The position numbers and the translations under genes were made by a program. A stretch of DNA of 64,000 nt from Allomeiothermus silvanus DSM 9946 (GTDB lineage Bacteria; Deinococcota; Deinococci; Deinococcales; Thermaceae). Positions 1 through 64,000 of this stretch are shown here, piece by piece. Location: contig NC_014212.1 of assembly GCF_000092125.1 (NCBI RefSeq), forward strand, positions 62,001 to 126,000. Reading direction: 5' to 3'. Numbering within the stretch: position 1 is the first letter of the stretch; each line of letters opens with the position of its first letter. The notes under the pieces were generated by a model that was not told the origin of the DNA, ran no database searches, and saw only the letters and a list, made by a program, of their open reading frames with translations.

Positions 1-349
1 GTTCTACCGGGTCCCCCCGGAGACCGCCCGCGCGGTCAACCAGGCTCGAGCGGATGGCCGGCGGGTTATAGCGGTCGGTACCACTGTGGTGCGGGCTTTG
101 GAGACCGTCACCGATGTTTACGGCGTGGTCCACCCCGGCGAGGGCTGGACCCAGCTCGTCATCACCCCCCAGCGCGGGGTACGGGCGGTGGACGGCATCC
201 TCACCGGCTGGCACGAGCCTAAGGCGACCCACCTGATGATGTTGGAAGCGATTGCGGGGCGGGAACCCCTGGCGGTGGCGTACCGGGCGGCGCTCGAGCG
301 TCGCTACCTCTGGCACGAGTTCGGCGACCTGCACCTGATTCTGCCTTAG
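1..349 (+). CDS. queA: S-adenosylmethionine:tRNA ribosyltransferase-isomerase, C-terminal part
   Basis: Only the 3' end lies in the window; the frame is open from base 2 to the TAG at 347-349 (about 115 residues). The visible part carries QueA-family landmarks: VGTTVVRALET near the start, a DGILTGWHEPKATHLMML stretch, and a terminal FGDLHLILP-type end. QueA transfers the ribosyl part of S-adenosylmethionine to preQ1 in tRNA, giving epoxyqueuosine at the wobble base. The family consensus near the first motif is GTTSVRTLE, so this copy differs slightly; a QueA-like paralogue cannot be excluded from the fragment alone. Confidence 0.85.
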   Translation, partial: FYRVPPETARAVNQARADGRRVIAVGTTVVRALETVTDVYGVVHPGEGWTQLVITPQRGVRAVDGILTGWHEPKATHLMMLEAIAGREPLAVAYRAALERRYLWHEFGDLHLILP

Positions 350-488
350 CAATGAGGCAAGGGTCGCGACGGAAATCTGCGGACAGAAGATATCGGGGAA
401 TGCATTTCAAACCTGCCGAGTTCATGCAGAAGCTAAGAATCGAGGGCGACATGGCACGCTATCCAGTGGACCACCCCCGGAGGTAAAG

Positions 489-824
489 ATGGCCTATTAC
501 CTGGTGCGGGCCAAAGCCAAGGGCGACCAGGCAGAACTCAAACGGCGCTTGGACGCGGGCGAGATCCGGGTTATGCGGCCTTTCGGGACCGCGCTGGACG
601 ATTCGCTGAAGGGGGCCCGGCTCGAGCCTGACGGAACTTGGGTCTGGGAAGAACAAGACTACTGCGTGCCGCCCCTGGCGATGGAGTGGGCAGCGGTGCT
701 CGATACCTACTTCGAGGGGATCGTGGCGTTGCCTCGCGGCGCTAGCCGGGGGGTCGAGACCGTGCAGAAGGGTCAGGGCTGGAAGCGGCTCGAGCGCTTG
801 CCGAGCGCCTGGGGGAAGCAGTGA
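489..824 (+). CDS. conserved hypothetical protein, 111 aa
   Basis: A good ribosome-binding site (CGGAGG, about 6 bases ahead) precedes the ATG. The protein is short, soluble and without signal peptide or membrane segment; it begins MAYYLVRAKAKGDQ and is rich in charged and aromatic residues. I recognise no family. Its stop overlaps the GTG of the next gene by four bases (GTGA, 821-824), so the two are translationally coupled and probably act together. Confidence 0.7.
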   Translation: MAYYLVRAKAKGDQAELKRRLDAGEIRVMRPFGTALDDSLKGARLEPDGTWVWEEQDYCVPPLAMEWAAVLDTYFEGIVALPRGASRGVETVQKGQGWKRLERLPSAWGKQ

Positions 825-1189
825 CCCGCGAAGAGGTGCAAGCCTGGCTCTGCTTTCTGGGGCAGGCCTGGGAAGAAGCCGATGCCGAGAGGGCGGCTGC
901 GCTGTTTGATCCCCGGGTCAGCTATCAGGAAAACCCCTTCGACCCACCCATTCAGGGGTTTGAGGCAGTGCGGCGCTACTGGCAGGAGAACTTGGCCACC
1001 CAAAGAGCCGTGAAATTCGAGGGGCGGGTTTTAGCGGTGGATGGCGAGGTCGCGGTGGTGAACTGGAGGGTGGGATTTGTCCGAGTGCCCGGCGGTGAGT
1101 ATGTCCGGCTGGATGGGGTGAGCGTGGGCCATTTCGGCGCCGAAGGTAAGCCGGTGCTCTGGCGCGAGTGGTGGCACCGGGGAGAATAA
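821..1189 (+). CDS. SnoaL-like / NTF2-fold protein
   Basis: 122 aa, GTG start overlapping the upstream stop. The pattern fits the NTF2-like fold used by SnoaL-type proteins: an N-terminal helix with WEEADAERAAALFDP, then VSYQENPFDPPIQGFEAVRRYW, then beta strands with AVVNWRVGFVR and a C-terminal REWWHRGE. Such domains serve as small isomerases, hydratases or ligand-binding proteins; substrate cannot be told from sequence. It is followed at once by a fragment of an SDR gene, so it may once have sat in a small metabolic operon. Confidence 0.7.
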   Translation: MTREEVQAWLCFLGQAWEEADAERAAALFDPRVSYQENPFDPPIQGFEAVRRYWQENLATQRAVKFEGRVLAVDGEVAVVNWRVGFVRVPGGEYVRLDGVSVGHFGAEGKPVLWREWWHRGE

Positions 1190-1193
1190 GGGT

Positions 1194-1280
1194 ATGGCAG
1201 AGCGCGTTGTCATCGTTATCGGAGGCGGCCCAGGGATGGGCCGTGCGGTTGCCCAGGGTTTCGTGCAAGCTAAGAAATAG
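1194..1280 (+). pseudogene. remnant of a short-chain dehydrogenase/reductase N-terminus
   Basis: A 28-codon frame starts 5 bases after the SnoaL-like gene and ends at TAG 1278-1280. Its product begins MAERVVIVIGGGPGMGRAVA, which is the NAD(P)-binding glycine motif of SDR enzymes. The rest of the enzyme (about 220 residues with the YxxxK catalytic motif) is absent, because the histidine-kinase gene begins 7 bases later. I read it as the stump left by a deletion. It could still be translated as a micropeptide. Confidence 0.6.
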
Positions 1281-1286
1281 CCTTTT

Positions 1287-2477
1287 ATGGTCATCCAGTC
1301 GAATCAAAACCGCCTCGAGCGCCGCCTAGGGGAGCTTTCCACCCTTAACCGCATCCTCGAGGTGCTCAACTCTGAAGCCGATTTCGAGCGGGCCCTCGAG
1401 ACTGCCTTGCACGAACTGGTGGAACTGCTGGGCCTTAGCACGGGCTGGGTCTTTTTGACCCGGATGGAGCCGGGAGATGCCCACCAGGGCGGCTTCAGCC
1501 TAGCTGGGTTTGCCGGGCTGCCGCCCGCGCTCGATCGGGGGGAACAAGCCTGCTTGCGCGAAGCCGGTTGCGACTGCCAGTGGCTTTTCAAGAAGGGCCG
1601 CTTGGACAAGGGCGTCAACATTGTGGAGTGCAGCCGCCTGGAGAGCGCTGAGGGCGACAAAGGCGGCCTCGAGGTCCACGCCAGCGTGCCGATCCTGGCC
1701 GAGCCAGGGCCGGTGGGCATCCTGAACCTAGCCTCACCCGGGCCCGACCCCTTCGACCCCGAGACCCTGGAGTTTCTAACCGCGGTAGGCCGGGCTTTGG
1801 GGTTGGCTTTCAAACGGGCCCGACTCCAGGAGCAACGCACCCGCGAGCGCGAAGCCCTGGCCACCTTGGAGGAACGGGCCCGGCTGGCGCGGGAGATGCA
1901 CGACTCGGTGGCCCAGCTTTTGTTCGCCGCTGACCTCTCGCTGCGGGTAGCCCGAGAGGGGCCGAATGAACAGCGGGAAACAGCGCTCGAGCGCTCCGCT
2001 CTCCTGGTGGGTTCGGCGTTGGACGAACTGCGGGGCCTGGTTGAACTGCTGCGCCCCGCCGATCTTTCGCAGGGGCTCGAGGCCGCTTTATGCCGCTTGG
2101 CTGAGCGGGTCAGCGGATCGGTGCGGGTTCACTTTGAGTCCCCCGCGTATGGCATCCCCGTGGCGTGGTTTCGCCGAGCAAAGCGAGGGGAGGAACTGGC
2201 CGAAGCCCTCTACCGCATCGCCCAGGAAGGTGTGCATAACGCGCTTAAGCACGCCAAGGCCAAGAACATCTGGATTCGTATTGAAAAAAAGCCCAAGCTG
2301 GTGCGTTTGCGGGTGGAGGACGATGGTAAAGGTTTACCTCCCAGGTTCAGCCGGGGTCTGGGGCTTTTATCGCTGGAGGAGCGCGCCAAAAGCCTTCAGG
2401 GGACCCTCCGGCTTGGCAACCGCCCAGGGGGCGGGGCCAAGCTCGAGGTGGCGTTCCCGATTCCGGATAAGGATTGA
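1287..2477 (+). CDS. GAF-domain sensor histidine kinase (NarL-partner type)
   Basis: 396 aa, no membrane segment, so cytoplasmic. A GAF domain covers about residues 25-180. A HisKA_3 dimerisation helix follows with AREMHDSV (phospho-accepting His205), then the ATPase domain with N box EGVHNALKHA (Asn318) and G1 box DDGKG (345-349). The GAF domain has four cysteines at 89, 95, 97 and 115 (C-X5-C-X-C-X17-C), suggestive of an Fe-S or redox sensor. Residues about 292-303 (VAWFRRAKRGEE) are encoded by a copy of a dispersed repeat that is intergenic elsewhere (7274-7309). The response regulator starts 4 bases downstream. Confidence 0.92.
   Translation: MVIQSNQNRLERRLGELSTLNRILEVLNSEADFERALETALHELVELLGLSTGWVFLTRMEPGDAHQGGFSLAGFAGLPPALDRGEQACLREAGCDCQWLFKKGRLDKGVNIVECSRLESAEGDKGGLEVHASVPILAEPGPVGILNLASPGPDPFDPETLEFLTAVGRALGLAFKRARLQEQRTREREALATLEERARLAREMHDSVAQLLFAADLSLRVAREGPNEQRETALERSALLVGSALDELRGLVELLRPADLSQGLEAALCRLAERVSGSVRVHFESPAYGIPVAWFRRAKRGEELAEALYRIAQEGVHNALKHAKAKNIWIRIEKKPKLVRLRVEDDGKGLPPRFSRGLGLLSLEERAKSLQGTLRLGNRPGGGAKLEVAFPIPDKD
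2159..2194 (+). repeat. dispersed short repeat, copy R1 (inside the histidine-kinase gene)
   Basis: 36 bases matching copy R2 (7274-7309) at 33 positions. It is read in frame and adds about 12 residues between the phospho-acceptor helix and the ATPase domain. The shared block includes GTTTCGCCGAGC and AGCGAGGGG. Confidence 0.75.
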
Positions 2478-2481
2478 AAGT

Positions 2482-3096
2482 ATGCTGCTACGCTTGCTTA
2501 TCGTGGATGATCATCCCATTGTTCGGGAAGGGCTCAAGGCCTTTTTGGGGCTGTACGCCGACCTCGAGGTGGTGGGGGAGGCCGATAGTGGTGAAGAAGC
2601 GCTGAGCAAAAGCCGCGCACTCTCTCCGGATCTGGTCTTGCTAGATCTTCAGCTTTCCGATGGGCATGGCCTTAGCTTCTTGCCTCGGTTCTTATCTCTT
2701 CCTAACCCGCCAAAAGTTCTGATCCTGACCAGCTTTCTCGAGGAAGATAGACTGCGCCAGGCCCTCAGTCTGGGGGCCTCGGGCTATCTGGTCAAGCATG
2801 CCGGGCCAGTTGCCTTGCTCGAGGGCATCCGCGCAGCAGGCCGGGGTGAGGTACCCCTCGACCCTGCGGCGGTGCGGCTTCTGGCCCGTCCCGCCCGGAA
2901 CCCGCTCGCCAGCCTAACCCCCAAAGAGCGCGAAGTCCTCACCCACCTAGCCCGAGGGATGAGCAACAAGGCTATCGCCCAGGCCCTGGGGGTGAGTGAA
3001 AAGACCATCAAGACCCACGTCAGCAGCCTCCTAGCCAAGCTGAACCTTAAAGGGCGTACCCAGGCAGCGCTTTTGGCCCGGGAGCAAGGGCTGTGA
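2482..3096 (+). CDS. NarL/FixJ-family response regulator
   Basis: 204 aa, ATG 4 bases after the kinase stop. The receiver domain (1-120) has the acidic pair Asp9/Asp10, the phosphorylated Asp55 in LVLLDLQLSDG and the conserved Lys in YLVKHAG. A LuxR-type helix-turn-helix (about 138-200) has LTPKEREVLTHLARGMSNKA and VSEKTIKTHVSSLLAKLN. It should bind DNA when phosphorylated by the upstream kinase. Targets are unknown; the cysteine-bearing GAF domain of the kinase suggests control by oxygen, NO or redox state. Confidence 0.94.
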   Translation: MLLRLLIVDDHPIVREGLKAFLGLYADLEVVGEADSGEEALSKSRALSPDLVLLDLQLSDGHGLSFLPRFLSLPNPPKVLILTSFLEEDRLRQALSLGASGYLVKHAGPVALLEGIRAAGRGEVPLDPAAVRLLARPARNPLASLTPKEREVLTHLARGMSNKAIAQALGVSEKTIKTHVSSLLAKLNLKGRTQAALLAREQGL

Positions 3097-3120
3097 GCGG
3101 GTAGCTGTGCGTCCAAAAGC

Positions 3121-3146
3121 AAAACCCGCACCAGCAGGGTGCGGGT
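3121..3146 (-). terminator. Rho-independent terminator of the S1-domain gene
   Basis: Stem ACCCGCACC (3124-3132) / GGTGCGGGT (3138-3146) with a 5-base loop; read on the minus strand it is followed by TTTTG. It also lies 24 bases after the response-regulator stop and may stop both transcripts. Confidence 0.75.
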
Positions 3147-3168
3147 GAATTCGATAGGGCTCGAGGAA

Positions 3169-3558
3169 CTAGCGCCGTCCGCGTCCGCCCTTGCCTTTGC
3201 CGCCGGGCTTCTTGCTGCCCCCGCCGCCAAAGCCGCCGGAGCCGCGCAAAAAGCTCTTGAGCTTGTTCTCGAACTCCGGCGCTTGACGTGGAAGCCGCTT
3301 GGGCCGGGGAGGTTCGACCGGGGCCGGGGTGAGTTCTTTGATGGAAAGGTCGAGCCGCCCCTTATCGTCGCGCCCGAGCACCATCACCTGGATCACTTCT
3401 CCTTCCGAAAGGTGGTCTCGCACGTTTTTGACGAACTCGTGGGCGATCTGGGAAATGTGGACCAACCCAGATTCCCCGTTGGGAAGCTCGACAAAAGCCC
3501 CGAAATCCATGATCCGCGTGACGCGGCCTTCCACGATGGCACCAGCTTCAATCTGCAT
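3169..3558 (-). CDS. S1-domain RNA-binding protein, YugI/CvfD type
   Basis: 129 aa with an AGGAGG ribosome-binding site before the ATG. Residues about 5-75 are one S1 (OB-fold) domain with GAIVEGRVTRIMDFGAFVEL, SGLVHISQIA and a DDKGRLDLSIKE end. The remaining third is a basic, glycine-rich tail (SGGFGGGGSKKPGGKGKG), probably disordered and RNA-binding. Single-S1 proteins of this kind (general stress protein 13, CvfD) associate with ribosomes and act as post-transcriptional regulators. The exact role here is inferred from the family. Confidence 0.85.
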   Translation of the reverse strand: MQIEAGAIVEGRVTRIMDFGAFVELPNGESGLVHISQIAHEFVKNVRDHLSEGEVIQVMVLGRDDKGRLDLSIKELTPAPVEPPRPKRLPRQAPEFENKLKSFLRGSGGFGGGGSKKPGGKGKGGRGRR

Positions 3559-3773
3559 TCAGGTTTTCCTCCTGTTATTGGCTGCATGGCGCAGCCTGGC
3601 CGAAGCCAACCTTCTCGCCCTTGGGGGATCGAGGTCGTATACGCCCCGCAGAGGTCGAGCACAAAGAGTGGGGGATCTCACGACTGCCTCACTATAGCAC
3701 GGAAAAGCTCGGCCATTGGCAGTAGGCCGTGGGTTAGGGGTGAGATTCGTGACCGTATAAACGTATGACGCTT

Positions 3774-3804
3774 TTGCACCTTGCTAGCGACAAAGTGTTA
3801 TATT
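3774..3804 (+). promoter_or_regulatory. promoter of acyl-CoA dehydrogenase, leaderless
   Basis: -35 TTGCAC (3774-3779), 19-base spacer, -10 TATATT (3799-3804), only 6 bases before the ATG at 3811. Confidence 0.6.
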
Positions 3805-3810
3805 GTACTC

Positions 3811-4995
3811 ATGCTGACCGAAAAAAGCCGTGAGCTATGGTGGGAGTTGGACACCGAGGAACGGCAGATCCTAGGGGCGCTGAAGGATTTTCTCAAGGCC
3901 GAGGTAGCTCCTGGGGCCGCCGAGCGCGACCGGACGGGGGAGTTCCCCTTGGCGATCGTCAAAAAGCTAGGGGAACTAGGCGTGATGGGGGCCAACGTGC
4001 CCGAGGAGTACGGGGGGGCCGGGCTTTCTACGCGGGTTTTCGCCCGGATGCTCGAGGAGATCGGCGGCGTGGATGGCTCACTAGGCCTCACCGTGGCTTC
4101 ACATAACTCGCTGTGTACCGGACACATCCTGATCGCCGGGAATGAGGCCCAAAAGCGCGAGTTCCTGCCCAAACTGGCCACCGCCGAGATGCTGGGGGCC
4201 TGGGGCCTCACCGAGCCCGGCAGCGGTTCGGACGCTGCGGCAATGCGCACTCGAGCCCAGGAAACCCCGGAGGGCTTCGTGATCAACGGCTCCAAGCAGT
4301 TCATCACCCAGGGCTCGGTGGCCGGGGTCTACGTAATCAATGCCCGCACCGACCCTGCCCCCAGCGAAGATAAAAAACACCTGGGGCTCTCGGCTTTTGT
4401 CTTCTACGGGCCGGTGGAGGGCTTACGGATAGGCCGCAAGGAAGAGAAACTGGGCCTGCACTCCTCCGACACTGCCCAACTGCTTTTCGAGGATCTACAC
4501 CTAGAGAAAGACGCCTTACTGGGGGTGCGGGGTAAGGGCTTCTATGACGTGCTGCGGGTTCTCGACGGAGGGCGTATCGGGATCGCCGCGCTCTCCGTGG
4601 GGCTGGGCCGGGCGGCGCTCGAGTTCGCCGCTAAGTACGCCCTCGAGCGCGAGCAGTTTGGTAAGCCCATCGCCGAGTTCCAGGGAGTTTCCTTCAAGCT
4701 GGCCGAGATGGCCACCAACTTGGAAGCGGCCCGGCTCCTCTACCTACGGGCCGCCGAGCTCAAAGATGCCGGTCGGCCCTTCTCAGGCGAAGCCGCCCAG
4801 GCCAAGATGTTCGCCTCCGAGGTGGCGGTGCGGGCCTGTGACGAGGCCATCCAGATCTTGGGTGGCTATGGGTACATCAAGGAGTACCCGGTCGAGCGTT
4901 ACTGGCGCGACGCCCGGCTAATGCGCATTGGTGAGGGGACCACCGAGGTGCTCAAGGTCATCATCGCTCGGAACCTGCTGGCTCAGTTCCGCTAG
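3811..4995 (+). CDS. acyl-CoA dehydrogenase
   Basis: 394 aa FAD enzyme catalysing alpha,beta-dehydrogenation of an acyl-CoA in beta-oxidation or branched amino-acid degradation. Seen: N-terminal helical domain, FAD/substrate loop [29 protein letters not shown], dimer-interface [16 protein letters not shown], and C-terminal [20 protein letters not shown] followed by GEGTTEV, where the short-chain type carries its catalytic Glu. The ATG at 3811 is preferred over an upstream in-frame TTG because the -10 box ends 6 bases before it. A DUF692 gene follows after 6 bases. Chain-length specificity is not readable. Confidence 0.93.
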
Positions 4996-5001
4996 CACAA
5001 A

Positions 5002-5850
5002 GTGCGCAACGGTGAGCCAAACCCTATACCCGGGCGCACCCTGGCGCACCTTAGAGAGGTGGTGCAGCTCGCCGCCAACGCCCTTCCGGAATTGCTGGGG
5101 CTACTCAAAAGCCCGCTTGTGCCCTTGGACTACCTCAAGTGCCCGCTCTCGCCGAACTCCAGGGCCGAGGTGCAAGCCGCGCGGGCGCACCGCCCGGTGC
5201 TGCTCCACGGCTGGGGTCCACCCGGCTACTCGGTGAGCATGGCCCAGGTTCCCGAGCCCGCTTTGCTACAAGAACTCGCCGCCCTGAGCGACACCCCCTA
5301 CCTCTCCGCGCACATTGACTACAACCCCGACCAAGACGGCGAGCTGTCCCCCCAGGGCCTGCTGTTGCGGATGCGAAAGAGCGTGGAGGAACTCCGGCGG
5401 CTCACCGGGCTCGAGGTGCTGCTGGAGAACCTTCCCTTCGTGCCTTGGGGGAAGCGCCCCCGCTACCTCAGCGACCCCGAGTACATCCGAGAAGTCTTGG
5501 AGGCTACCCAGACCGCATTTCTGCTCGACCTGGCCCACGCCCAGGTGGCGGCCTACCACCGGGGCGAAGACCTCTGGGTTTATTTGGAGCGGATGCCGCT
5601 CGAGCAGGTGATCGAAATCCACGCCTCGGGGCCGCGCCTGGAGGAGCGGGGTTTGCGCGATCGCCACCAGGCTTTGATGGCTGCAGATTACGAAGTGCTC
5701 GAGTGGGCCGTGCACCGCACCCCCCGGCTCAAGATGCTGACCCTCGAGTACCAGGGGAAAAACTCTGCCGGGGAAGCAGGGGGGCCGGAGGTTTGGCTCG
5801 AGCAGTTGGAGCGCTTGGATACCCTGCGACACCGGCTTAATCGCCGCTGA
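5002..5850 (+). CDS. DUF692 (MNIO) family TIM-barrel protein
   Basis: 282 aa, GTG start 6 bases after the acyl-CoA dehydrogenase stop, so likely cotranscribed. The putative metal ligands of a DUF692/xylose-isomerase-like barrel are spaced as expected: His69, His104 (SAHIDYN), Glu142-Asn143 (LLENLPF), Asp176 and His179 (LLDLAHA), His207 (EIHASG), Asp220 and His222 (DRHQ), Glu249 (LEYQG). Studied members are multinuclear iron oxidases that modify cysteines in ribosomal peptides. No precursor peptide or partner gene is visible here, so its substrate is open. Confidence 0.75.
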   Translation: MRNGEPNPIPGRTLAHLREVVQLAANALPELLGLLKSPLVPLDYLKCPLSPNSRAEVQAARAHRPVLLHGWGPPGYSVSMAQVPEPALLQELAALSDTPYLSAHIDYNPDQDGELSPQGLLLRMRKSVEELRRLTGLEVLLENLPFVPWGKRPRYLSDPEYIREVLEATQTAFLLDLAHAQVAAYHRGEDLWVYLERMPLEQVIEIHASGPRLEERGLRDRHQALMAADYEVLEWAVHRTPRLKMLTLEYQGKNSAGEAGGPEVWLEQLERLDTLRHRLNRR

Positions 5851-6000
5851 AGGCACAACCGGGCGAAGTTCACCTAGCCCAGCGTCTGGCGCCAGCCCTT
5901 TGACGAACAGGAGAGATTTTGCTGCGTTGCTGCTTGAACATATCAGCTCAATACAAGCTTGCACCTGGGTTAAAGCGCATTGCCTTCCCATGGAGGGTGG

Positions 6001-7233
6001 TCACTCCGGCCAGGCAAACGGCCCTTCCCGCTCTACCGAATATCCGGCTTTGCGCAACAACTCCACTACCTCGAGCCCGTGGGCCTCGTCGCGCACCTCG
6101 AGCACCAACTCCACCCCTACCTTACCCAAGGGAGCCAGCCACAAAGCCCGGCGATGGAAAATGTCGATGATGTTGGCCTTAGCTTCGGCCACCTTCTCGA
6201 TCACAGCGGCCAGGGCTCCGGGGCGGTCTACCACGGCCAGCTTGAGCAGGATGTAACGGCCTTGGCGCACTAGCACCTGCTCGATAACCCTGGCCAGCAA
6301 ATTCCCGTCGATGTTCCCGCCGCACAGTACGGTGCACACCGTATCGGTGGGCTTCAGGCTGACCTTTCCGGCGAGCAAGGCGGCCACCCCTGCCGCTCCG
6401 GCCCCTTCGACCACCAGCTTGCTCTTCTGGACGCAGTGGACGATGCCCCGGGCGATCTCGTCATCGGTCACCTCCACCACCTCGTCCACCAACTCGCGGA
6501 TGATCGGCAGGGTGAGGTCGCCGGGACGTTTGACCGCGATTCCGTCGGCGATGGTCTGAGCTACGGGTACCGTGATCGGATGTCCGGCCTCGAGGCTCGG
6601 CTTCACCGCTGAGCAGCCCGCTGCTTGTACCCCGACCACCCGCACCTCCGGCTTGAGGGCTTTGGCTGCCGTGGCGATCCCCGAGATGAGCCCCCCGCCG
6701 CCGATGGGAACCACCAGCACCGATACGTCGGGAAGGGATTCTAGAATCTCCAGCCCGATGGTCCCCTGCCCGGCCATGATCAGGTAATCGTTGAAAGCGT
6801 GCACCGGAACGTAGCCTTTGCTCTCCTGCAGCTTTTGCGCGATGGCGGCTGCGTCATCGAAGGAGTGGCCCTCGAGCACCACCTCGGCACCGTAGCCCTT
6901 GGTCGCCATTACCTTGGTGAGGGGCGCGAAGGTCGGCATCACGATGGTCGCCTTGACCCCGTGCATCTTGGCGGCGACCGCCACCCCCTGGGCATGGTTC
7001 CCCGCCGAGGGGGCGACTACCCCCCGGGCCTTTTCCTCCGGAGAAAGTTGGCTAATCTTGTTGTAGGCCCCGCGCACCTTGAAGGAACCGGCCTTTTGCA
7101 AGTTCTCGGCCTTGGTGTAGATGGGTACCCCCAGCTCGTGCGAGAGCGCCGTGTCGTGGAGGAGCGGGGTTTCGTGGATCAGCCCGGTAAGTCGTTTCCG
7201 GGCGGCTTGGATGTCGGAAAGTTTGAGGCTCAC
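6001..7233 (-). CDS. ilvA: threonine ammonia-lyase (threonine dehydratase) with ACT domain
   Basis: 410 aa PLP enzyme converting threonine to 2-oxobutanoate and ammonia, the first step toward isoleucine. The PLP lysine is Lys52 in AGSFKVRGAYNK; the phosphate-binding loop is PIGGGGLISG; SAGNHAQGVA and CGGNIDGN are also present. Residues about 330-405 form one ACT domain (LAVVDRPGALAAVIEKVAEA), which allows allosteric control. It starts with GTG, with a -10 TACAAT 7 bases upstream, so the message is leaderless. The 150 bases downstream (5851-6000) show nothing recognisable. Confidence 0.93.
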   Translation of the reverse strand: MSLKLSDIQAARKRLTGLIHETPLLHDTALSHELGVPIYTKAENLQKAGSFKVRGAYNKISQLSPEEKARGVVAPSAGNHAQGVAVAAKMHGVKATIVMPTFAPLTKVMATKGYGAEVVLEGHSFDDAAAIAQKLQESKGYVPVHAFNDYLIMAGQGTIGLEILESLPDVSVLVVPIGGGGLISGIATAAKALKPEVRVVGVQAAGCSAVKPSLEAGHPITVPVAQTIADGIAVKRPGDLTLPIIRELVDEVVEVTDDEIARGIVHCVQKSKLVVEGAGAAGVAALLAGKVSLKPTDTVCTVLCGGNIDGNLLARVIEQVLVRQGRYILLKLAVVDRPGALAAVIEKVAEAKANIIDIFHRRALWLAPLGKVGVELVLEVRDEAHGLEVVELLRKAGYSVEREGPFAWPE

Positions 7234-7240
7234 GCTTTAG

Positions 7241-7246
7241 ATTGTA
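7241..7246 (-). promoter_or_regulatory. -10 box of ilvA
   Basis: TACAAT on the minus strand, 7 bases before the GTG; leaderless arrangement. I see no clear -35. Confidence 0.5.
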
Positions 7247-7273
7247 TGTCTAAGCGCCCTCCTACTTTACCCA

Positions 7274-7309
7274 CGTGGCGTGGTTTCGCCGAGCGCAGCG
7301 AGGGGTGGA
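7274..7309 (+). repeat. dispersed short repeat, copy R2
   Basis: Lies between the divergent ilvA and moeA promoters. 33 of 36 bases match copy R1 inside the histidine-kinase gene. The core has short inverted arms TCGCC/AGCGA. Confidence 0.75.
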
Positions 7310-7381
7310 GTTTAACCCTAGGAAAGAGGGCTTTCGCGGGAGAGTTTCCGCGGGGGTGCTTAGCCCTAGGCTCTGACGGCC

Positions 7382-7387
7382 TAATAT
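7382..7387 (+). promoter_or_regulatory. -10 box of moeA
   Basis: TAATAT, then GAATTC, then the ATG at 7394; leaderless. Confidence 0.5.
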
Positions 7388-7393
7388 GAATTC

Positions 7394-8611
7394 ATGCGGC
7401 AGAACCTCACGGTGGAAGAAGCGCTCGAGGTCATCCTCGAGCAGGCCCAGCCCCTTAGCGAAACCGAGGAGCTTCCCCTGGCTCAGGCCTATGGGCGCAT
7501 CCTGGCTCAAGACCTCGCTTCCAAGGTCAACCACCCCGACCAGGACGACACCTCGCTGGACGGATATGCGGCTCGGGCGGAGGATACCCTCGGTGCCACC
7601 CCAGAAAACCCGGTGCGTTTGAAGGTGATCGGACAAGCCCCAGCGGGCCAACCTTTTCCCGGCGAGGTCGGCCCTGGCGAGGCGGTGTGGATTTTCACCG
7701 GAGCCCCTATCCCCAAAGGGGCAAACGCCATCCTGCGGGTGGAGGACACCCGGCGCGAGGGGGACACGGTGCTGTTCTTCAAGCCCGCCAACCCAGGCGA
7801 TATTCGGCGTAGGGGCGATGATTTCCGGGTAGGCGAGGTGCTGCTGAAGAAGGGCGATCTCCTTACCCCAGGGCGGGTGGGGATTTGTGCAGCGATGGGA
7901 TATCCCAGGGTTTCGGTGTTCGCTCGCCCCAGGGTGGGCGTCCTCACCACCGGAGACGAGGTGGTGGAGCCGGGCGAGCCTTTGCCCTACGGCGGGGTCT
8001 ACAACGCGAACAACTATTCCATTGCCGCGCTGGTCAGCGAGGCCGGCGGCGAGCCGATCCTGATGGGCAAAATCCCCGACCAACCCGAACGCTTGCGGGA
8101 AAAGCTCGAGGGGGTCGGAAAGCTCGACTTGCTGCTCACTACCGGAGGGGTCTCGATGGGCGAGTACGACATCGTGCGGCAACTTCTCGAGCGCGAGGGG
8201 CGGATCCACTTCTGGAAGGTCCGGTTGCAACCCGGCGGGCCGCTGCTTTTTGCCGAATGGGGCGGCCTTCCCATCCTGGGGCTGCCGGGGAACCCGGTCT
8301 CGAGCATGGTTACTTTCTTCTTGTTTGGGCGGCCCTATCTGTTCAGGGCTTTGTCCCGCACCGATGCGCCCTACAGCGTGCTCGAGGCCACCGCCGCCAC
8401 CCCCTTTAGCCCCAATCCCAGCAAGGTCGCCTACCGCCGCGCGGTACTCACCTCTGGGCCGGGGGGCTTGCAGGTGCATACCACCGGTAACCAGTCCAGC
8501 GGTGTCTTGCGCTCGATGGCCGTGGGGAATGCGTTGGTGGTGCTGGAGGCCGGAATCGGTGCGGAGGTCGGGCAGAAGGTGCGGGTGATCCCGTTAGGTT
8601 TTGCACTATAA
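7394..8611 (+). CDS. moeA: molybdopterin molybdenumtransferase
   Basis: 405 aa, usual MoeA length. It inserts molybdate into adenylylated molybdopterin to make the molybdenum cofactor. Seen in order: the N-terminal PLAQAYGRILAQDL, the domain 1-2 region with DDTSLDGYA (usual form S-x-M-DGYA), IFTGAPIPKGANAILRVEDT, the MoCF-binding domain with VGVLTTGDEVVEPGEP, LLLTTGGVSMGEYDIV and GLPGNPVSSMVTF, and a C-terminal beta domain. No other molybdenum-cofactor gene is in the window. Confidence 0.95.
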   Translation: MRQNLTVEEALEVILEQAQPLSETEELPLAQAYGRILAQDLASKVNHPDQDDTSLDGYAARAEDTLGATPENPVRLKVIGQAPAGQPFPGEVGPGEAVWIFTGAPIPKGANAILRVEDTRREGDTVLFFKPANPGDIRRRGDDFRVGEVLLKKGDLLTPGRVGICAAMGYPRVSVFARPRVGVLTTGDEVVEPGEPLPYGGVYNANNYSIAALVSEAGGEPILMGKIPDQPERLREKLEGVGKLDLLLTTGGVSMGEYDIVRQLLEREGRIHFWKVRLQPGGPLLFAEWGGLPILGLPGNPVSSMVTFFLFGRPYLFRALSRTDAPYSVLEATAATPFSPNPSKVAYRRAVLTSGPGGLQVHTTGNQSSGVLRSMAVGNALVVLEAGIGAEVGQKVRVIPLGFAL

Positions 8612-8624
8612 GGCAGATGCGCTG

Positions 8625-8660
8625 GCCACCCACCAAAGCGAGCCGCTCGCTTTGGGTGGC
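8625..8660 (+). terminator. strong hairpin after moeA
   Basis: GCCACCC plus AAAGCGAG (with a 3-base ACC bulge) pairs with CTCGCTTT plus GGGTGGC around a CCG loop: 15 base pairs, 14 bases past the moeA stop. No T-run follows, so it may be an mRNA-end stabiliser or a Rho-assisted stop. Confidence 0.4.
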
Positions 8661-8751
8661 AGGATGATAGGATGCGTTTCGTGTCGGGTGTGCAAAGCAC
8701 TTGTTCGACGAAAAGGTTTGTCCTGGCGTTTAGCCTGCTCGGCGGTGCAGC

Positions 8752-9372
8752 ATGATCCGCGGGCGCTATTCCCTGGTGTTGGCCCTACCCAAAGGCCGCA
8801 ACTTCGAAGACGGCTATTCTGCTTTGCAAAAAGCTGGCCTCGAGCTTCCTAAAGTCAAAGGGGATCGCACCATGATCCACGGGCGAGAGGGCGGGATCGC
8901 TATTTTGGAACTGCGCAACGCCGACGTGCCGCTCTACGTAGACTTGGGGATCGCCGATGCCGGGGTGGTGGGCAAGGACGTACTTTTGGAATCTGGGCGG
9001 GATGTGTACGAGCCGGTGGACCTGCGTACTGGGGTTTGCCGCCTCTCGCTCATCCGACACCCCGAGAGCACCGGGCCGATCCGCCGGATCGCTACCAAAT
9101 ACCCCAACTTCACCACCAGGGTGATGCGCGAGCGAGGCTGGGTAGCGGACGTGCTCGAGCTGGCCGGCAACGTCGAGCTAGCCGCCGTCACCGGTTTGGC
9201 CGACGCGGTGGTGGACGTGGTGCAGACGGGGGCCTCGATCCGGGCGGCTGGGCTCAAAGAACTCGAGGTACTAGCCCACTCCTCGGCCCGGCTGATCGTC
9301 AACCGCCAGGCCCTGAAACTCAAGAGCGAACTGCTGCGCCCGCTGATCACCAAGTTGCGGGAGCAGGTTTAG
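8752..9372 (+). CDS. hisG: ATP phosphoribosyltransferase, short form
   Basis: 206 aa; first step of histidine synthesis, joining ATP and PRPP. The start [15 protein letters not shown], the middle [19 protein letters not shown] and the PRPP-binding loop [20 protein letters not shown] fit the family. Its length lacks the C-terminal regulatory domain, so it is the HisG-S type, which works in a complex with HisZ; hisZ is not in the window. Upstream 8661-8751 holds no clear promoter or ribosome-binding site, so the ATG is accepted on homology. Confidence 0.93.
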
Positions 9373-9384
9373 AAGGGTTAAAAC

Positions 9385-9453
9385 GTCGTACGCCCTACGT
9401 CAAATATCGCGTATCGCCAGAGATTTTCGGGCCTAAGACGTACAGCGTACGAC
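9385..9453. repeat. long inverted repeat between hisG and the aldo/keto reductase gene
   Basis: GTCGTACGCCCTACGT (9385-9400) and ACGTACAGCGTACGAC (9438-9453) are inverted copies with two mismatches, separated by 37 bases. It starts 12 bases after hisG and ends before the next promoter; it could act as a 3' hairpin. No T-run. Confidence 0.5.
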
Positions 9454-9476
9454 CCCACAAAAGTCTCCTTCCTCAC

Positions 9477-9505
9477 TTGGGCCACCCGAGATGCGGGAAT
9501 ATGAT
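9477..9505 (+). promoter_or_regulatory. promoter of aldo/keto reductase, leaderless
   Basis: -35 TTGGGC (9477-9482), 17-base spacer, -10 TATGAT (9500-9505), 7 bases before the ATG at 9513. Confidence 0.65.
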
Positions 9506-9512
9506 TCCTCCC

Positions 9513-10529
9513 ATGAGCTACCGCAGACTGGGAAGAAGTGGTTTGTTTGTCTACCCTATTGCCCTCGGCACCATGCAGTTCGGTTGGACGGCGGACGAGG
9601 CCACGGCCCAGGAGATCATGGACGCATTTGTGGAGATGGGCGGCACCCTGATCGACACCGCCGACATCTACACCACCTGGGCCGCGGGCAACCCTGGGGG
9701 GGTCTCGGAGGAGATCATCGGGCGCTGGATGAAAAGCCGGGGAAACCGTGACCGGGTGGTGATCGCTACCAAGGTACGGGGGGCCATGGGCCAAAACGGC
9801 TCGGAAGGGCGGGGCCACCCTTTGCAGCGGGAGGGTTTGTCGCGCAAGTGGATCCTGCGAGCTGTTGAAGACTCCCTACGCCGCTTGCAGGTGGACTACA
9901 TAGACCTCTATCAGGTGCACTGGGTGGACAACCAGGTGCCCATCGAAGAGACCCTCTCGGCCCTCAACGATCTGGTGCGGAGGGGCTACGTGCGCTACAT
10001 CGGGGCCTCCAACTTCTCGGCCTGGCGGCTCATGCAGGCGCTATGGGCCTCAGATAAGCACGGCTACGAGAGTTTTGTCTCTTTGCAACCGGAGTACAGC
10101 CTGGCCCAGCCGACCCGGGCCAACTTCGAGCGGGAGATCGCCCGGGTGTGCGAGACCTACGGGATTGGGGTGATCCCTTATAGCCCCTTAGCGGGTGGCT
10201 TCCTCACCGGCAAGTACCGCCGCGACCAACCTTTGCCCGAAAGCGTGCGGGCCCAGGAGATCACCAACCGACGCTACAGCGAGCAGAACTGGGCCATTTT
10301 GGACAAGGTCCTCGAGGTCGCTCGTCAGCGGGGCGCCCACCCGGCCCAGGTCGCGCTGGCCTGGCTGCTGGCCAAGCCCTACGTGACCGCGCCGATTATC
10401 GGGGCCAACAGCGTGGCCCAGCTGCGCGACCTGATGCCCGCCGCTGGCTTGCAGCTAAGCCGCGAGGAGGTGGCTGCCCTCGATGAGGTCTCGAGCTGGC
10501 CCCTCTCCCGCACCGAAAGGGAAGTTTGA
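9513..10529 (+). CDS. aldo/keto reductase
   Basis: 338 aa (beta/alpha)8 barrel NADPH oxidoreductase. The catalytic tetrad is visible: Asp48 and Tyr53 (LIDTADIY), Lys87 (IATKVRG) and His136 (YQVHWVD). [25 protein letters not shown] and the C-terminal [11 protein letters not shown] are family landmarks for the YajO/Tas-like group. I chose the ATG at 9513 over 9501 because the -10 box covers 9500-9505. Substrate unknown. Confidence 0.92.
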
Positions 10530-10543
10530 TACCCGATGCGATT

Positions 10544-10559
10544 CATTCGGGGCCGAATG
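10544..10559. repeat. palindrome upstream of the cytochrome P460-like gene
   Basis: CATTCGG and CCGAATG separated by two bases, 14 bases after the reductase stop. It may be an operator for the next gene or a weak hairpin; no T-run. Confidence 0.35.
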
Positions 10560-10627
10560 ACAGGAGGGGTGAGCTTGAACCACCCCAATCTGCTGCGCAC
10601 TGCGTAAGGACTACCCGGGGGCTCGAG

Positions 10628-11056
10628 ATGAAGCGAGGGTTGTTGAGTGGGGTGGTGGCGATGTCGGCGCTAGCTCTGGCTGCTGGCTTGAACGGGGTTC
10701 CAGCTAAGTATGCCGAGTACGCGGGGTGGGAGGTGGTGGCCGACAAGGGCCTGCCTATGGGCGGCCCCCACGCCGGGCCGGGCAAGGTGGTGTACGCCAA
10801 CCCGGTCGCCGCTAAGGATTGGAAAAGCGGTAAGCCGCTGGCGCTGGGGAGCATCGTGGTCAAGACCGCAGGCCCGGCCAGCGCCCCGACCCTTCTGGCG
10901 GTGATGGAAAAGCGCCAAAGCGGCTGGTATTACGAGGAATACTTTCCCGAGGGCGGCAAGTACCTGTTGAAGTTCGGCGGGCCGAACAACCAGGGGCTCT
11001 GCGTGGGCTGTCACACCGGGGCAAAGGCCAAGGACTATCTGTTCACCCGCCCCTGA
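10628..11056 (+). CDS. secreted c-type haem protein, cytochrome P460-like
   Basis: 142 aa. Residues 1-26 are a signal peptide (MKRGLLSGVVAMSALALAAG). The mature part has a P460-like body (GWEVVADKGLPMGGPHAGPG, SIVVKT, YYEEYFPEG) and one haem-binding CVGCH at 125-129 near the C-terminus. The family includes periplasmic haem proteins that act on hydroxylamine or serve as cytochrome c'-beta. The special Lys-haem link of P460 cannot be confirmed by eye. trmH follows after 6 bases. Confidence 0.75.
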   Translation: MKRGLLSGVVAMSALALAAGLNGVPAKYAEYAGWEVVADKGLPMGGPHAGPGKVVYANPVAAKDWKSGKPLALGSIVVKTAGPASAPTLLAVMEKRQSGWYYEEYFPEGGKYLLKFGGPNNQGLCVGCHTGAKAKDYLFTRP

Positions 11057-11062
11057 CGATTT

Positions 11063-11749
11063 ATGACGCCTGAGCGTTGGCAGAAGATCCAGCAGGTGCT
11101 GGCCCGCCGCCAGCCCGACCTGACCGTGCTGATGGAGCGGGTGCACAAATGGCACAACTTCTCGGCGGTGCTGCGCAGCTGTGACGCGGTAGGGGTGCTC
11201 GAGGCCCACCTCATTCCCGCCGCTCACGGCATCCCCACCGAGGACCAAAACCCCAGCCGCCACACCGCCGCCACCTCGGGGAGCGCGGCCAAGTGGGTGG
11301 GGTTACGCACCTACCCCGATACCCCCAGCGCATTTGCGGATTTGCGCTCTCGAGGGTTCGTCATCTACGCCGCACATTTCTCGCACAAAGCCATAGATTA
11401 CCGCGAAGTAGACTATACCCGGCCCACTTGTATCCTGCTCGGCACCGAGAAGTGGGGCGTAACCGAAGAGGCTGCAACCTTGGCGGATGGGCACATCGTC
11501 ATCCCCATGATGGGCATGGTACAAAGCCTCAACGTCTCGGTAGCGGCAGCGGTGATCCTCTTCGAGGCCCAGCGCCAGCGGATACAGGCGGGGATGTACG
11601 ACAGGCCGAGGCTCGAGCCTGCTTTGCACCAACGGCTTCTTTTCGAGTGGGCCTATCCCGACTGGGCGGAGCGCTGCCGCAAGGAGGGCCGGGATTACCC
11701 CGCCCTTAGCCCCGAGGGCGAAATTTTGTGGGGAGATGCAAAACCCTAA
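11063..11749 (+). CDS. trmH: tRNA (guanosine(18)-2'-O)-methyltransferase
   Basis: 228 aa SPOUT-class enzyme that methylates G18 in the tRNA D-loop. Seen: [16 protein letters not shown] (motif 1 with the catalytic Arg), [15 protein letters not shown] (motif 2) and [19 protein letters not shown] (motif 3, the trefoil-knot SAM site). The tail [12 protein letters not shown] is typical of Thermus-type TrmH. No ribosome-binding site is obvious; it probably depends on readthrough from the gene 6 bases upstream. Confidence 0.94.
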
Positions 11750-11764
11750 GTTCCGTCTATCCGC

Positions 11765-11770
11765 TACACT
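11765..11770 (+). promoter_or_regulatory. -10 box of the VanW-family gene
   Basis: TACACT, 7 bases before the ATG at 11778. It sits close after trmH (stop at 11749); leaderless. Confidence 0.5.
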
Positions 11771-11777
11771 TGAAAAT

Positions 11778-12989
11778 ATGAAGCGTATTCTTCTTGGGTT
11801 TATTCTGAGCACGATATCCTCTGCGGTGGCCGGGCCAGACGCTTTGCTGGTGACCCGGGAAAAGATATTGGAAAACGGGAAAGTGGTGGTCTATACCGGG
11901 GTCAAGCGGGTTGCGGTGGGGGGCGTAGGGTTGCTCGAGCCGATCCTCCAAAGCCTCAAGCGCCCAGCCCGGCCCGCCCGCTGGGTCAAAGATGCAACCA
12001 AAGGTTGGATCGCCATCGAGCGCCCTGGTTACTACTTCGACCTGGTAGCGGCCAAGCGGGCTTACTTGGATGCGCTGGACGCGGGCAAGCGCGAGTTCAG
12101 GCTGCCCGTGACTTATATCGGCCAGTTCCCGACCGCCGATGACTTCTACAACCTCGGCATCCGCGAGCAGCTCGCGGAGGGTCAGACCAACTTTTACGGC
12201 TCGATCGACAGCCGTATACACAACATTCGCCTCGCCACCAGCCGCTTCGAAGGAGTTGTCATCGAGCCCGGTGAAACCTTCTCATTTCTCAAAACCGTAG
12301 GTGAGATCAGCCTGCGTACCGGCTTCCAGGAAGCTTTTGTGATCATCGGGGACAAGACCGAGACCGGAGTCGGCGGAGGAGTCTGCCAGGTCTCGAGCAC
12401 TCTCTTCCGCGCGGCCTATTTCGCCGGTCTGCCCATCGTCGAGCGCCGCCACCATAGCTACCAGGTGGGCTATTACCGGCCTACCGGCCTCGATGCCACG
12501 GTGTATGCGCCCACCCAGGACTTCCGCTTCAAAAACGACACCCCCGGCCACCTGCTGATCCTCACCGAAATCCGCGGTTACAACCTGATCTTCCGGCTCT
12601 TCGGGACCAAGGACCGCAGCGTGGAATGGAGTGGGCCCTTCATCTCCAACCGGGTCGCGGCCCCGCCCCCCCGCTATATCATGGACTCCTCGCTTCCCCC
12701 CGGCCACCGTAAACAGATCGACTTCGCCGCCCCAGGAGCCCGTGTGATCGTGCGGCGTAGCATCCGCTTCGACGATGGCCGCACCGTAGACGATACCCTA
12801 GTCAGCAATTACCGGCCCTGGGGGGCCATCTACCTGGTAGGCCCGACCCCTCCGCCTCCCCAACCCAAGCCTCAGGAAGTCGTGCCGACCCCCATCCAGC
12901 CTCCGGTACCCGCACCGGCTGCCCAGCCGCAGAATCCCGCGATCCCCCTCTACCGCCCGCTTCCTCCCCAGCCGCCCTCGAGCCCCTAA
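11778..12989 (+). CDS. VanW-family secreted protein
   Basis: 403 aa. An N-terminal signal peptide (MKRILLGFILSTISSAVAG) is followed by the VanW domain at about 150-285: RIHNIRLATSRFEGVVIEPG, ETFSF, TGVGGGVCQVSSTLFRAAY and ERRHHSYQVGYY. The C-terminal 45 residues are proline-rich (PTPPPPQPKPQ), probably a periplasmic or wall-spanning linker. VanW proteins accompany envelope and glycopeptide-resistance functions but their biochemistry is unknown. The start is fixed by the leaderless promoter rather than the upstream in-frame ATG at 11736. Confidence 0.88.
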   Translation: MKRILLGFILSTISSAVAGPDALLVTREKILENGKVVVYTGVKRVAVGGVGLLEPILQSLKRPARPARWVKDATKGWIAIERPGYYFDLVAAKRAYLDALDAGKREFRLPVTYIGQFPTADDFYNLGIREQLAEGQTNFYGSIDSRIHNIRLATSRFEGVVIEPGETFSFLKTVGEISLRTGFQEAFVIIGDKTETGVGGGVCQVSSTLFRAAYFAGLPIVERRHHSYQVGYYRPTGLDATVYAPTQDFRFKNDTPGHLLILTEIRGYNLIFRLFGTKDRSVEWSGPFISNRVAAPPPRYIMDSSLPPGHRKQIDFAAPGARVIVRRSIRFDDGRTVDDTLVSNYRPWGAIYLVGPTPPPPQPKPQEVVPTPIQPPVPAPAAQPQNPAIPLYRPLPPQPPSSP

Positions 12990-13009
12990 TAACCTGAAAG
13001 GAGCCGCTC

Positions 13010-14224
13010 TTGCAGGATGCCCAGGACCTAGCCCGACAGGCCGCCCAGGCGGTGGATGCTGAAGAAGTGGTGCGCCTGGCGCAGAGACTGGTCCAGATCG
13101 AAAGCTACTACCCCGGCCCCGGCGAAGGGCCGGTAGTGGACTACCTCGAGCCCTACCTGCGCGAGCGGGGGTTCAAGACCACCCTCCAAGCGGTGGCTCC
13201 GGGCCGCCCCAACCTGATCGCGGACTTGGGCCGGGGGCCGGGGGGGCTGATCCTCGAGGGCCACACCGACGTGGTGACGCACGGGAGCCTCGAGCGCTGG
13301 ACGGTTTCCCCCTACGAGGGGCGGATCGTGGGTGGCCGGCTCTACGGGCGGGGTTCCTGCGATATGAAAGGAGGGTTGGCGGCGGCGATTGTGGCGGCCC
13401 AAGCGGTGAGAAAAGTGCTGGGAGAGCCCAGCAAAACCCTGCGCTTGTGCATCCTCTGCGACGAAGAGGGTCTGATGCTGGGGGTCAAGGCGTTTATCCG
13501 GGCTGGGTACGCCGAAGGCTTTGCCGGGGCGATCATCTGCGAGCCGGAGGAGAACCAGATCTGCCTGTGGCAGAAGGGTGCGATGCGGATATGGGCCCAC
13601 TTCCAGGGCCAGATGGCGCATGGGGCGATGCCGTATGCCGGGGCCAACCCGATCCCCTCGGCAGCGCGGTTCGTGGCCGAGTTGGGGCGGCTCCAAAGCG
13701 AACTCCAGGCCGAGAGCTTCCACCAGCATCTGGGAAAACCCTGGATCACCCCCACGATCTTCCAGGGCCTCGCAGGGGAGGGCCAGTTTAACGTGATCCC
13801 CGATCGGGTAAGGGTAGGCCTGGATATCCGCACCAATCCTGGCCAGGATCACCGGGAGATCGAGCAGCGGCTGCAGGCGGCCCTTGCGGCCAGCTTGGAA
13901 GCCGGGGTGACAGCTGGGCTCGAGGTCTTTGAGGATCGCCCGGCTACCGAGACCCCCCGGGATGCCCGCATCGTCCGGGCGGTGGAAGAGGCCCTCGCCC
14001 TGCTGGGTTTGCCGGTGCAGTACGGTGGGGTTCCGGGAGCTACCGACGGTACATTCCTGTGGGCCTGGGCCCGGCTGCCCATCGCCACCATCGGCCCCGG
14101 GGGGCGCACCGTGCCGCATCAGGCCGACGAATATGTGGAACTCGAGGAGCTCATCGCCGCAGCCCGGCTGTACGCTGCAACCAGCGTACTCTTTCTGGCC
14201 GATCCCGGACCTCTCCCCACTTAG
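13010..14224 (+). CDS. M20-family metallopeptidase (ArgE/DapE/carboxypeptidase type)
   Basis: 404 aa; TTG start chosen because AAAGGAG lies 6 bases upstream. Metal-binding features: LEGHTDVV (first ligand His and catalytic Asp), GRGSCDMKGGLAAAI (bridging Asp), ILCDEEG (catalytic Glu) and a C-terminal PGGRTVPHQADEYV with the last His. The dimerisation domain has FQGQMAHGAMPYAGANPI. It hydrolyses an N-acyl or peptide bond with two zinc (or cobalt) ions. Next to a peptide importer, a role in peptide use is plausible. Confidence 0.9.
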   Translation: MQDAQDLARQAAQAVDAEEVVRLAQRLVQIESYYPGPGEGPVVDYLEPYLRERGFKTTLQAVAPGRPNLIADLGRGPGGLILEGHTDVVTHGSLERWTVSPYEGRIVGGRLYGRGSCDMKGGLAAAIVAAQAVRKVLGEPSKTLRLCILCDEEGLMLGVKAFIRAGYAEGFAGAIICEPEENQICLWQKGAMRIWAHFQGQMAHGAMPYAGANPIPSAARFVAELGRLQSELQAESFHQHLGKPWITPTIFQGLAGEGQFNVIPDRVRVGLDIRTNPGQDHREIEQRLQAALAASLEAGVTAGLEVFEDRPATETPRDARIVRAVEEALALLGLPVQYGGVPGATDGTFLWAWARLPIATIGPGGRTVPHQADEYVELEELIAAARLYAATSVLFLADPGPLPT

Positions 14225-14231
14225 GGGGCAG

Positions 14232-14240
14232 TGTGATATT
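14232..14240 (+). promoter_or_regulatory. possible extended -10 for the peptide-transporter leader
   Basis: TGTGATATT fits an extended -10 (TGn followed by GATATT). It would start transcription near 14247, giving a leader of about 190 bases before the ABC transporter gene. Confidence 0.35.
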
Positions 14241-14266
14241 GTGAACCCACGGACGCACCAATGGAA

Positions 14267-14377
14267 CGTGTCTCAGAGCTAAAAAGTTGCCATTGGGCCG
14301 GGGAGCCTGAGAAGGGCTCGCCCGGTGAAGGGTCAAGGGCCGAGGGGTAAAAGCCTCATCGGTTCGCCTGAGATACG
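14267..14377 (+). ncRNA. candidate structured leader RNA upstream of a peptide ABC transporter
   Basis: A closing helix pairs CGTGTCTCAG (14267-14276) with CTGAGATACG (14368-14377). Inside are two hairpins: CCGGG+GAGCC (14298-14307) / GGCTC+CCCGG (14315-14325) with a 7-base loop and a one-base bulge, and CCGA+GGGG (14340-14347) / CCTC+A+TCGG (14354-14362) with loop TAAAAG. This makes a three-way junction 63 bases before the start codon. It does not match the riboswitch consensus sequences I know (TPP, SAM-I, FMN, purine, glycine). Function as a regulatory leader is an inference. Confidence 0.45.
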
Positions 14378-14439
14378 CAGAACCCCGCTCCGGCGCGAAT
14401 ATAACCCGCGACAAAACATCTTCTTCAGGAGGAACTGTC

Positions 14440-15945
14440 ATGTGGAGACGCTGGTTGTTCGTCGGATTAGTGGCCTTGTTGGGCCTTGGTTTGGCCCAGA
14501 ACCGGGGCGGAACCCTGACCATCGCCATCCAGACCGAGCCCGCTGCCTGGGATCCTACCCAAGTGGCTGGGGCCGACATCTCACGGGTGGTGTACGACAA
14601 CGTGTTGCAAGGGCTGGTCAAGCGCAACGCTAAAGGCGAGATCGTCCCCGCCTTGGCCGAGAGGTGGACGGTCTCGAATAGCGGGCTTACCTACACCTTC
14701 AACCTGCGGCGCGGGGTGAAGTTCCACGACGGCTCCGACTTCACCGCCGCCGACGTGGTGGCCAAGTTCAACCGGGCCCGTAACCCCGACAGCAAGGCTT
14801 CCGGTCACCTACGCCCCGACTTGTACAAAGACATTTCGGCAGTGACCGCACCCAACCCCTACACGGTGGTGTTTACGCTGCGCCAACCCAATAACGACTT
14901 CTTATTTATTCTCTCGCGGCCTGAGTCGCTCATCACCCCCAGCGGGGCCAAGCTCGAGGATCTACGAGCCAAGCCCATCGGCACCGGCCCCTTCCGCTTC
15001 GCCGCGTGGGAGCGAGGGGTGGCGGTACGGCTCGAGCGCAACCCTAACTATTACATCCCCAACCTACCCTACTTGGACGGGGTGAACTTCCGCTTCTTGG
15101 GCGATGGTGACGCGCAACTCGCGGGCTTACGGGCCGGTGACCTCGACGTGATCGCTTACAGCCTGCTGCCGGAAAATGCCCAGGTGCTAAGCCGGGATAA
15201 TCGCTTTAAGGTTTTCTCGGGTTCCGGCACCGCCGAAGCCGTAGCGGGTTTCAACCATAGCCGTCCTCCCTTCAACGACGTGCGGGTGCGCCGGGCCATC
15301 ACCTTGGCCACTAACAAGGACGAACTTATCCAGGGCGCCATGCTCGGTTACGGCACCAAGATCGGTTCGATGCGCAGCCCCGGCGAGGCCTGCTACGTGG
15401 ATCTTTCGAACTTTAACCCCTACAACCCCGACGAGGCCCGCAAGCTCCTAGCCGAGGCCGGGTTTACTGCCCAGAACCCCCTCAAGTTCACCTACACCTT
15501 GGCCGCCGAGTTTCCCTACGAGCGCCGCATCGGCGAGGCTATGGTGGCCCAACTCAACAAGCTGGGGCCGATGCTGCAGGTGGGTATCCAGGTGGTGGAT
15601 TTCAACACCTGGATCCAGCGGGTGTTCACCAACGCCGACTATGCCATGACCATCATCGGGCACGTGGAGGCCAACGACATCGGCAACTGGGCCAACCCCA
15701 AGTACTATTGGCGCTACAACAATCCCCGCTTCCAGCAGCTTTTCACCGCCTATTTGCGCGCCCCCAACATGCAAAAAGCCTGCGAGAACCTGGCTGCGGC
15801 CCAGCGCCTTTTGGCCGAGGATGCCGCCGCCGTCTTCACCATGAGCCTGCCTGCGTTGGGTGCCTATCGGGCCAACATCCAGAACTGGCCTGGCTCCAGC
15901 CTCTCTCCAGGCATCGCCGTAGCCGAGGTGTGGTTGCAAAAATAG
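14440..15945 (+). CDS. ABC transporter substrate-binding protein, family 5 (peptide)
   Basis: 501 aa, AGGAGG ribosome-binding site 7 bases before the ATG. A signal peptide (MWRRWLFVGLVALLGLGLAQ) has no lipobox cysteine. The SBP_bac_5 signature RGVKFHDGSDFTAADVV, and IGTGPFRFAAWERG and PYLDGVNFRF, place it with DppA/OppA-type binding proteins for peptides, nickel or sugars. Two permease genes follow; the ATPase genes are not in the window, so the importer must borrow or have distant ATPases. Confidence 0.92.
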   Translation: MWRRWLFVGLVALLGLGLAQNRGGTLTIAIQTEPAAWDPTQVAGADISRVVYDNVLQGLVKRNAKGEIVPALAERWTVSNSGLTYTFNLRRGVKFHDGSDFTAADVVAKFNRARNPDSKASGHLRPDLYKDISAVTAPNPYTVVFTLRQPNNDFLFILSRPESLITPSGAKLEDLRAKPIGTGPFRFAAWERGVAVRLERNPNYYIPNLPYLDGVNFRFLGDGDAQLAGLRAGDLDVIAYSLLPENAQVLSRDNRFKVFSGSGTAEAVAGFNHSRPPFNDVRVRRAITLATNKDELIQGAMLGYGTKIGSMRSPGEACYVDLSNFNPYNPDEARKLLAEAGFTAQNPLKFTYTLAAEFPYERRIGEAMVAQLNKLGPMLQVGIQVVDFNTWIQRVFTNADYAMTIIGHVEANDIGNWANPKYYWRYNNPRFQQLFTAYLRAPNMQKACENLAAAQRLLAEDAAAVFTMSLPALGAYRANIQNWPGSSLSPGIAVAEVWLQK

Positions 15946-15992
15946 GCTAAAGATGCCGGTTTCGGGGTATCCTGTACTCCGTAGCGGAAGTT

Positions 15993-16029
15993 GGAGGCTG
16001 GAAGCAAGGTGATCTTGCTTCTAGCCTCT
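15993..16029 (+). terminator. intercistronic hairpin between binding protein and permease
   Basis: GGAGGCTGGAAGCAAG (15993-16008) pairs with CTTGCTTCTAGCCTCT (16014-16029), 14 of 16 positions (others G-T), loop GTGAT. Such a hairpin after an abundant binding-protein message commonly protects its 3' end and reduces readthrough into the permeases. No T-run. Confidence 0.5.
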
Positions 16030-16049
16030 AGCCTTCGGCCGTTAGTGTG

Positions 16050-16997
16050 ATGTTTGCCTATATCCTCCGCCGCCTGGCTTTCGCAGCAGTCACCCTTTGG
16101 TTGGCGACCTTGCTGGTGTTTGGTGCTTTGCTGCTGATCCCCGGCAACCCGGCCCAGGCCATCCTGGGGATTGATGCCACCCCCGCCGACGTGGCCGCGC
16201 TCGAGCACCGCCTGGGCCTGGATAAACCTCCGCTCGAGCGCTATCTGAACTGGCTGGGCGGGGTGCTTCGGGGCGACCTGGGCCAGAGCATCCGCTACGA
16301 GACCTCCATCTCGGGGCTGATCGTGGCCCGGCTGGGGATCACCTTACCTATCGTGATCGCGGCGCTCCTGCTGGCGACTTTGATCGCGGTGCCGCTGGGC
16401 ATTTTGGCCGCGCGGCGGGTTGGGAGCTGGGCGGACATAGCAGTTTCGCTGGGATCGCTGGTGGGGATCGTGCTGCCTTCGTTTTGGGCGGGGTTGATGT
16501 TCATTTACATCTTTATCGTCTGGCTCAAACTGCCTTTGCCCTCGAGCTTCCCCATCGGCGGCTGGAAAGACCCCGCTAGGGCCATCGCCGCGCTGGTGTT
16601 GCCGGTACTCACCGTGGGGTTGGCCAGTTCCTCGCTATTGGTGCGGCTGGTGCGGGGGAGCGTGCTCGAGGTATTGCACCAGGACTACGTGCGTACAGCC
16701 CTGGCTAAGGGCCTCTCTGAGCGGGTAGTGCTGTATAAGCACGCCCTGCGCAACGCAGCGTTGCCGGTGGTGACGGTGCTGGGGCTGGAGTTCGCCCAGC
16801 TTCTCATCGCCACGGTGGTGGTCGAGACGGTCTTCGGCATCCCCGGTCTGGGCTCGCTCTCCTTGCTAGCGATCAGCGCTCGGGATTACCCGTTGGTGCA
16901 AGGGGTGGTGTTGACCATCGCCGCTTTTATCGTGCTGCTCAACCTGATCGTGGACTTGTTGTACGCGCTGCTCGATCCGAGGGTCAGCTATGCGTAG
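16050..16997 (+). CDS. peptide ABC transporter permease, DppB type
   Basis: 315 aa membrane protein with about six transmembrane helices, starting FAYILRRLAFAAVTLWLATL. The cytoplasmic EAA loop that contacts the ATPase is visible as DYVRTALAKGLSERVVLYKHALRNAALP. The ATG at 16050 directly follows an in-frame GTG at 16047. The stop overlaps the next gene by 8 bases. Confidence 0.93.
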   Translation: MFAYILRRLAFAAVTLWLATLLVFGALLLIPGNPAQAILGIDATPADVAALEHRLGLDKPPLERYLNWLGGVLRGDLGQSIRYETSISGLIVARLGITLPIVIAALLLATLIAVPLGILAARRVGSWADIAVSLGSLVGIVLPSFWAGLMFIYIFIVWLKLPLPSSFPIGGWKDPARAIAALVLPVLTVGLASSSLLVRLVRGSVLEVLHQDYVRTALAKGLSERVVLYKHALRNAALPVVTVLGLEFAQLLIATVVVETVFGIPGLGSLSLLAISARDYPLVQGVVLTIAAFIVLLNLIVDLLYALLDPRVSYA

Positions 16998-17847
16998 CCT
17001 GAACGCTGAGCGCCGAGCCCCCAAGGCCAAAAGCCTCTGGGCCAAGTTGCCGCCTTCGGGAAAGATCGGCGGGTTCATCCTTACGCTGATCCTGCTGATG
17101 GTGGTGGCGAGCGCGCTCAACCCCGTAGACCCCAACGCCACCACCCCCAACCGGCTTTCTCCCCCTTCGCTGGCCCACCCGCTGGGTACGGATATTCTGG
17201 GGCGGGATACGCTGGCTCGAGTCCTGGCCGGGGCCGAGAACGCCCTATACGTGGGCTTGGTGGCGGTGGGAATCGGCTTATCACTGGGGTTGGTGCTGGG
17301 GGTTATAGCCGGCTACTTCGGCGGCTGGCTCGATCAGGGATTATCGGTGCTTTTAGAAACCCTCTATGCCCTTCCTGCGCTCCTGATCGCCTTGTTGCTC
17401 GCGGCTATCTTCAATCCGGGCGTCACCACCTCGATGGTGGCGATTGGGCTGGCGGCAGTCCCGGCCTTCGCGCGGGTCGCGAGGGCCAGCGTGCTTTCGG
17501 TGAAAGCACAACCGTATATTGAAGCAGCCAAGGCTTTGGGTATGGGTCCTTTGCGCATCATGCTCCGCCATGTGCTCCCGAATATCCTGGGGCCGCTGGT
17601 GGTGCAGGCCAGCCTGGCCTTCGCGGCGGCGATCCTGGCCGAGGCGGCCCTTTCGTATCTGGGCTTGGGCACCCAGCCCCCCAACCCCAGCTGGGGCCGG
17701 ATGCTGCGCGAGGCGCAGAGCTACCAAGAACTTACGCCCTTCCCGGTCATCTTTCCGGGCATGGCCATCGGCCTGGCGGTGCTGGGGTTCAATTTGTTGG
17801 GGGACGGGCTGCGGGACTGGCTCGATCCGAGGCAAAGGAGCCAATAA
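16990..17847 (+). CDS. peptide ABC transporter permease, DppC type
   Basis: 285 aa, translationally coupled to the DppB-type gene. Typical DppC features: HPLGTDILGRDTLARVLAGA near the first periplasmic region, and the EAA loop PYIEAAKALGMGPLRIMLRHVLPN. About six transmembrane segments. Forms the heterodimeric channel with the previous gene product. Ends GWDGLRDWLDP-like (LLGDGLRDWLDPRQ). Confidence 0.93.
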   Translation: MRSLNAERRAPKAKSLWAKLPPSGKIGGFILTLILLMVVASALNPVDPNATTPNRLSPPSLAHPLGTDILGRDTLARVLAGAENALYVGLVAVGIGLSLGLVLGVIAGYFGGWLDQGLSVLLETLYALPALLIALLLAAIFNPGVTTSMVAIGLAAVPAFARVARASVLSVKAQPYIEAAKALGMGPLRIMLRHVLPNILGPLVVQASLAFAAAILAEAALSYLGLGTQPPNPSWGRMLREAQSYQELTPFPVIFPGMAIGLAVLGFNLLGDGLRDWLDPRQRSQ

Positions 17848-17864
17848 GGCGAAAGGAGGAGGCC

Positions 17865-18656
17865 ATGAACTACAAAGATATGTTCCGCATGGACGGCGAG
17901 GTGGCGCTGGTGGTGGGTGGGGGTTCGGGGATCGGCCAGGCTGCCGCTGAGGCGCTGGCGGCGCAGGGGGCGAGGGTGGTGGTGGCCGATCTGAGGCTCG
18001 AGGGGGCCGAGGAAACCGCCTCCCGCATCCAGGCTGCCGGGGGTCAGGCCGAAGCCGTGCAGTTGGACTTGGTAGACCATAGCGCGGTGCGCCACCGGAT
18101 CAACAACATCCTCACCCGGTACGCTCGGCTCGACACGGCCGTCTCGACCCCCAGCATCAACGTGCGCAAGCCGCTGCTCGAGTACACCGACGAGGAGTTT
18201 GACCGGGTGCTCAGCGTGAACCTCAAGGGCACTTTTCACCTGCTGACCGAGGCTGGGCGGGCCATGGCCCATCAGGGCTCGGGCTCGCTCATCGCTTTTT
18301 CCTCGATCCGCTCGTTGGTGGTCGAGCCGGGTCAAGGCGTGTATGCTGCCACCAAGGCCGGGACGGTGCAGATGATCCGGGCCCTAGCTGCTGAGCTTGG
18401 CCCCAAGGGGGTGCGGGCCAACGCCATCGGCCCTGGCGTGATCGATACCCCCCTTACTGCCCCGATCAAAAACCAGCCCGACTGGTACAACGCTTACGCG
18501 GCCAAGAGCGTGTTCGGTCGCTGGGGCAAACCCGAGGAGGTAGCCGGGGCGGTGGTCTTTTTGGCTTCTAAAGCCGCTTCTTACATCACCGGCACGATTA
18601 TCTTCGTGGACGGCGGTTGGACGGCCGTAGACGGGCGGTTTACCCCCCCACTCTAA
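17865..18656 (+). CDS. SDR-family oxidoreductase
   Basis: 263 aa, AAAGGAGGAGG ribosome-binding site, 17 bases after the permease stop, so probably in the same operon. Classical SDR: cofactor motif [12 protein letters not shown], active-site Ser in FSSIRSLVV and YAATK (Tyr and Lys), NVKG-equivalent VNLKGTFHL, and C-terminal FVDGG. The usual NNAG motif reads VSTPSI here, an unusual change. Substrate unknown; the operon link suggests something imported by the transporter. Its 3' end overlaps the convergent phosphoglycerate-mutase gene by 4 bases. Confidence 0.9.
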
Positions 18657-19882
18657 GCCCCGTATTTTTGCAGCTTACCCGCGTGGGCCAGCAACAAAGG
18701 CATCAGTTCCACCCCCCGCAGGTGCCCCAGCGAACCCTTGGCCGCTTCGTCTTCGGTGAAGCGTTGGGCGGCGTCATTTCGTAGGTAAGGGGCGTGAAGT
18801 AAGAGCGGAACCGGGTGCCAGGAGTGGGCCTTGAGGATGCTGGGGGTGCTGTGGTCGCCGGTGATCGCCAGCACGTCGGGCTCGAGGGCCAGGAGTTTCG
18901 GCAGCAGGGCGTCGAAGATCTCCACCTTGTGGGCTTTCTCGGCAAAGTTGCCGTCCTCGCCGGTAGAATCGGTCTTCTTGAAGTGCAGGTAGAAGAAGTC
19001 GAAGCGCTTCCAGTTCTCCTGCAAGACCTTGATCTTGCCCTCCGGGGCATCCTCTACGCCCTCGACGGGTAAGACCTCCATGCCCACCAGGCTGGCCACG
19101 CCCTTGTACATCGGGTAGCTGGCGATGCAGGCGGGGGTGAGTTTATAGACCTGGCCCATGGAGGGGAATTTGGGCCGTTCGGAGATGCCGCGAAAAAGGG
19201 CGCCGTTGATCTTCGGCTCGTCCTTCAGAACCTCGCGGATGCGCTCTGAGAGGGTGTTGAGGATCGCGGCAGTCTTGGCGCTAGCCGTATCGTTCGGATC
19301 GTGGGCGTGGGATTGTAGCGGAGGCACCCCGGTTTTTTGGGGGTCGGTGTCGGTGACCTTATCGCCTAGCCCCCCGGTGCGCAGGATCACCACGAAGCGG
19401 TGTTCGCTCTCGGTGTAAAAGTGGATGCGTACCCCTTCAATCTCCTCGATGGCCTCCTTGAGCTTGGCCACGATTCGGCGGTTCTCCTCGTCGGAGGGTC
19501 GTCCAGCGCGGCGGTCGAGCACGTTGCCCTGGGCGTCGAGGGTGGCGAAGTTTCCCCGCACCCCGATATCGCCATCCTGGAAATCGGCCCCGATGCCGAT
19601 AGCCGAGAGCGCCCCGCGCCCCACCAGGTACTTGAAAGGGTCGTAGCCAAAGAGCGAAAGGTGGCCAGGGCCGGAGCCGGGGGCTAAGCCAGGGTAGACC
19701 GGGGTGAGCAGCCCCAAGGCGCTTTTTTGGGCCAGCGCGTCGAGGTTGGGGGTTTTGGCGGCGGCGAGTTCGGTAGGGCCACCGGGCTGTTGGGGCAGGC
19801 CGCCTACCCCATCCAGCACCACCAGCAGGATTTTGGAAGGGGTTTTCTGGGTAAGTTCCTCGAGGATCGGGAAGAGGTCCAT
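18653..19882 (-). CDS. apgM: cofactor-independent phosphoglycerate mutase, archaeal type
   Basis: 409 aa member of the alkaline-phosphatase superfamily that interconverts 3- and 2-phosphoglycerate in glycolysis. Seen: [13 protein letters not shown] (metal Asp), [15 protein letters not shown] (nucleophile Ser), [34 protein letters not shown] (metal Asp and His) and [13 protein letters not shown]. It has the aPGAM length (about 400) rather than the 510-residue GpmI form. The -10 TAGAAT is 6 bases before the ATG, so it is leaderless. Confidence 0.93.
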
Positions 19883-19888
19883 GCGGAC

Positions 19889-19894
19889 ATTCTA
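19889..19894 (-). promoter_or_regulatory. -10 box of apgM
   Basis: TAGAAT on the minus strand, 6 bases before the start codon at 19882. Confidence 0.5.
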
Positions 19895-19921
19895 CCCAGG
19901 TCCGGGAGGGCCGCCGTGACC

Positions 19922-20248
19922 TCAGCAGCGCTCGGCAGCGATCGGGTGGCTCAGGGGCAGACCCGCCTCGATCCAGGCCAGCAGGCCACCTTCCACCTCC
20001 CAGACCCGGATCCCGCGGGCCTCAAGCTCGCGACGAACCTGCTCGCTGCGGTTGCCACTGCGGCAGACCAGGATGCTAGGGCGGCGCTCCAGTTCGCCGA
20101 GGCATCGGTCCAACTGGGTTTGGGGCAACAGGGTAGCTCCACGCGCCACCCCGGTCTGGTGCCACTCCTGGGGCTCGCGGATATCGATTAGCCGGGCATT
20201 CCCGTCGTGTACCAAGCGGTAAGCGGTCTTAGGGTCTAGCTTGCTCAT
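19922..20248 (-). CDS. single-domain rhodanese (sulfurtransferase)
   Basis: 108 aa cytoplasmic rhodanese; the active-site loop is CRSGNRS with the persulfide-carrying Cys. DPKTAYRLV, RLIDIREPQEW and EGGLLAWIEAGLP are family landmarks. The ATG at 20248 is used; an upstream in-frame start would read through the promoter. The promoter carries a perfect palindrome of the CsoR/CstR type (20257-20283), so expression is probably induced by copper or by reactive sulfur; for a rhodanese, persulfide sensing by a CstR-like repressor is the better guess. Confidence 0.92.
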   Translation of the reverse strand: MSKLDPKTAYRLVHDGNARLIDIREPQEWHQTGVARGATLLPQTQLDRCLGELERRPSILVCRSGNRSEQVRRELEARGIRVWEVEGGLLAWIEAGLPLSHPIAAERC

Positions 20249-20256
20249 CACGATAT

Positions 20257-20287
20257 CCTTTATACCCCCAGGGGGTATAAAGGTCAA
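20257..20287 (-). promoter_or_regulatory. rhodanese promoter with CsoR/CstR-like operator
   Basis: Perfect inverted repeat CCTTTATACCCCC (20257-20269) / GGGGGTATAAAGG (20271-20283) around one base. On the minus strand -35 is TTGACC (20287-20282), spacer 17, -10 TATAAA (20264-20259). The operator therefore fills the spacer and -10. The ATACCCC/GGGGTAT arms resemble operators of CsoR-family repressors. Confidence 0.7.
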
Positions 20288-20295
20288 ATATTCCT

Positions 20296-20826
20296 TTAGT
20301 AGTAGATGGGTGGCCGACTGCTCAGCCACTCCTCGGGCAAGAGGCTATACATGTACAAGTCCCAGGGCTCCCCGCGAATCCAGCGGTAGCGGCGCAGGAG
20401 TCCCTCGCGGCGGAAGCCTAGCTTCTCCAAAGCCCGCTGCGAGCGCACGTTATTTACATGCACGATGCTCTGGATGCGCCGCAGGTCAAGGGGCCCAAAA
20501 GCAAAGTCGAAAAGCACCACCTTGGCCTCGGTGTTGATGCCAAGACCCCAGTAAGGCCGCCCCACCCAGGTCTCGGTCTCGCCGAGCTTGTTCTCCCAAT
20601 CCACCTGCAGCCCCACCACCCCGCAGGCTCGCCCCTCGAACTCGAGCACGAACATGCCTTCTTTGCCCGCAATGGCCTCTAGGTAAGAGCGGGTCTCTTC
20701 CTCACTGGTATGCGGGTTCCAGTACAGGTAGGAGGTAAGTTCGGGGTCAGAGGCCAACGGGAAGAGGTCAGGGGCGTCCTCCCCTCGAGGGGGACGCAGC
20801 AGAATCCGGGGGCCGCGCAGTTCCAT
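20296..20826 (-). CDS. GNAT-family N-acetyltransferase, RimJ/RimL type
   Basis: 176 aa. The acetyl-CoA fold is recognised from MELRGPRILLRPPRGEDAPD at the start, WVGRPYWGLGINTEAKVVLF (the Q/RxxGxG/A loop, here relaxed to RPYWGLGIN) and VHVNNVRSQRALEKLGFRRE. Members acetylate ribosomal protein N-termini or small amines; the target here is unknown. It ends just upstream of the rhodanese promoter. The 222 bases before its start (20827-21048) hold only hairpins, one of which is the protease terminator. Confidence 0.88.
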   Translation of the reverse strand: MELRGPRILLRPPRGEDAPDLFPLASDPELTSYLYWNPHTSEEETRSYLEAIAGKEGMFVLEFEGRACGVVGLQVDWENKLGETETWVGRPYWGLGINTEAKVVLFDFAFGPLDLRRIQSIVHVNNVRSQRALEKLGFRREGLLRRYRWIRGEPWDLYMYSLLPEEWLSSRPPIYY

Positions 20827-21006
20827 GTGTAGGGATAGCTTAGCTCTTGTGTGGCGGGCGGGATAGTCTGCTGGCCCTTACCTCTCAAATGATGCAAGCA
20901 ACTCCCGCTCCCTTTCCCCAAAAGGGGAGAAAGGGGTAGTTCACCAAGCCGCGCCGCCGCTCAACCCCACCCTTCTACGGTGGGCGTACTTGGGGGGGTG
21001 AGAGTG

Positions 21007-21031
21007 AAAACCCCCTCCGTGAGGAGGGGGT
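21007..21031 (-). terminator. Rho-independent terminator of the S8 protease gene
   Basis: CCCCCTCC (21011-21018) / GGAGGGGG (21023-21030), loop GTGA, followed on the minus strand by TTTT. Confidence 0.85.
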
Positions 21032-21048
21032 AGCTGAGTCCGTGGATG

Positions 21049-23631
21049 TTACGGGCGGGCGATGGTGAAGGCCGGGGAGGTCCAGGTTTCCCAGTCGGCG
21101 GGGTTGTTCTTGTTGCCGGTGGGTTTGAGCACTTCGATCTGGAGCCGGTAAATGCCGTTGGGAACCGGCTTGAACTCAGCGGGGATGGGGATGTCGGTGT
21201 TGTAGACCTCGGTCTCCTTGTATTTGGAGATGTAGGTCCCGTCCCAGGCCAAGGTAAAGATTCCGGTACGGGTGCTGTTGCGGTCGGTAAACCAGGCTAG
21301 GTCGGCCTTGTTGAATTTGGGATGGATTGGTTTTCCAGTCTGGCCGTTAAGGATGACTACCTGGTAGATTTGCGCCCCGTGTTCAAAGTGGAAGAGCAGG
21401 TAGGGTTTATCCTCGCCCTGCAAGGTGAAGGTTCCACCGCTCAACTGGTTGAAGCTGGCGTCGGCCAACCAAGGAAAACCGAAGGGGGTGGGCTCGAGCA
21501 CCCGGATGGACTTGTACCCGCCCTGTAAGCCCACGTAGGGGACATTGAGCCCTACCCCTGCCCCGACCGGCTGGAAGAGGATGTAGCCGCCGTAAAGGCT
21601 CTTGCTGGCCAGACCGGGGTTGGGGGTGATGCTCACGCTCACAGTGGTCTCGCCTTGAGCGGGCACGGTGATCTGGTTGGCGCTAAAGGTGACGTTGGCA
21701 AAGCCGGTCACGAAGCTCGGGGCGTACACGCTGCCGGTAGCTGAGATGCCGGGCACATGCACCAGCTTATAGATGGTGGGGACGTTGCTGCGGTTCTTGA
21801 GGGTCAGGGTCTGGGTGTACGCGCCGTTGACCTCGGCAAAGGAGATTTTGGAAGGCGTAACCGTGATGCGGGTCTGGACTGCCCCTAGTACGTCAATCAT
21901 GCCCGAGCCTTCGCGGAAGCTGGACTCAGCAAAACCACTGCTGGGAGCCAGCGAGAAGGGTTTGGGGTAGGCGGTGTTCTGGAGCATGGTGCGCACCAGT
22001 GCGGGGCGCTGGCCGTGGGCAAAGGCGGGGTTGCCTTCCAAAAGAAGCGCTGCTGCACCGGCAACGTGCGGGCTGGACATGGAGGTGCCCGAGAGCACCG
22101 CGTAGCCGCCCTGCTCGAGCGGGAAAGCCGAGCGGATAAAGCCGCCGGGAGCGCCTAGGTCGGGTTTGAACTCGAGATCTTGGCTCAATCCCCAGGAGCT
22201 AAAGCTGGAGATCAGGTTGCCGGTCGCCAGCGGGAAGCGGGCTTCCACGTTGCTCCAGGTGAGGGTCACATTGCTACGGGCGGCGATAGTCGCGCCGTCG
22301 CTGTCGGAAAGCATCACCACCGGGACGCTGATGGGGCCGCCGATGGTGCCCTGGAGGTAGCCGGGCCGGTTATTGTAGATGAGCACCGCTACTGCTCCGG
22401 CGGCCTCGGCGTTGAGGGCTTTCTCGCGGAAGGTGCAGATCCCACGCTGGATCAGCACCGCTTTACCGCTGAACGTCCCCGGCGCGAAGGGGTTGGCTCC
22501 GTTTACGTTACAGCCGTTGAGCGGAGAGGCTACCACCACCGGACTCGAGCCGCTGGTAGGAGCTGGGATCGAGCCACTCGCCAGGAAGTACCCTACGGTT
22601 CGGTTGTCGGGGCTGATGGTGAAGGTGCGCAGCTGGACAGTGATGTTATCGAAAGAGGCCACGCTTATCACGTCGGTGGCCGCCGCGGGTGCGCCGGTGG
22701 TGAACAGCCCCGAAGCTCCCTCGTTGCCTGCTGACGCCACCACCACCACGCCCTTCTTGACCAACTTGTTGATCCCTTTGACCAAAGCCGACCAGCCATA
22801 GGGTGAGCCCAGGCTCATGTTGACGATATCCATGTCGTCGCGCTCGGCCCGCTCGAGGGCTGCCAGGATCACGTCATCGCTGGTGCTACCCTCACAACCA
22901 AAGACTTTGTAGGCCCCGAACTTTACCCCGGGGGCTACCCCGGTGATCTGGCTGTCCTTGCCGCCGACGATGCCCGCTACATGGGTGCCGTGGCCGCCGC
23001 AGTCGTCAGGGTTGGGATCGGGAACCGGAGTGCTGTGCGCTGGATCAGCAGCGTTATAATCGTCCCCCACGAAATCGTAGCCTTCAATGATACGACCGGC
23101 GAAAGCAGGGTGCTGGAGGTCAATACCGCTATCGATGATGCCCACTTTGACACCTTTGCCGGTGAGCCCTAAGTCGTTTTGGGCGATATCCACCCCGGTT
23201 TGGGTGATGGCCGTGGCCAAATCGGGCTCGACCCGCTGAGTAGGGGGCAGGGCCAGGATATGCACCGGATAGATCGCTACCACGCCGGGGAGCGTGTAAA
23301 GCTTATTGGGGCTGCTGCCCTTGGGGAGTTCCACCGAGAAGCCGTTAAACAAGTCGGTGTAGGCGTAGCGGATCTTGATCCCGGCGGTCTCAGCGGCCTG
23401 CCGGAAGACCGCATGCTGGGCCTCGACGGATTGCAGGCTTACCCCGTCGCTCACGCTTTGTCCAGAGAGTTCTACGATCCAGCGGGTAGGTGTCTCGTTG
23501 ACGAGCTGACCGCTCTCTGGGGCCTGAGGGGCATTGGCGATGACTTCGACGCCCGAGCGCACCTGGGGCTCAGGACCTCCACACGCGGCTAATAACAAGA
23601 GCCCTAAGCTCAATAATAGGAATCTGCGCAC
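21049..23631 (-). CDS. secreted subtilisin-like serine protease (S8) lipoprotein with PA domain
   Basis: 860 aa, GTG start with AGGAGG 6 bases ahead. Lipoprotein signal LLLLAACGG with Cys17. Residues about 45-125 resemble an I9 propeptide. Catalytic triad: Asp167 (GIIDSGID), His214 (GGHGTHVAG) and Ser517 (GTSMSSPHVAG); Asn303 (ASAGNEGA) fits the oxyanion hole. A protease-associated domain is inserted at about 330-465 (ISVPVVMLSDSDGATI). The C-terminal 330 residues contain Ig/Fn3-like beta repeats. It is probably anchored outside the cell and degrades proteins. Confidence 0.93.
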   Translation of the reverse strand: MRRFLLLSLGLLLLAACGGPEPQVRSGVEVIANAPQAPESGQLVNETPTRWIVELSGQSVSDGVSLQSVEAQHAVFRQAAETAGIKIRYAYTDLFNGFSVELPKGSSPNKLYTLPGVVAIYPVHILALPPTQRVEPDLATAITQTGVDIAQNDLGLTGKGVKVGIIDSGIDLQHPAFAGRIIEGYDFVGDDYNAADPAHSTPVPDPNPDDCGGHGTHVAGIVGGKDSQITGVAPGVKFGAYKVFGCEGSTSDDVILAALERAERDDMDIVNMSLGSPYGWSALVKGINKLVKKGVVVVASAGNEGASGLFTTGAPAAATDVISVASFDNITVQLRTFTISPDNRTVGYFLASGSIPAPTSGSSPVVVASPLNGCNVNGANPFAPGTFSGKAVLIQRGICTFREKALNAEAAGAVAVLIYNNRPGYLQGTIGGPISVPVVMLSDSDGATIAARSNVTLTWSNVEARFPLATGNLISSFSSWGLSQDLEFKPDLGAPGGFIRSAFPLEQGGYAVLSGTSMSSPHVAGAAALLLEGNPAFAHGQRPALVRTMLQNTAYPKPFSLAPSSGFAESSFREGSGMIDVLGAVQTRITVTPSKISFAEVNGAYTQTLTLKNRSNVPTIYKLVHVPGISATGSVYAPSFVTGFANVTFSANQITVPAQGETTVSVSITPNPGLASKSLYGGYILFQPVGAGVGLNVPYVGLQGGYKSIRVLEPTPFGFPWLADASFNQLSGGTFTLQGEDKPYLLFHFEHGAQIYQVVILNGQTGKPIHPKFNKADLAWFTDRNSTRTGIFTLAWDGTYISKYKETEVYNTDIPIPAEFKPVPNGIYRLQIEVLKPTGNKNNPADWETWTSPAFTIARP

Positions 23632-24051
23632 ATCAACCTCCTCTTGGATGCGAAAATTTCTTTGTTGTTCCGATTCACTCTAAGAGCCCACATTCCCCGG
23701 TGTCAAGGCCAAACCCGTTATCCCAGGCGTTATTCCAGCGTGACTCTTTGGGGGTTTCCCCCTTAAGCTGGGCCTCGAGGTCAGAAAATGGGCGAAATCC
23801 GCCCTTTTAACCGTTCGTATCCTCGGTTTAAAGGTATACCAAATCTCTTGTTTTCCGACCCTCCTCCATCTTTCGAGCGCTAGTGCAGATTGAGGGCTCT
23901 CCCTTGATTTTTGGGGTTCCCACGGGAAGCGGGTAGCCATATACACAACCAGATTTGCTGCACCAAAACTGGTTATGTTGAAAAGCTTCCCGTGGAGTAC
24001 TTAGAATGCGAGCTGCTTGCTCGGTGGACCACCAGCCTGTAGTCCAGTGCG
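23632..24051. other. intergenic region with a large interrupted inverted repeat
   Basis: 420 bases without a gene. CCACGGGAAGC (23920-23930) pairs with GCTTCCCGTGG (23985-23995), and inside it CACAACCAG (23944-23952) pairs with CTGGTTATG (23969-23977, one G-T-type mismatch). It lies 57 bases past the end of the lipoprotein reading frame on the minus strand and may serve as its 3' hairpin. The rest shows nothing clear. Confidence 0.4.
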
Positions 24052-26041
24052 CTAAGGATCGATCAGCGAAACCCGTGTAGCCCAATTGGCCAGCGAAGTG
24101 CGGGTTCCCCCACAGCTTCCAAAAGGTGCAGTCATGTACTGGGCTAATGTGCAGGTCTGCGCGATGTACTCCGAAGCGATCCAGATGTCGCCGTTTTCGT
24201 CCACTGCGGCAGCCCCATAATCGCCCCAGCGTGGGCGAGGCGGGTTGCCGAAGGCCTTATAACCGGTAAAACCATCCTGCGGCCCGATTCCTTCGGCGGC
24301 GACCTTCACATCGCCATTGCCGCGCTCGGCATTGATCCCCACGTAAGCAGCGCTGGGGTAGTGATCTGGCCCTACCAAAGTCAGGGCCATCACCCCCTGG
24401 CCTTTCTTGTTCACTGCCAGGGCCGGGTAGGTGATGTGGTTGTTGATCACCCCTATGTAGCCCTGATTTTCAAGTTCCGCCGTGACCCCGCTCTTCTTGA
24501 CCTTGGGCTCGAGCACGTACCAAGCCACACCGGCCTTTTGGCTCCCTCCCACGCTCAAGGCGGTGTCCAAAGCGCCCCAAAGCTTGCCATCGGCGAAGAA
24601 GACCTGCTGCATCCGGCTATCGTTTGCGTCCAAAGGGGAGAGGACCTCGTTGTGGGCAGGTTCATTCACAAAAAAGAACCGCCAGCAGCCGAGGCCGAAG
24701 GGGGTAGGGGCGGTGGTGTTGTTGATGCATTGTCCCAGTGGGAAGTCGCCCGCTTTCTGGTCTACCAGGGGGGGGAACCCCATAAGGGTTCACGCTGACA
24801 TTGGCGGCGGAAAGGCTCAGCTGGGGATTGCGGCTATCCAAGGTGCGGGTGTTGGTGAGCGCCCACACCACGATCCGGCTATCTACACCCGCGTCGGTGA
24901 AAACCGCAGTGGAGCTGAGGAAATACTCGGTTCCACCAAAGCTCATCTCGAAGTCGCGGTCCGGAGAGACCGCTGGCCACACCGTAAAGCCGGGCAGACC
25001 CGAAGGATCAGTGGTATTGAAGACTACCAGTGGGACTACCGCGTCGCTGCGGGCCAATCCCCGTTTGGAGAAAGCATAGATGAAAGCGCCGTTGAAGCCG
25101 TCCTCGAACAGGGGGAAGTTGTTGACGCTGATGTAAAAACCGTAGGCATCGGCACCGATGTGGGGGTAGTCGGGGATGCAGGGGCAATTTTGGCCGTCCG
25201 CGGTGGTGTCGATGCGGTATAGGGTCCAGGCCCCGGTGGGATCGGGGGTTCTGCTCACCGCTACCTCGAGCTTGCTGATGCCGGTGAGAGCCCCGGTGAC
25301 TGGGTTCACCGCCAGGCTAAATACCACGTGGAACCAGCGTTGGGTTGCGGCATCGTACAAGCATACCGGGTCAATCATCTGCGGGCCAAAGCGGGGCTGC
25401 CCGGCGGGCTTGCTACGGTCGATGGCGGCGGGGTAACCGTAGAAGGTGTTGAGATCGATGACCCCGGTGGCGGGCGTGCCGTCCGAGTGCCAGATGCGCA
25501 GGGCGCTGTTCACCGATTCCAGCACGTACCCGTTGCCCACGCATAGCCCCTGGTCGGGGGGTTCCAGGCTGAACTGGTTACCCCCGTTGGCAAGCCGCTG
25601 GTCGCGGTGGTTGAGGCCGTTAAAGCTGCGGATAAGCTGCGGGTCGGGACGCCCTAGCTGTGTCATCAGGCTCACGCCGCTGATGATCGCGGTGGGTTCT
25701 ACCGCCGGGGCCGAGCCGCCCCGAGTGCCTTTGAAGGGGCTACGGTTGAAGAGGGGCTCGGGCAGGGTGCGGACGCTCGAGAGGCTCACCCCACCCCCCC
25801 CTGCATCGGGGTCAGCAAGGTTGGGCCGCAACTCGGGCTGCTGAATTCCTTCTACCCCGGCGGGGCCAGCCTGCAAGTTTGCCGACCCAGCAGGGGTGGC
25901 CTGCCGAACCGTACCGCTCAAACCCCGAACCTCCACCGCGGGATCGGCTGAAACCTGCTCCTCGGCGTTTTTTTGTGGGGGAGCGCTACACGCTGCAAGT
26001 ACCAAGGCAAAAATCAAAAACCGACTCGAGGTTAATCTCAT
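24052..26041 (-). pseudogene. secreted lipoprotein gene with a frameshift in a C8 tract
   Basis: The gene starts at ATG 26041 (lipobox ALVLAACSAPP, GAGGA ribosome-binding site) and reads to about 24780, where a run of eight G on the plus strand (eight C in the gene) breaks the frame; the remainder continues in another frame to 24052. With seven C the whole reads as one 662-residue protein. I recognise no domain; motifs such as SLEPPDQGLCVGNGYVLES and PHIGADAYGFYISVNNF suggest a secreted beta-propeller-like protein. Sequencing error, slippage or phase variation are all possible, so gene decay is not proven. Confidence 0.65.
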
Positions 26042-26361
26042 GGCTATCCTCTGTGCACATCTCAATGCTTACCTCTACTGGGCCAACTGCGGCGGTATTT
26101 AATCCGTGTCTTCACCTCCTTCAGCCCTGGGCCCACTAGCAAGGCCATGTACGTCCCCCAAGGGCAAACCCACCCAGGGCAAAGTACCAAGAAGTCGAGC
26201 GAGAACCGTTCCAATAGTACTCTTGGTCGGCAATTATAGAAAAGAATGTTTCCTATAAAAGACTTAGCTGACCGGGTCGGTGCCTTAATGGTGGGGTCGG
26301 TTTTTTGTACTAAGATGTCAGGATAAGACTAGCTACTCCCTTAGAGCGAAAGGGGGGTGCA
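26042..26361. other. intergenic region between divergent lipoprotein genes
   Basis: 320 bases without a gene. GGGTCGGT occurs twice (around 26275 and 26295), the second followed by six T, which resembles half of a terminator but I cannot pair it. GGGGGGTGC just before 26362 is the ribosome-binding site of the next gene. Confidence 0.35.
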
Positions 26362-26649
26362 ATGGAAAGGTTAGGACACTCCTTGTTGGTGCTCGTCACG
26401 GTATGTTTGATGGGTTGCAATTACCCAATCCAGGCGGCTTTGCTAAGCGGGAACGGCTCGAGCGGGATCGAGGGCCAAGTCCTCATCGGCCCAACCTGCC
26501 CGGTAATGCGCGAGAACGATCCGAACTGCGCCGATAAACCCTACCCGACCACCCTCGGGCTCTACCAAAATGGGCAACTCCTGGCCCGCTTGGTCACCGA
26601 CGACCAAGGGCGCTTCAAGGTGAGCCTCGAGCCCGGCACCTACACCTTA
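26362..26649 (+). pseudogene. lipoprotein gene, 5' part, interrupted by an IS5-type element
   Basis: Codes for the first 96 residues of a lipoprotein (signal with LVTVCLMGC) whose core resembles carboxypeptidase-regulatory/SpaA-like beta domains: GIEGQVLIGPTCPV, LARLVTDDQGRFKVSLEPG, TYTL. The frame runs into the IS left end and stops at 26727. Joining codon 96 to base 28706 restores one open frame, so the insertion is exact. Confidence 0.85.
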
Positions 26650-26679
26650 GAAACTGTTGTAAAAGTCTCCCATCAGGCC

Positions 26680-27472
26680 TCAGACGGCCCTAGCCAGCCG
26701 CTTCACCAACAAGCGTATCATGCCTAAATACATCCAGGCCTCCGTTACCTCGGGATAGTACTCGTAATCCTTCCCCAACCGCCGGCTCCGCCCCATCCAG
26801 GCAAACGTCCTTTCCACCACCCACCGCTTGGGCAACGGTTTGAACCCCTCCACCCGCACAATCTCCGGGGGAGGGGAAGCCTCCTTCACCCACACCCCAC
26901 GCACCCCCGCATAGGGATGGGCTACCACCTCCAGCTCCAACCCTAGGGAGGCAGCTAGCCCCTTGAGACCCCGGTACCCCCAGTCCACGAAGACCTTCCG
27001 TGCCCTCGACCAATAGACGAGGTCCATCCCCTCCAGAAGGACCTTCCCACCCCACTTGTCGTGTTCGTTGGCCGGGTGCACGTAGACCTTGAGCAAACGA
27101 CCTCCCGTGTCCGTCAGGATCTGCCGCTTTCTCCCTTTGACCTTTTTCGCCCCGTCGTTCCCCCGGGGCCCCCCTTTTCACTCGTCTTCACCGACTGGCT
27201 GTCCATGACCAGGGCACTCGGGGAGGCATACCGTCCTTCCCGCTCCCGGTCACGACGGGCCAGAACCTGAGCTACCTTCTCCCAAACCCCTTCCTTCTGC
27301 CACTTGCGGAAGTAGTGGTAGACCGTGGACCAGTGGGGTAAGTCATGGGGCATGGCCCGCCACTTGATGCCGTTTTCCAGGACGTAGAGTATGGCGTTTA
27401 CGATCTCCCTTCTAGGCACTTTTGCAGGGCGGCCTCCCGGCTTGGGGGCGGGGATCAAGGGCTCCAGGATGG
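26680..27472 (-). pseudogene. IS5-type transposase, main part (two frames)
   Basis: Read from 27472 down. Frame A begins (Q)WAILEPLIPAPKPGGRPAKV, passes WSTVYHYFRKWQKEG and the first catalytic Asp in MDSQSVKTSEKGG, and would stop at 27114. The rest is in the -1 frame: NDGAKKVKGRKRQ, LLKVYVHPANEHD, the second Asp in VDWGYRGLKG, and the Glu region VVERTFAWMGRSRRLGKDYE. The shift lies at a run of five G (27164-27160), as in frameshifting IS427-type elements. The 5' end is cut off by IS481, so this copy is inactive. Confidence 0.85.
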
Positions 27473-27477
27473 CCCAC

Positions 27478-28617
27478 TGAACCCGGACAAACACATGTGA
27501 GACTCTAAGCTGGGATAAAAAGAGGGGAACCGACCAGGAAAGGAGGTTCCCCAGGTGCAGTTTACCACCGTTGGCCGAGAGATATGGAGAGGCGCTAGAC
27601 AAGCACAGAGGCTGGCCGAGGCCAACGCAAGCGACCCAGAGGTCCAGGAACGTCTGCGCAAGCTCCGACTGGTCAAAGCCCTGCGTGAAAGTAAAAAGAG
27701 CTGGAAGGAGATCCAGGACCTGGTCGGGATCAGCCGGGCCACCTACCACCGCTGGCAAAAAGCCCTAAAAGAAAAGGGCCTGGCTGGACTCAAACCCCGC
27801 TCCCGCCGCCCTAAGCACCTGCGCACAAAGGTCCACTGGACCCCAGGGCTGCTCATTAGAATAGAAACTCTCCGCAAGGAAAACCCCACCTGGGGACGCT
27901 GGTCCATCTGGCTTACCCTCCGCAAGGAGGGTTTCCAGATGAGCGAACGCACGGTGGGGCGCATCCTGGCCTACCTGGAGAAGCACCGACGTATCGAGAG
28001 CGTGGCCGGCTACCTGGCCCGGACTCAAAGAGGGAAGCTAAAGCGAAGGGTAAACCGGCCCTACGCCAAAAGGAAGCCCCGAGGATACGAGGCCAGGGCT
28101 CCTGGGGACCTGGTCCAGGTGGACACCCTCACCCTGACCTTAGGACCGGGAAGCATGGTCAAGCACTTCTCGGCGATTGACCTCCATAGCCGGTTTGTCC
28201 TGGCGGAGGTGCACAGCCGGGCCACGGCTAAGCTTTCTGAGGGGTTCTTGTCCTTGCTTCTGGCCAGGGCCCCTTTTCCCATCCGGGCCATCCAGGTGGA
28301 TGGGGGCAGCGAGTTCATGGCCGAGTTTGAGGAGGCCTGCTGTGCTCTGGGGATTGCCTTGTTTGTGCTACCGCCGAGGAGTCCTAAACTCAATGGTCAC
28401 GTGGAGCGGATGCAGCGGACCTTCAAGGGGGAGTTCTACACCCGGCCTTTGCCCACCCCGCTCAGCGAGCTGCAGGCAGAGCTGGATACCTACCTGGACT
28501 ACTACAACCGCCGAAGGCCTCACATGGCCCTGGGGGGTCTTGCTCCGCTGGAGTTTTTGGCTAAGATGCAAGAGGAGTCGGTTCCTCAAAGAGTCTCAAA
28601 TGTGTTGACCGATTACA
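27478..28617 (+). mobile_element. IS481-family insertion sequence, copy 1 (1140 bp)
   Basis: Starts TGAACCCGGACAAACACA and ends, reversed, TGTAATCGGTCAACACAT; both ends then share TTTGAGACTCT-like sequence. A 5-base duplication CCCAC (27473-27477 and 28618-28622) flanks it, inside the transposase gene of the IS5-type element. A second copy in reverse orientation is at 62458-63681. One transposase gene fills most of it. I see no CTCGAG. Confidence 0.92.
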
Positions 28618-28649
28618 CCCACTCCTCGTCCGTCAAATCGCTGGGGTAA
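27555..28649 (+). CDS. IS481-family transposase, copy 1
   Basis: 364 aa, GTG start with AGGAGG upstream. N-terminal helix-turn-helix (about 30-90: KSWKEIQDLVGISRATYHRW) and an integrase core with DDE residues Asp190 (VQVDTLTL), Asp249 (IQVDGGSEF) and Glu284 (KLNGHVERM), the last two exactly 35 apart. The reading frame does not stop inside the element: it passes the right end (LTDY) and ends 32 bases beyond in IS5 sequence. Copy 2 differs at one residue (Gly292 versus Glu) plus its altered C-terminus. Confidence 0.93.
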   Translation: MQFTTVGREIWRGARQAQRLAEANASDPEVQERLRKLRLVKALRESKKSWKEIQDLVGISRATYHRWQKALKEKGLAGLKPRSRRPKHLRTKVHWTPGLLIRIETLRKENPTWGRWSIWLTLRKEGFQMSERTVGRILAYLEKHRRIESVAGYLARTQRGKLKRRVNRPYAKRKPRGYEARAPGDLVQVDTLTLTLGPGSMVKHFSAIDLHSRFVLAEVHSRATAKLSEGFLSLLLARAPFPIRAIQVDGGSEFMAEFEEACCALGIALFVLPPRSPKLNGHVERMQRTFKGEFYTRPLPTPLSELQAELDTYLDYYNRRRPHMALGGLAPLEFLAKMQEESVPQRVSNVLTDYTHSSSVKSLG

Positions 28650-28669
28650 AATCTACGTGTAGAAGCCAC
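28618..28669 (-). pseudogene. IS5-type transposase, 5' fragment beyond the IS481 insertion
   Basis: On the minus strand a GTG at 28669 opens MASTRRFYPSDLTDEEW, the usual N-terminus of IS427-type transposases; the IS481 element then interrupts the frame. Joining it across the insertion to 27472 gives DEEWAILEPLIP, the expected continuation. Confidence 0.85.
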
Positions 28670-28705
28670 CCTTCAAGCATAGCAGACTTTTACGACAGTC
28701 TCTTA

Positions 28706-28822
28706 GTTCCCGAACATAAGGCCGGTCAGATAGCCCGCCCCCTACAGACCGAGCAACGGGTGGTGGTCAATGCCGGGGTCTATACCTCGGTCAAGGTAAT
28801 CTACGATTCGGGGCTTCGCTAG
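28706..28822 (+). pseudogene. lipoprotein gene, 3' part after the insertion
   Basis: Continues the frame of 26362-26649: VPEHKAGQIARPLQTEQRV, then VNAGVYTSVKVIYDSGLR and TAG. The restored protein would be 134 residues. The next 188 bases (28823-29010) show no gene. Confidence 0.85.
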
Positions 28823-28996
28823 GAGCCCAGAGATTGAACGCAGAACGCCGGGTGCAGGCGCCGGGGCCCATCGCGTTTGCGGCGTGTGGCCAGGGTTAAG
28901 TGCTCACGTGCGTGCCAAGGCGGCGAATATGCAATTCGTAGCGCCAGAGAAGACTTAATGGCACTGGGCTTTGGCGTTGGGCATCGGGCAGTTCGC

Positions 28997-30444
<1,448 letters not shown>

Positions 30445-30530
30445 GGGCGAGGTCGGGGTTCTGCGCTTCGGGAAGACTTATAGAACGGGCCAAGGGCAAC
30501 AAGAGCTAAGGTAGGGCTGCTGGCGGCCCC

Positions 30531-30536
30531 TACAAT
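30531..30536 (+). promoter_or_regulatory. -10 box of the Gfo/Idh/MocA gene
   Basis: TACAAT, 7 bases before the ATG at 30544; leaderless. Confidence 0.5.
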
Positions 30537-30543
30537 GGACGGT

Positions 30544-31530
30544 ATGGAAAAGATCCGTTGGGGCATCCTCTCGACCGGTCGTATCGCCGGACGGCTCTCC
30601 GACACCCTGCGCACCCTGGAGGGGGCTGAGCTACTGGCGGTGGGCTCGAGGTCGCGAGACTCCGCCGAAGCCTTTGGGGAACGCTACGGCATCCCCCGCC
30701 GCTACGGAAGCTACGAGGAACTAGCTGCCGATCCCGACGTAGACGTAATCTACGTAGCCTCGCCGCACAGCCATCACTACGTCCACACCATGCTGGCGCT
30801 CGAGGCAGGCAAACACGTGCTGGTAGAGAAATCCTTCGCCCATAACGCCCTCGAGACCCGCCACATGATCGAGAAAGCCCGGGAAAAGAAGCTCTTCTTG
30901 ATGGAGGCCATGTGGACCCGTTTCTTGCCGCACATGGTGCGGCTGCGCGAACTGCTGGGAGAGCAGGTCATCGGGGAGGTGCGGCTCATCCAGGTCAGCA
31001 TGGGCTTTCGTGCCCAAGCAGCCCCGGAAAGCCGCCTCCTCAACCCCGAGCTAGCTGGGGGAGCCCTGCTCGACGTGGGGGTCTACCCGGTCTCGTTTAC
31101 CTCGATGGTGTGGGGGAGACCGGAGCGGTTAGATAGCCAGGTCTATCTGGGGCCGACCGGTGTGGATCTGCAAGAAACCCTGCTCCTGGGCTACTTAGAT
31201 GGGCGGTTAGCTACCCTGATCTCGAGCCTTCACACCCCTACTAACGTAGCTGCTTATCTCTTCGGCACCGAGGGGTATATCGAAATCCCCAAACCCTGGT
31301 ACCACAGCCAGGTGCTCTTGATTCACAAAGGCGGTCAGACTACCTCCGTCGCGTGCCCTTACCCGGGCCACGGCGACCAATTCCAGGCCCTCGAGACCAT
31401 GAGCTGCATCCGGGCGGGGAAGCTCGAGTCCGCGGTTATGCCGCTTTCCGAGACCCTCTCCATCATGCAGACGATGGATGCTTTCCGGGCACAGTGGGGG
31501 CTGGTTTACCCTAACGAGTTGCGAGCATGA
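30544..31530 (+). CDS. Gfo/Idh/MocA-family oxidoreductase
   Basis: 328 aa NAD(P)-dependent dehydrogenase. The Rossmann domain starts IRWGILSTGRIAGRLSDTL and includes VDVIYVASPHSHHYVHTM and the family's AGKHVLVEKSFAHN (the EKP-like lysine region, here EKS). The C-terminal alpha/beta domain has GGALLDVGVYPV. Sequence resembles dihydrodiol dehydrogenase / glucose-fructose oxidoreductase relatives. The in-frame ATG at 30535 is less likely because it overlaps the -10 box. Confidence 0.88.
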   Translation: MEKIRWGILSTGRIAGRLSDTLRTLEGAELLAVGSRSRDSAEAFGERYGIPRRYGSYEELAADPDVDVIYVASPHSHHYVHTMLALEAGKHVLVEKSFAHNALETRHMIEKAREKKLFLMEAMWTRFLPHMVRLRELLGEQVIGEVRLIQVSMGFRAQAAPESRLLNPELAGGALLDVGVYPVSFTSMVWGRPERLDSQVYLGPTGVDLQETLLLGYLDGRLATLISSLHTPTNVAAYLFGTEGYIEIPKPWYHSQVLLIHKGGQTTSVACPYPGHGDQFQALETMSCIRAGKLESAVMPLSETLSIMQTMDAFRAQWGLVYPNELRA

Positions 31531-31541
31531 TCGATGCCTAT

Positions 31542-31572
31542 ACTGACCCGCCGGTCAGTTTCAAGGTATACT
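31542..31572 (+). promoter_or_regulatory. nth promoter with TetR-like palindrome
   Basis: The palindrome ACTGACCCGCCGGTCAGT (31542-31559) covers the -35 position; -10 TATACT is at 31567-31572, 9 bases before the GTG at 31582. The first 16 bases recur exactly upstream of the MFS gene at 42677. Confidence 0.55.
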
Positions 31573-31581
31573 CTTGGGGCT

Positions 31582-32247
31582 GTGAGCGCCACCCCCTGCC
31601 CCAAGGAGTCGAGGAGAGCCAAGAAAGAGCGGGCCCAAAGAATCCTCGCGGCGTTGGAACAACACTATCCTGGTGCCGCCAGCGAGCTTGCGCACCGCAA
31701 TCCCTTTGAGCTTCTGGTAGCTACCGTACTGTCTGCCCAGGCCACCGACGCCTCGGTAAACAAAGCCACACCCGCGCTGTTTGCCAGGTATCCCGATGCC
31801 CATGCGCTAGCGCAGGCCACCCCCGAGGAGGTTGCGCCCTTTATCCGCTCTATCGGGCTCTACCGCAGCAAAGCCCGCAACCTTGTCGCCTTGGCACAAA
31901 AGCTGGTGGAGAAGCACGGGGGAGAGGTCCCCCAGGACAAACAGGCCCTGATGCGGTTGCCGGGGGTGGGTTGGAAGACCGCTACGGTGGTGCTGGGGGC
32001 GGCTTTCGGGGTTCCCGGAATCGCCGTGGATACCCACCTGATGCGGCTCTCCCGACGGCTATGCTTCTCCCAAGCCAAAGACCCCGAGCAGATCGGGGCC
32101 GAGTTGGAAAGCTACTTCCCCCGCGAGAAATGGGTCTTCACCCACCACGCCCTGATCCTGCATGGGCGCTATGTCTGCACGGCCCGCAAACCGGCCTGTG
32201 AGCGCTGCCCGATCTACGCCTATTGTCCGAGCAAGGGAGCCTGGTAG
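31582..32247 (+). CDS. nth: endonuclease III
   Basis: 221 aa bifunctional DNA glycosylase/AP lyase for oxidised pyrimidines. The helix-hairpin-helix LPGVGWKTATVVL holds the catalytic Lys, and VDTHLMRLSRRL the catalytic Asp. The C-terminal [4Fe-4S] ligands follow C-X6-C-X2-C-X5-C (CTARKPACERCPIYAYC). The GTG at 31582 is chosen because the promoter ends 9 bases before it. Confidence 0.95.
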   Translation: MSATPCPKESRRAKKERAQRILAALEQHYPGAASELAHRNPFELLVATVLSAQATDASVNKATPALFARYPDAHALAQATPEEVAPFIRSIGLYRSKARNLVALAQKLVEKHGGEVPQDKQALMRLPGVGWKTATVVLGAAFGVPGIAVDTHLMRLSRRLCFSQAKDPEQIGAELESYFPREKWVFTHHALILHGRYVCTARKPACERCPIYAYCPSKGAW

Positions 32248-32309
32248 TTGGCGACACCCCGACTAAAGTCTGATGTGCCGCTTCAAGATGTATGCCATTA
32301 CTCTCTCAT

Positions 32310-33476
32310 ATGAACCCTATCTACCGCATCCTCGCCGCCTCCTTTTTCTGGGGCATGGGCGGGAGCCTGAACTGGCTTTTTTTGAACTTTCACCTCGAGG
32401 CCCTGGGCTTTAGCAAAACCCTTATCGGTTACGCCAACGCCACCCCCGCGCTGGCGGCAGTGCTTTTCAGCCTTCCCCTGGCGTTTTTGATTCCTCGGCT
32501 GGGCTATGTCCGGAGCATCCGAGTCGGGGGGGTGCTGGCCATACTGGGCGTGCTCGGTGTGGCTTCGGGGCTCGCCGTGTTTCCCGGGCTTTTCCTCAAT
32601 GGGCTGGGGCAGCTTTTCGTTATGGGATCGGTAGCTCCCTTGTTGGCCCGGCTGGTACATCCCGATCAGCAGGTCAGGGTATTTGCTTGGCAAGGGGCTT
32701 TGGGTACCGGCTCGGGCTTCCTGGGGAGCCTGATCGGGGGAGTGCTGCCCCACCTGATTGGGCGGGAGTTCGTGATGTATGGGGTAGCCCTGGCCTTTTT
32801 CCTCTCCCTGCTGTGTGCGTGGCGCTTGCGAAATGCCCCAGGGTCGGCGGGGCGCTTTGCTCTGCGGAATCCCCGGGCTTGGCTCTTGCTGTTGTTGCCC
32901 CAGACCATCGTCTCGCTCGGAGCCGGGCTCACCATGCCCTTTCTCAATCTTTTTTTGCAGGGCAAGTTTGCTCTCGATTACACCGCCGTGGGTGGGCTCT
33001 TTGCGCTTAGCTCACTCGCCACCATGGCGACCATGCTAATGCAACCCTACCTGGTGCGGCGGTTGGGGAAGGTCGGCGCTATCGTCTTTGTTCAGGCGGC
33101 TTCGCTGCCGTTCTTGGTGATGCTGGCTTGGGCGCCGTGGCTTCCCTTGGTCACCGTGGCCCTGTTCGTGCGCGGAGCCTTGATGAACGCAGCGGGGCCG
33201 GTGTATACCGCACTTGTCATGGACTATCTGGACGAAGAGGAGCGCTCGGGCTTTCTGCTTATCGAGGGAAGCATTTGGCAGCTGGGCTGGGCGGGTGCGG
33301 CGGCGGTTTCGGGGCGGGTACAGCAAGCCATGGGCATCGGGGCCTTTGATTATCTGTTTGCGGCGATGTTGGCGCTGTATCTGGCAGCAATCCTTTACTA
33401 CCCCCTCTTTTTTCGACCCAAGGCTCGAGCCCTACTGGCCAAAAGCCAGGTGTCTGCTGCGGGTAAGGCCCCATGA
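32310..33476 (+). CDS. MFS transporter
   Basis: 388 aa, about 12 hydrophobic segments. It begins MNPIYRILAASFFWGMGGSL; RLGYVRSIRVGG marks the loop after helix 2-3, and RRLGKVGAIVF the equivalent loop in the second half. Substrate unknown. A TACTCT box 5 bases before the ATG is a possible -10; an in-frame ATG at 32292 would add six residues. Coupled to the next gene by an ATGA overlap. Confidence 0.85.
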   Translation: MNPIYRILAASFFWGMGGSLNWLFLNFHLEALGFSKTLIGYANATPALAAVLFSLPLAFLIPRLGYVRSIRVGGVLAILGVLGVASGLAVFPGLFLNGLGQLFVMGSVAPLLARLVHPDQQVRVFAWQGALGTGSGFLGSLIGGVLPHLIGREFVMYGVALAFFLSLLCAWRLRNAPGSAGRFALRNPRAWLLLLLPQTIVSLGAGLTMPFLNLFLQGKFALDYTAVGGLFALSSLATMATMLMQPYLVRRLGKVGAIVFVQAASLPFLVMLAWAPWLPLVTVALFVRGALMNAAGPVYTALVMDYLDEEERSGFLLIEGSIWQLGWAGAAAVSGRVQQAMGIGAFDYLFAAMLALYLAAILYYPLFFRPKARALLAKSQVSAAGKAP

Positions 33477-34123
33477 AAAGCAAAGTGGGTAGCACGGTCC
33501 TTGATCACCTGGTAGTCGCAGCCCGAACGCTTGAGGAAGGTGCGGCGTACATCGAGAGGATGCTTGGCGTAGCGATGAGTCCGGGCGGCCAACATCCCCA
33601 GATGGGTACCCACAACCGCTTGCTGAACCTGGGCGGCGGGGTCTACCTCGAGGTCCTCGCCATCGACCCCCAGGGCATCCCGCCGGACCGCCCGCGCTGG
33701 TTCGGTCTCGACTCCCCGGCGTTGCAACAAAGGCTCGAGGCTGGCCCCGCGCTCATCCACTGGGTGGCCCGCACCGATGACATCCATAGGGTACTGCAAA
33801 GGGTTCCCAGGCTAGGCCGCGTGCACCGCATGCACCGGGGTGATCTTTCTTGGGACATCACCATCCCTGACGACGGAAATCTGCTCGAGGGAGGTTTGAT
33901 CCCCAGCCTGATTTGTTGGGGCGAAACCCCCCACCCCACCACCCGGCTCCCCGACGTGGGCTGCCAGCTGGTAGGCCTATATGGCGTTCACCCCGAGCCC
34001 CGGCAGGTATCCCGGATGCTAGCGGAGCTGGGCTTGGAAGGGGTGCTCGAGCTGCGCGAGGGCGAGCAGGTGAGGCTCGAGGCGTGGATAGAGGCCCCAA
34101 AAGGACGGTGGGTGCTGCGCTAA
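33473..34123 (+). CDS. VOC / glyoxalase-like domain protein
   Basis: 216 aa, starts inside the transporter stop (ATGA). LDHLVVAARTLEEGAAYIERMLGV and the later YLEVLAI strand fit the glyoxalase-like (PF13468-type) fold, with WDITIPDDGNLLEGGLIPSLI in the middle. These proteins bind a metal and act on small substrates; no specific reaction can be named. Coupling to the transporter suggests a shared substrate. Confidence 0.8.
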   Translation: MKSKVGSTVLDHLVVAARTLEEGAAYIERMLGVAMSPGGQHPQMGTHNRLLNLGGGVYLEVLAIDPQGIPPDRPRWFGLDSPALQQRLEAGPALIHWVARTDDIHRVLQRVPRLGRVHRMHRGDLSWDITIPDDGNLLEGGLIPSLICWGETPHPTTRLPDVGCQLVGLYGVHPEPRQVSRMLAELGLEGVLELREGEQVRLEAWIEAPKGRWVLR

Positions 34124-34225
34124 GGCAGCTCCAGGCTGAGCGCGATGGCTTCGACGAGAAAGCTCCCGGTACGGTACACCCTTTTCGGAAAACTTGGTAG
34201 TCTATAGGGACCCCAAGGAGTGCCC

Positions 34226-35860
34226 ATGAACGGTCTGATGATGGACTTTCCCCTCACCTTGAACCACTTCCTCGAGCGCGCCGGGAAACTCTTTCCCAAA
34301 GAGGAGATCGTCACCCGACTCCCCGACAAATCGCTCCACCGCTACACCTATGGCGACTTCTACCGCCGCTCACGGGCGTTGGCTGAGGCGCTGCAAAAAG
34401 CCGGGCTTCGTCCGGGCGACCGGGTAGCGACCCTCTCTTGGAACACCTACGCCCACCTCGAGGCCTACTTCGGCATCCCGGCAGCGGGGGGCGTGTTGCA
34501 CCCTCTCAACCTGCGGTTGCACCCTTCCGACATTGCCTACATCATCAACCACGCCGAGGACCGCTTCCTCATCGTGGACGACGTGCTCTTGAAGCTATAC
34601 GAGGCCATCCGGGATCACGTCAAGCTCGAGCGGGTGATGGTTGTTCCGCTCACCGGGCAGCCCGTCCCCGAAGGGCTTACCAGCTACGAGGAATTCCTGG
34701 CTACCGCCAGCGGTGATTTCACTTACCCCGAGATCGAAGAACACGCCGCGATGGGCATGTGCTACACCTCGGGAACCACCGGGCGGCCCAAAGGGGCTCT
34801 CTACTCGCACCGCTCGATGGTGCTGCACAGCCTGGGCTCGGCGTTGCCCGATACCCTCAATCTATCCAGCCGCGACACGCTATTGCCGGTGGTGCCGATG
34901 TTCCACGTAATGGCCTGGGGGTTACCCTTCACCGGGGTGATGGCCGGGTGCAAGCTGGTGATGCCGGGGCCACATTTGGACCCGGTGAGCCTTTTAGATC
35001 TCTACGAGGGCGAAAAAGTCACCAAGACCGCCGGGGTTCCCACCATCTGGCTGGGCATCCTTCAGGCTTTGCAAAAAGAGCCGAACCGTTGGAAGCTGGG
35101 GGCCATGGAGATGGTGGTGGGGGGCTCCGCTGCCCCCGAGGCGATGATCCGGGCCTTCGACCAGTTTGGCCTGAAGGTGCTGCACGCTTGGGGCATGACC
35201 GAGATGAGCCCGCTGGGCACCACCAGCCGCCTCAAACGCAACCTCCTGGACCTGCCCCAAGACGAGCAGTACCGCTACCGGGCCAAACAAGGCCTGCCCA
35301 CCCCGTTGGTCGAGGTGCGGGCCATGAACGAGCAGGGCGAGGTGCCCTGGGACGACAAGACCCTGGGCGAACTCCAGGTGCGGGGGCCATGGGTGGCTTC
35401 CAGCTACTTCCGGCTCGAGTCCGAGCGCGACAAGTGGACCGAGGATGGCTGGTTCCGCACCGGCGACGTGGTGGCGATTGACCCGGAGGGCTATGTGCGC
35501 ATCGCCGACCGCACCAAGGACCTGATCAAGTCGGGCGGGGAGTGGATCAGCTCGATTGACCTCGAGAACGCCCTGATGAGCCACCCCGCGGTCAAGGAGG
35601 CGGCGGTGATCGCCCTGCCGCACCCCAAGTGGGACGAGCGCCCCTTGGCGGCGGTGGTGCTCAAAGAGGGTATGAGCGCTACTCCCGAGGAGCTACGGGC
35701 TTACCTCGAGCCCAGGTTCGCCAAGTGGTGGCTGCCGGATGCCTTTGTCTTCGTGGATGAGATCCCCCGTACCAGCACCGGCAAGTTCATGAAATCTCGT
35801 TTGCGTGAGCAGTACCAGGGCTACGACTGGAACCAGAATAAGCAGGCCGCCGAACCGTGA
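34226..35860 (+). CDS. long-chain fatty-acid-CoA ligase
   Basis: 544 aa adenylate-forming enzyme making acyl-CoA from fatty acid, ATP and CoA. Motifs: P-loop [18 protein letters not shown], gate region [29 protein letters not shown], adenine motif [18 protein letters not shown], linker [15 protein letters not shown], and C-terminal Lys in [14 protein letters not shown]. It resembles the Thermus thermophilus enzyme throughout. The ATG at 34226 follows CAAGGAG by 5 bases. Confidence 0.94.
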
Positions 35861-35933
35861 GCGCTGCCGCCCTGGCAGGGGAGGGTGCACTACGAAACCC
35901 GGCTAGCCTAAGACAAAAGCGGGTTAGGTCCGA

Positions 35934-35967
35934 GGTGTAGTTTCGCTGAGCAAAGCGAGAGGTGGGA
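35934..35967 (+). repeat. dispersed short repeat, copy R3
   Basis: GTTTCGCTGAGCAAAGCGAG followed by AGGTGGGA; the arms TCGCT/AGCGA pair exactly in this copy. It ends directly at the thioesterase ATG and supplies its GAGAGGTGG ribosome-binding site. Confidence 0.65.
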
Positions 35968-36378
35968 ATGGACGAACGACGCTGCCACGGCCACCTCATT
36001 GCCGTGCAGCCCGAGGACATCGACGACTTAGGGCACGTCAACAACGCCGTATACCTGCGCTACATTGAAGACGTAGCCCGAGCCCACGCCCTGCGGGTGG
36101 GGATGCCGCTCGAGCGCATGCGCGAGTTGGGCGCGGTTCCGGTGGTGCGCCGCCATGTCATCACCTACCACCGCGCAGCCATGCTGGGCGAGCAGCTTTG
36201 GGTCTTGACGGAGATCCTGGAGGCGGGGGGCATCCGGGCCAAGCGGCACAACGAGGTGCGCCGGGCCACAGACGAGGTGTTGCTGGTGGAAGCCGACACC
36301 GACTGGGTATGGGTGGACCCGGTGCGGGAGCGGCCCCGCAACTGCCCCGCTCTGCTGCTTGAGGCCTTTGGTTTTTAG
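35968..36378 (+). CDS. acyl-CoA thioesterase, 4HBT/YbgC type
   Basis: 136 aa hot-dog fold. HLIAVQPEDIDDLGHVNNAV contains the catalytic Asp/His region (DxxGHVNN), followed by YLRYIEDVARAHAL. It hydrolyses acyl-CoA. It lies just after the acyl-CoA ligase, giving a possible activation/hydrolysis pair. The ATG is chosen over a GTG six bases earlier because the ribosome-binding site (from repeat R3) fits. Ends overlapping folA. Confidence 0.9.
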   Translation: MDERRCHGHLIAVQPEDIDDLGHVNNAVYLRYIEDVARAHALRVGMPLERMRELGAVPVVRRHVITYHRAAMLGEQLWVLTEILEAGGIRAKRHNEVRRATDEVLLVEADTDWVWVDPVRERPRNCPALLLEAFGF

Positions 36379-36860
36379 CGTCGCTCGAGGTCTAAGAAGC
36401 TGAACGAGAACGGATGTTGCCCATCGGCGGGGTGAAAGGCTCGGCCCGTCTCCCTCCACTCGGAGGGGTCGAACTCGGGGAAAAAGGTATCTGCCTCCGT
36501 AATCTCGGTATCCACCAGGGTCAGCCACATTCGCCGGGCGAGGGGAAGGGCGAGGGCATAGACTTCCCCGCCGCCAATCACCATGATCTCTCCGCCCGCC
36601 AGGCCTGCTTGGAGGGTGGGGACCACCTCGACCCCCTCGGCTTGGAAGTTGGGGTTTCGGGTCAGGACCACGTTTCGGCGCCCCGGCAGGGGCCGCCCAA
36701 TGCTCTCAAAGGTCTTACGGCCCATCAGTACGGTATGGCCCAGGGTGAGGGCCTTGAAGCGCCGCAGGTCATCGGGGAGATGCCAGGGCAGCCGACCCCC
36801 CTTGCCGATGGCGCGGTTGCGGTCCATGGCGGCGATAAGGGTGAGGGAAGGGCTATCCAT
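36375..36860 (-). CDS. folA: dihydrofolate reductase
   Basis: 161 aa. LIAAMDRNRAIGKGGRLPWH (Met20 loop), DDLRRFKALT, VLMGRKTFESIGRPLPGRRN (NADPH site) and MVIGGGEVYALAL are typical. Regenerates tetrahydrofolate from the dihydrofolate made by thymidylate synthase, whose gene lies 31 bases upstream in the same direction. Its end overlaps the convergent thioesterase gene by 4 bases. Confidence 0.96.
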   Translation of the reverse strand: MDSPSLTLIAAMDRNRAIGKGGRLPWHLPDDLRRFKALTLGHTVLMGRKTFESIGRPLPGRRNVVLTRNPNFQAEGVEVVPTLQAGLAGGEIMVIGGGEVYALALPLARRMWLTLVDTEITEADTFFPEFDPSEWRETGRAFHPADGQHPFSFSFLDLERR

Positions 36861-36891
36861 AGAAGGCTCGCTGTAGCGACCGCCAGGTGGG

Positions 36892-37686
36892 CTAGACGGC
36901 GACCGGGGCGGGAATCGGGGGGTGGGGATGGTAGCCCTCGAGCACGATATCTTCGTAGCGGAAGGCAAAGAGGTCGCGTAGGCCTGGGTTGAGCCGGACG
37001 GTGGGCAGGGGGCGTGGTTCTCGCGCGAGTTGGATGCGGGCTTGCTCGAGGTGGTTGTTGTACAGGTGGGCATCGCCCAGGGTGTGGATGAACTCGCCCG
37101 GCTCCAACCCGCTTACGTGCGCGATCATGAGCGTGAGCAGCGCGTACGAGGCGATGTTGAAAGGCACCCCCAAAAAAACGTCGGCGCTGCGCTGGTAGAG
37201 TTGGCAGGAGAGGCGCCCGCCCGATACGTAAAATTGGAACAGGGTATGGCAGGGGGCCAGGGCCATCTTGGGCAGATCGGCCACGTTCCATGCGCTCACC
37301 ACCATCCGCCTGGAGTCGGGGTTGCGGCGGATCTCCTGGAGCACCCAGGCGATCTGGTCTACCGTTTTGCCGCCCGGCCCTTCCCACGAGCGCCACTGCT
37401 TGCCGTAGATGGGCCCCAGCTCGCCCGATTCGTCCGCCCACTCGTCCCAGATCGAAACCCCGTGCTCCTTGAGGTAGCGGATGTTGGTGTCTCCCCGTAA
37501 AAACCAGAGTAGCTCGTAGACTACGCTTTTCCAGTGGACCTTTTTGGTAGTGACCAGGGGGAAGCCTTCCTGGAGGTCAAAGCGCATCTGGTAGCCGAAG
37601 ATCGAACGGGTACCGACCCCGGTGCGGTCGGACTTGGGCACTCCGTGCTCGAGCACGTAGCGCATGAGTTCGTGGTAAGCCTGCAT
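36892..37686 (-). CDS. thyA: thymidylate synthase
   Basis: 264 aa, the E. coli ThyA length. Converts dUMP to dTMP with methylene-tetrahydrofolate. [33 protein letters not shown], the catalytic Cys in [12 protein letters not shown], and [19 protein letters not shown] are visible. ATG 37686 is set by the leaderless promoter. Forms an operon with folA, the usual partner. Confidence 0.97.
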
Positions 37687-37693
37687 CGCCCTT

Positions 37694-37699
37694 AGTTTA
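37694..37699 (-). promoter_or_regulatory. -10 box of thyA
   Basis: TAAACT on the minus strand, 7 bases before the ATG. Confidence 0.5.
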
Positions 37700-37714
37700 C
37701 TGGCCATAGCAGAT

Positions 37715-37741
37715 CCCCCGCCACAGCCGGGCGGGGGTTTT
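37715..37741 (+). terminator. hairpin with T-run, plus-strand orientation
   Basis: CCCCCGCC (37715-37722) / GGCGGGGG (37730-37737) then TTTT. It faces away from the SLH gene and upstream of thyA; no plus-strand gene ends here, so it may block antisense transcription or act as a hairpin for the SLH message. Confidence 0.5.
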
Positions 37742-37763
37742 GGTATGAAGTTGCTTTGCCCGA

Positions 37764-37795
37764 GGCGTATTTTCGCCGAGCGGAGCGAGGGGTAG
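37764..37795 (+). repeat. dispersed short repeat, copy R4, inside one of two tandem 30-base units
   Basis: The sequence TTGCTTTGCCCGA ... GGGCAAACACGTCTTG occurs twice in tandem (37751-37810 and 37811-37840). In the second unit the two halves are one base apart; in the first they are separated by this copy of the dispersed repeat. That shows the repeat entered as a discrete unit of about 31 bases. Confidence 0.7.
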
Positions 37796-37848
37796 GGCAA
37801 ACACGTCTTGTTGCTTTGCCCGAAGGGCAAACACGTCTTGAGGCTAGG

Positions 37849-39123
37849 TTAGAAACCGAGCCGCAAACCGGCGCGGGCGCCCAAACCAAACTGCAGGTTT
37901 TTCTCAAAGCGGGGATTGGCCTCAACAAACAACCCAAAGTTGCGGGAGAAATTGAGGCCGAAGCCCACTACGCTATTCCCGTAGGTATTAGCCAGGATGT
38001 CGCCAGAAGCACTCAGGTCGAAACGCGCGCCCAAACCGATGTACGGATCGAAGAAAGCGCCCGGGTTGAGGTAGCGGATAAAGTTCAACTCCAGGGCCAG
38101 GCTGCCGGTATTGAGGCGGTAATCCACCCCTAAGCGGGGTCCAAAGCCTAGTAAAAGATCCCGCAAGCCCACCGTCGCTGAGACGCTCAGGTCATCGGTG
38201 AAGTTAGGGGATACCGGGTTGGTGGTGATTACCGGGTACGCGGCGCCAATACCAAAGTACACGTTAGGCAGCGCAGCCGGGGCCGCCGCTGGCTCCGTAG
38301 GAGTGGGAGTGGGGGCCGGAGTAGGAGTAGGAGCGGGGGCCGGGGTGGGGGTAGCTGCTCGCTGGCGTAGCGCCGCCACATCAGCCTGAAGGCTACGCAC
38401 CTGCTGTTCCAGGGCTGCGATGCGCTCAGCCTGGGCAGTGTTGGGCTGGCCCACTTGCTGACTGAGCTGTTGAATCTGCTGCTCCAGGGTAGTCACCCGG
38501 GGGGTCAGGTCTGGGCCGGCTGCAGGGGCTGGTTGGGCCGGGGCCTGGCTGAGCTTTTGCACCTGCTCCTCGAGGGCCGCAATTCGTGCGGCGAGGGCAT
38601 CGCTCTGCGGGGCCTGGGCGGGTTGCCCCCCGAGGCTCCTTACTTGCTGCTCGAGCGCGGCGATTCGGTTGGAGAGGTCGGTGGTGTCGGGTGCGGGGCG
38701 GCTCGCGAGCTGCTGCACTTGCTGCTCGAGGGATGTCAAGCGCTTGTCTTGGGAAGCACCCGCCTCCTCGAGGGCGGTCAGGCGCTTTTGTAGGGCGGCT
38801 AGTTCTGCTTGGACCTGCTGTATTCCTTGCTGAATCATGCCCTGATCCTGCTGCGGCACCTGGCTGAGAGCGCCTGATTGCAGCAGGCGGTAGAAGATCA
38901 AGGCGGCCTGGTAGCGGGTGAGGTTCTCGTTACCCCGGAAGGTGCCATCAGGGAAGCCCTGGATTAGGCCGCGCTGGGTAATGTACTCCACCGCCTCCCG
39001 CGCCCAGTGGCCAGCGGGCACATCGCGGAAATTGGCGGGCGGGTTTTGGGCTTGCGCCAGCGACAGCGAGCCCAAGCCTAGCGACAACGCCAAAACCGAG
39101 GAGAGCCATAGTTTTCTATGCAT
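37849..39123 (-). CDS. SLH-domain outer-envelope protein with coiled coil and beta-barrel
   Basis: 424 aa. Signal peptide 1-25; one SLH domain (about 30-80) with FRDVPAGHWAREAVEYI and QGFPDGTFRGNENLTRYQAA; a long coiled coil (85-260) rich in Gln with repeated AALEQQVRSL-type heptads; a Pro-Thr hinge (TPAPAPTPTPAPTPTP); and a C-terminal beta-rich domain (290-424) ending in aromatic Phe, as in outer-membrane barrels. SLH binds the pyruvylated peptidoglycan-linked polymer and ties the outer envelope to the wall. Its SLH domain is nearly identical to that of the gene at 48664. Confidence 0.9.
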   Translation of the reverse strand: MHRKLWLSSVLALSLGLGSLSLAQAQNPPANFRDVPAGHWAREAVEYITQRGLIQGFPDGTFRGNENLTRYQAALIFYRLLQSGALSQVPQQDQGMIQQGIQQVQAELAALQKRLTALEEAGASQDKRLTSLEQQVQQLASRPAPDTTDLSNRIAALEQQVRSLGGQPAQAPQSDALAARIAALEEQVQKLSQAPAQPAPAAGPDLTPRVTTLEQQIQQLSQQVGQPNTAQAERIAALEQQVRSLQADVAALRQRAATPTPAPAPTPTPAPTPTPTEPAAAPAALPNVYFGIGAAYPVITTNPVSPNFTDDLSVSATVGLRDLLLGFGPRLGVDYRLNTGSLALELNFIRYLNPGAFFDPYIGLGARFDLSASGDILANTYGNSVVGFGLNFSRNFGLFVEANPRFEKNLQFGLGARAGLRLGF

Positions 39124-39492
39124 GCATACACCTCCGAGAATTTAGAACTACAAGCCCTAGGAAGCTGGCCTGTACTCCCTCACCCTATTGACCCTAGGTG
39201 AAGAGACTCCCAAAAGCAGGTTGAGGACTTATTGGGCGCATTGTCATCTGTCTCATATAAAATCGGAGCCAATCCCACCTATGCTTCCGAAGTGAAGCGA
39301 CCCAAACGCCTCGGTGAGGGAAAATCCACGCCTAGGGTGCTATATGGGGATTGGCTCAAGATTCAATAAAGCCCAGGCGACATTAGGGATTTACCATGGG
39401 CGAGCCTCGAGTTCTCCCTGCTTTGCTAACTATTTCCCTGGCCCGCAGCAGGGGGCTACAAGTTCGCGCCCTGAAGTTATAGGCCTGATATT

Positions 39493-39630
39493 AACCCCGC
39501 CCGAGACGTTTGTTTCGCCGACCTCAGGGAGAGGTGGGGTAGCGTTCCGCTTTAGGGCAAGCCAAAGCCCAGCTGCTGGGTGTGCTCCCCTGGACTCGCT
39601 ACCCGGCTATCGCCGCGGGCGGAGGCCCCA
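39493..39630. mobile_element. MITE-like repeat, copy A
   Basis: Begins AACCCCGCCCGAG and ends near CGGGCGGAGGCCCC, so its ends are inverted. It shares with copy B (45953-46139) TTTAGGGCAAGCCAAAGC (39551-39568), GCTACCCGGCTATCGCCGC (39598-39616) and a GTTTCGCCGACC block near the left end. It has no coding capacity. Confidence 0.6.
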
Positions 39631-39699
39631 TAATAAGAACAGATCAAGCGGGTTTCTTATGGATCGTAACCTGTTGATTTCAAATATAACCCCGGATGC

Positions 39700-39705
39700 T
39701 ACCCT
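39700..39705 (+). promoter_or_regulatory. -10 box of the holin-like gene
   Basis: TACCCT, 6 bases before the ATG at 39712. Confidence 0.4.
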
Positions 39706-39711
39706 GAGGCT

Positions 39712-40065
39712 ATGCGAGGATTCCTGCTCCGCCTCCTCTTGAACAGCGTAGCTCTGTGGATCGTGGCCCAACTGTATAGCGGGGTTTTCTTCGCGCCGGG
39801 CTCGGGGCTTTTAGATTACCTGGTGGCGGGACTCATCCTGGGGTTGGCCAACGCCCTGATTAGGCCCATCTTGCTCCTCCTTACCCTGCCCCTCAACCTG
39901 GTCACCCTGGGGCTTTTCACCTTGGTTGTCAACGCCGTCGTGCTGGTGTTGGTGGCGAGTTTTACCAACCTCGAGGTGCGCGGCTTCGGTGGAGCCTTCA
40001 TCGGCGCGATCATCCTGGCTATCGTGAGCTACCTGCTCAACACGCTGGTCGGGGACCGGAAGTGA
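39712..40065 (+). CDS. phage-holin-4-2 / YvlD-type membrane protein
   Basis: 117 aa with four transmembrane segments: LLNSVALWIVAQLYSGV, the DYLVAGLILGLANALIRPIL block typical of the family, LFTLVVNAVVLVLVASF and AFIGAIILAIVSYLLNTLVG. Despite the family name these are ordinary bacterial membrane proteins of unknown role, often stress-linked. No phage genes are nearby. Confidence 0.85.
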   Translation: MRGFLLRLLLNSVALWIVAQLYSGVFFAPGSGLLDYLVAGLILGLANALIRPILLLLTLPLNLVTLGLFTLVVNAVVLVLVASFTNLEVRGFGGAFIGAIILAIVSYLLNTLVGDRK

Positions 40066-40082
40066 TGGCTCAACTTCGGGGT

Positions 40083-40514
40083 CTAGGAGTTGATGTACTG
40101 CTGTAGCTGGGCGATCAGAAACTCCTGCTCGGTCATGATGGCCTTTACCACGTCCCCGATGGAGATCACCCCGGCCAGCCGGCCTCCTTCCATCACCGGC
40201 AGGTGGCGGATGCGGTGTTGAGTCATCAGGGCCATGCACTCGCCTACCGTGGCCTCCGGGCTGACCGTGACCAAATCGGTGGTCATGACCTCGTGGACCG
40301 GGGTATCACGCGAAGCCCGGCCCATCAGGATGATCTTTCGGGCGTAGTCGCGCTCGGAGAAGATCCCCACCAACTGCCCCTCTTCCAGCACTAGCAAGGC
40401 TCCCACATCGTGCTGGGCCATGCGCTCGAGCGCCTCGTACACCGTGGCCTGGGGGTGGATGTCAAAGACCCGGCTGCCTTTGACCTGCAACAACTGCCGC
40501 ACCGTCGCCGTCAT
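40083..40514 (-). CDS. CBS-pair protein
   Basis: 143 aa made of two CBS motifs (about 8-62 and 72-130): VFDIHPQATVYEALERMAQH, FSERDYARKII, VMTTDLVTVSPEATVGECMA and HLPVMEGGRLAGVISIGDVV. CBS pairs bind adenosine nucleotides and act as energy sensors. GGGAGGTG sits just before ATG 40514, which fixes the start. Confidence 0.92.
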   Translation of the reverse strand: MTATVRQLLQVKGSRVFDIHPQATVYEALERMAQHDVGALLVLEEGQLVGIFSERDYARKIILMGRASRDTPVHEVMTTDLVTVSPEATVGECMALMTQHRIRHLPVMEGGRLAGVISIGDVVKAIMTEQEFLIAQLQQYINS

Positions 40515-40592
40515 GAGCACCTCCCGACTCGTACCGAGGGTTGTTTCTATCAGTCTACCCTATGACTTGGGAAGGCTTTCTTTTTCTGGTCG

Positions 40593-41414
40593 TTAGCGCA
40601 CGACCAGCACTGGCCCCCGCGAACCTCGCAGGGCGTACTCGGTGGTAGAACCCAGTAGCCAGCGCCGCACTGGGCCGCCGCCGAAAGCACCCAAGGCCAG
40701 CAGGTCGGCAGTTCCTTGGGCTTCCAGCAACCGCTCGGCAGGGTCGCCCTGAAGCGCCGCCGGTTCCATGCTCAGGCCATAAGCCGCCAGGTACTCGGCG
40801 CCCTCGCGGGCTAACTCCTCGGCGCGGTTCAAGTTGTCATCCACGCTCAGCACCTGAACTCCCAAGCCCAGCTCCACCGCCAGCGGCGCAGCGAAGTGCA
40901 AAGCCCGTACCGCCGGCTCGGAGCCGTCATAGCCGATGAGCAGCCGCTCGGGGCGGGTATATGCGGGTGGGGTCAGGAGAACCGGGACCGGGCTAGTACG
41001 CACCACCCGTTCGGCAGTGCCGCCGAGTGCCTCGCCCTCAGGGTGGTTCTCCCCCTGGCGGCCCAGCACCACCAGGTCAGCGGTGCGGGCTTCTTGTACG
41101 ATCACCTCGGCAGGGACCCCGGTCTCGAGCTTATAGGCGAAGTTTACCCCGGCACTCTGGGCGGAGTCCCCAAGCCGCTTCAAGATACCCTCACCCTTCA
41201 CGGTGAGGGCCTGCTCGATCTCCTGGTGATACGCCGGGAGCGGGACCGACAGCGCCCCCAGATCGAGGAACTCGGGTAGCCGGATCCAGCGGCTATCCCG
41301 CACGAACAGGCCCACTAGCTGGGCCTCGAGTTCGTATGCCAGCCACTCGGCCAGGGTTTCCGCACCCCTAGCCGGAGCCGAGCCATCGCTAGCGATCAGG
41401 ATGCGTTTGACCAT
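40593..41414 (-). CDS. tandem universal stress protein
   Basis: 273 aa with two UspA domains. The first (1-143) starts KRILIASDGSAPARGAETL and has VVLGRQGENHPEGEALGGTAERVV; the second starts RLLIGYDGSEPAVRALHFA and has LGAFGGGPVRRWLLGSTTEY. Both contain the GX2GX9G(S/T) ATP-binding pattern. Tandem Usp proteins act in stress survival by unknown binding activity. CACAAT, 6 bases before the ATG, is a weak -10. Confidence 0.92.
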   Translation of the reverse strand: MVKRILIASDGSAPARGAETLAEWLAYELEAQLVGLFVRDSRWIRLPEFLDLGALSVPLPAYHQEIEQALTVKGEGILKRLGDSAQSAGVNFAYKLETGVPAEVIVQEARTADLVVLGRQGENHPEGEALGGTAERVVRTSPVPVLLTPPAYTRPERLLIGYDGSEPAVRALHFAAPLAVELGLGVQVLSVDDNLNRAEELAREGAEYLAAYGLSMEPAALQGDPAERLLEAQGTADLLALGAFGGGPVRRWLLGSTTEYALRGSRGPVLVVR

Positions 41415-41507
41415 ACCCCCATTGTGCACCCAAAAACAGGGGTGTGGATGTCACCCGACCCCGCAAAATGCCCCGCCGTACCGCAAAAAGGGCGCGGGGC
41501 GGGAGAA

Positions 41508-42656
41508 TCAATCGCCTCCCAGGGCTACTTGGGGCCTCGCCTCCCGCACCGCCAAGGACAGGGTAAGGGCGGGGATCAGCAAAAGGCCCATCACGCTGAG
41601 GCTTTCAATCACCCCGAAGCGCTCGACGAGGGGGCCTACTGCTCCGTAAAGCAGCCCGGCGAAGCCCCAGGTAAAGCCCATCAACAACCCCGAGACGGTG
41701 GCCATCTGCTTGGGTTCGTGTTCCTGGGCCATCGCCACCGCAGTGGGAACCCCAGCGTTCATCAACGCCCCGGTGAGGGAGAGCACCCCTACAAACAGCC
41801 AGTGCTCTGGGGGTAACACCAAGAGCGCCACATACAGGGGGATCGCGCAGACCATTGTGCCTACCAGCACCGCGCGCCGTCCCAGCCGGTCGGAGAGGGT
41901 CCCCCCCAGAAAGGCTCCGGCGGTGGCGGATACGCTGTAGGCGGTGAGGGTAATCTTTACCCACTCGTCGGAGAGACCGCGCTGGGCAAACCAGAAGGGG
42001 ATGGTGGTGGAAAAGCTCATAAACACCACGCTGCGCAAGGTGGAAACCGCCCACAATCGGGCTACTTGGCCTTTGAAGACTCGAGCCAGGTCGCTGAAGG
42101 TTGAGGGTTTGGTTTGCAGGCGGATCGCCGGGGCCTTCCACAAAAGCAGCACCGCCGGGACGAAGGCCAGGGGGACCAGCCAGGAGAGCGCCTTGAGTCC
42201 TCCGGCGTTCACCACGCTCAAGGAAAGAGCCGGGGCCATGGCCATGCCCACATAGCCCCCAGTGGAGAAGAAGCTAAGCCAAAAACCGCGGCGGGCGGGG
42301 TTTGCGTACTGCCCCACCAAGGCTGCCGCCGCCGAATGGAAAAGCGCCGAGCCCAGCCCGGAACAAGCCAACATCAAACCCAACGCCAACGGGGTGGGGA
42401 AAAACCCCATCAGCCCGCCACCCAACGCCACCAGGACCGGCCCCAAGGCAGCCAGCACCCGCCGGTCATAGCGGTCGGCGATCAGCCCAGCCACCGGCTG
42501 GAGCAGGCTACCGCTGAGCGAGTAGATGGCTACCAAGAGCGAAACCGTTCCATACCCCACCCCGTAGGCTACCTGGAGCTTAGGCAAAAGCGGGGTCAGG
42601 AAAGCCCCGAAGAGGTCGTTGGTAGCGTGCAGCCAGGAGAGAAGCAGCGGCAGCAT
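41508..42656 (-). CDS. MFS transporter, YNFM/fosmidomycin-resistance-like
   Basis: 382 aa, 12 predicted transmembrane helices; starts MLPLLLSWLHATNDLFGAFL and contains the A-loop signature LIADRYDRRVLAALG and its second-half match GTLSDRLGRRAVLVG. HATNDLFGAFLTPLLP resembles the fosmidomycin-resistance (Fsr) group, so efflux is likely. ATG 42656 rather than an upstream in-frame ATG is set by a -10 box 7 bases before it. The promoter carries a TetR-like palindrome. Confidence 0.87.
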   Translation of the reverse strand: MLPLLLSWLHATNDLFGAFLTPLLPKLQVAYGVGYGTVSLLVAIYSLSGSLLQPVAGLIADRYDRRVLAALGPVLVALGGGLMGFFPTPLALGLMLACSGLGSALFHSAAAALVGQYANPARRGFWLSFFSTGGYVGMAMAPALSLSVVNAGGLKALSWLVPLAFVPAVLLLWKAPAIRLQTKPSTFSDLARVFKGQVARLWAVSTLRSVVFMSFSTTIPFWFAQRGLSDEWVKITLTAYSVSATAGAFLGGTLSDRLGRRAVLVGTMVCAIPLYVALLVLPPEHWLFVGVLSLTGALMNAGVPTAVAMAQEHEPKQMATVSGLLMGFTWGFAGLLYGAVGPLVERFGVIESLSVMGLLLIPALTLSLAVREARPQVALGGD

Positions 42657-42663
42657 AGACCCC

Positions 42664-42693
42664 AGCATACTCCTAAACTGACCCGCCGGTCAC
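42664..42693 (-). promoter_or_regulatory. MFS-transporter promoter with TetR-like palindrome
   Basis: -10 TATGCT (42669-42664 on the minus strand) 7 bases before the ATG; ACTGACCCGCCGGTCA (42677-42692) covers the -35 position. The same 16 bases precede nth. Confidence 0.55.
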
Positions 42694-42857
42694 CTTGCTG
42701 GCTATGCGGGGCGGGTGTGCTAGAATCCGCTCTGGCTATCTGCTGGCGAGACCATGGTTACACTCCGCGCTCGAGTTCAGATTTTCGTCTGCACCGTGAC
42801 CGCGTGAACAAACCAGGTTCATCAGCGACTAAGCTTGTTGGGATACAAAAGAAGCAG

Positions 42858-42934
<77 letters not shown>

Positions 42935-42974
42935 GCGCATCAGCAAGGGTAGCACCGCCTAAGGAGGCAGTCAA

Positions 42975-44873
42975 GTGTTTGGAATCAACAAACGGGTCAT
43001 CACCATCATCTTTGGTTTCCTCGCCCTGGCATTTTTGGTGGGGGCAACCATCCTTTTCGCCCTGCAAGGAGGGGGCAATCTGAGCGGCAATCGCAGCCAA
43101 GGCCCCACCGTGATGTGGGTCAACGGTCGCCCGGTCAGCGAACTCGAGCTAGCCCGCATTCAGTCGCGCGACCCGCTGCTCTCGAGCAACCCCCAGGGGC
43201 TCATGAAGCCGCTCTTGGATACTTTCTTCCTAGAGCAGGTAATCCTCACCAAAGCCGTGCAGCAAGACTCGAGCCGCATCCGGGTTTCCGGGGGGGAGGT
43301 GCGCAAAGCCCTCGATGACCTCAAGCAGCGCGCCGGGGCTACCACCAAGGAGCAATACGACCAGCTTCTAAACCAGATCGGCTACACCGACTCGCAACTG
43401 CGCGACGAGCTGCGCGACAGCCTAAAGGTCCAAAAGCGGGTCGAGGAGATCCAAAAGAAAGCCACCCCTACCCCCGAAGAGGTCAAATTTTACTTTGATC
43501 TGAACAAGGCTAACTACAAGACCGAAGACCGGGTCAAAGCCCGCCAGATCGTGGTGGACGACAAGAAACTGGCCGATGACCTCTACGCCCAGCTCAAGGC
43601 CGGGGCCGACTTCGTCGAGCTAGCCAAAAAGAACTCCAAGGTGGCCGCTGACCAGGGTGGAGCGCTAGGAGCCGAGACCGGCAAGAGCGAGCCCGGCTTC
43701 GTGACCCGGGTGATTTTCCCCAGCGAGGTGGCCGATGCGGTCTTCAAGCTCAAGCAGGGCGGCCTCACTGCACCCATTGCCTCTGGGGGTCGTTACTACA
43801 TCGTGAAGGTCGAGGAATTCAAACCCGGGGGCGACCCCAACTTTGAGGAGGTCAAAGACCGCGTTGCCGAGGATGTCAAGAAGATCAAAGGCGATCAGGC
43901 CCTAGAGGCATACCTCCTCGAGCTGCGCAAGAAAACCCAGGTGCGCTTTGCCGAGAACACCACTTATAAGTACGAGAACCCGGTGGTAGCCAAAGTAGGT
44001 GAGAGCGAAATCAAGCTCCCCGAGCTGACTCAATTGGTCTTCACCAATCAGCAGATTCCCCAGCTCATCCAGCAAGGCTTGGGCGATCTGGCGGTGCAGT
44101 TCTTTATGCCGCAGGCCCTCGAGCAGCTCATCACCCGCGAGATTCTGGTGAGCGAAGCCAAGAAGATAAACCAGCCCTTCGTGGGGGCCCGAGACCAAAT
44201 CGCCCGCGAGGTTCAGGCTTATCACACCAAGGACATCACCGTCACCGACGAGGAGGTGCGCAAGTACTACGCCGAGAACCCGGCCTCCTTTACCATTCCG
44301 GCCTCAGCGGAAGTGAAGGGAATAAGCTTCAAAAAGGAGGACGAAGCCAAGGCTAAGGCTTTCCGTGAGGCGGCTCTTAAAGGAGGCAAGCTCGAGGATT
44401 TGGCCAAGGCTAACGGGGGCACCGTCACCGATTACGGTAAGGTCAACCCCGGTACCTTACCCCCGGTCGCCAACCGCTTGGTGTTCCTCACCAAGGGGAA
44501 CTTCCCCAAGGGGCCGCTGGGTGAGGTGAGCGAGGTAGTCAAGCTCGACGACGGTAGCTACCAGGTGCTCATCGTCAACAACCGGGTAGCCGAGAAGCTC
44601 AAGCCCTTTGAAGAGGTAGCCGACCAGGCACGCGAGCAGGTATTGGCACAAAAGCGGAGCAAGGCGGCGCAAGCTTGGGTAGCCGAGTTGCGCAAGCAGA
44701 CCAAGGTGGAGAACAACCTCAACAAGGTGCTGGCCGAGATCACCCCTAAAGAGACCAAGCCCGCCAGTTCCAACCCTGGCTCAGGGCAGCAAACCCCAGC
44801 CCAATCCAGTCCGCAGAATAAAGCCCCTGCCCAACCTAAGCAGGAGAACCCGACCCCACCGAGCAAGCCCTGA
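42975..44873 (+). CDS. membrane-anchored peptidyl-prolyl isomerase / chaperone, PpiD-SurA type
   Basis: 632 aa; GTG start with AAGGAGG 7 bases ahead. One N-terminal membrane helix (VITIIFGFLALAFLVGATIL), a SurA-type chaperone domain (about 45-170), a parvulin domain at about 190-290 (VKARQIVVDDKK, GGALGAETGKSEPGFV, YYIVKVEEF), then a second chaperone/parvulin-like half (365-575) and a Pro-Gln tail. It folds exported and outer-membrane proteins in the periplasm, fitting the SLH barrels nearby. Confidence 0.9.
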   Translation: MFGINKRVITIIFGFLALAFLVGATILFALQGGGNLSGNRSQGPTVMWVNGRPVSELELARIQSRDPLLSSNPQGLMKPLLDTFFLEQVILTKAVQQDSSRIRVSGGEVRKALDDLKQRAGATTKEQYDQLLNQIGYTDSQLRDELRDSLKVQKRVEEIQKKATPTPEEVKFYFDLNKANYKTEDRVKARQIVVDDKKLADDLYAQLKAGADFVELAKKNSKVAADQGGALGAETGKSEPGFVTRVIFPSEVADAVFKLKQGGLTAPIASGGRYYIVKVEEFKPGGDPNFEEVKDRVAEDVKKIKGDQALEAYLLELRKKTQVRFAENTTYKYENPVVAKVGESEIKLPELTQLVFTNQQIPQLIQQGLGDLAVQFFMPQALEQLITREILVSEAKKINQPFVGARDQIAREVQAYHTKDITVTDEEVRKYYAENPASFTIPASAEVKGISFKKEDEAKAKAFREAALKGGKLEDLAKANGGTVTDYGKVNPGTLPPVANRLVFLTKGNFPKGPLGEVSEVVKLDDGSYQVLIVNNRVAEKLKPFEEVADQAREQVLAQKRSKAAQAWVAELRKQTKVENNLNKVLAEITPKETKPASSNPGSGQQTPAQSSPQNKAPAQPKQENPTPPSKP

Positions 44874-44901
44874 CTCTCTGCCGCACCCCCGTCGACCCAC
44901 T

Positions 44902-44933
44902 CCACCTCCTTTTGGGGGTGGATTGTTCTGTTT
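44902..44933 (+). terminator. Rho-independent terminator of the foldase gene
   Basis: CCACCTCC (44902-44909) / GGGGGTGG (44914-44921), loop TTTT, followed by ATTGTTCTGTTT. Confidence 0.75.
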
Positions 44934-44961
44934 GAGGGATATGCGGTTTGCCGAGCTTGAG

Positions 44962-44967
44962 TAAACT
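44962..44967 (+). promoter_or_regulatory. -10 box of the 224-aa hypothetical gene
   Basis: TAAACT, 6 bases before the ATG at 44974. Confidence 0.45.
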
Positions 44968-44973
44968 CTAAAT

Positions 44974-45648
44974 ATGACCGATGCCGGGCTCGACCAGGCC
45001 TTCGACAAGGTGCGTTCGCTCTTGGAGGGGGACCTGGAGCATCCCGGCCTAACCCTTTATGACCTACGCCAGCTGGTGGGATATCCAGAGAAAGGCGATG
45101 GTCCGCTCTGTTATACCCTTCCCGAAGATCCTAGCTTTCACGGGGTAACCGCGGTGCGGTTTTTCTACTATCCCCGCGACCCAGAGATCACCTTGATCGT
45201 GGAAATCGAGGACAAGCAGGGTAAACGCCACCTGCGGCATTTTCGCTGGAACGGTTCCGGTTGGACTGCTCCCATAGGCTTCAAGGGGGATCTGCTGGCT
45301 ACCCGTGAATCCGGGTCGAGCCACGGGCTTTTGGAGATCGCCGGGGATTTCTACGTAGGCTATCCGCTGGAGGAAGCCGAGGGCTTAGCCGAATACATCC
45401 GCCGGGGTGAGGCCGCAGGAAACAAGTACCTGCTGTGTCCCCGTGACAACACGCGCATTTTTTACGCTCCCAGCGTCGCTGCCGCGGGGCTGGCCTGCCC
45501 ACGCTGCAACAACACCACCCTGCTCTACAAAACCCTCTCCTTCAGCAACCCTGAGGACCGCCTCGACCAAATCCTGCGTGAACAAAAGGCCCTGCGGGTG
45601 GCGCTCGAGGAGCTAATGCTCTACCTCAAACGCAAGCTGGGGCCCTAG
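44974..45648 (+). CDS. conserved hypothetical protein with zinc-ribbon-like cysteines
   Basis: 224 aa, soluble. The first 135 residues form a beta-rich region (VTAVRFFYYPRDPEITLIVE, HLRHFRWNGSGW). CPRDN and CPRCNN, about 30 residues apart, could bind one zinc. The C-terminal 40 residues are a helix (EDRLDQILREQKALRVALEE) suited to coiled-coil contact. I recognise no named family. Confidence 0.75.
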   Translation: MTDAGLDQAFDKVRSLLEGDLEHPGLTLYDLRQLVGYPEKGDGPLCYTLPEDPSFHGVTAVRFFYYPRDPEITLIVEIEDKQGKRHLRHFRWNGSGWTAPIGFKGDLLATRESGSSHGLLEIAGDFYVGYPLEEAEGLAEYIRRGEAAGNKYLLCPRDNTRIFYAPSVAAAGLACPRCNNTTLLYKTLSFSNPEDRLDQILREQKALRVALEELMLYLKRKLGP

Positions 45649-45678
45649 CCTTCTCAGTCGTACCTAACCACTTCACCC

Positions 45679-45684
45679 TAGACT
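45679..45684 (+). promoter_or_regulatory. -10 box of the small membrane-protein gene
   Basis: TAGACT, 7 bases before the GTG at 45692, which supports that start over ATG 45704. Confidence 0.5.
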
Positions 45685-45691
45685 GGAAGAT

Positions 45692-45934
45692 GTGAGACCC
45701 AAAATGCTCCGCCTACAAGGCCCCTGGGCCGGGTTGGCCTTCGGCTTGGCCGCGGCGATGGGGCTGTTGTTGGTAGTTTGGCTCCTCGCTACCCTGTGGA
45801 TTTTAGCCCTGATCGGGGGATTGATCGGCTTAGCCGCTTTGGGTTGGCAGCGTTTACGGCTACGCCTGGGGGGTGGCTGGCGGCGCACGAGGCCAAAGCC
45901 AAGGCTGCAGAGGCTTCCTCCGCCCTGGAGGTAA
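45692..45934 (+). CDS. small membrane protein, 80 aa
   Basis: Two adjoining transmembrane segments (AGLAFGLAAAMGLLLVVWLL and LWILALIGGLIGLAALGW) and a strongly basic C-terminus (RLRLRLGGGWRRTRPKPR), so cytoplasmic tail. No family recognised. A leaderless promoter supports it as a real gene. A MITE-like repeat begins 18 bases after its stop. Confidence 0.6.
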   Translation: MRPKMLRLQGPWAGLAFGLAAAMGLLLVVWLLATLWILALIGGLIGLAALGWQRLRLRLGGGWRRTRPKPRLQRLPPPWR

Positions 45935-45952
45935 TAAGAAATCCATCTTTTT

Positions 45953-46139
45953 GGGCCCCCGCCCGAGAGGTTGGTTTCGCCGACCGCAGGGCAGTGAAGG
46001 GCCATCGGCCCCCGGCTGGCGCCGGTACTCAGGGGTGGCGTTTCGCTTTAGGGCAAGCCAAAGCTCCTCTGCTACACCTGATCCCCTGGACGTGCTACCC
46101 GGCTATCGCCGCAAACATACGCCGCGGGCGGGGTTTATA
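45953..46139. mobile_element. MITE-like repeat, copy B
   Basis: Left end CCCCCGCCCGAG (45956-45967), right end CGGGCGGGGTTTA (46125-46137): inverted ends. Shares 18 and 19 identical bases with copy A (46047-46064 and 46094-46112) and contains an extra internal stretch of about 35 bases. It abuts the glmS stop codon, so it forms the glmS 3' end. Confidence 0.6.
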
Positions 46140-47954
46140 TCACTCCACCGTCACTGATTTGGCCAGGTTCCTCGGCTGGTCCACGTCACGCCCCAGCAAC
46201 ACCGCAGTCTCGTAGGCCAAAAGCTGTAAAGGTACTGCGCTCACCACCGGGGCCAACAAAGGGGAGGTCTTAGGCACGTAGAGTACGTCCTGGGCGAATT
46301 TCCTGATCTCTTGGTCGCCTTCGGTAGCGACGGCGATAACCCGGCCACCCCGGGCCCGCACCTCCTGAATGTTGGAGACCGTTTTCTCATACAAAGGGCT
46401 CTCGGTGGCCAGCACCACCACCGGCAGCCGCTCGTCAATGAGGGCGATGGGGCCGTGCTTCATCTCGCCCGCCGGGTAGGCTTCGGCGTGGATATAGCTA
46501 ATCTCCTTGAGCTTGAGGGCCCCTTCGTAAGCGGTAGGGGCTTGGATGTGGCGGCCCAGGAAGAGATAATCCACCGCCTGGTGATACTTCTCGGCCACGT
46601 GGGCGACTGCTGGGCGCATCTCGAGCGCCCGCTCCACCAACCGGGGTAGCTTGCGCAGCTCGGCCAGAAAGCTGCGGGCTTCGGCTTGGGAGAGAGTGCC
46701 CCGGGCGCGGCCCATCCACACCGCGATGAGGGCCATGGCCCCTAGCATCGCCGTATAGGCTTTGGTAGAAGCTACCCCGATCTCCGGCCCGGCGTGGATG
46801 TACAGGGTGTCGTCGGTCTCGCGGGTGATCGAAGATCCCTTGGCGTTGATGACCCCTAGGGTGCTGGCCCCGCCCCGCTTGGCTTGGCGCACCGCCTCGA
46901 GCGTGTCGATGGTCTCACCCGACTGGCTGATGGCGATGGCCAGGGTTTTGCCGTCCACCACCGGGTTGCGGTAGCGATACTCGCTGGCCACGTCCACCTC
47001 GACCGGGATGCGGGCTAGCGCCTCGAGCAGGTATTTCCCCACCCATCCCGCGTAGTAGGCTGTCCCACAGGCCACGATATGCACTTTGTCGAAGGCGGCG
47101 GGGTCGAGCCTGAGCCCCAACTCCACGCCCGCCTCTTCCTCGCGGAGCCGCCCGCCCAAGGTGTTCTCGAGCACCCAGGGCTGCTCGTAGATCTCCTTGA
47201 GCATGTAGTGGGGGTAGCCGCCCTTTTCGCTGGCCTCGAGGCTCCAGTCCACCTCTACCACCCCGCGCTCTACCCGGTTGCCTGCGAGGTCAGTGACCCG
47301 CACCCCCTCGCGGGTGATGACCGCCATGTCCCCGTCGTGCAGGAAGATCACCCGGCGGGTGTAGGGCAAGAGGGCTGGCACGTCCGAGGCCACGAAGTTC
47401 TCTCCCTCCCCGATCCCGATCACCAAGGGGCTTACCGTGCGGGCTACCACGATCTCCTCGCTATTTTGGTGCGCCACCACCAGTCCGTAGGCCCCGTAGG
47501 CCTCCTGGAGGGCAGCCCGTACGGCCTCCTCGAGGTTCCCTTGGTACTTTTCTTCAATTAGGTGGGCCAACACCTCCGAGTCGGTCTCGCTGGTGAACAC
47601 ATGGCCCCGCCGCAGGAGCCCTTCCTTGAGCGAGAGGTAGTTCTCGATGATCCCGTTGTGGATCACGGCCAGCTTGCCATCCTCGGTGGTGTGGGGGTGG
47701 GCGTTGGGGTCGGTGGGGGCCCCGTGGGTAGCCCAGCGGGTATGGCCCACTCCCAGCGAACCCGAGAGATGCTGGGTCTGGAGCGTATCCGCCAACACCG
47801 AGAGCTTCCCCGCCTTCTTGACCACCTCGAGGTGACCGTTCACCTTCACCGCCACCCCTGCCGAGTCATAGCCCCGGTACTCGAGGCGGCGCAACCCTTC
47901 CAACAACACGTCCGTCGCGTTTCTGAACCCTACATACCCGACAATTCCACACAT
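46140..47954 (-). CDS. glmS: glutamine-fructose-6-phosphate aminotransferase (isomerizing)
   Basis: 604 aa. Makes glucosamine-6-phosphate for peptidoglycan. MCGIVGYVG gives the N-terminal Cys nucleophile after Met removal, so ATG 47954 is the start. Glutaminase domain 1-240 (GLRRLEYRGYDSAG, GHTRWATHG); two SIS sugar-isomerase domains follow (AISQSGETIDTLEA, CGTAYYAG, EISYIHAEAYPAGEMKHG) and the C-terminal KSVTVE. GAGG precedes the start. No glmS ribozyme core is evident upstream. Confidence 0.97.
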   Translation of the reverse strand: MCGIVGYVGFRNATDVLLEGLRRLEYRGYDSAGVAVKVNGHLEVVKKAGKLSVLADTLQTQHLSGSLGVGHTRWATHGAPTDPNAHPHTTEDGKLAVIHNGIIENYLSLKEGLLRRGHVFTSETDSEVLAHLIEEKYQGNLEEAVRAALQEAYGAYGLVVAHQNSEEIVVARTVSPLVIGIGEGENFVASDVPALLPYTRRVIFLHDGDMAVITREGVRVTDLAGNRVERGVVEVDWSLEASEKGGYPHYMLKEIYEQPWVLENTLGGRLREEEAGVELGLRLDPAAFDKVHIVACGTAYYAGWVGKYLLEALARIPVEVDVASEYRYRNPVVDGKTLAIAISQSGETIDTLEAVRQAKRGGASTLGVINAKGSSITRETDDTLYIHAGPEIGVASTKAYTAMLGAMALIAVWMGRARGTLSQAEARSFLAELRKLPRLVERALEMRPAVAHVAEKYHQAVDYLFLGRHIQAPTAYEGALKLKEISYIHAEAYPAGEMKHGPIALIDERLPVVVLATESPLYEKTVSNIQEVRARGGRVIAVATEGDQEIRKFAQDVLYVPKTSPLLAPVVSAVPLQLLAYETAVLLGRDVDQPRNLAKSVTVE

Positions 47955-48043
47955 GTATGACCTCGTTGATAGCTCATGACCCAATAGCTGATAGCCGATA
48001 GCTACCCGCTTGGGAACTCTTCACCATGGGCGTTTCGCCTTTA

Positions 48044-48078
48044 GCGTCTTGCGTTTTGCGTCTTGCGTCTTGCGTTTT
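48044..48078 (+). repeat. heptanucleotide tandem repeat, five units
   Basis: GCGTCTT, GCGTTTT, GCGTCTT, GCGTCTT, GCGTTTT in a row. Confidence 0.7.
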
Positions 48079-48451
48079 AGGCCCTGCCCCCGGATTGTCC
48101 CGGGCTCGCGCGCCGGGCTTTCTCCTAAGGGCTTATCTGAAGCGGAAGGGGAGGGCATTCCCCTGGCGGCATCCGCGGATCTTCGACCTTTTGCAGCCGG
48201 GCGGGCTGCTTATCTCTTGCTGCCTCGGTGTTACGGCCGAGTGCAGACTTTGAGTCCGCCTCCTCGTAAGGTAACTGGGGTGCGCGGTCTGGAGATGGGG
48301 GAGGGGTGTTCAACCCTACCGCACCTCTTTGCGTCCCCGGCTTACCCCCTGCGCTATCCGCTGTGAGTCTGATACCTCCTTTCCGTAAGGTACACCTCGT
48401 ACCCAACGTGAGTATACATTAAGATTCTCGGCTCTAGAGGCCCATTCTCTC

Positions 48452-48481
48452 TTGACAGGCACGATGAAAGCTCGGTATGAT
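48452..48481 (+). promoter_or_regulatory. strong promoter of the major SLH protein gene
   Basis: -35 TTGACA (48452-48457, full consensus), 18-base spacer, -10 TATGAT (48476-48481). Unlike most genes here it has a leader of about 175 bases with a hairpin and a GGAGG ribosome-binding site, as expected for an abundant surface protein. Confidence 0.8.
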
Positions 48482-48663
48482 GCGCCCGGATGTGCAAGGT
48501 GAGACCTGAGTGAGCCCGATAAGGGCTACGCTCACCACCGGCAAGCATCCTGGCTATGGGAGGCAGTTCGGCGGCGGTAGGAGAGGAAACACGGCAACTC
48601 GCCCGAGGCCAATGAACCAATTCCTATGCCAGAAACCCCTCATGAGGGGGTGTGAGGAGGCAT

Positions 48664-51423
48664 ATGAAGAAAAGATTGGTCATCCTACTGGCAGGGCTCC
48701 TGACGGTGCTCTCCATGGGCTTTGGTTCCGCCCAGTTCTCCGATGTACCGGCTGGGCACTGGGCCAAGGAAGCCGTGGAAGCTATTGCCGCGCAAGGGCT
48801 CATCGTCGGGTTCCCCGATGGCACCTTCCGGGGTAACGAGAACCTTACCCGCTACCAGGCTGCCTTGATCATCTACCGCCTGCTACAGCAACTCCAGGGG
48901 CAGCAGGGCCAGCCCGCGCCCAAGATCGACGAGGAGACCCTCAACACCATCCGCAACGCGGTACAAGAGCTAGCCGCTGAGCTGGCCGCCTTGGGCGTGC
49001 GGGTCTCGGCGCTCGAGGACAACGCGGCTTCCAAGGACGACATCGCCCGTCTGGAAGCCGCCATCGAAGAGCTCAAGGGGATGAAGGCCCAGCCCGGCCA
49101 GGGCATGGACCAGCAGGCCCTCTCCGACCTGGCTGACCGGGTCGAGGCCGCTAGCGTAGCCGCCGACACCGCGCTGGCCCAGGCCCAACAGCTCGCTGAC
49201 CGCCTCGATGCCGTCGAGGGCGACGTGGCCACGGTCAAGACCCAGCTCGAGGCCGATGCTGATAGCATCCGCGCCCTGAACGAGCTTTCCGTGCTCTTGA
49301 ACCAGGATGTGCTCAGCCTGCAAGACCGGGTGACTGCCCTGGAGAAGAGCGTGGGCACCTTGAGCGAGACCGACTTCAACGAGTTCGCCACCAAGGAAGA
49401 CGTGGCTGCGGTGCAGGAGTTCGCCACCGCCCTGCGCGGCGACCTGGTGCGTCTCTCCGACCGGGTGAGCACGCTGTCTACCACCGTGGACGGCATCAAC
49501 AACCGCCTCACCGCCGTGGAAGGCACCCGCCCCAGCCTGACCGGGAGCATCCTGGCCCGTTACGGTTACCGCTTTGTCACCAAATTGAGCGGCACTGGTC
49601 CGGGCAACTTCGATGTGGACCGCCTCTTCCCGGCGACCGGCTTCGGTGCCGACGATGACGCGGAAGACCTTCCCAACAGCGCCACTCTCGGTGCGGGCAT
49701 TGATACCCGTCTCCAGGCTGACCTGACCTTCTCGCTCAAGCGGGCCGCTACCACCACCAGCGGGTTCAACTTCACTGAGGCCACGGCTGCCTTGCGTTGG
49801 CGGAGTCCCAACGGCAGCCTCTGGTCGCGGGACGGGACTGACAACGACCTCCGCCTCGAGCGCTTTACCGTAAAAGGTAATATCGACGGCCAGGACTTTA
49901 GCATCGGTTATGCCCGCGTCCTTACCTATAAGTTCAACGACTACTTCTTTGAGGACAATGGCTCCGGCTACCGTGGGGCAAGCATCAGCTTTAACGCCAG
50001 CAAAGCCTTCTTGAGCCCCAACATCACGGTGGTGCTGGGTAGTAGCGCATCCGCCGTTGGTACTAGCCCGGATGCCGGTAGCGGCGATAACGACTTCTTC
50101 GGTATCCGCACCGCGGTCAACCTGCTCGGTCTGAATGCCAGCTTCAACTACGCTGAGCGCAACGTGCTCAACTCCGGTAATGCGCCGTCTTACGCTGGCT
50201 TCGGTACCGACTACAAGGGAAAACTCTTCGGTCTGCTCGACATCGACGGCGGCTACTTCCTCTCCAAATCCAACGCCAACGCCGCCATCAACTTTGCTAC
50301 CGACCCGCAGGTTTTCTACACCACGGCTGGGGTTAGCTTGGGCCCGGTGAGCCTCCGCGGCAACTACCGCGCTATTGACCCGCGCTTTGACTCCAGCGGC
50401 GCCAACGCGGGCTTGCTCAACAACAACGATGGCCAGCCTTTCGCTTTCGATAACCGCGGCTTCGGTGTGCTGGGAGGAGTCAACCTGGGCTTCCTGAGCG
50501 TCAACGGCTACTACGACAGCTTTACCAACTTTGCTCTGGCTAACCCCCAGACTGCTTTCGGCGTAGGGGCTTCCGCCAACTTGTTCGCGGGCTTCAGCCT
50601 GACCGGCTACTTCAACAATACCAGCAACGTTGGCGGCCAGGTGCGTAGCGGCAACAACCCCTACGGTGCCAACGGCCCGGAGACCCGCGCGGCCTTCGGC
50701 TCTAACTTCGGGGTGCGCCTGGCTCACGACGGCTCGGCGGATAACGCCCTCATCAAGGGGCTTGACCTCTTTGCCGAGTACCGGCAGTCCCAGGGTACAG
50801 ATGTCGGCTTCGGATCCAACGGCTCCCGCACCGATATTGCAGCTGGGGCCAGCTTCGCCCTCAACCTGGGCTTCCTGAGCATCACTCCCGATGTCCGCTA
50901 CCACAGCTACACCGCAGCCACCAGCACTCCTGGCACCGAGGATAGCTACTCTACCCTCAAGTACGGCGTACAGGTCAGCACCCAGACCCTCAACCTGGGC
51001 TTCATCAAGCCGAGCCTCTCGGGCGACTTTGCCAGCCGCAGCACGGACTTCGCCATCAACAACGACGCCTCCGAGACCCGCTTCGGGGTGGGTCTCTCCC
51101 TCGCCGACTTCCTGCTGCCCGGCGCTACCTTGAGCGCCAAGGCGGCGCAGGTGCAGGGCACCAACGTAAACACCACCACCACCCGCTCCTGTAACGCGGC
51201 TTTTGACATCGGTACCGACTGCCTGTACAGCACCCCCGGTACGGACTTCGGCCCGATCGCCCCGGCTGCCCCCAGCGCCTTCACCCTCAAGGGCCTCTTC
51301 CTCTCCTACACCTACGCGGGTGCGGGCATCTGGTACGGTGTGTTCGACTTCGATAACGGCAGCGACGGCACCGTGGACAGCGTGGGCCGTGGCTTCCGCA
51401 TCTTCTACAACGTGAGCTTCTAA
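48664..51423 (+). CDS. major SLH-domain outer-membrane (S-layer-like) protein
   Basis: 919 aa. Signal peptide 1-23 (LVILLAGLLTVLSMGFGSAQ), one SLH domain (about 25-72: FSDVPAGHWAKEAVEAIAAQ, GFPDGTFRGNENLTRYQAAL), a coiled coil to about 290 (VSALEDNAASKDDIARLEAA), and a 600-residue beta-barrel ending FRIFYNVSF with a terminal Phe. It resembles the SlpA/OmpM-type proteins of Thermus and Deinococcus that link wall and outer membrane. GAGGAGG precedes ATG 48664; upstream in-frame ATG 48652 lacks such a site. Confidence 0.93.
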   Translation: MKKRLVILLAGLLTVLSMGFGSAQFSDVPAGHWAKEAVEAIAAQGLIVGFPDGTFRGNENLTRYQAALIIYRLLQQLQGQQGQPAPKIDEETLNTIRNAVQELAAELAALGVRVSALEDNAASKDDIARLEAAIEELKGMKAQPGQGMDQQALSDLADRVEAASVAADTALAQAQQLADRLDAVEGDVATVKTQLEADADSIRALNELSVLLNQDVLSLQDRVTALEKSVGTLSETDFNEFATKEDVAAVQEFATALRGDLVRLSDRVSTLSTTVDGINNRLTAVEGTRPSLTGSILARYGYRFVTKLSGTGPGNFDVDRLFPATGFGADDDAEDLPNSATLGAGIDTRLQADLTFSLKRAATTTSGFNFTEATAALRWRSPNGSLWSRDGTDNDLRLERFTVKGNIDGQDFSIGYARVLTYKFNDYFFEDNGSGYRGASISFNASKAFLSPNITVVLGSSASAVGTSPDAGSGDNDFFGIRTAVNLLGLNASFNYAERNVLNSGNAPSYAGFGTDYKGKLFGLLDIDGGYFLSKSNANAAINFATDPQVFYTTAGVSLGPVSLRGNYRAIDPRFDSSGANAGLLNNNDGQPFAFDNRGFGVLGGVNLGFLSVNGYYDSFTNFALANPQTAFGVGASANLFAGFSLTGYFNNTSNVGGQVRSGNNPYGANGPETRAAFGSNFGVRLAHDGSADNALIKGLDLFAEYRQSQGTDVGFGSNGSRTDIAAGASFALNLGFLSITPDVRYHSYTAATSTPGTEDSYSTLKYGVQVSTQTLNLGFIKPSLSGDFASRSTDFAINNDASETRFGVGLSLADFLLPGATLSAKAAQVQGTNVNTTTTRSCNAAFDIGTDCLYSTPGTDFGPIAPAAPSAFTLKGLFLSYTYAGAGIWYGVFDFDNGSDGTVDSVGRGFRIFYNVSF

Positions 51424-51440
51424 TCCCTAGAAGCTTCTTA

Positions 51441-51469
51441 CCCCCGCCTCCGGGCGGGGGTTATTCTTT
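51441..51469 (+). terminator. Rho-independent terminator of the major SLH gene
   Basis: CCCCCGCC (51441-51448) / GGCGGGGG (51453-51460), loop TCCG, then TTATTCTTT. Confidence 0.85.
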
Positions 51470-51519
51470 AGGGCAGCGCCATGTGCCCGCCAGGGCTCGT
51501 AAAAGCTGGTCAACTCATG

Positions 51520-51525
51520 TAGGAT
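51520..51525 (+). promoter_or_regulatory. -10 box of the toxin-antitoxin operon
   Basis: TAGGAT, 7 bases before the antitoxin GTG at 51533. Confidence 0.45.
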
Positions 51526-51532
51526 AACAATT

Positions 51533-51748
51533 GTGAAGATCGTGACCGTGCACCAAGCCAAGCAACAACTTTCCGAGCTGCTCGAGCGTGTCCACGCAGG
51601 CGAGGAGGTGGTGGTCTCGAAGTACGGAAAGCCCTACGCCAAGCTGGTTCCGCTGGGGCCGGAAATAAGGTTCCGCTGGGATTTTTGCAAGGCACGGTGG
51701 AGGATGCTTTTTTTGAGCCGCTACCTGAGGACGCCGTGGGAGGCGTGA
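51533..51748 (+). pseudogene. Phd/YefM-type antitoxin with a scrambled C-terminal half
   Basis: 71 codons. The N-terminal DNA-binding half is normal: VTVHQAKQQLSELLERVHAG, EEVVVSKYGKPYAKLVPLG. The next 25 residues (IRFRWDFCKARWRMLFLSRY) look unlike the family, while the neighbouring frame reads VPLGFLQGTVEDAFFEPLPE, a typical toxin-binding tail. The last residues WEA and the TGA are again in the first frame and overlap the toxin start (GTGA). Two compensating indels would explain this. Confidence 0.6.
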
Positions 51749-52131
51749 AGCTTCTGTTGTACACCCACACGTTGCTTTGGGCGCTATACGAACCCGGCAA
51801 GCTATCCTCGGGGGTTCGGCAACTGCTGGAAAACCCCAAAAATACCCGCCTGGTCAGCACCGCCTCGCTATGGGAAATCGCCATCAAGCACAAGCTCGGA
51901 AGGCTGGCGCTGGGGGGGGATTTCCTCAAAAATTACCGCACCTATCTGCGCGTGTTCTTGGCGGATGAGCTATGTATCGAGGGCTCTCACGTGGTGGTCG
52001 CCCCACAGCTTCCCACCGACCATAAAGACCCCTTTGATCGCATTCTGGCAGCCCAAAGCCAGGTAGAAGCGGCACTTCTTCTAACCGACGATCCTAAAAT
52101 AAAAAGCTTTGGGGTACAGACCTTTTGGTAG
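51745..52131 (+). CDS. PIN-domain toxin (VapC-like) lacking the first catalytic aspartate
   Basis: 128 aa; GTG overlaps the antitoxin stop. PIN features are kept at Glu44 (STASLWEIAIKHKLG), DPFDRILAAQ (Asp95/Asp98) and LLLTDDPKI (Asp115/116). The first motif, normally LLLDTHTLLWAL, reads LLLYTHTLLWAL: TAC for GAC at codon 6. Loss of this metal ligand should abolish RNase activity. Together with the damaged antitoxin this suggests a dead module. Confidence 0.8.
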   Translation: MKLLLYTHTLLWALYEPGKLSSGVRQLLENPKNTRLVSTASLWEIAIKHKLGRLALGGDFLKNYRTYLRVFLADELCIEGSHVVVAPQLPTDHKDPFDRILAAQSQVEAALLLTDDPKIKSFGVQTFW

Positions 52132-52137
52132 GGGATT

Positions 52138-52178
52138 GTATTCTGATGTAGACAGAATACGGCCATCTTCGCTAGACT
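52138..52178 (+). promoter_or_regulatory. uvrB promoter with inverted repeat
   Basis: GTATTCTG (52138-52145) and CAGAATAC (52153-52160), perfect arms 7 bases apart, over the -35 position; -10 TAGACT at 52173-52178, 9 bases before the ATG. A candidate damage-response operator. Confidence 0.5.
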
Positions 52179-52187
52179 GGGTAATCT

Positions 52188-54194
52188 ATGTTCCGCTACC
52201 AAGGCCCCGAACCCAAAGGCGACCAGCCCAAGGCCATTGCCCAGCTCACCGAGGCGATCCAGGATGGCGAACGGTTTGTGACCCTTTTGGGCGCTACCGG
52301 AACCGGCAAGACCGTGACCATGGCCCAGACCATCGCCAAGCTGGGACGCCCGGCCTTGGTAATGGCCCCCAACAAGGTGCTGGCGGCCCAGCTCGCCAGT
52401 GAGTTTCGCGAACTCTTCCCCGAGAACGCGGTGGAGTATTTCATCAGCTATTACGATTACTACCAGCCCGAGGCTTACGTGCCGGGCCGCGACCTCTTCA
52501 TCGAGAAAGACGCCAGCATCAACCCCGAGATCGAGCGGCTGCGCCACTCCACCACCCGTAGCCTCCTCACCCGGCGGGATGTGATCGTGGTGGCCTCGGT
52601 CTCGGCCATTTACGGCCTGGGTTCGCCGGAGGACTACAAGAACATGAGCCTGGTGGTGGAGGTGGGGCAAGACCTGCCCCGCGAGGCCATCCTCGAGCGG
52701 CTGGTGGACCTTCAGTATGAGCGAGGGGACCTCCAGCTCGAGCCCGGCACCTTCCGCGCCAAGGGCGAGGTGCTGGAAGTCTGGCCCGCTTACGAAACCG
52801 AGCCGATCCGCATCGAGATGTGGGGCCATACCCTGGAGCGCATTAGCGTGACCCATCCGGTTACGGGGGAGCGGCTCAAAGACCTGCCCGGCTTTGTGCT
52901 CTTGGGAGCGACCCACTACGCCACCCCGGAGGCCCGGCTTAAGGAGGCCATTCCCCAGATCAAGGCCGACCTCGAGGTGCGGCTATCCGAGCTGGAAGAG
53001 CAGGGCAAACTCCTCGAGGCCCAGCGGCTCAAGGAGCGCACCCTCTACGATCTGGAAATGCTCGAGGTGATGGGTACTTGTCCGGGCATCGAGAACTATA
53101 GCCGTTACCTCTCCGGCAAGGCTCCCGGCGAGCCCCCCTACACGCTGCTGGATTACTTCCCCGAAGATTACCTGACCTTCCTCGACGAGTCGCACGTGAC
53201 GGTGCCGCAGCTGCGCGGGATGTACAACGGCGACTACATGCGTAAAAAGACCCTGGTGGATTACGGCTTCCGGCTGCCCTCGGCCCTCGACAACCGCCCC
53301 TTGCGCTTTAATGAGTTCCTCGAGCGCGTTGGGCAGGTGATCTTCGTCTCAGCTACCCCCGGCCCTTACGAGCAAGAGGTCTCGGGGCGCATCATCGAGC
53401 AGATCATCCGGCCCACTGGGCTCTTAGACCCCAAGGTCACGATCAAGTCGGCCCAGGGCCAGATCGAAGACCTGATGGGGGCTATCCGCACCCGCTCGGC
53501 CAAGAAGGAGCGGGTGCTGGTCACGGTGCTCACCGTGCGGATGGCCGAGGAACTGACCAACTACTTGGTCGAGCACGGGATCCGGGCCCGCTACCTGCAC
53601 CACGAACTCGACGCCTTCGAGCGCCAGGCCCTCTTGCGCGACCTGCGGCTGGGCCACTTTGACTGCCTGGTGGGTATTAACCTGCTGCGCGAGGGCCTGG
53701 ACTTGCCAGAGGTGAGCCTGGTGGCCATCCTCGATGCCGACAAGACCGGCTTTTTGCGCAGCGAGCGTTCACTGATCCAAACCATCGGGCGGGCGGCCCG
53801 TAACGCAGAGGGCGAGGTCTACCTCTACGCCGAGACCGTGAGCGAGGCCATGCGGATCGCGGTGGAGGAAACCAACCGCCGCCGGGCCATCCAGGAGGCT
53901 TATAACCAGGAGCACGGCATCACCCCGCAAACCGTGCAGAAGTCGGTGCGGAAGGTGATCAAGCCCGACGACTACGAAGAAGAAGCCACCCAAGCCTTGC
54001 TCGAGCGCCCTGAGGATCTGCGCGAGGCCCTCTTGAACCTGGAAGAGGAGATGTGGCGGGCCTCCGAAGCCCTGGACTTTGAGCGAGCCGCCCTGATCCG
54101 CGACCAGATGCGTAGCCTCGAGGCCCGGATGCTGGGTCTGCCTGAGCCCACCACCGCCGGCAAGCAGCAGCGGCGGGGAAGAAGGCGGAGGTAA
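52188..54194 (+). CDS. uvrB: excinuclease ABC subunit B
   Basis: 668 aa helicase-like damage-verification subunit of nucleotide excision repair. Walker A GATGTGKT, beta-hairpin [20 protein letters not shown], helicase motif [42 protein letters not shown], and the C-terminal UVR domain ([17 protein letters not shown]) that contacts UvrC. Leaderless promoter with a palindrome upstream. Confidence 0.97.
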
Positions 54195-54412
54195 GAGCGG
54201 GGGCGAAAAAACGATTAAGATAAACGCTCTTTAGCCGATACCACATAAGCCGGATATTCCCCAGGGAATAAGATAGAAATGCGAGAGGGGGCGTGCGTAC
54301 ATTTTAGGTATCCAACACGCCCTGACTGAACGCTTCTTTACCCTAGAGTAAGCGCTGTCGTGGTATCGGCTTCAAGAACCACATTGTAGGAACGAGGTGA
54401 ACGGGTATCGTT

Positions 54413-55663
54413 ATGAGAAAAGCCTTAGCCCTTTTACTGACCTGCCTGACTGCTTTCGCAGCCGCTCAGGTCCGCCCGCAGAGCATCATCGTCAACCCCA
54501 CGCCCCCGGCAGACTTGCAGGTGCGGGTATGGGTAGACCGCGACCCGACCGGGCAGGGGAACCCGGTCTACGACTTTGGTGACCCCATCTACGTCTCGGT
54601 AACTGTGACCCAAGACGCCTACGTATACCTCTTTAGCGTGCGGGCCACCGGCGAGATCGTGGGCATCCTGCCCAACGCTTTCGACCAGGACAACTTCCTG
54701 CGGGCCGGTGAGGTGCGCACCTACCCCCCGGCGGGGGCGCAGTATAGCTTCACCGTGGCCCCTCCGGCGGGGCAAGACCGGGTGCTGGCGGTGGCCAGCC
54801 GCCGTCCGCTGGACATCTCCGAGATCGTAGACATCCAGACCGGCCAGGCCCGCATCCAGGGGGTGCAGAACCTAGCCAGGGCCCTCTCCATCGTGGTCAC
54901 CCCGGTGCCTCGGCAGGACTGGGTAACCGATGAGGCGTACTTCATCGCCGGCCAGCTTCCCCCGCCGCCTACCGCCACCCTCAGCGTAGACTCCAATCCG
55001 CGCGGAGCCACGGTGCGGCTGGGTGGGCAGGTAGTTGGCAATACCCCCTTGACCCTTACCATCAACGCCGAGCCCACTACAGTGGAGGTCTTTAGGGCTG
55101 GTTACCCCACCTACCGCACCAACATCAACCCGCGGGTGGGCGAACAGGTGCGGGTCTATGCCGACTTACAGGCGTTGTTGGTCAGCCGGATCGTGGTGGA
55201 CTCCAATGTCCGGGGGGCCCAGGTATACATTGACGGGCGCTTAGTAGGAAACGTCCCCGTGAACGTCACCGCCACGCCGGGTAACCGTGTGGTGGAGGTA
55301 CGGGCTGGGGGCTACACCACCTTCCGCACCACCGTCAACCTGCGGCCCGGCGAGACCGTGCGGGTTTATGCTACGCTGAGGGCTGTTACCCCGCCGCCTC
55401 AGCCGAACCCACCGGTAATCGTGCCGAATCCCCCAGGTCTGAACGGCTCCTTTACCTACTTTTGCAAGGGTGGCCGTTTATCGGTGACCTACAGCGGAAG
55501 CCAAGTACGCATCTTCTACGACGGAGCTTTTCGCCTCCTCAACTTGGTCCAGTCTAGCGACGGGCGCTACGTGTACAGCGGGGGTCCTTACCGCTGGGAA
55601 GCCCAGGGTCAGCAAGGAACGCTGTACGTGAACGGTCAACTAGCCGACACGTGTAACCGGTAG
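54413..55663 (+). CDS. secreted DUF4384 - PEGA - PEGA - MliC-like protein
   Basis: 416 aa. Signal peptide 1-19 (ALALLLTCLTAFAAAQ). Residues about 30-135 form a DUF4384 domain (VWVDRDPTG, DPIYVSVTVTQDAYVYLFSV, GEIVGILPN). Two PEGA domains follow (about 190-255 VDSNPRGATVRLGGQVVGNT; 260-325 VDSNVRGAQVYIDGRLVGNV). After a proline hinge the last 70 residues match the MliC fold (YFCKGGRLSVTY ... LADTC), with two cysteines for a disulfide. A similar domain stands alone in the gene at 56298. Likely a periplasmic, wall-associated protein. Confidence 0.82.
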   Translation: MRKALALLLTCLTAFAAAQVRPQSIIVNPTPPADLQVRVWVDRDPTGQGNPVYDFGDPIYVSVTVTQDAYVYLFSVRATGEIVGILPNAFDQDNFLRAGEVRTYPPAGAQYSFTVAPPAGQDRVLAVASRRPLDISEIVDIQTGQARIQGVQNLARALSIVVTPVPRQDWVTDEAYFIAGQLPPPPTATLSVDSNPRGATVRLGGQVVGNTPLTLTINAEPTTVEVFRAGYPTYRTNINPRVGEQVRVYADLQALLVSRIVVDSNVRGAQVYIDGRLVGNVPVNVTATPGNRVVEVRAGGYTTFRTTVNLRPGETVRVYATLRAVTPPPQPNPPVIVPNPPGLNGSFTYFCKGGRLSVTYSGSQVRIFYDGAFRLLNLVQSSDGRYVYSGGPYRWEAQGQQGTLYVNGQLADTCNR

Positions 55664-55761
55664 TCGCTATGGGGCTGGCCCCCCGACAAGGTGGGTCAGC
55701 CTGCTCCACGGTGTTGGCTACCCCACGAAAGTAAATCCAAGATCGGAGGTAAGGTAGAACT

Positions 55762-56268
55762 ATGAAAAAACCCGGAATCATTGCTTTGGGAATAGGGCTG
55801 GCGTTAGCGCTCAGCGGGTGTTTGGTGGTGATTGCTCCCCCTGAGGTGTCGGGACTGGCTTATCGTACTTCCTGGGTGCGCACTTCTGACAACGTCCCGG
55901 TGATTTGTGATAACCGCAACACTACTGTTGAGTACAGCTTCAAGTACACGAGTCTATCAGACATCAACAATTGGACAGAGGAATGGACAGGGAAGGCTTC
56001 TAGCCAGTTCAACTTCACCGCAACCCGCAATGCCAACTCCTCGGGAGTGACGGTGGACACCGCTAGCAAGACCATCACCGTGACCCGCACGTTTGCCCCG
56101 GGTACCTCGCCGTACTCGGTTGCTCCCCAAAGCATCGACGTTACACCGATTAACCCACCCCCCACCAGTCAGACTGGGGAGGCTTATCTCCAGCTGACCT
56201 TCAACGTTGCTAGCGGTACCATTCGGCCTGCCAGGATCGTCTTGCCGGTATACAGTGGTTGCCCCTAA
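55762..56268 (+). CDS. lipoprotein of unknown function
   Basis: 168 aa; CGGAGG ribosome-binding site. Lipobox LALSGC after MKKPGIIALGIGLA. The mature part is Ser/Thr-rich and beta-like (TVEYSFKYTSLSDINNWTEE, TITVTRTFAPGTS), with three other cysteines. No family recognised. It sits between two MliC-domain genes in the same direction and probably belongs to their operon. Confidence 0.75.
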   Translation: MKKPGIIALGIGLALALSGCLVVIAPPEVSGLAYRTSWVRTSDNVPVICDNRNTTVEYSFKYTSLSDINNWTEEWTGKASSQFNFTATRNANSSGVTVDTASKTITVTRTFAPGTSPYSVAPQSIDVTPINPPPTSQTGEAYLQLTFNVASGTIRPARIVLPVYSGCP

Positions 56269-56297
56269 TCTGTAGAATGCTCCTAGAGGCTTGAGTC

Positions 56298-56624
56298 ATG
56301 AAGCGGATAACCGCCCTGTTGCTCCTTAGCGTTCTTCTCTCCTCGTGCTTGGTGATTCGCCCGCAAGACGACACCCCCACGCAGGTCGTGACTGTGCCAG
56401 GTCCAGGAGTGTACACTTACTTCTGCCGGGGTGGTCGCCTGTCGGTGACGTATCTCGAGAACAACCAGGTGCGTATTTTCTACGATGGTGCAAATCGGGT
56501 ACTTACCCTCACCGATACCCGTCCGCGTTTTGTCTACACCGATGGTATCTACACCTGGCAGGCCGCCGGGCGTGAGGGCACATTGCTCGTGCGGGGGCAA
56601 GTTGCGGATACTTGCTCGTACTAA
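56298..56624 (+). CDS. MliC-like lipoprotein
   Basis: 108 aa. Lipobox VLLSSC, a short linker, then a MliC-like domain: YTYFCRGGRLSVTY, QVRIFYDGANRVLTLTD, FVYTDGIYTWQAAGREGTLL and VADTCSY. MliC proteins inhibit c-type lysozyme; in a thermophile a different wall-binding role is possible. The domain closely matches the C-terminus of the protein at 54413, so the two are duplicates. Confidence 0.8.
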   Translation: MKRITALLLLSVLLSSCLVIRPQDDTPTQVVTVPGPGVYTYFCRGGRLSVTYLENNQVRIFYDGANRVLTLTDTRPRFVYTDGIYTWQAAGREGTLLVRGQVADTCSY

Positions 56625-56638
56625 ACCCAGCAACATAA

Positions 56639-56667
56639 CCCCCCACCCTTAGGTGGGGGGGTTTCTT
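56639..56667 (+). terminator. Rho-independent terminator after the MliC-like lipoprotein
   Basis: CCCCCCACC (56639-56647) / GGTGGGGGG (56652-56660) then GTTTCTTT. It closes the envelope cluster; the next gene is convergent. Confidence 0.85.
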
Positions 56668-56679
56668 TGTGGAGATTGC

Positions 56680-58245
56680 TTACGCCAGCAAAATAGGCCG
56701 CTCGAGGTAATAAGCCACCCGCTCCAAGAGCTTGCTTGCCGTCTGCGCCTCCAGGTCTCCGCTCACCGCCAAAAGGGCCTGCTCGCCCAGGCGGCGGCCC
56801 AGCGAAAGCACCTTGGCTCCAGGGAAAATGAGCTGGTCGAAGCCGTCCAAAATCAGTACCACAAGACCACCGTCGGCTTCTGTGGCGGCTTCTAGGGCTT
56901 CTAGGGTTCCCCGCAGGGTGTGGGCGGGAACGGCCTGGTAGGCCCGGAGGATTTCTCCCTCGAGCACTCCCTTGTGGGCGCGGAGTGGCAGCTCGAGGTC
57001 GGCCAGGGCTTTCTCTGCCGCCCGGTAGAGGAAGGGCAGCATCCCCACCTCGCGGTGCCAGGCCTGGGCCAGCGTCTCCGCGGCTTGGGCGGCAGCCCCG
57101 ACCTGCACTAGCCGTTGCCAGGCTTGTACCCGAAGCGGGGCAGGGCTAGGGATTTCTTGGCCGGAGGGGGGGATAGGTGCGGCGGCGGAGGGGGTGGCAA
57201 GTCCGCTCCAAGCTGCCGGAGCTGCTTCAGGCGTGGGTGGCGCTACGACCTCGGAGGCCGCAGGTTCTTCCGGCATTCCGGCAAAGCCTGACGCCGCTTC
57301 GGCTTCGTGGATGGGGGTTCCCTCCGTGTCAGCGGGGGCTGCCTCGGCCTGCCAAGCTGGGGTAGCAGTTTCGGCCTGCCAGGTGGTAAATGAAGGCTCG
57401 GAGGAGGGCTCTTGCCACGCCGGGGTGGGTTCAGGTGTCACGGGCTCGTCCCAGCTCGAGGGGGCTTGGGGTTCGGCGGGGGTTTCCAGGCTGGGCAGCG
57501 GGGGTTCTGCCGGGGTGGCTGCGGCTACCTCGGGCTCGCCCCAGTCCCCCAGGTCGAGGGGGGCAGGCTCGCTGTGAGGGACTTCGTTGGTCAGATCCGA
57601 GGAGGGAACTTTCACCTCGGGCCAGGTGAGCTTTTCTTCCGGGCTAAGGCCGGGGAATTGCGCTACGTCGAGGCCTGGCGGAGCAGGCTCGGCGGTCATC
57701 GCCGGTATAGGCTCGGGAGTGAAGACAGTTCCAGCGGGTGCTTCGGCCTCGAGGCTGGGGGAGTCCAAGCCGAGGTCATCGAAAACGATATCGAAATCCC
57801 CCAGTGTGGGGTGCTTGTCTTCCCGGCTATCGCCGTGAAACGATGCCTCCTGGAAGCCGGGCCGGAGGGGATCGGAGATCGGCGGTGTGGACCGGGCTGT
57901 AAATATGGAGGCTGCCGATCCGGGGTGAGTGGTGGACTCTAGAGAGGTCAAGTTGCCCAGGGTAGGTACTGGCTCGTTGACAGGGATCACATCGCTCAGG
58001 CTCACTCCCTCCTTGGCGAGCTTGGCCTGGGCCTGGCTGATGTCGGGAATGACCTCTGGCGGGGCCGATTTCTCCTCGGGCGCGGGGGGCAGGTCGATCT
58101 CCCCGGCCATGACTTTAGCCAGGAAAGAGAGGATGTCGCGCTCGACGATGGTGCCTTCCGGCCCGCTACCTTTGAGGGTTCGCCAGTTGATACCGTTTTC
58201 TTCGGCCAACCGCCGGGCTAACGGCGTGATTTTGGGTTCGCTCAT
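56680..58245 (-). CDS. E3-binding-domain protein with long low-complexity linker
   Basis: 521 aa. Residues about 4-40 are a peripheral-subunit-binding domain (ITPLARRLAEENGINWRTLK, GSGPEGTIVERDILSFL), normally found in E2 subunits of 2-oxoacid dehydrogenases. The middle (about 60-370) is a Pro/Ala/Glu-rich linker. The last 150 residues form a separate alpha/beta domain (GGLVVLILDGFDQLIFPGAK, SLGRRLGEQALLAVSGDLEA). No lipoyl or acyltransferase domain is present. I do not recognise the C-terminal domain. Confidence 0.75.
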   Translation of the reverse strand: MSEPKITPLARRLAEENGINWRTLKGSGPEGTIVERDILSFLAKVMAGEIDLPPAPEEKSAPPEVIPDISQAQAKLAKEGVSLSDVIPVNEPVPTLGNLTSLESTTHPGSAASIFTARSTPPISDPLRPGFQEASFHGDSREDKHPTLGDFDIVFDDLGLDSPSLEAEAPAGTVFTPEPIPAMTAEPAPPGLDVAQFPGLSPEEKLTWPEVKVPSSDLTNEVPHSEPAPLDLGDWGEPEVAAATPAEPPLPSLETPAEPQAPSSWDEPVTPEPTPAWQEPSSEPSFTTWQAETATPAWQAEAAPADTEGTPIHEAEAASGFAGMPEEPAASEVVAPPTPEAAPAAWSGLATPSAAAPIPPSGQEIPSPAPLRVQAWQRLVQVGAAAQAAETLAQAWHREVGMLPFLYRAAEKALADLELPLRAHKGVLEGEILRAYQAVPAHTLRGTLEALEAATEADGGLVVLILDGFDQLIFPGAKVLSLGRRLGEQALLAVSGDLEAQTASKLLERVAYYLERPILLA

Positions 58246-58255
58246 CTTGAGGGCT

Positions 58256-58261
58256 ATCATA
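58256..58261 (-). promoter_or_regulatory. -10 box of the E3-binding-domain gene
   Basis: TATGAT on the minus strand, 10 bases before ATG 58245; back to back with the next promoter. Confidence 0.4.
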
Positions 58262-58272
58262 GCGCAAGGTGA

Positions 58273-58278
58273 TAGCCT
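58273..58278 (+). promoter_or_regulatory. -10 box of the M29 aminopeptidase gene
   Basis: TAGCCT, 6 bases before the GTG at 58285. Confidence 0.35.
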
Positions 58279-58284
58279 GAAACG

Positions 58285-59358
58285 GTGGAAATAACCTTCG
58301 CCGAACTCCTGAGCGATTACTGCCTCGAGGCCCGGCCTTCCCAGACCGTGCTGATCGAGGCCCAGACCCCGGCCTTGCCCCTCATTCAGGCGCTGGTTCC
58401 AGCCCTCCTGGAGCGCGGAGCATACCCGCTGGTGCTCCTGGAGTACCCCGAGCAGGGGCGGCATTTCTACGAGAAGGCCGGGGCTTGGCTCGAGCAGGTA
58501 CCCCCCATCCGCCGTCAGATGGTCGAGGCAGCCAACGCCTCTTTGCGCGTGTACAGTGAGGAAAACCCCCTCTCGCTTTCCGGAATTGACCCGGCCCGCA
58601 TCGCTAAACACCGCAAAGCTTGGCGCGAACTCTCGGAGATCCGCCTGGGTAAGCGCTGGGCGCTCACCCTCTACCCTACGCCGGGGTATGCCCAGCAAGC
58701 CGGTATGGCCACCGGCGATTTCCGGGCTTTTGTGCAGCGGGCCCTGTTCCTCGACAAGCCCGACCCCGTAGCTGCTTGGCGCGAGCTGGCGACTTTCCAG
58801 GCGGCCCTGATCGAGCGGCTCAGGAAGGTGCGGGAGATCCGGCTCGAGGCCAAGGGCACCGATTTACGGCTCAACGTGGAGGGGCGCACCTGGGTTAACT
58901 CCGACGGTAAGCGCAACATGCCTTCGGGCGAGGTGTTCACCGGTCCCTGGGAGACCTCCGCCGGGGGCGAGGTGACCTTCAACCTGCCTGCGGTGGTGGC
59001 CGGGCAGCGGGTGGAGGGGGTGTACCTGAGGTTTCAGCAAGGCCAGGTGGTTGAGGCCCGGGCTGAGCGGGGCGAAGAATACCTGCACTCGATGCTGGAA
59101 ACCGACCCCGGGGCGAAGTTCCTGGGCGAACTCGGCATCGGCACCAACTTTGGTATCGACCGCCCCACCGGGATCGTGCTTTTCGACGAGAAGATCGGCG
59201 GGAGCGTGCACCTGGCGTTGGGCAACAGCTACCCCGAGACCGGGGGAACCAACAACTCGGCGGTGCACTGGGACTTGGTGCTTGACCTAAGGGCAGGCGG
59301 GCGCATCTGGGCCGATGGGGAAGTGTTGCAGGAGAACGGGCAGTTCGTAGGGATCTAA
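58285..59358 (+). CDS. M29-family aminopeptidase
   Basis: 357 aa, a little shorter than the usual 400. It fits the AmpT/AmpS metallo-aminopeptidases: DLRLNVEGRTWVNSDGKRNM, PSGEVFTGPWETSAGGEVTF (metal Glu), GEEYLHSMLETDPGAKFLGE (metal Glu), GIGTNFGID, and the His/Asp pair HLALGNSYPETGG and AVHWDLVLDL. Cleaves N-terminal residues from peptides with two metal ions. GTG start. Confidence 0.9.
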   Translation: MEITFAELLSDYCLEARPSQTVLIEAQTPALPLIQALVPALLERGAYPLVLLEYPEQGRHFYEKAGAWLEQVPPIRRQMVEAANASLRVYSEENPLSLSGIDPARIAKHRKAWRELSEIRLGKRWALTLYPTPGYAQQAGMATGDFRAFVQRALFLDKPDPVAAWRELATFQAALIERLRKVREIRLEAKGTDLRLNVEGRTWVNSDGKRNMPSGEVFTGPWETSAGGEVTFNLPAVVAGQRVEGVYLRFQQGQVVEARAERGEEYLHSMLETDPGAKFLGELGIGTNFGIDRPTGIVLFDEKIGGSVHLALGNSYPETGGTNNSAVHWDLVLDLRAGGRIWADGEVLQENGQFVGI

Positions 59359-59408
59359 CCAGCACGCCCGATGTAGATGAATTTTGGCAGAAAGCTTCGG
59401 GGAGTCTG

Positions 59409-60392
59409 TCAGACGGCCAGCACCGCCGCCCCACGTACCTTTCCGGCGCGCAGGTCGGAGAGGGCCTGGCCTGCCGCCTCGAGCGGGTAAGCCTGCACCT
59501 CGGTTTTAATGGGCACCTGCGGAGCCAAGGCCAGAAACTCCTCGCCATCTTGGCGGGTCAGGTTGGCTACCGAGCGCAGCACCCGCTCCTCCCACAAAAG
59601 CGCGTAGGGGAAAGCGGGGATTTCGCTCATGTGGATGCCGCCGCAGACTACGGTGCCGCCTTTATCCACGTCCCGCAGGGCCTTAGGTACCAGGGTTCCG
59701 TCTGGGGCGAAGAGGATGGCCGCGTCCAGCTTCTGTGGCGGGCTTTGGTCAGAGCCCCCGGCCCAGACCGCCCCTAGCTCGAGGGCAAAGCGCTGCCCTG
59801 CAGCGTCGCCGGGCCGAGTGAAGGCGTAGACCTGCTGGCCTTGGTGCCGGGCTACTTGGGTCAGGATGTGGGCGGCGGCGCCGAAGCCATAAAGGCCCAG
59901 GTGCTCGGCCTGGCCGGCCAGCTTGAGGCTACGGTAACCGATGAGACCCGCGCATAGTAGCGGGGCTACCTCGAGGTCGCTGTACCCCATCGGCAGGGGG
60001 TAGCAGAAATCGGCGTAGGCCACCGTGTACTCGGCGTAGCCGCCATCGAGGTGGTAGCCGGTGAAGCGGGCCTGTGGGCAGAGGTTTTCCTGGCCCCGTT
60101 GGCAGTACTTGCAGGCCCCGCAGGCCCAGCCCAGCCAAGCCACCCCTACCCGCTCCCCGGGGGTAAACCGCTTCACCCCCGGCCCCAATCCGGCCACCTC
60201 CGCCACGATCTGGTGGCCCAGGATGAGGGGGAGCCGAGGGGCGGGGAGTTCGCCGTCCAGGATGTGAAGATCGGTGCGGCAGACCCCGCAGGCTCGTACC
60301 CGTAGGAGCACCTGGCCTGCTCCTGGCACGGGCGGGGGCTGCTCAGCCCGCTGCAGCGGCCCGCCTGGCGCTTCTAGCAGCATCGCGCGCAT
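59409..60392 (-). CDS. zinc-dependent alcohol dehydrogenase
   Basis: 327 aa MDR enzyme. Catalytic zinc Cys in RACGVCRTDLHI and the ligand His in ILGHQIVAEV; structural-zinc cysteines in CGACKYCQRGQENLC. The cofactor loop is GLYGFGAAAH, changed from GxGxxG. It resembles the AdhA group that lacks part of the usual tail. Oxidises or reduces alcohols/aldehydes with NAD(P). Leaderless start. Confidence 0.92.
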   Translation of the reverse strand: MRAMLLEAPGGPLQRAEQPPPVPGAGQVLLRVRACGVCRTDLHILDGELPAPRLPLILGHQIVAEVAGLGPGVKRFTPGERVGVAWLGWACGACKYCQRGQENLCPQARFTGYHLDGGYAEYTVAYADFCYPLPMGYSDLEVAPLLCAGLIGYRSLKLAGQAEHLGLYGFGAAAHILTQVARHQGQQVYAFTRPGDAAGQRFALELGAVWAGGSDQSPPQKLDAAILFAPDGTLVPKALRDVDKGGTVVCGGIHMSEIPAFPYALLWEERVLRSVANLTRQDGEEFLALAPQVPIKTEVQAYPLEAAGQALSDLRAGKVRGAAVLAV

Positions 60393-60400
60393 CTAGCCCC

Positions 60401-60406
60401 AGTTTA
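60401..60406 (-). promoter_or_regulatory. -10 box of the alcohol dehydrogenase gene
   Basis: TAAACT on the minus strand, 8 bases before the ATG at 60392, directly after the rpsA terminator. Confidence 0.5.
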
Positions 60407-60409
60407 CGC

Positions 60410-60440
60410 AAAAAAACCGGGCCGCAAGGGGGCGGCCCGG
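60410..60440 (-). terminator. Rho-independent terminator of rpsA
   Basis: CCGGGCCGC (60417-60425) / GCGGCCCGG (60432-60440); on the minus strand followed by six T. Confidence 0.9.
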
Positions 60441-60455
60441 AAGGAATCACGGATA

Positions 60456-62252
60456 TTACTTGGTTTCTTTTTCTTCCTCGAGCCCGAGCTGGTTCAAGAG
60501 GTCGCCGTAGAGGTCGCCCAGCTTGACCGAGGCGTTGGCCGCGGTGGCCACATTGGGGTCGTAGTTGGTGTAGGCGGCAGTGACCCCGTATTCGCCCTCG
60601 CGGGGGCGGCGCTCGAGGCGGCCTTCACTCCGCGCCCCCTTGCTCTTCTTCTTGGGCCGCTCGCCCCGGTTATCGCGTGGCTGTGGCCCGTTTCGCCGCG
60701 AGCGCTCGCCCTCTTCGGCTTCCTCAGTCCGGGGGGTGGGGGCAGGCGGGGTCAGAAGGCGCTTGCGCGAGAGGGAGATGCGCTGCTCGACAGGATCGAT
60801 GTTGAGGATAACCGCCTCGACCTCGTCGCCTTTCTTGAAGAGGTCAGAGGGCTTCTCGACGCGGCTGTAGTCGAGTTCGCTGATGTGGATCAGGCCCTCG
60901 ATGCCCGGCTCGATCTCCACGAACACCCCGAAGTCGGTGAGGCCAGTGACCTTACCCTTGACCGGCGTGCCCGGCGGGTAGCGGTCGGGGAGGCTCTTCC
61001 AGGGGTCGGGTTGGGTCTGGCGCAAGCCTAAGGAGAGGCGGCGCTCGGTCGGGTCGATACGCAGTACCACGGCCTCGACCTCTTGGCCTTCCTTGACTAC
61101 CTCGGAGGGGTGCTTGGGGCGCTTGGTCCAGGAGAGTTCGCTGATGTGGATCAGGCCCTCGAGCCCCGGCTCCACCTCCACGAAAGCCCCAAAGGGGGTG
61201 AGGCCCACCACCTTGCCCTGTACCCGGCTGCCGATGGGGTACTTCTCGCTCACGGTGAGCCAGGGGTCGGACACCAAGGCCTTGATCGAGAGGTTGACCC
61301 GCTCGCGCTCAGGATCCACCGAGAGAACCTTGGCCCGTACGGTTTGGCCCTTCTGGATGACTTCCTTGGGGTGGGTGAAGCGGCCCCAGGTGATCTCCGA
61401 GCGGTGTACCAGGCCGTCCACGCCGCCCAGCGCCACGAACACGCCAAACTCGGTGACCTCGACAACCTGGCCTTCCACCACGTCGTCGGGCTTGAGTTGC
61501 GAGAGCAGCTTGGCCCGCAGGCTCTTTTGTTCTTCTTCCACCACCGCTCGACGGGAGAGGATTACCCGGCCTTTTTTGCGGTTAAGCTCGATGATTTTGA
61601 CAGGGAAGCTTTGCCCCACATACTCGTCGAGTTCGGGGGTGCGCTTGAGATCAACCTGAGAGGCCGGCAAGAAGGCACGTACACCCTCGACAAAGGCCAC
61701 CAGACCCCCCTTGACCTTCTCCTTTACGGTGACCATCACCGGCTCGGCCCGGTCAAAAAGCTCCTGGATCTTGACCCAGCTCCGATCAGTCTCGGCCCGC
61801 TTCTTGGAGAGGATAATCTGGCCGTTCTCCAGGTCGGCCCGCACCACATACACAGTGACGGTATCGCCGGGCTTCAAAAGCTTCTTGAGCTCCTCCTCGG
61901 GCAGGTTTTCTTCGCTGAGCTGGTTGAAGGGGATGATGCCTTCGGTACGAGCGCCAATATCTACCGCCACGCCTTCGTGGCCCACGAACACCACGGTCCC
62001 CTGCAGGATCTGCCCGCGTTGAACGGTCTTCTCGAGGCGCGCCTCGGCGTCTTGCAGGGCCTGCTCCATTAGGTTCCCGCCGGATGGGGCTGCTTCGGGA
62101 GCATTGGCCTGAACCGGAGCAGTTTCCGTAGCCATGTGCGGGGTCGGGGCCTCGGCCTTAGGGGCTTCGCTGGCTGACACTTCGGGTTTGGGGGGGGTTC
62201 CGTCAGTCGTTTCCACGATCTGTACGGGGGTCTGGGTTGCCTTGTCTTCCAT
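60456..62252 (-). CDS. rpsA: 30S ribosomal protein S1
   Basis: 598 aa. An acidic, Ala/Pro-rich N-terminus of about 80 residues precedes five S1 domains: GTVVFVGHEGVAVDIGA, VTVKEKVKGGLVAFVEGV, GQVVEVTEFGVFVALGG, GKVVGLTPFGAFVEVEPG and GKVTGLTDFGVFVEIEPG. A basic/acidic tail follows the last one. E. coli S1 has six domains. It brings mRNA to the ribosome; in this largely leaderless genus its role may be narrower. AGGAGG precedes the ATG by about 10 bases. Confidence 0.95.
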   Translation of the reverse strand: MEDKATQTPVQIVETTDGTPPKPEVSASEAPKAEAPTPHMATETAPVQANAPEAAPSGGNLMEQALQDAEARLEKTVQRGQILQGTVVFVGHEGVAVDIGARTEGIIPFNQLSEENLPEEELKKLLKPGDTVTVYVVRADLENGQIILSKKRAETDRSWVKIQELFDRAEPVMVTVKEKVKGGLVAFVEGVRAFLPASQVDLKRTPELDEYVGQSFPVKIIELNRKKGRVILSRRAVVEEEQKSLRAKLLSQLKPDDVVEGQVVEVTEFGVFVALGGVDGLVHRSEITWGRFTHPKEVIQKGQTVRAKVLSVDPERERVNLSIKALVSDPWLTVSEKYPIGSRVQGKVVGLTPFGAFVEVEPGLEGLIHISELSWTKRPKHPSEVVKEGQEVEAVVLRIDPTERRLSLGLRQTQPDPWKSLPDRYPPGTPVKGKVTGLTDFGVFVEIEPGIEGLIHISELDYSRVEKPSDLFKKGDEVEAVILNIDPVEQRISLSRKRLLTPPAPTPRTEEAEEGERSRRNGPQPRDNRGERPKKKSKGARSEGRLERRPREGEYGVTAAYTNYDPNVATAANASVKLGDLYGDLLNQLGLEEEKETK

Positions 62253-62274
62253 CCGCCTATTTCCTCCTGCCTCT

Positions 62275-62364
62275 GATCCTTAGGGGAAGATTTCCCTTTG
62301 GGATCTGCTCCTGACTTTCAGGAGCGTCGTCATGCGAACCGCCGTGCGTTTTGGGCTGCACGGC
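62275..62364 (-). other. rpsA leader with three hairpins
   Basis: GATCC/GGATC (62275-62279, 62301-62305, with TCCC/GGGA-type pairing inside), CTCCTGA/TCAGGAG (62308-62314, 62318-62324) and GCCGTGC/GCACGGC (62341-62347, 62358-62364). They lie in the 5' region of rpsA, where autoregulation by S1 is known in E. coli. Confidence 0.4.
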
Positions 62365-62368
62365 ATCA

Positions 62369-63604
62369 TCAAAATGGAACACGCATTCGCAAGACGGAGG
62401 GCCCTCTTAAGGGCGACCTATCCGTTATAACACACAAGCGGCACTTCGCACAACCCATGTAATCGGTCAACACATTTGAGACTCTTTGAGGAACCGACTC
62501 CTCTTGCATCTTAGCCAAAAACTCCAGCGGAGCAAGACCCCTGTAATCGGTCAACACATTTGAGACTCTTTGAGGAACCGACTCCTCTTGCATCTTAGCC
62601 AAAAACTCCAGCGGAGCAAGACCCCCCAGGGCCATGTGAGGCCTTCGGCGGTTGTAGTAGTCCAGGTAGGTATCCAGCTCTGCCTGCAGCTCGCTGAGCG
62701 GGGTGGGCAAAGGCCGGGTGTAGAACTCCTCCTTGAAGGTCCGCTGCATCCGCTCCACGTGACCATTGAGTTTAGGACTCCTCGGCGGTAGCACAAACAA
62801 GGCAATCCCCAGAGCACAGCAGGCCTCCTCAAACTCGGCCATGAACTCGCTGCCCCCATCCACCTGGATGGCCCGGATGGGAAAAGGGGCCCTGGCCAGA
62901 AGCAAGGACAAGAACCCCTCAGAAAGCTTAGCCGTGGCCCGGCTGTGCACCTCCGCCAGGACAAACCGGCTATGGAGGTCAATCGCCGAGAAGTGCTTGA
63001 CCATGCTTCCCGGTCCTAAGGTCAGGGTGAGGGTGTCCACCTGGACCAGGTCCCCAGGAGCCCTGGCCTCGTATCCTCGGGGCTTCCTTTTGGCGTAGGG
63101 CCGGTTTACCCTTCGCTTTAGCTTCCCTCTTTGAGTCCGGGCCAGGTAGCCGGCCACGCTCTCGATACGTCGGTGCTTCTCCAGGTAGGCCAGGATGCGC
63201 CCCACCGTGCGTTCGCTCATCTGGAAACCCTCCTTGCGGAGGGTAAGCCAGATGGACCAGCGTCCCCAGGTGGGGTTTTCCTTGCGGAGAGTTTCTATTC
63301 TAATGAGCAGCCCTGGGGTCCAGTGGACCTTTGTGCGCAGGTGCTTAGGGCGGCGGGAGCGGGGTTTGAGTCCAGCCAGGCCCTTTTCTTTTAGGGCTTT
63401 TTGCCAGCGGTGGTAGGTGGCCCGGCTGATCCCGACCAGGTCCTGGATCTCCTTCCAGCTCTTTTTACTTTCACGCAGGGCTTTGACCAGTCGGAGCTTG
63501 CGCAGACGTTCCTGGACCTCTGGGTCGCTTGCGTTGGCCTCGGCCAGCCTCTGTGCTTGTCTAGCGCCTCTCCATATCTCTCGGCCAACGGTGGTAAACT
63601 GCAC
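62369..63604 (-). CDS. IS481-family transposase, copy 2, with duplicated C-terminal segment
   Basis: 411 codons from GTG 63604. Identical to copy 1 except Glu for Gly at residue 292 and the end. The last 28 residues of the element (GLAPLEFLAKMQEESVPQRV and LTDY) occur twice in tandem because 84 bases are duplicated; the frame then runs out of the element and ends in the rpsA upstream region with an unrelated tail. DDE residues intact, so it may still be active. Confidence 0.92.
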   Translation of the reverse strand: MQFTTVGREIWRGARQAQRLAEANASDPEVQERLRKLRLVKALRESKKSWKEIQDLVGISRATYHRWQKALKEKGLAGLKPRSRRPKHLRTKVHWTPGLLIRIETLRKENPTWGRWSIWLTLRKEGFQMSERTVGRILAYLEKHRRIESVAGYLARTQRGKLKRRVNRPYAKRKPRGYEARAPGDLVQVDTLTLTLGPGSMVKHFSAIDLHSRFVLAEVHSRATAKLSEGFLSLLLARAPFPIRAIQVDGGSEFMAEFEEACCALGIALFVLPPRSPKLNGHVERMQRTFKEEFYTRPLPTPLSELQAELDTYLDYYNRRRPHMALGGLAPLEFLAKMQEESVPQRVSNVLTDYRGLAPLEFLAKMQEESVPQRVSNVLTDYMGCAKCRLCVITDRSPLRGPSVLRMRVPF

Positions 63605-63681
63605 CTGGGGAACCTCCTTTCCTGGTCGGTTCCCCTCTTTTTATCCCAGCTTAGAGTCTCACATGTGTTTGTCCGGGTTCA
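62458..63681 (-). mobile_element. IS481-family insertion sequence, copy 2 (1224 bp)
   Basis: Same ends as copy 1, flanked by a 5-base duplication ACCCA (62453-62457 and 63682-63686). It is exactly 84 bp longer than copy 1 because its right end, including the terminal repeat, is duplicated (units start at 62458 and 62542). The insertion is 35 bases ahead of the CBS gene, at its -35 position. Confidence 0.93.
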
Positions 63682-63703
63682 ACCCACGCTATTTTTTGCG
63701 TGA

Positions 63704-63709
63704 TAGACT
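63704..63709 (+). promoter_or_regulatory. -10 box of the CBS-domain gene
   Basis: TAGACT, 7 bases before GTG 63717. The IS481 target duplication occupies the place of the -35. Confidence 0.5.
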
Positions 63710-63716
63710 TAGGCTC

Positions 63717-64000
63717 GTGCGCGTCAAGGAACTTATGAAAACCAGGCCCTACAGCGTGCGTCTGGACGAGACCTTGCTGGTGGCCGCACAGCGGATGCTC
63801 GAGCACCGCTTAGGGGGGCTGCCGGTGGTGAATGAGGCCGGGAAGCTAGTGGGGCTCATCGAGGTGGATGATCTGTTACCCCGTCCGGAGAACGTTCCGT
63901 TTTCCGAGGTGGAGGCGCTGCGCTTGTTCGATGAATGGGTAGATCCGGGATCGGTGGAAAGCGTATACCGGCAATATCAATCCAAGCCAGTCGCGGCGGC
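63717..64000 (+). CDS. CBS-domain protein, N-terminal part
   Basis: Runs off the window after about 94 residues. MRVKELMKTRPYSVRLDETL and LGGLPVVNEAGKLVGLIEVDD are the two halves of the first CBS motif; after residue 55 a region (FSEVEALRLFDEWVDPGSVE) replaces the expected second motif start, so the second CBS may come later. The start is GTG, set by the leaderless promoter. Confidence 0.85.
   Translation, partial: MRVKELMKTRPYSVRLDETLLVAAQRMLEHRLGGLPVVNEAGKLVGLIEVDDLLPRPENVPFSEVEALRLFDEWVDPGSVESVYRQYQSKPVAA

What the first reader, a model, noticed from the sequence alone, without database searches (positions are those of the whole stretch)
14247..14439. Unassigned branched leader RNA before a peptide ABC operon
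A 10-base-pair closing helix (14267-14276 with 14368-14377) encloses two stable hairpins, one with 10 pairs and a bulge and one with 8 pairs and a bulge, forming a three-way junction. It lies between a possible extended -10 and the ribosome-binding site. The shape suits a riboswitch or protein-binding leader; it does not match the classes I know.
Basis: partly seen in the sequence, partly recalled or inferred. Interest (0 to 1): 0.62.

Follow-up and report, generated by a model that had tools for sequence, protein, structure and literature searches.

The report
Pseudoknotted leader RNA of Thermaceae transporter
A previously unlisted folded RNA sits in front of a peptide-uptake operon in heat-loving bacteria; it is strongly conserved, and in a related genus the same RNA and its promoter are written inside the protein-coding end of the neighbouring gene.

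Summary
The structure is real, but its core is a pseudoknot, not a simple three-way junction. An outer helix P0 (14250-14256/14387-14392) closes the domain, and a 17-nt hairpin (14394-14410) lies just upstream of the ribosome-binding site.

Orthologous binding-protein genes in Meiothermus carry the same leader. A covariance model built without the window's sequence finds the window leader (E 4.5e-6 in 64 kb; next hit 0.87). Nineteen base pairs show changes on both sides (0/500 shuffles reach this). A congener has no change in about 148 core bases, where fourfold sites differ by 21-23%. Rfam gives nothing, even at E<=10.

In Calidithermus the element, promoter included, lies inside the 3' end of the upstream M20-peptidase gene, written there by rare synonymous codons. 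In Meiothermus and the window genus it is intergenic, which suggests duplication followed by division of labour.

Most likely it is a cis-acting leader of the SBP/permease operon (0.68). Ligand and switching mechanism are unknown; shielding of the ribosome-binding site was tested and is inconclusive. Distribution is narrow: three Thermaceae genera.

The parts
14234..14242 (+). extended -10 promoter element TG-A-TATTGT; expected transcription start about 14249-14250, at the first base of P0
   Evidence: TGnTAT invariant at this place in 15 homologues of three genera; no good -35, and the sigma-70 consensus scan found none
14250..14256 (+). P0, 5' strand (CGGA-c-GC), pairs with 14387-14392
   Evidence: different sequences, same pairing in three genera (CGGA.GC/GCTCCG; CGGGCG/CGCC.CG; CG.GCG/CGC.CG; CG.GTG/CAC.CG); predicted
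14258..14296 (+). hairpin A: 14258-14267 with 14286-14296, 10 bp and one bulge; 18-nt loop with A-rich tail
14268..14276 (+). pseudoknot strand 1 (GTGTCTCAG) in the loop of hairpin A, directly on top of its 5' strand
   Evidence: 9 bp with 14368-14376; counterparts GTATCGG/CCGATAC, TATCTC/GAGATA, GTATC/GATAC in relatives; three Meiothermus leaders lack both strands
14298..14325 (+). hairpin B: CCGGG-GAGCC / GGCTC-g-CCCGG with 7-nt loop UGAGAAG
   Evidence: helix 4: 5 of 8 pairs with double changes; loop GAG.A invariant across genera
14330..14386 (+). stem-loop C: outer stem GGGT 14330-14333 / ACCC 14382-14385 enclosing a hairpin found only in the window genus (about 14337-14366) and pseudoknot strand 2
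   Evidence: appears when hairpin A is enforced; Meiothermus and Calidithermus counterparts GGTG.GGC/GCCCACC, GGCA.AGC/GCCTGCC, ACGAG/CTCGT. Congener changes in the inserted hairpin keep or strengthen pairs (G-U to G-C)
14368..14376 (+). pseudoknot strand 2 (CTGAGATAC)
14387..14392 (+). P0, 3' strand (GCTCCG)
14394..14410 (+). hairpin D: CGCG / CGCG with 9-nt loop AATATAACC; always 17 nt in all relatives
14427..14432 (+). ribosome-binding site AGGAGG of the SBP gene (ATG at 14440)
   Evidence: shielding by the pyrimidine tract just upstream is predicted but not above shuffled controls
14440..15945 (+). regulated first gene: extracellular solute-binding protein family 5 (SBP_bac_5)
   Evidence: Pfam PF00496, 2.6e-91
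16047..17847 (+). two permease genes of the same operon (16047-16997 and 16990-17847)
   Evidence: Pfam PF00528
13010..14224 (+). upstream M20 peptidase (ArgE/DapE family) gene; its Calidithermus orthologue contains the RNA element in its 3' end

Best explanation
It is a cis-acting, pseudoknotted 5' leader RNA of the SBP/permease operon, a class not in Rfam. SHOWN by sequence: homologous leaders, covariation, conserved promoter core, purifying selection, and a form embedded in coding sequence in Calidithermus. INFERRED: RNA polymerase starts at about 14249-14250. The nascent leader folds into P0 closing hairpins A, B and C, with hairpin A's loop locked to stem-loop C by the pseudoknot and hairpin D beside it. 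Formation of this compact fold, governed by a bound metabolite or protein or simply by folding, sets how much of the operon is expressed, most likely at translation initiation, because no conserved terminator follows the domain. A natural but untested guess is a signal linked to imported peptides or amino acids. INFERRED history: the element first lay inside the 3' end of the peptidase gene (still so in Calidithermus); a duplication of that gene end in the ancestor of Meiothermus and the window genus left one copy for protein and one for RNA.
For: No Rfam family at E<=10. A model from Meiothermus and Calidithermus only (R2) finds window 14248-14410 at 37 bits, E 4.5e-6; next hit in 64 kb 0.87. 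91.7% of cells paired, 19 pairs with double changes, covariation 0.260 against 0.147 shuffled, 0/500 shuffles; sliding the partner drops pairing to 35-47% (the alignment is model-fitted). Pseudoknot present in all three genera and both strands missing together in three leaders. No change in about 148 core nt against the congener while fourfold sites differ 21-23%. One copy per genome, before the orthologous SBP gene, in 12 Meiothermus, 2 Calidithermus and 2 window-genus genomes; no other hit at E<=0.1 in a search of 111 Deinococcota genomes. In Calidithermus, similarity to the leaders needs the actual synonymous codons (z 6.4-11 by resampling, 3.5-6.8 by permutation). Codon usage there is below every gene window examined (0/1444; 0/676). 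Rare codons fall on the -10, both pseudoknot strands, hairpin B's loop and hairpin D's loop.
Against: Few single-stranded positions outside hairpins B and D are conserved across genera, unlike a classic ligand-binding core. No conserved expression platform found: a U-run after hairpin D occurs only in some Meiothermus, and shielding of the ribosome-binding site is not above shuffles. Five Meiothermus-group genomes keep the SBP gene without this leader (G015, G019, G027, G031, G033). Narrow distribution. Transcription start not measured. Milder codon decline at the peptidase gene end also occurs in some Meiothermus (L015, L009, L017), so the codon anomaly alone is not specific.
Confidence: 0.68

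Rival explanations
1. It is a small-molecule riboswitch proper: a metabolite (peptide, amino acid or derivative) binds the pseudoknotted core and switches expression. This is a narrower form of the best explanation.
For: Loop-loop pseudoknot in a multi-helix domain closed by P0, own promoter, position before a transporter operon, covariation.
Against: No strongly conserved junction nucleotides across genera; no clear expression platform; one lineage-restricted locus per genome rather than several regulons.
Confidence: 0.3
2. It is a passive or protein-bound leader: the fold protects the 5' end of a highly made SBP mRNA from decay or sets a constant translation rate, with no sensing.
For: Helices are conserved more than loops; the first gene is an SBP, a subunit usually made in excess (general knowledge).
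Against: Keeping a 9-bp pseudoknot and a 17-nt hairpin D of fixed length, and bending codon choice in Calidithermus to keep them, is more than a stability hairpin needs.
Confidence: 0.3
3. It is a trans-acting small RNA made from the 3' end of the peptidase gene, like DapZ from dapB, which represses oppA and dppA in Salmonella (PMC7821165).
For: In Calidithermus it starts at an internal promoter in the 3' coding end of the peptidase gene; Meiothermus has a short U-run after hairpin D.
Against: No conserved terminator; it lies on the same strand immediately before the SBP gene in all genomes with a match; compact fold with few free conserved stretches.
Confidence: 0.08
4. It is an element acting as DNA (operator repeats), not RNA.
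For: The promoter core is conserved with it.
Against: Conservation follows base pairing, including a pseudoknot and G-U pairs, over 160 bp downstream of the promoter.
Confidence: 0.03

Closest known systems
Riboswitch-type leaders with loop-loop pseudoknots (purine, lysine and M-box classes; from general knowledge)
   Same: Closing helix, several hairpins, long-range loop pairing, between promoter and the start of a transporter gene
   Different: No Rfam match; different helix order and loop sequences; ligand and switch unknown; limited to three Thermaceae genera
3'-end-derived small RNAs of type I, e.g. DapZ from dapB (PMC7821165)
   Same: Own promoter inside the 3' end of a coding gene (Calidithermus form); link to peptide ABC transporters
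   Different: Lies directly upstream of its presumed target on the same strand, no conserved terminator, strongly folded: looks cis-acting
Coding sequences that also carry RNA signals (general knowledge)
   Same: Synonymous codons constrained by RNA structure
   Different: Here the same element is found both inside a coding region and, in sister genera, free of it next to an intact gene copy

Membership tests
Any of 4227 Rfam 15 families | covariance-model match at gathering score, or even E<=10 | tested here: not met
   only a tRNA in the window; best leader matches are 13.5 and 9.4 bits against unrelated families, E>6; eight homologous loci likewise
Homologous leader family of Meiothermus/Calidithermus (defined here) | match to a model built without the window | tested here: met
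   R2: 37 bits, E 4.5e-6, next 0.87; the Meiothermus-only model R1 alone was inconclusive (12-15 bits)
Homologous leader family of Meiothermus/Calidithermus (defined here) | P0, hairpins A, B, C, D and pseudoknot A-C in the same order | tested here: met
Riboswitch | structured conserved domain in a 5' leader | tested here: met
Riboswitch | expression platform (terminator or shielded ribosome-binding site) coupled to the domain | tested here: inconclusive
   no conserved terminator; shielding not above shuffles
Riboswitch | specific small-molecule binding | not testable with these tools
   needs probing or binding assays
Type I 3'-end-derived sRNA (DapZ-like) | own promoter plus terminator giving a discrete RNA | tested here: inconclusive
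   promoter core conserved; conserved terminator not seen; no RNA-seq

The most novel reading that the evidence does not exclude
A new riboswitch-like class that arose inside the 3' coding end of a peptidase gene, promoter included, where it still lies in Calidithermus; a duplication in the sister lineage then separated the protein-coding and RNA functions into two copies.
Probability: 0.3. Interest if true: 0.8.

Novelty: new variant of a known kind. Interest (0 to 1): 0.62.

Why it matters
It adds an undescribed, well-supported structured leader RNA in thermophiles suited to structural work. The same element exists both overlapped with a gene end and freed from it, so how a coding-embedded regulatory RNA is maintained and later released can be tested directly in culturable species.

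Tried and rejected
DNA search with the window leader found only the congener and chance hits inside coding genes (L003, L004). Meiothermus-only model R1 did not clearly find the window leader; adding Calidithermus did. MAFFT misaligned the full set, so model-fitted alignment A13 and a hand-made helix table were used. Genome-wide R2 search of G000 and G001 returned nothing, presumably because its quick first look did not pass the site, although direct search of the window and L006 does. Shielding of the ribosome-binding site: inconclusive. Leader against the window's own peptidase 3' end: no similarity (z -0.2), so the duplication is inferred through Calidithermus only. Short leader ORF GTG-TCT-CAG-AGC-TAA (14268): seen on reading, Meiothermus sequence differs there; set aside. 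Literature searches found no description of such a leader in Meiothermus.

Full report
WHERE. The window lies in a 3.72-Mb, three-contig genome of a Thermaceae genus of which a second species (G001) is held. By size and kinship I take it to be Allomeiothermus (inference). The finding lies between an M20 peptidase gene (13010-14224) and an operon of a family-5 solute-binding protein (14440-15945) and two permeases (16047-17847), followed by an SDR gene.

OBSERVATION. The helix and two bulged hairpins are present; the minimum-energy fold is moderately better than shuffles (z -2.28). Rfam has no match even at E<=10 beyond chance hits to unrelated families.

RELATIVES. DNA search finds only G001 as a true relative. 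Orthologous SBP genes exist in Meiothermus (82-86%), Calidithermus (75%) and Thermus (57-60%) (genus names, Thermus by inference). Upstream of the Meiothermus orthologues is a leader with the same promoter core, a closing helix and hairpins, one copy per genome in 12 genomes.

STRUCTURE. In the window its 5' strand (14268-14276) is the loop of hairpin A (14258-14267/14286-14296); in Meiothermus the loop GTATCGG pairs with CCGATAC in the third stem-loop, and three leaders lack both strands. In all species that have it, the pseudoknot strand follows hairpin A's 5' strand with 0-1 nt between. P0 is kept by different bases in different genera. In the model-fitted alignment A13, 91.7% of cells pair, 19 of 42 pairs have changes on both sides, and none of 500 shuffles reaches this; slid partners pair at 35-47%. 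The fit to the model favours the structure, so one search lists the strands as read from the sequences. Enforcing hairpin A in the window makes P0, stem C and hairpin D appear unforced.

HOMOLOGY OF THE WINDOW LEADER. A Meiothermus-only model gives only 12-15 bits. A model with Calidithermus added, still without the window, gives 37 bits, E 4.5e-6, next best 0.87. A search of 111 Deinococcota genomes gave hits only in Meiothermus and Calidithermus at E<=0.1.

CONSTRAINT. Against G001 there is no change in 14233-14334 and 14365-14410; all changes lie in or beside the genus-specific inserted hairpin and before the ribosome-binding site. Fourfold sites of the neighbouring genes differ by 21-23%.

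CODING OVERLAP IN CALIDITHERMUS. The model hit there, 106-253 nt upstream of the SBP match, is inside the peptidase gene. Local alignment to that coding sequence gives z 8.6 for the window leader and z 10.0-10.8 for two Meiothermus leaders, but about 0 for leaders against the peptidase ends of their own genomes. The similarity rests on synonymous choice: resampling codons gives z 6.4-11, permuting the same codons z 3.5-6.8. Codon usage over codons 340-394 is lower than in every window of neighbouring genes in both Calidithermus species, while the window's own peptidase is normal. Rare codons coincide with the -10 (TAT GGT GGA GTT), hairpin A (GAT), pseudoknot strands (TAT C.. / GAG ATA), hairpin B's loop (AGA) and hairpin D's loop (CGA CTA). 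Milder declines at the gene end occur in some Meiothermus. Synonymous identity between the two Calidithermus species is 52/57 in the element against 229/286 elsewhere, suggestive only.

HISTORY. With Thermus as distant relative, an SBP tree puts Calidithermus outside, then two genomes without the element, then the window genus with Meiothermus (drawn with midpoint root). The simplest reading is an element first embedded in the gene end, freed by duplication in the ancestor of Meiothermus and the window genus, and lost or replaced in some lineages. This is inference.

FUNCTION. A cis-acting leader is best supported by position, orientation, promoter and one-to-one association with the SBP operon. 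Whether it senses a metabolite, binds a protein or acts passively is open; a conserved terminator was not found and shielding of the ribosome-binding site is not above shuffled controls.

Noticed in passing
L017, L018, L020 (also L071, L072), about 130 nt before the SBP gene: Some Meiothermus genomes have a different base-paired leader before the same SBP gene (closing helix GCTGAGTT/AACTCAGC or close to it), with no Rfam match in L018; possibly a second undescribed leader.
   Followed up: partly
window 14440-17847: The operon has SBP and two permeases but no ATPase gene beside it; ATPases are presumably supplied from elsewhere.
   Followed up: no
L015 peptidase gene, last 55 codons: The peptidase 3' end of Meiothermus G011 also has poor codon usage (z -6.4) and GC3 0.51 against 0.76, although its leader is separate; unexplained.
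   Followed up: partly
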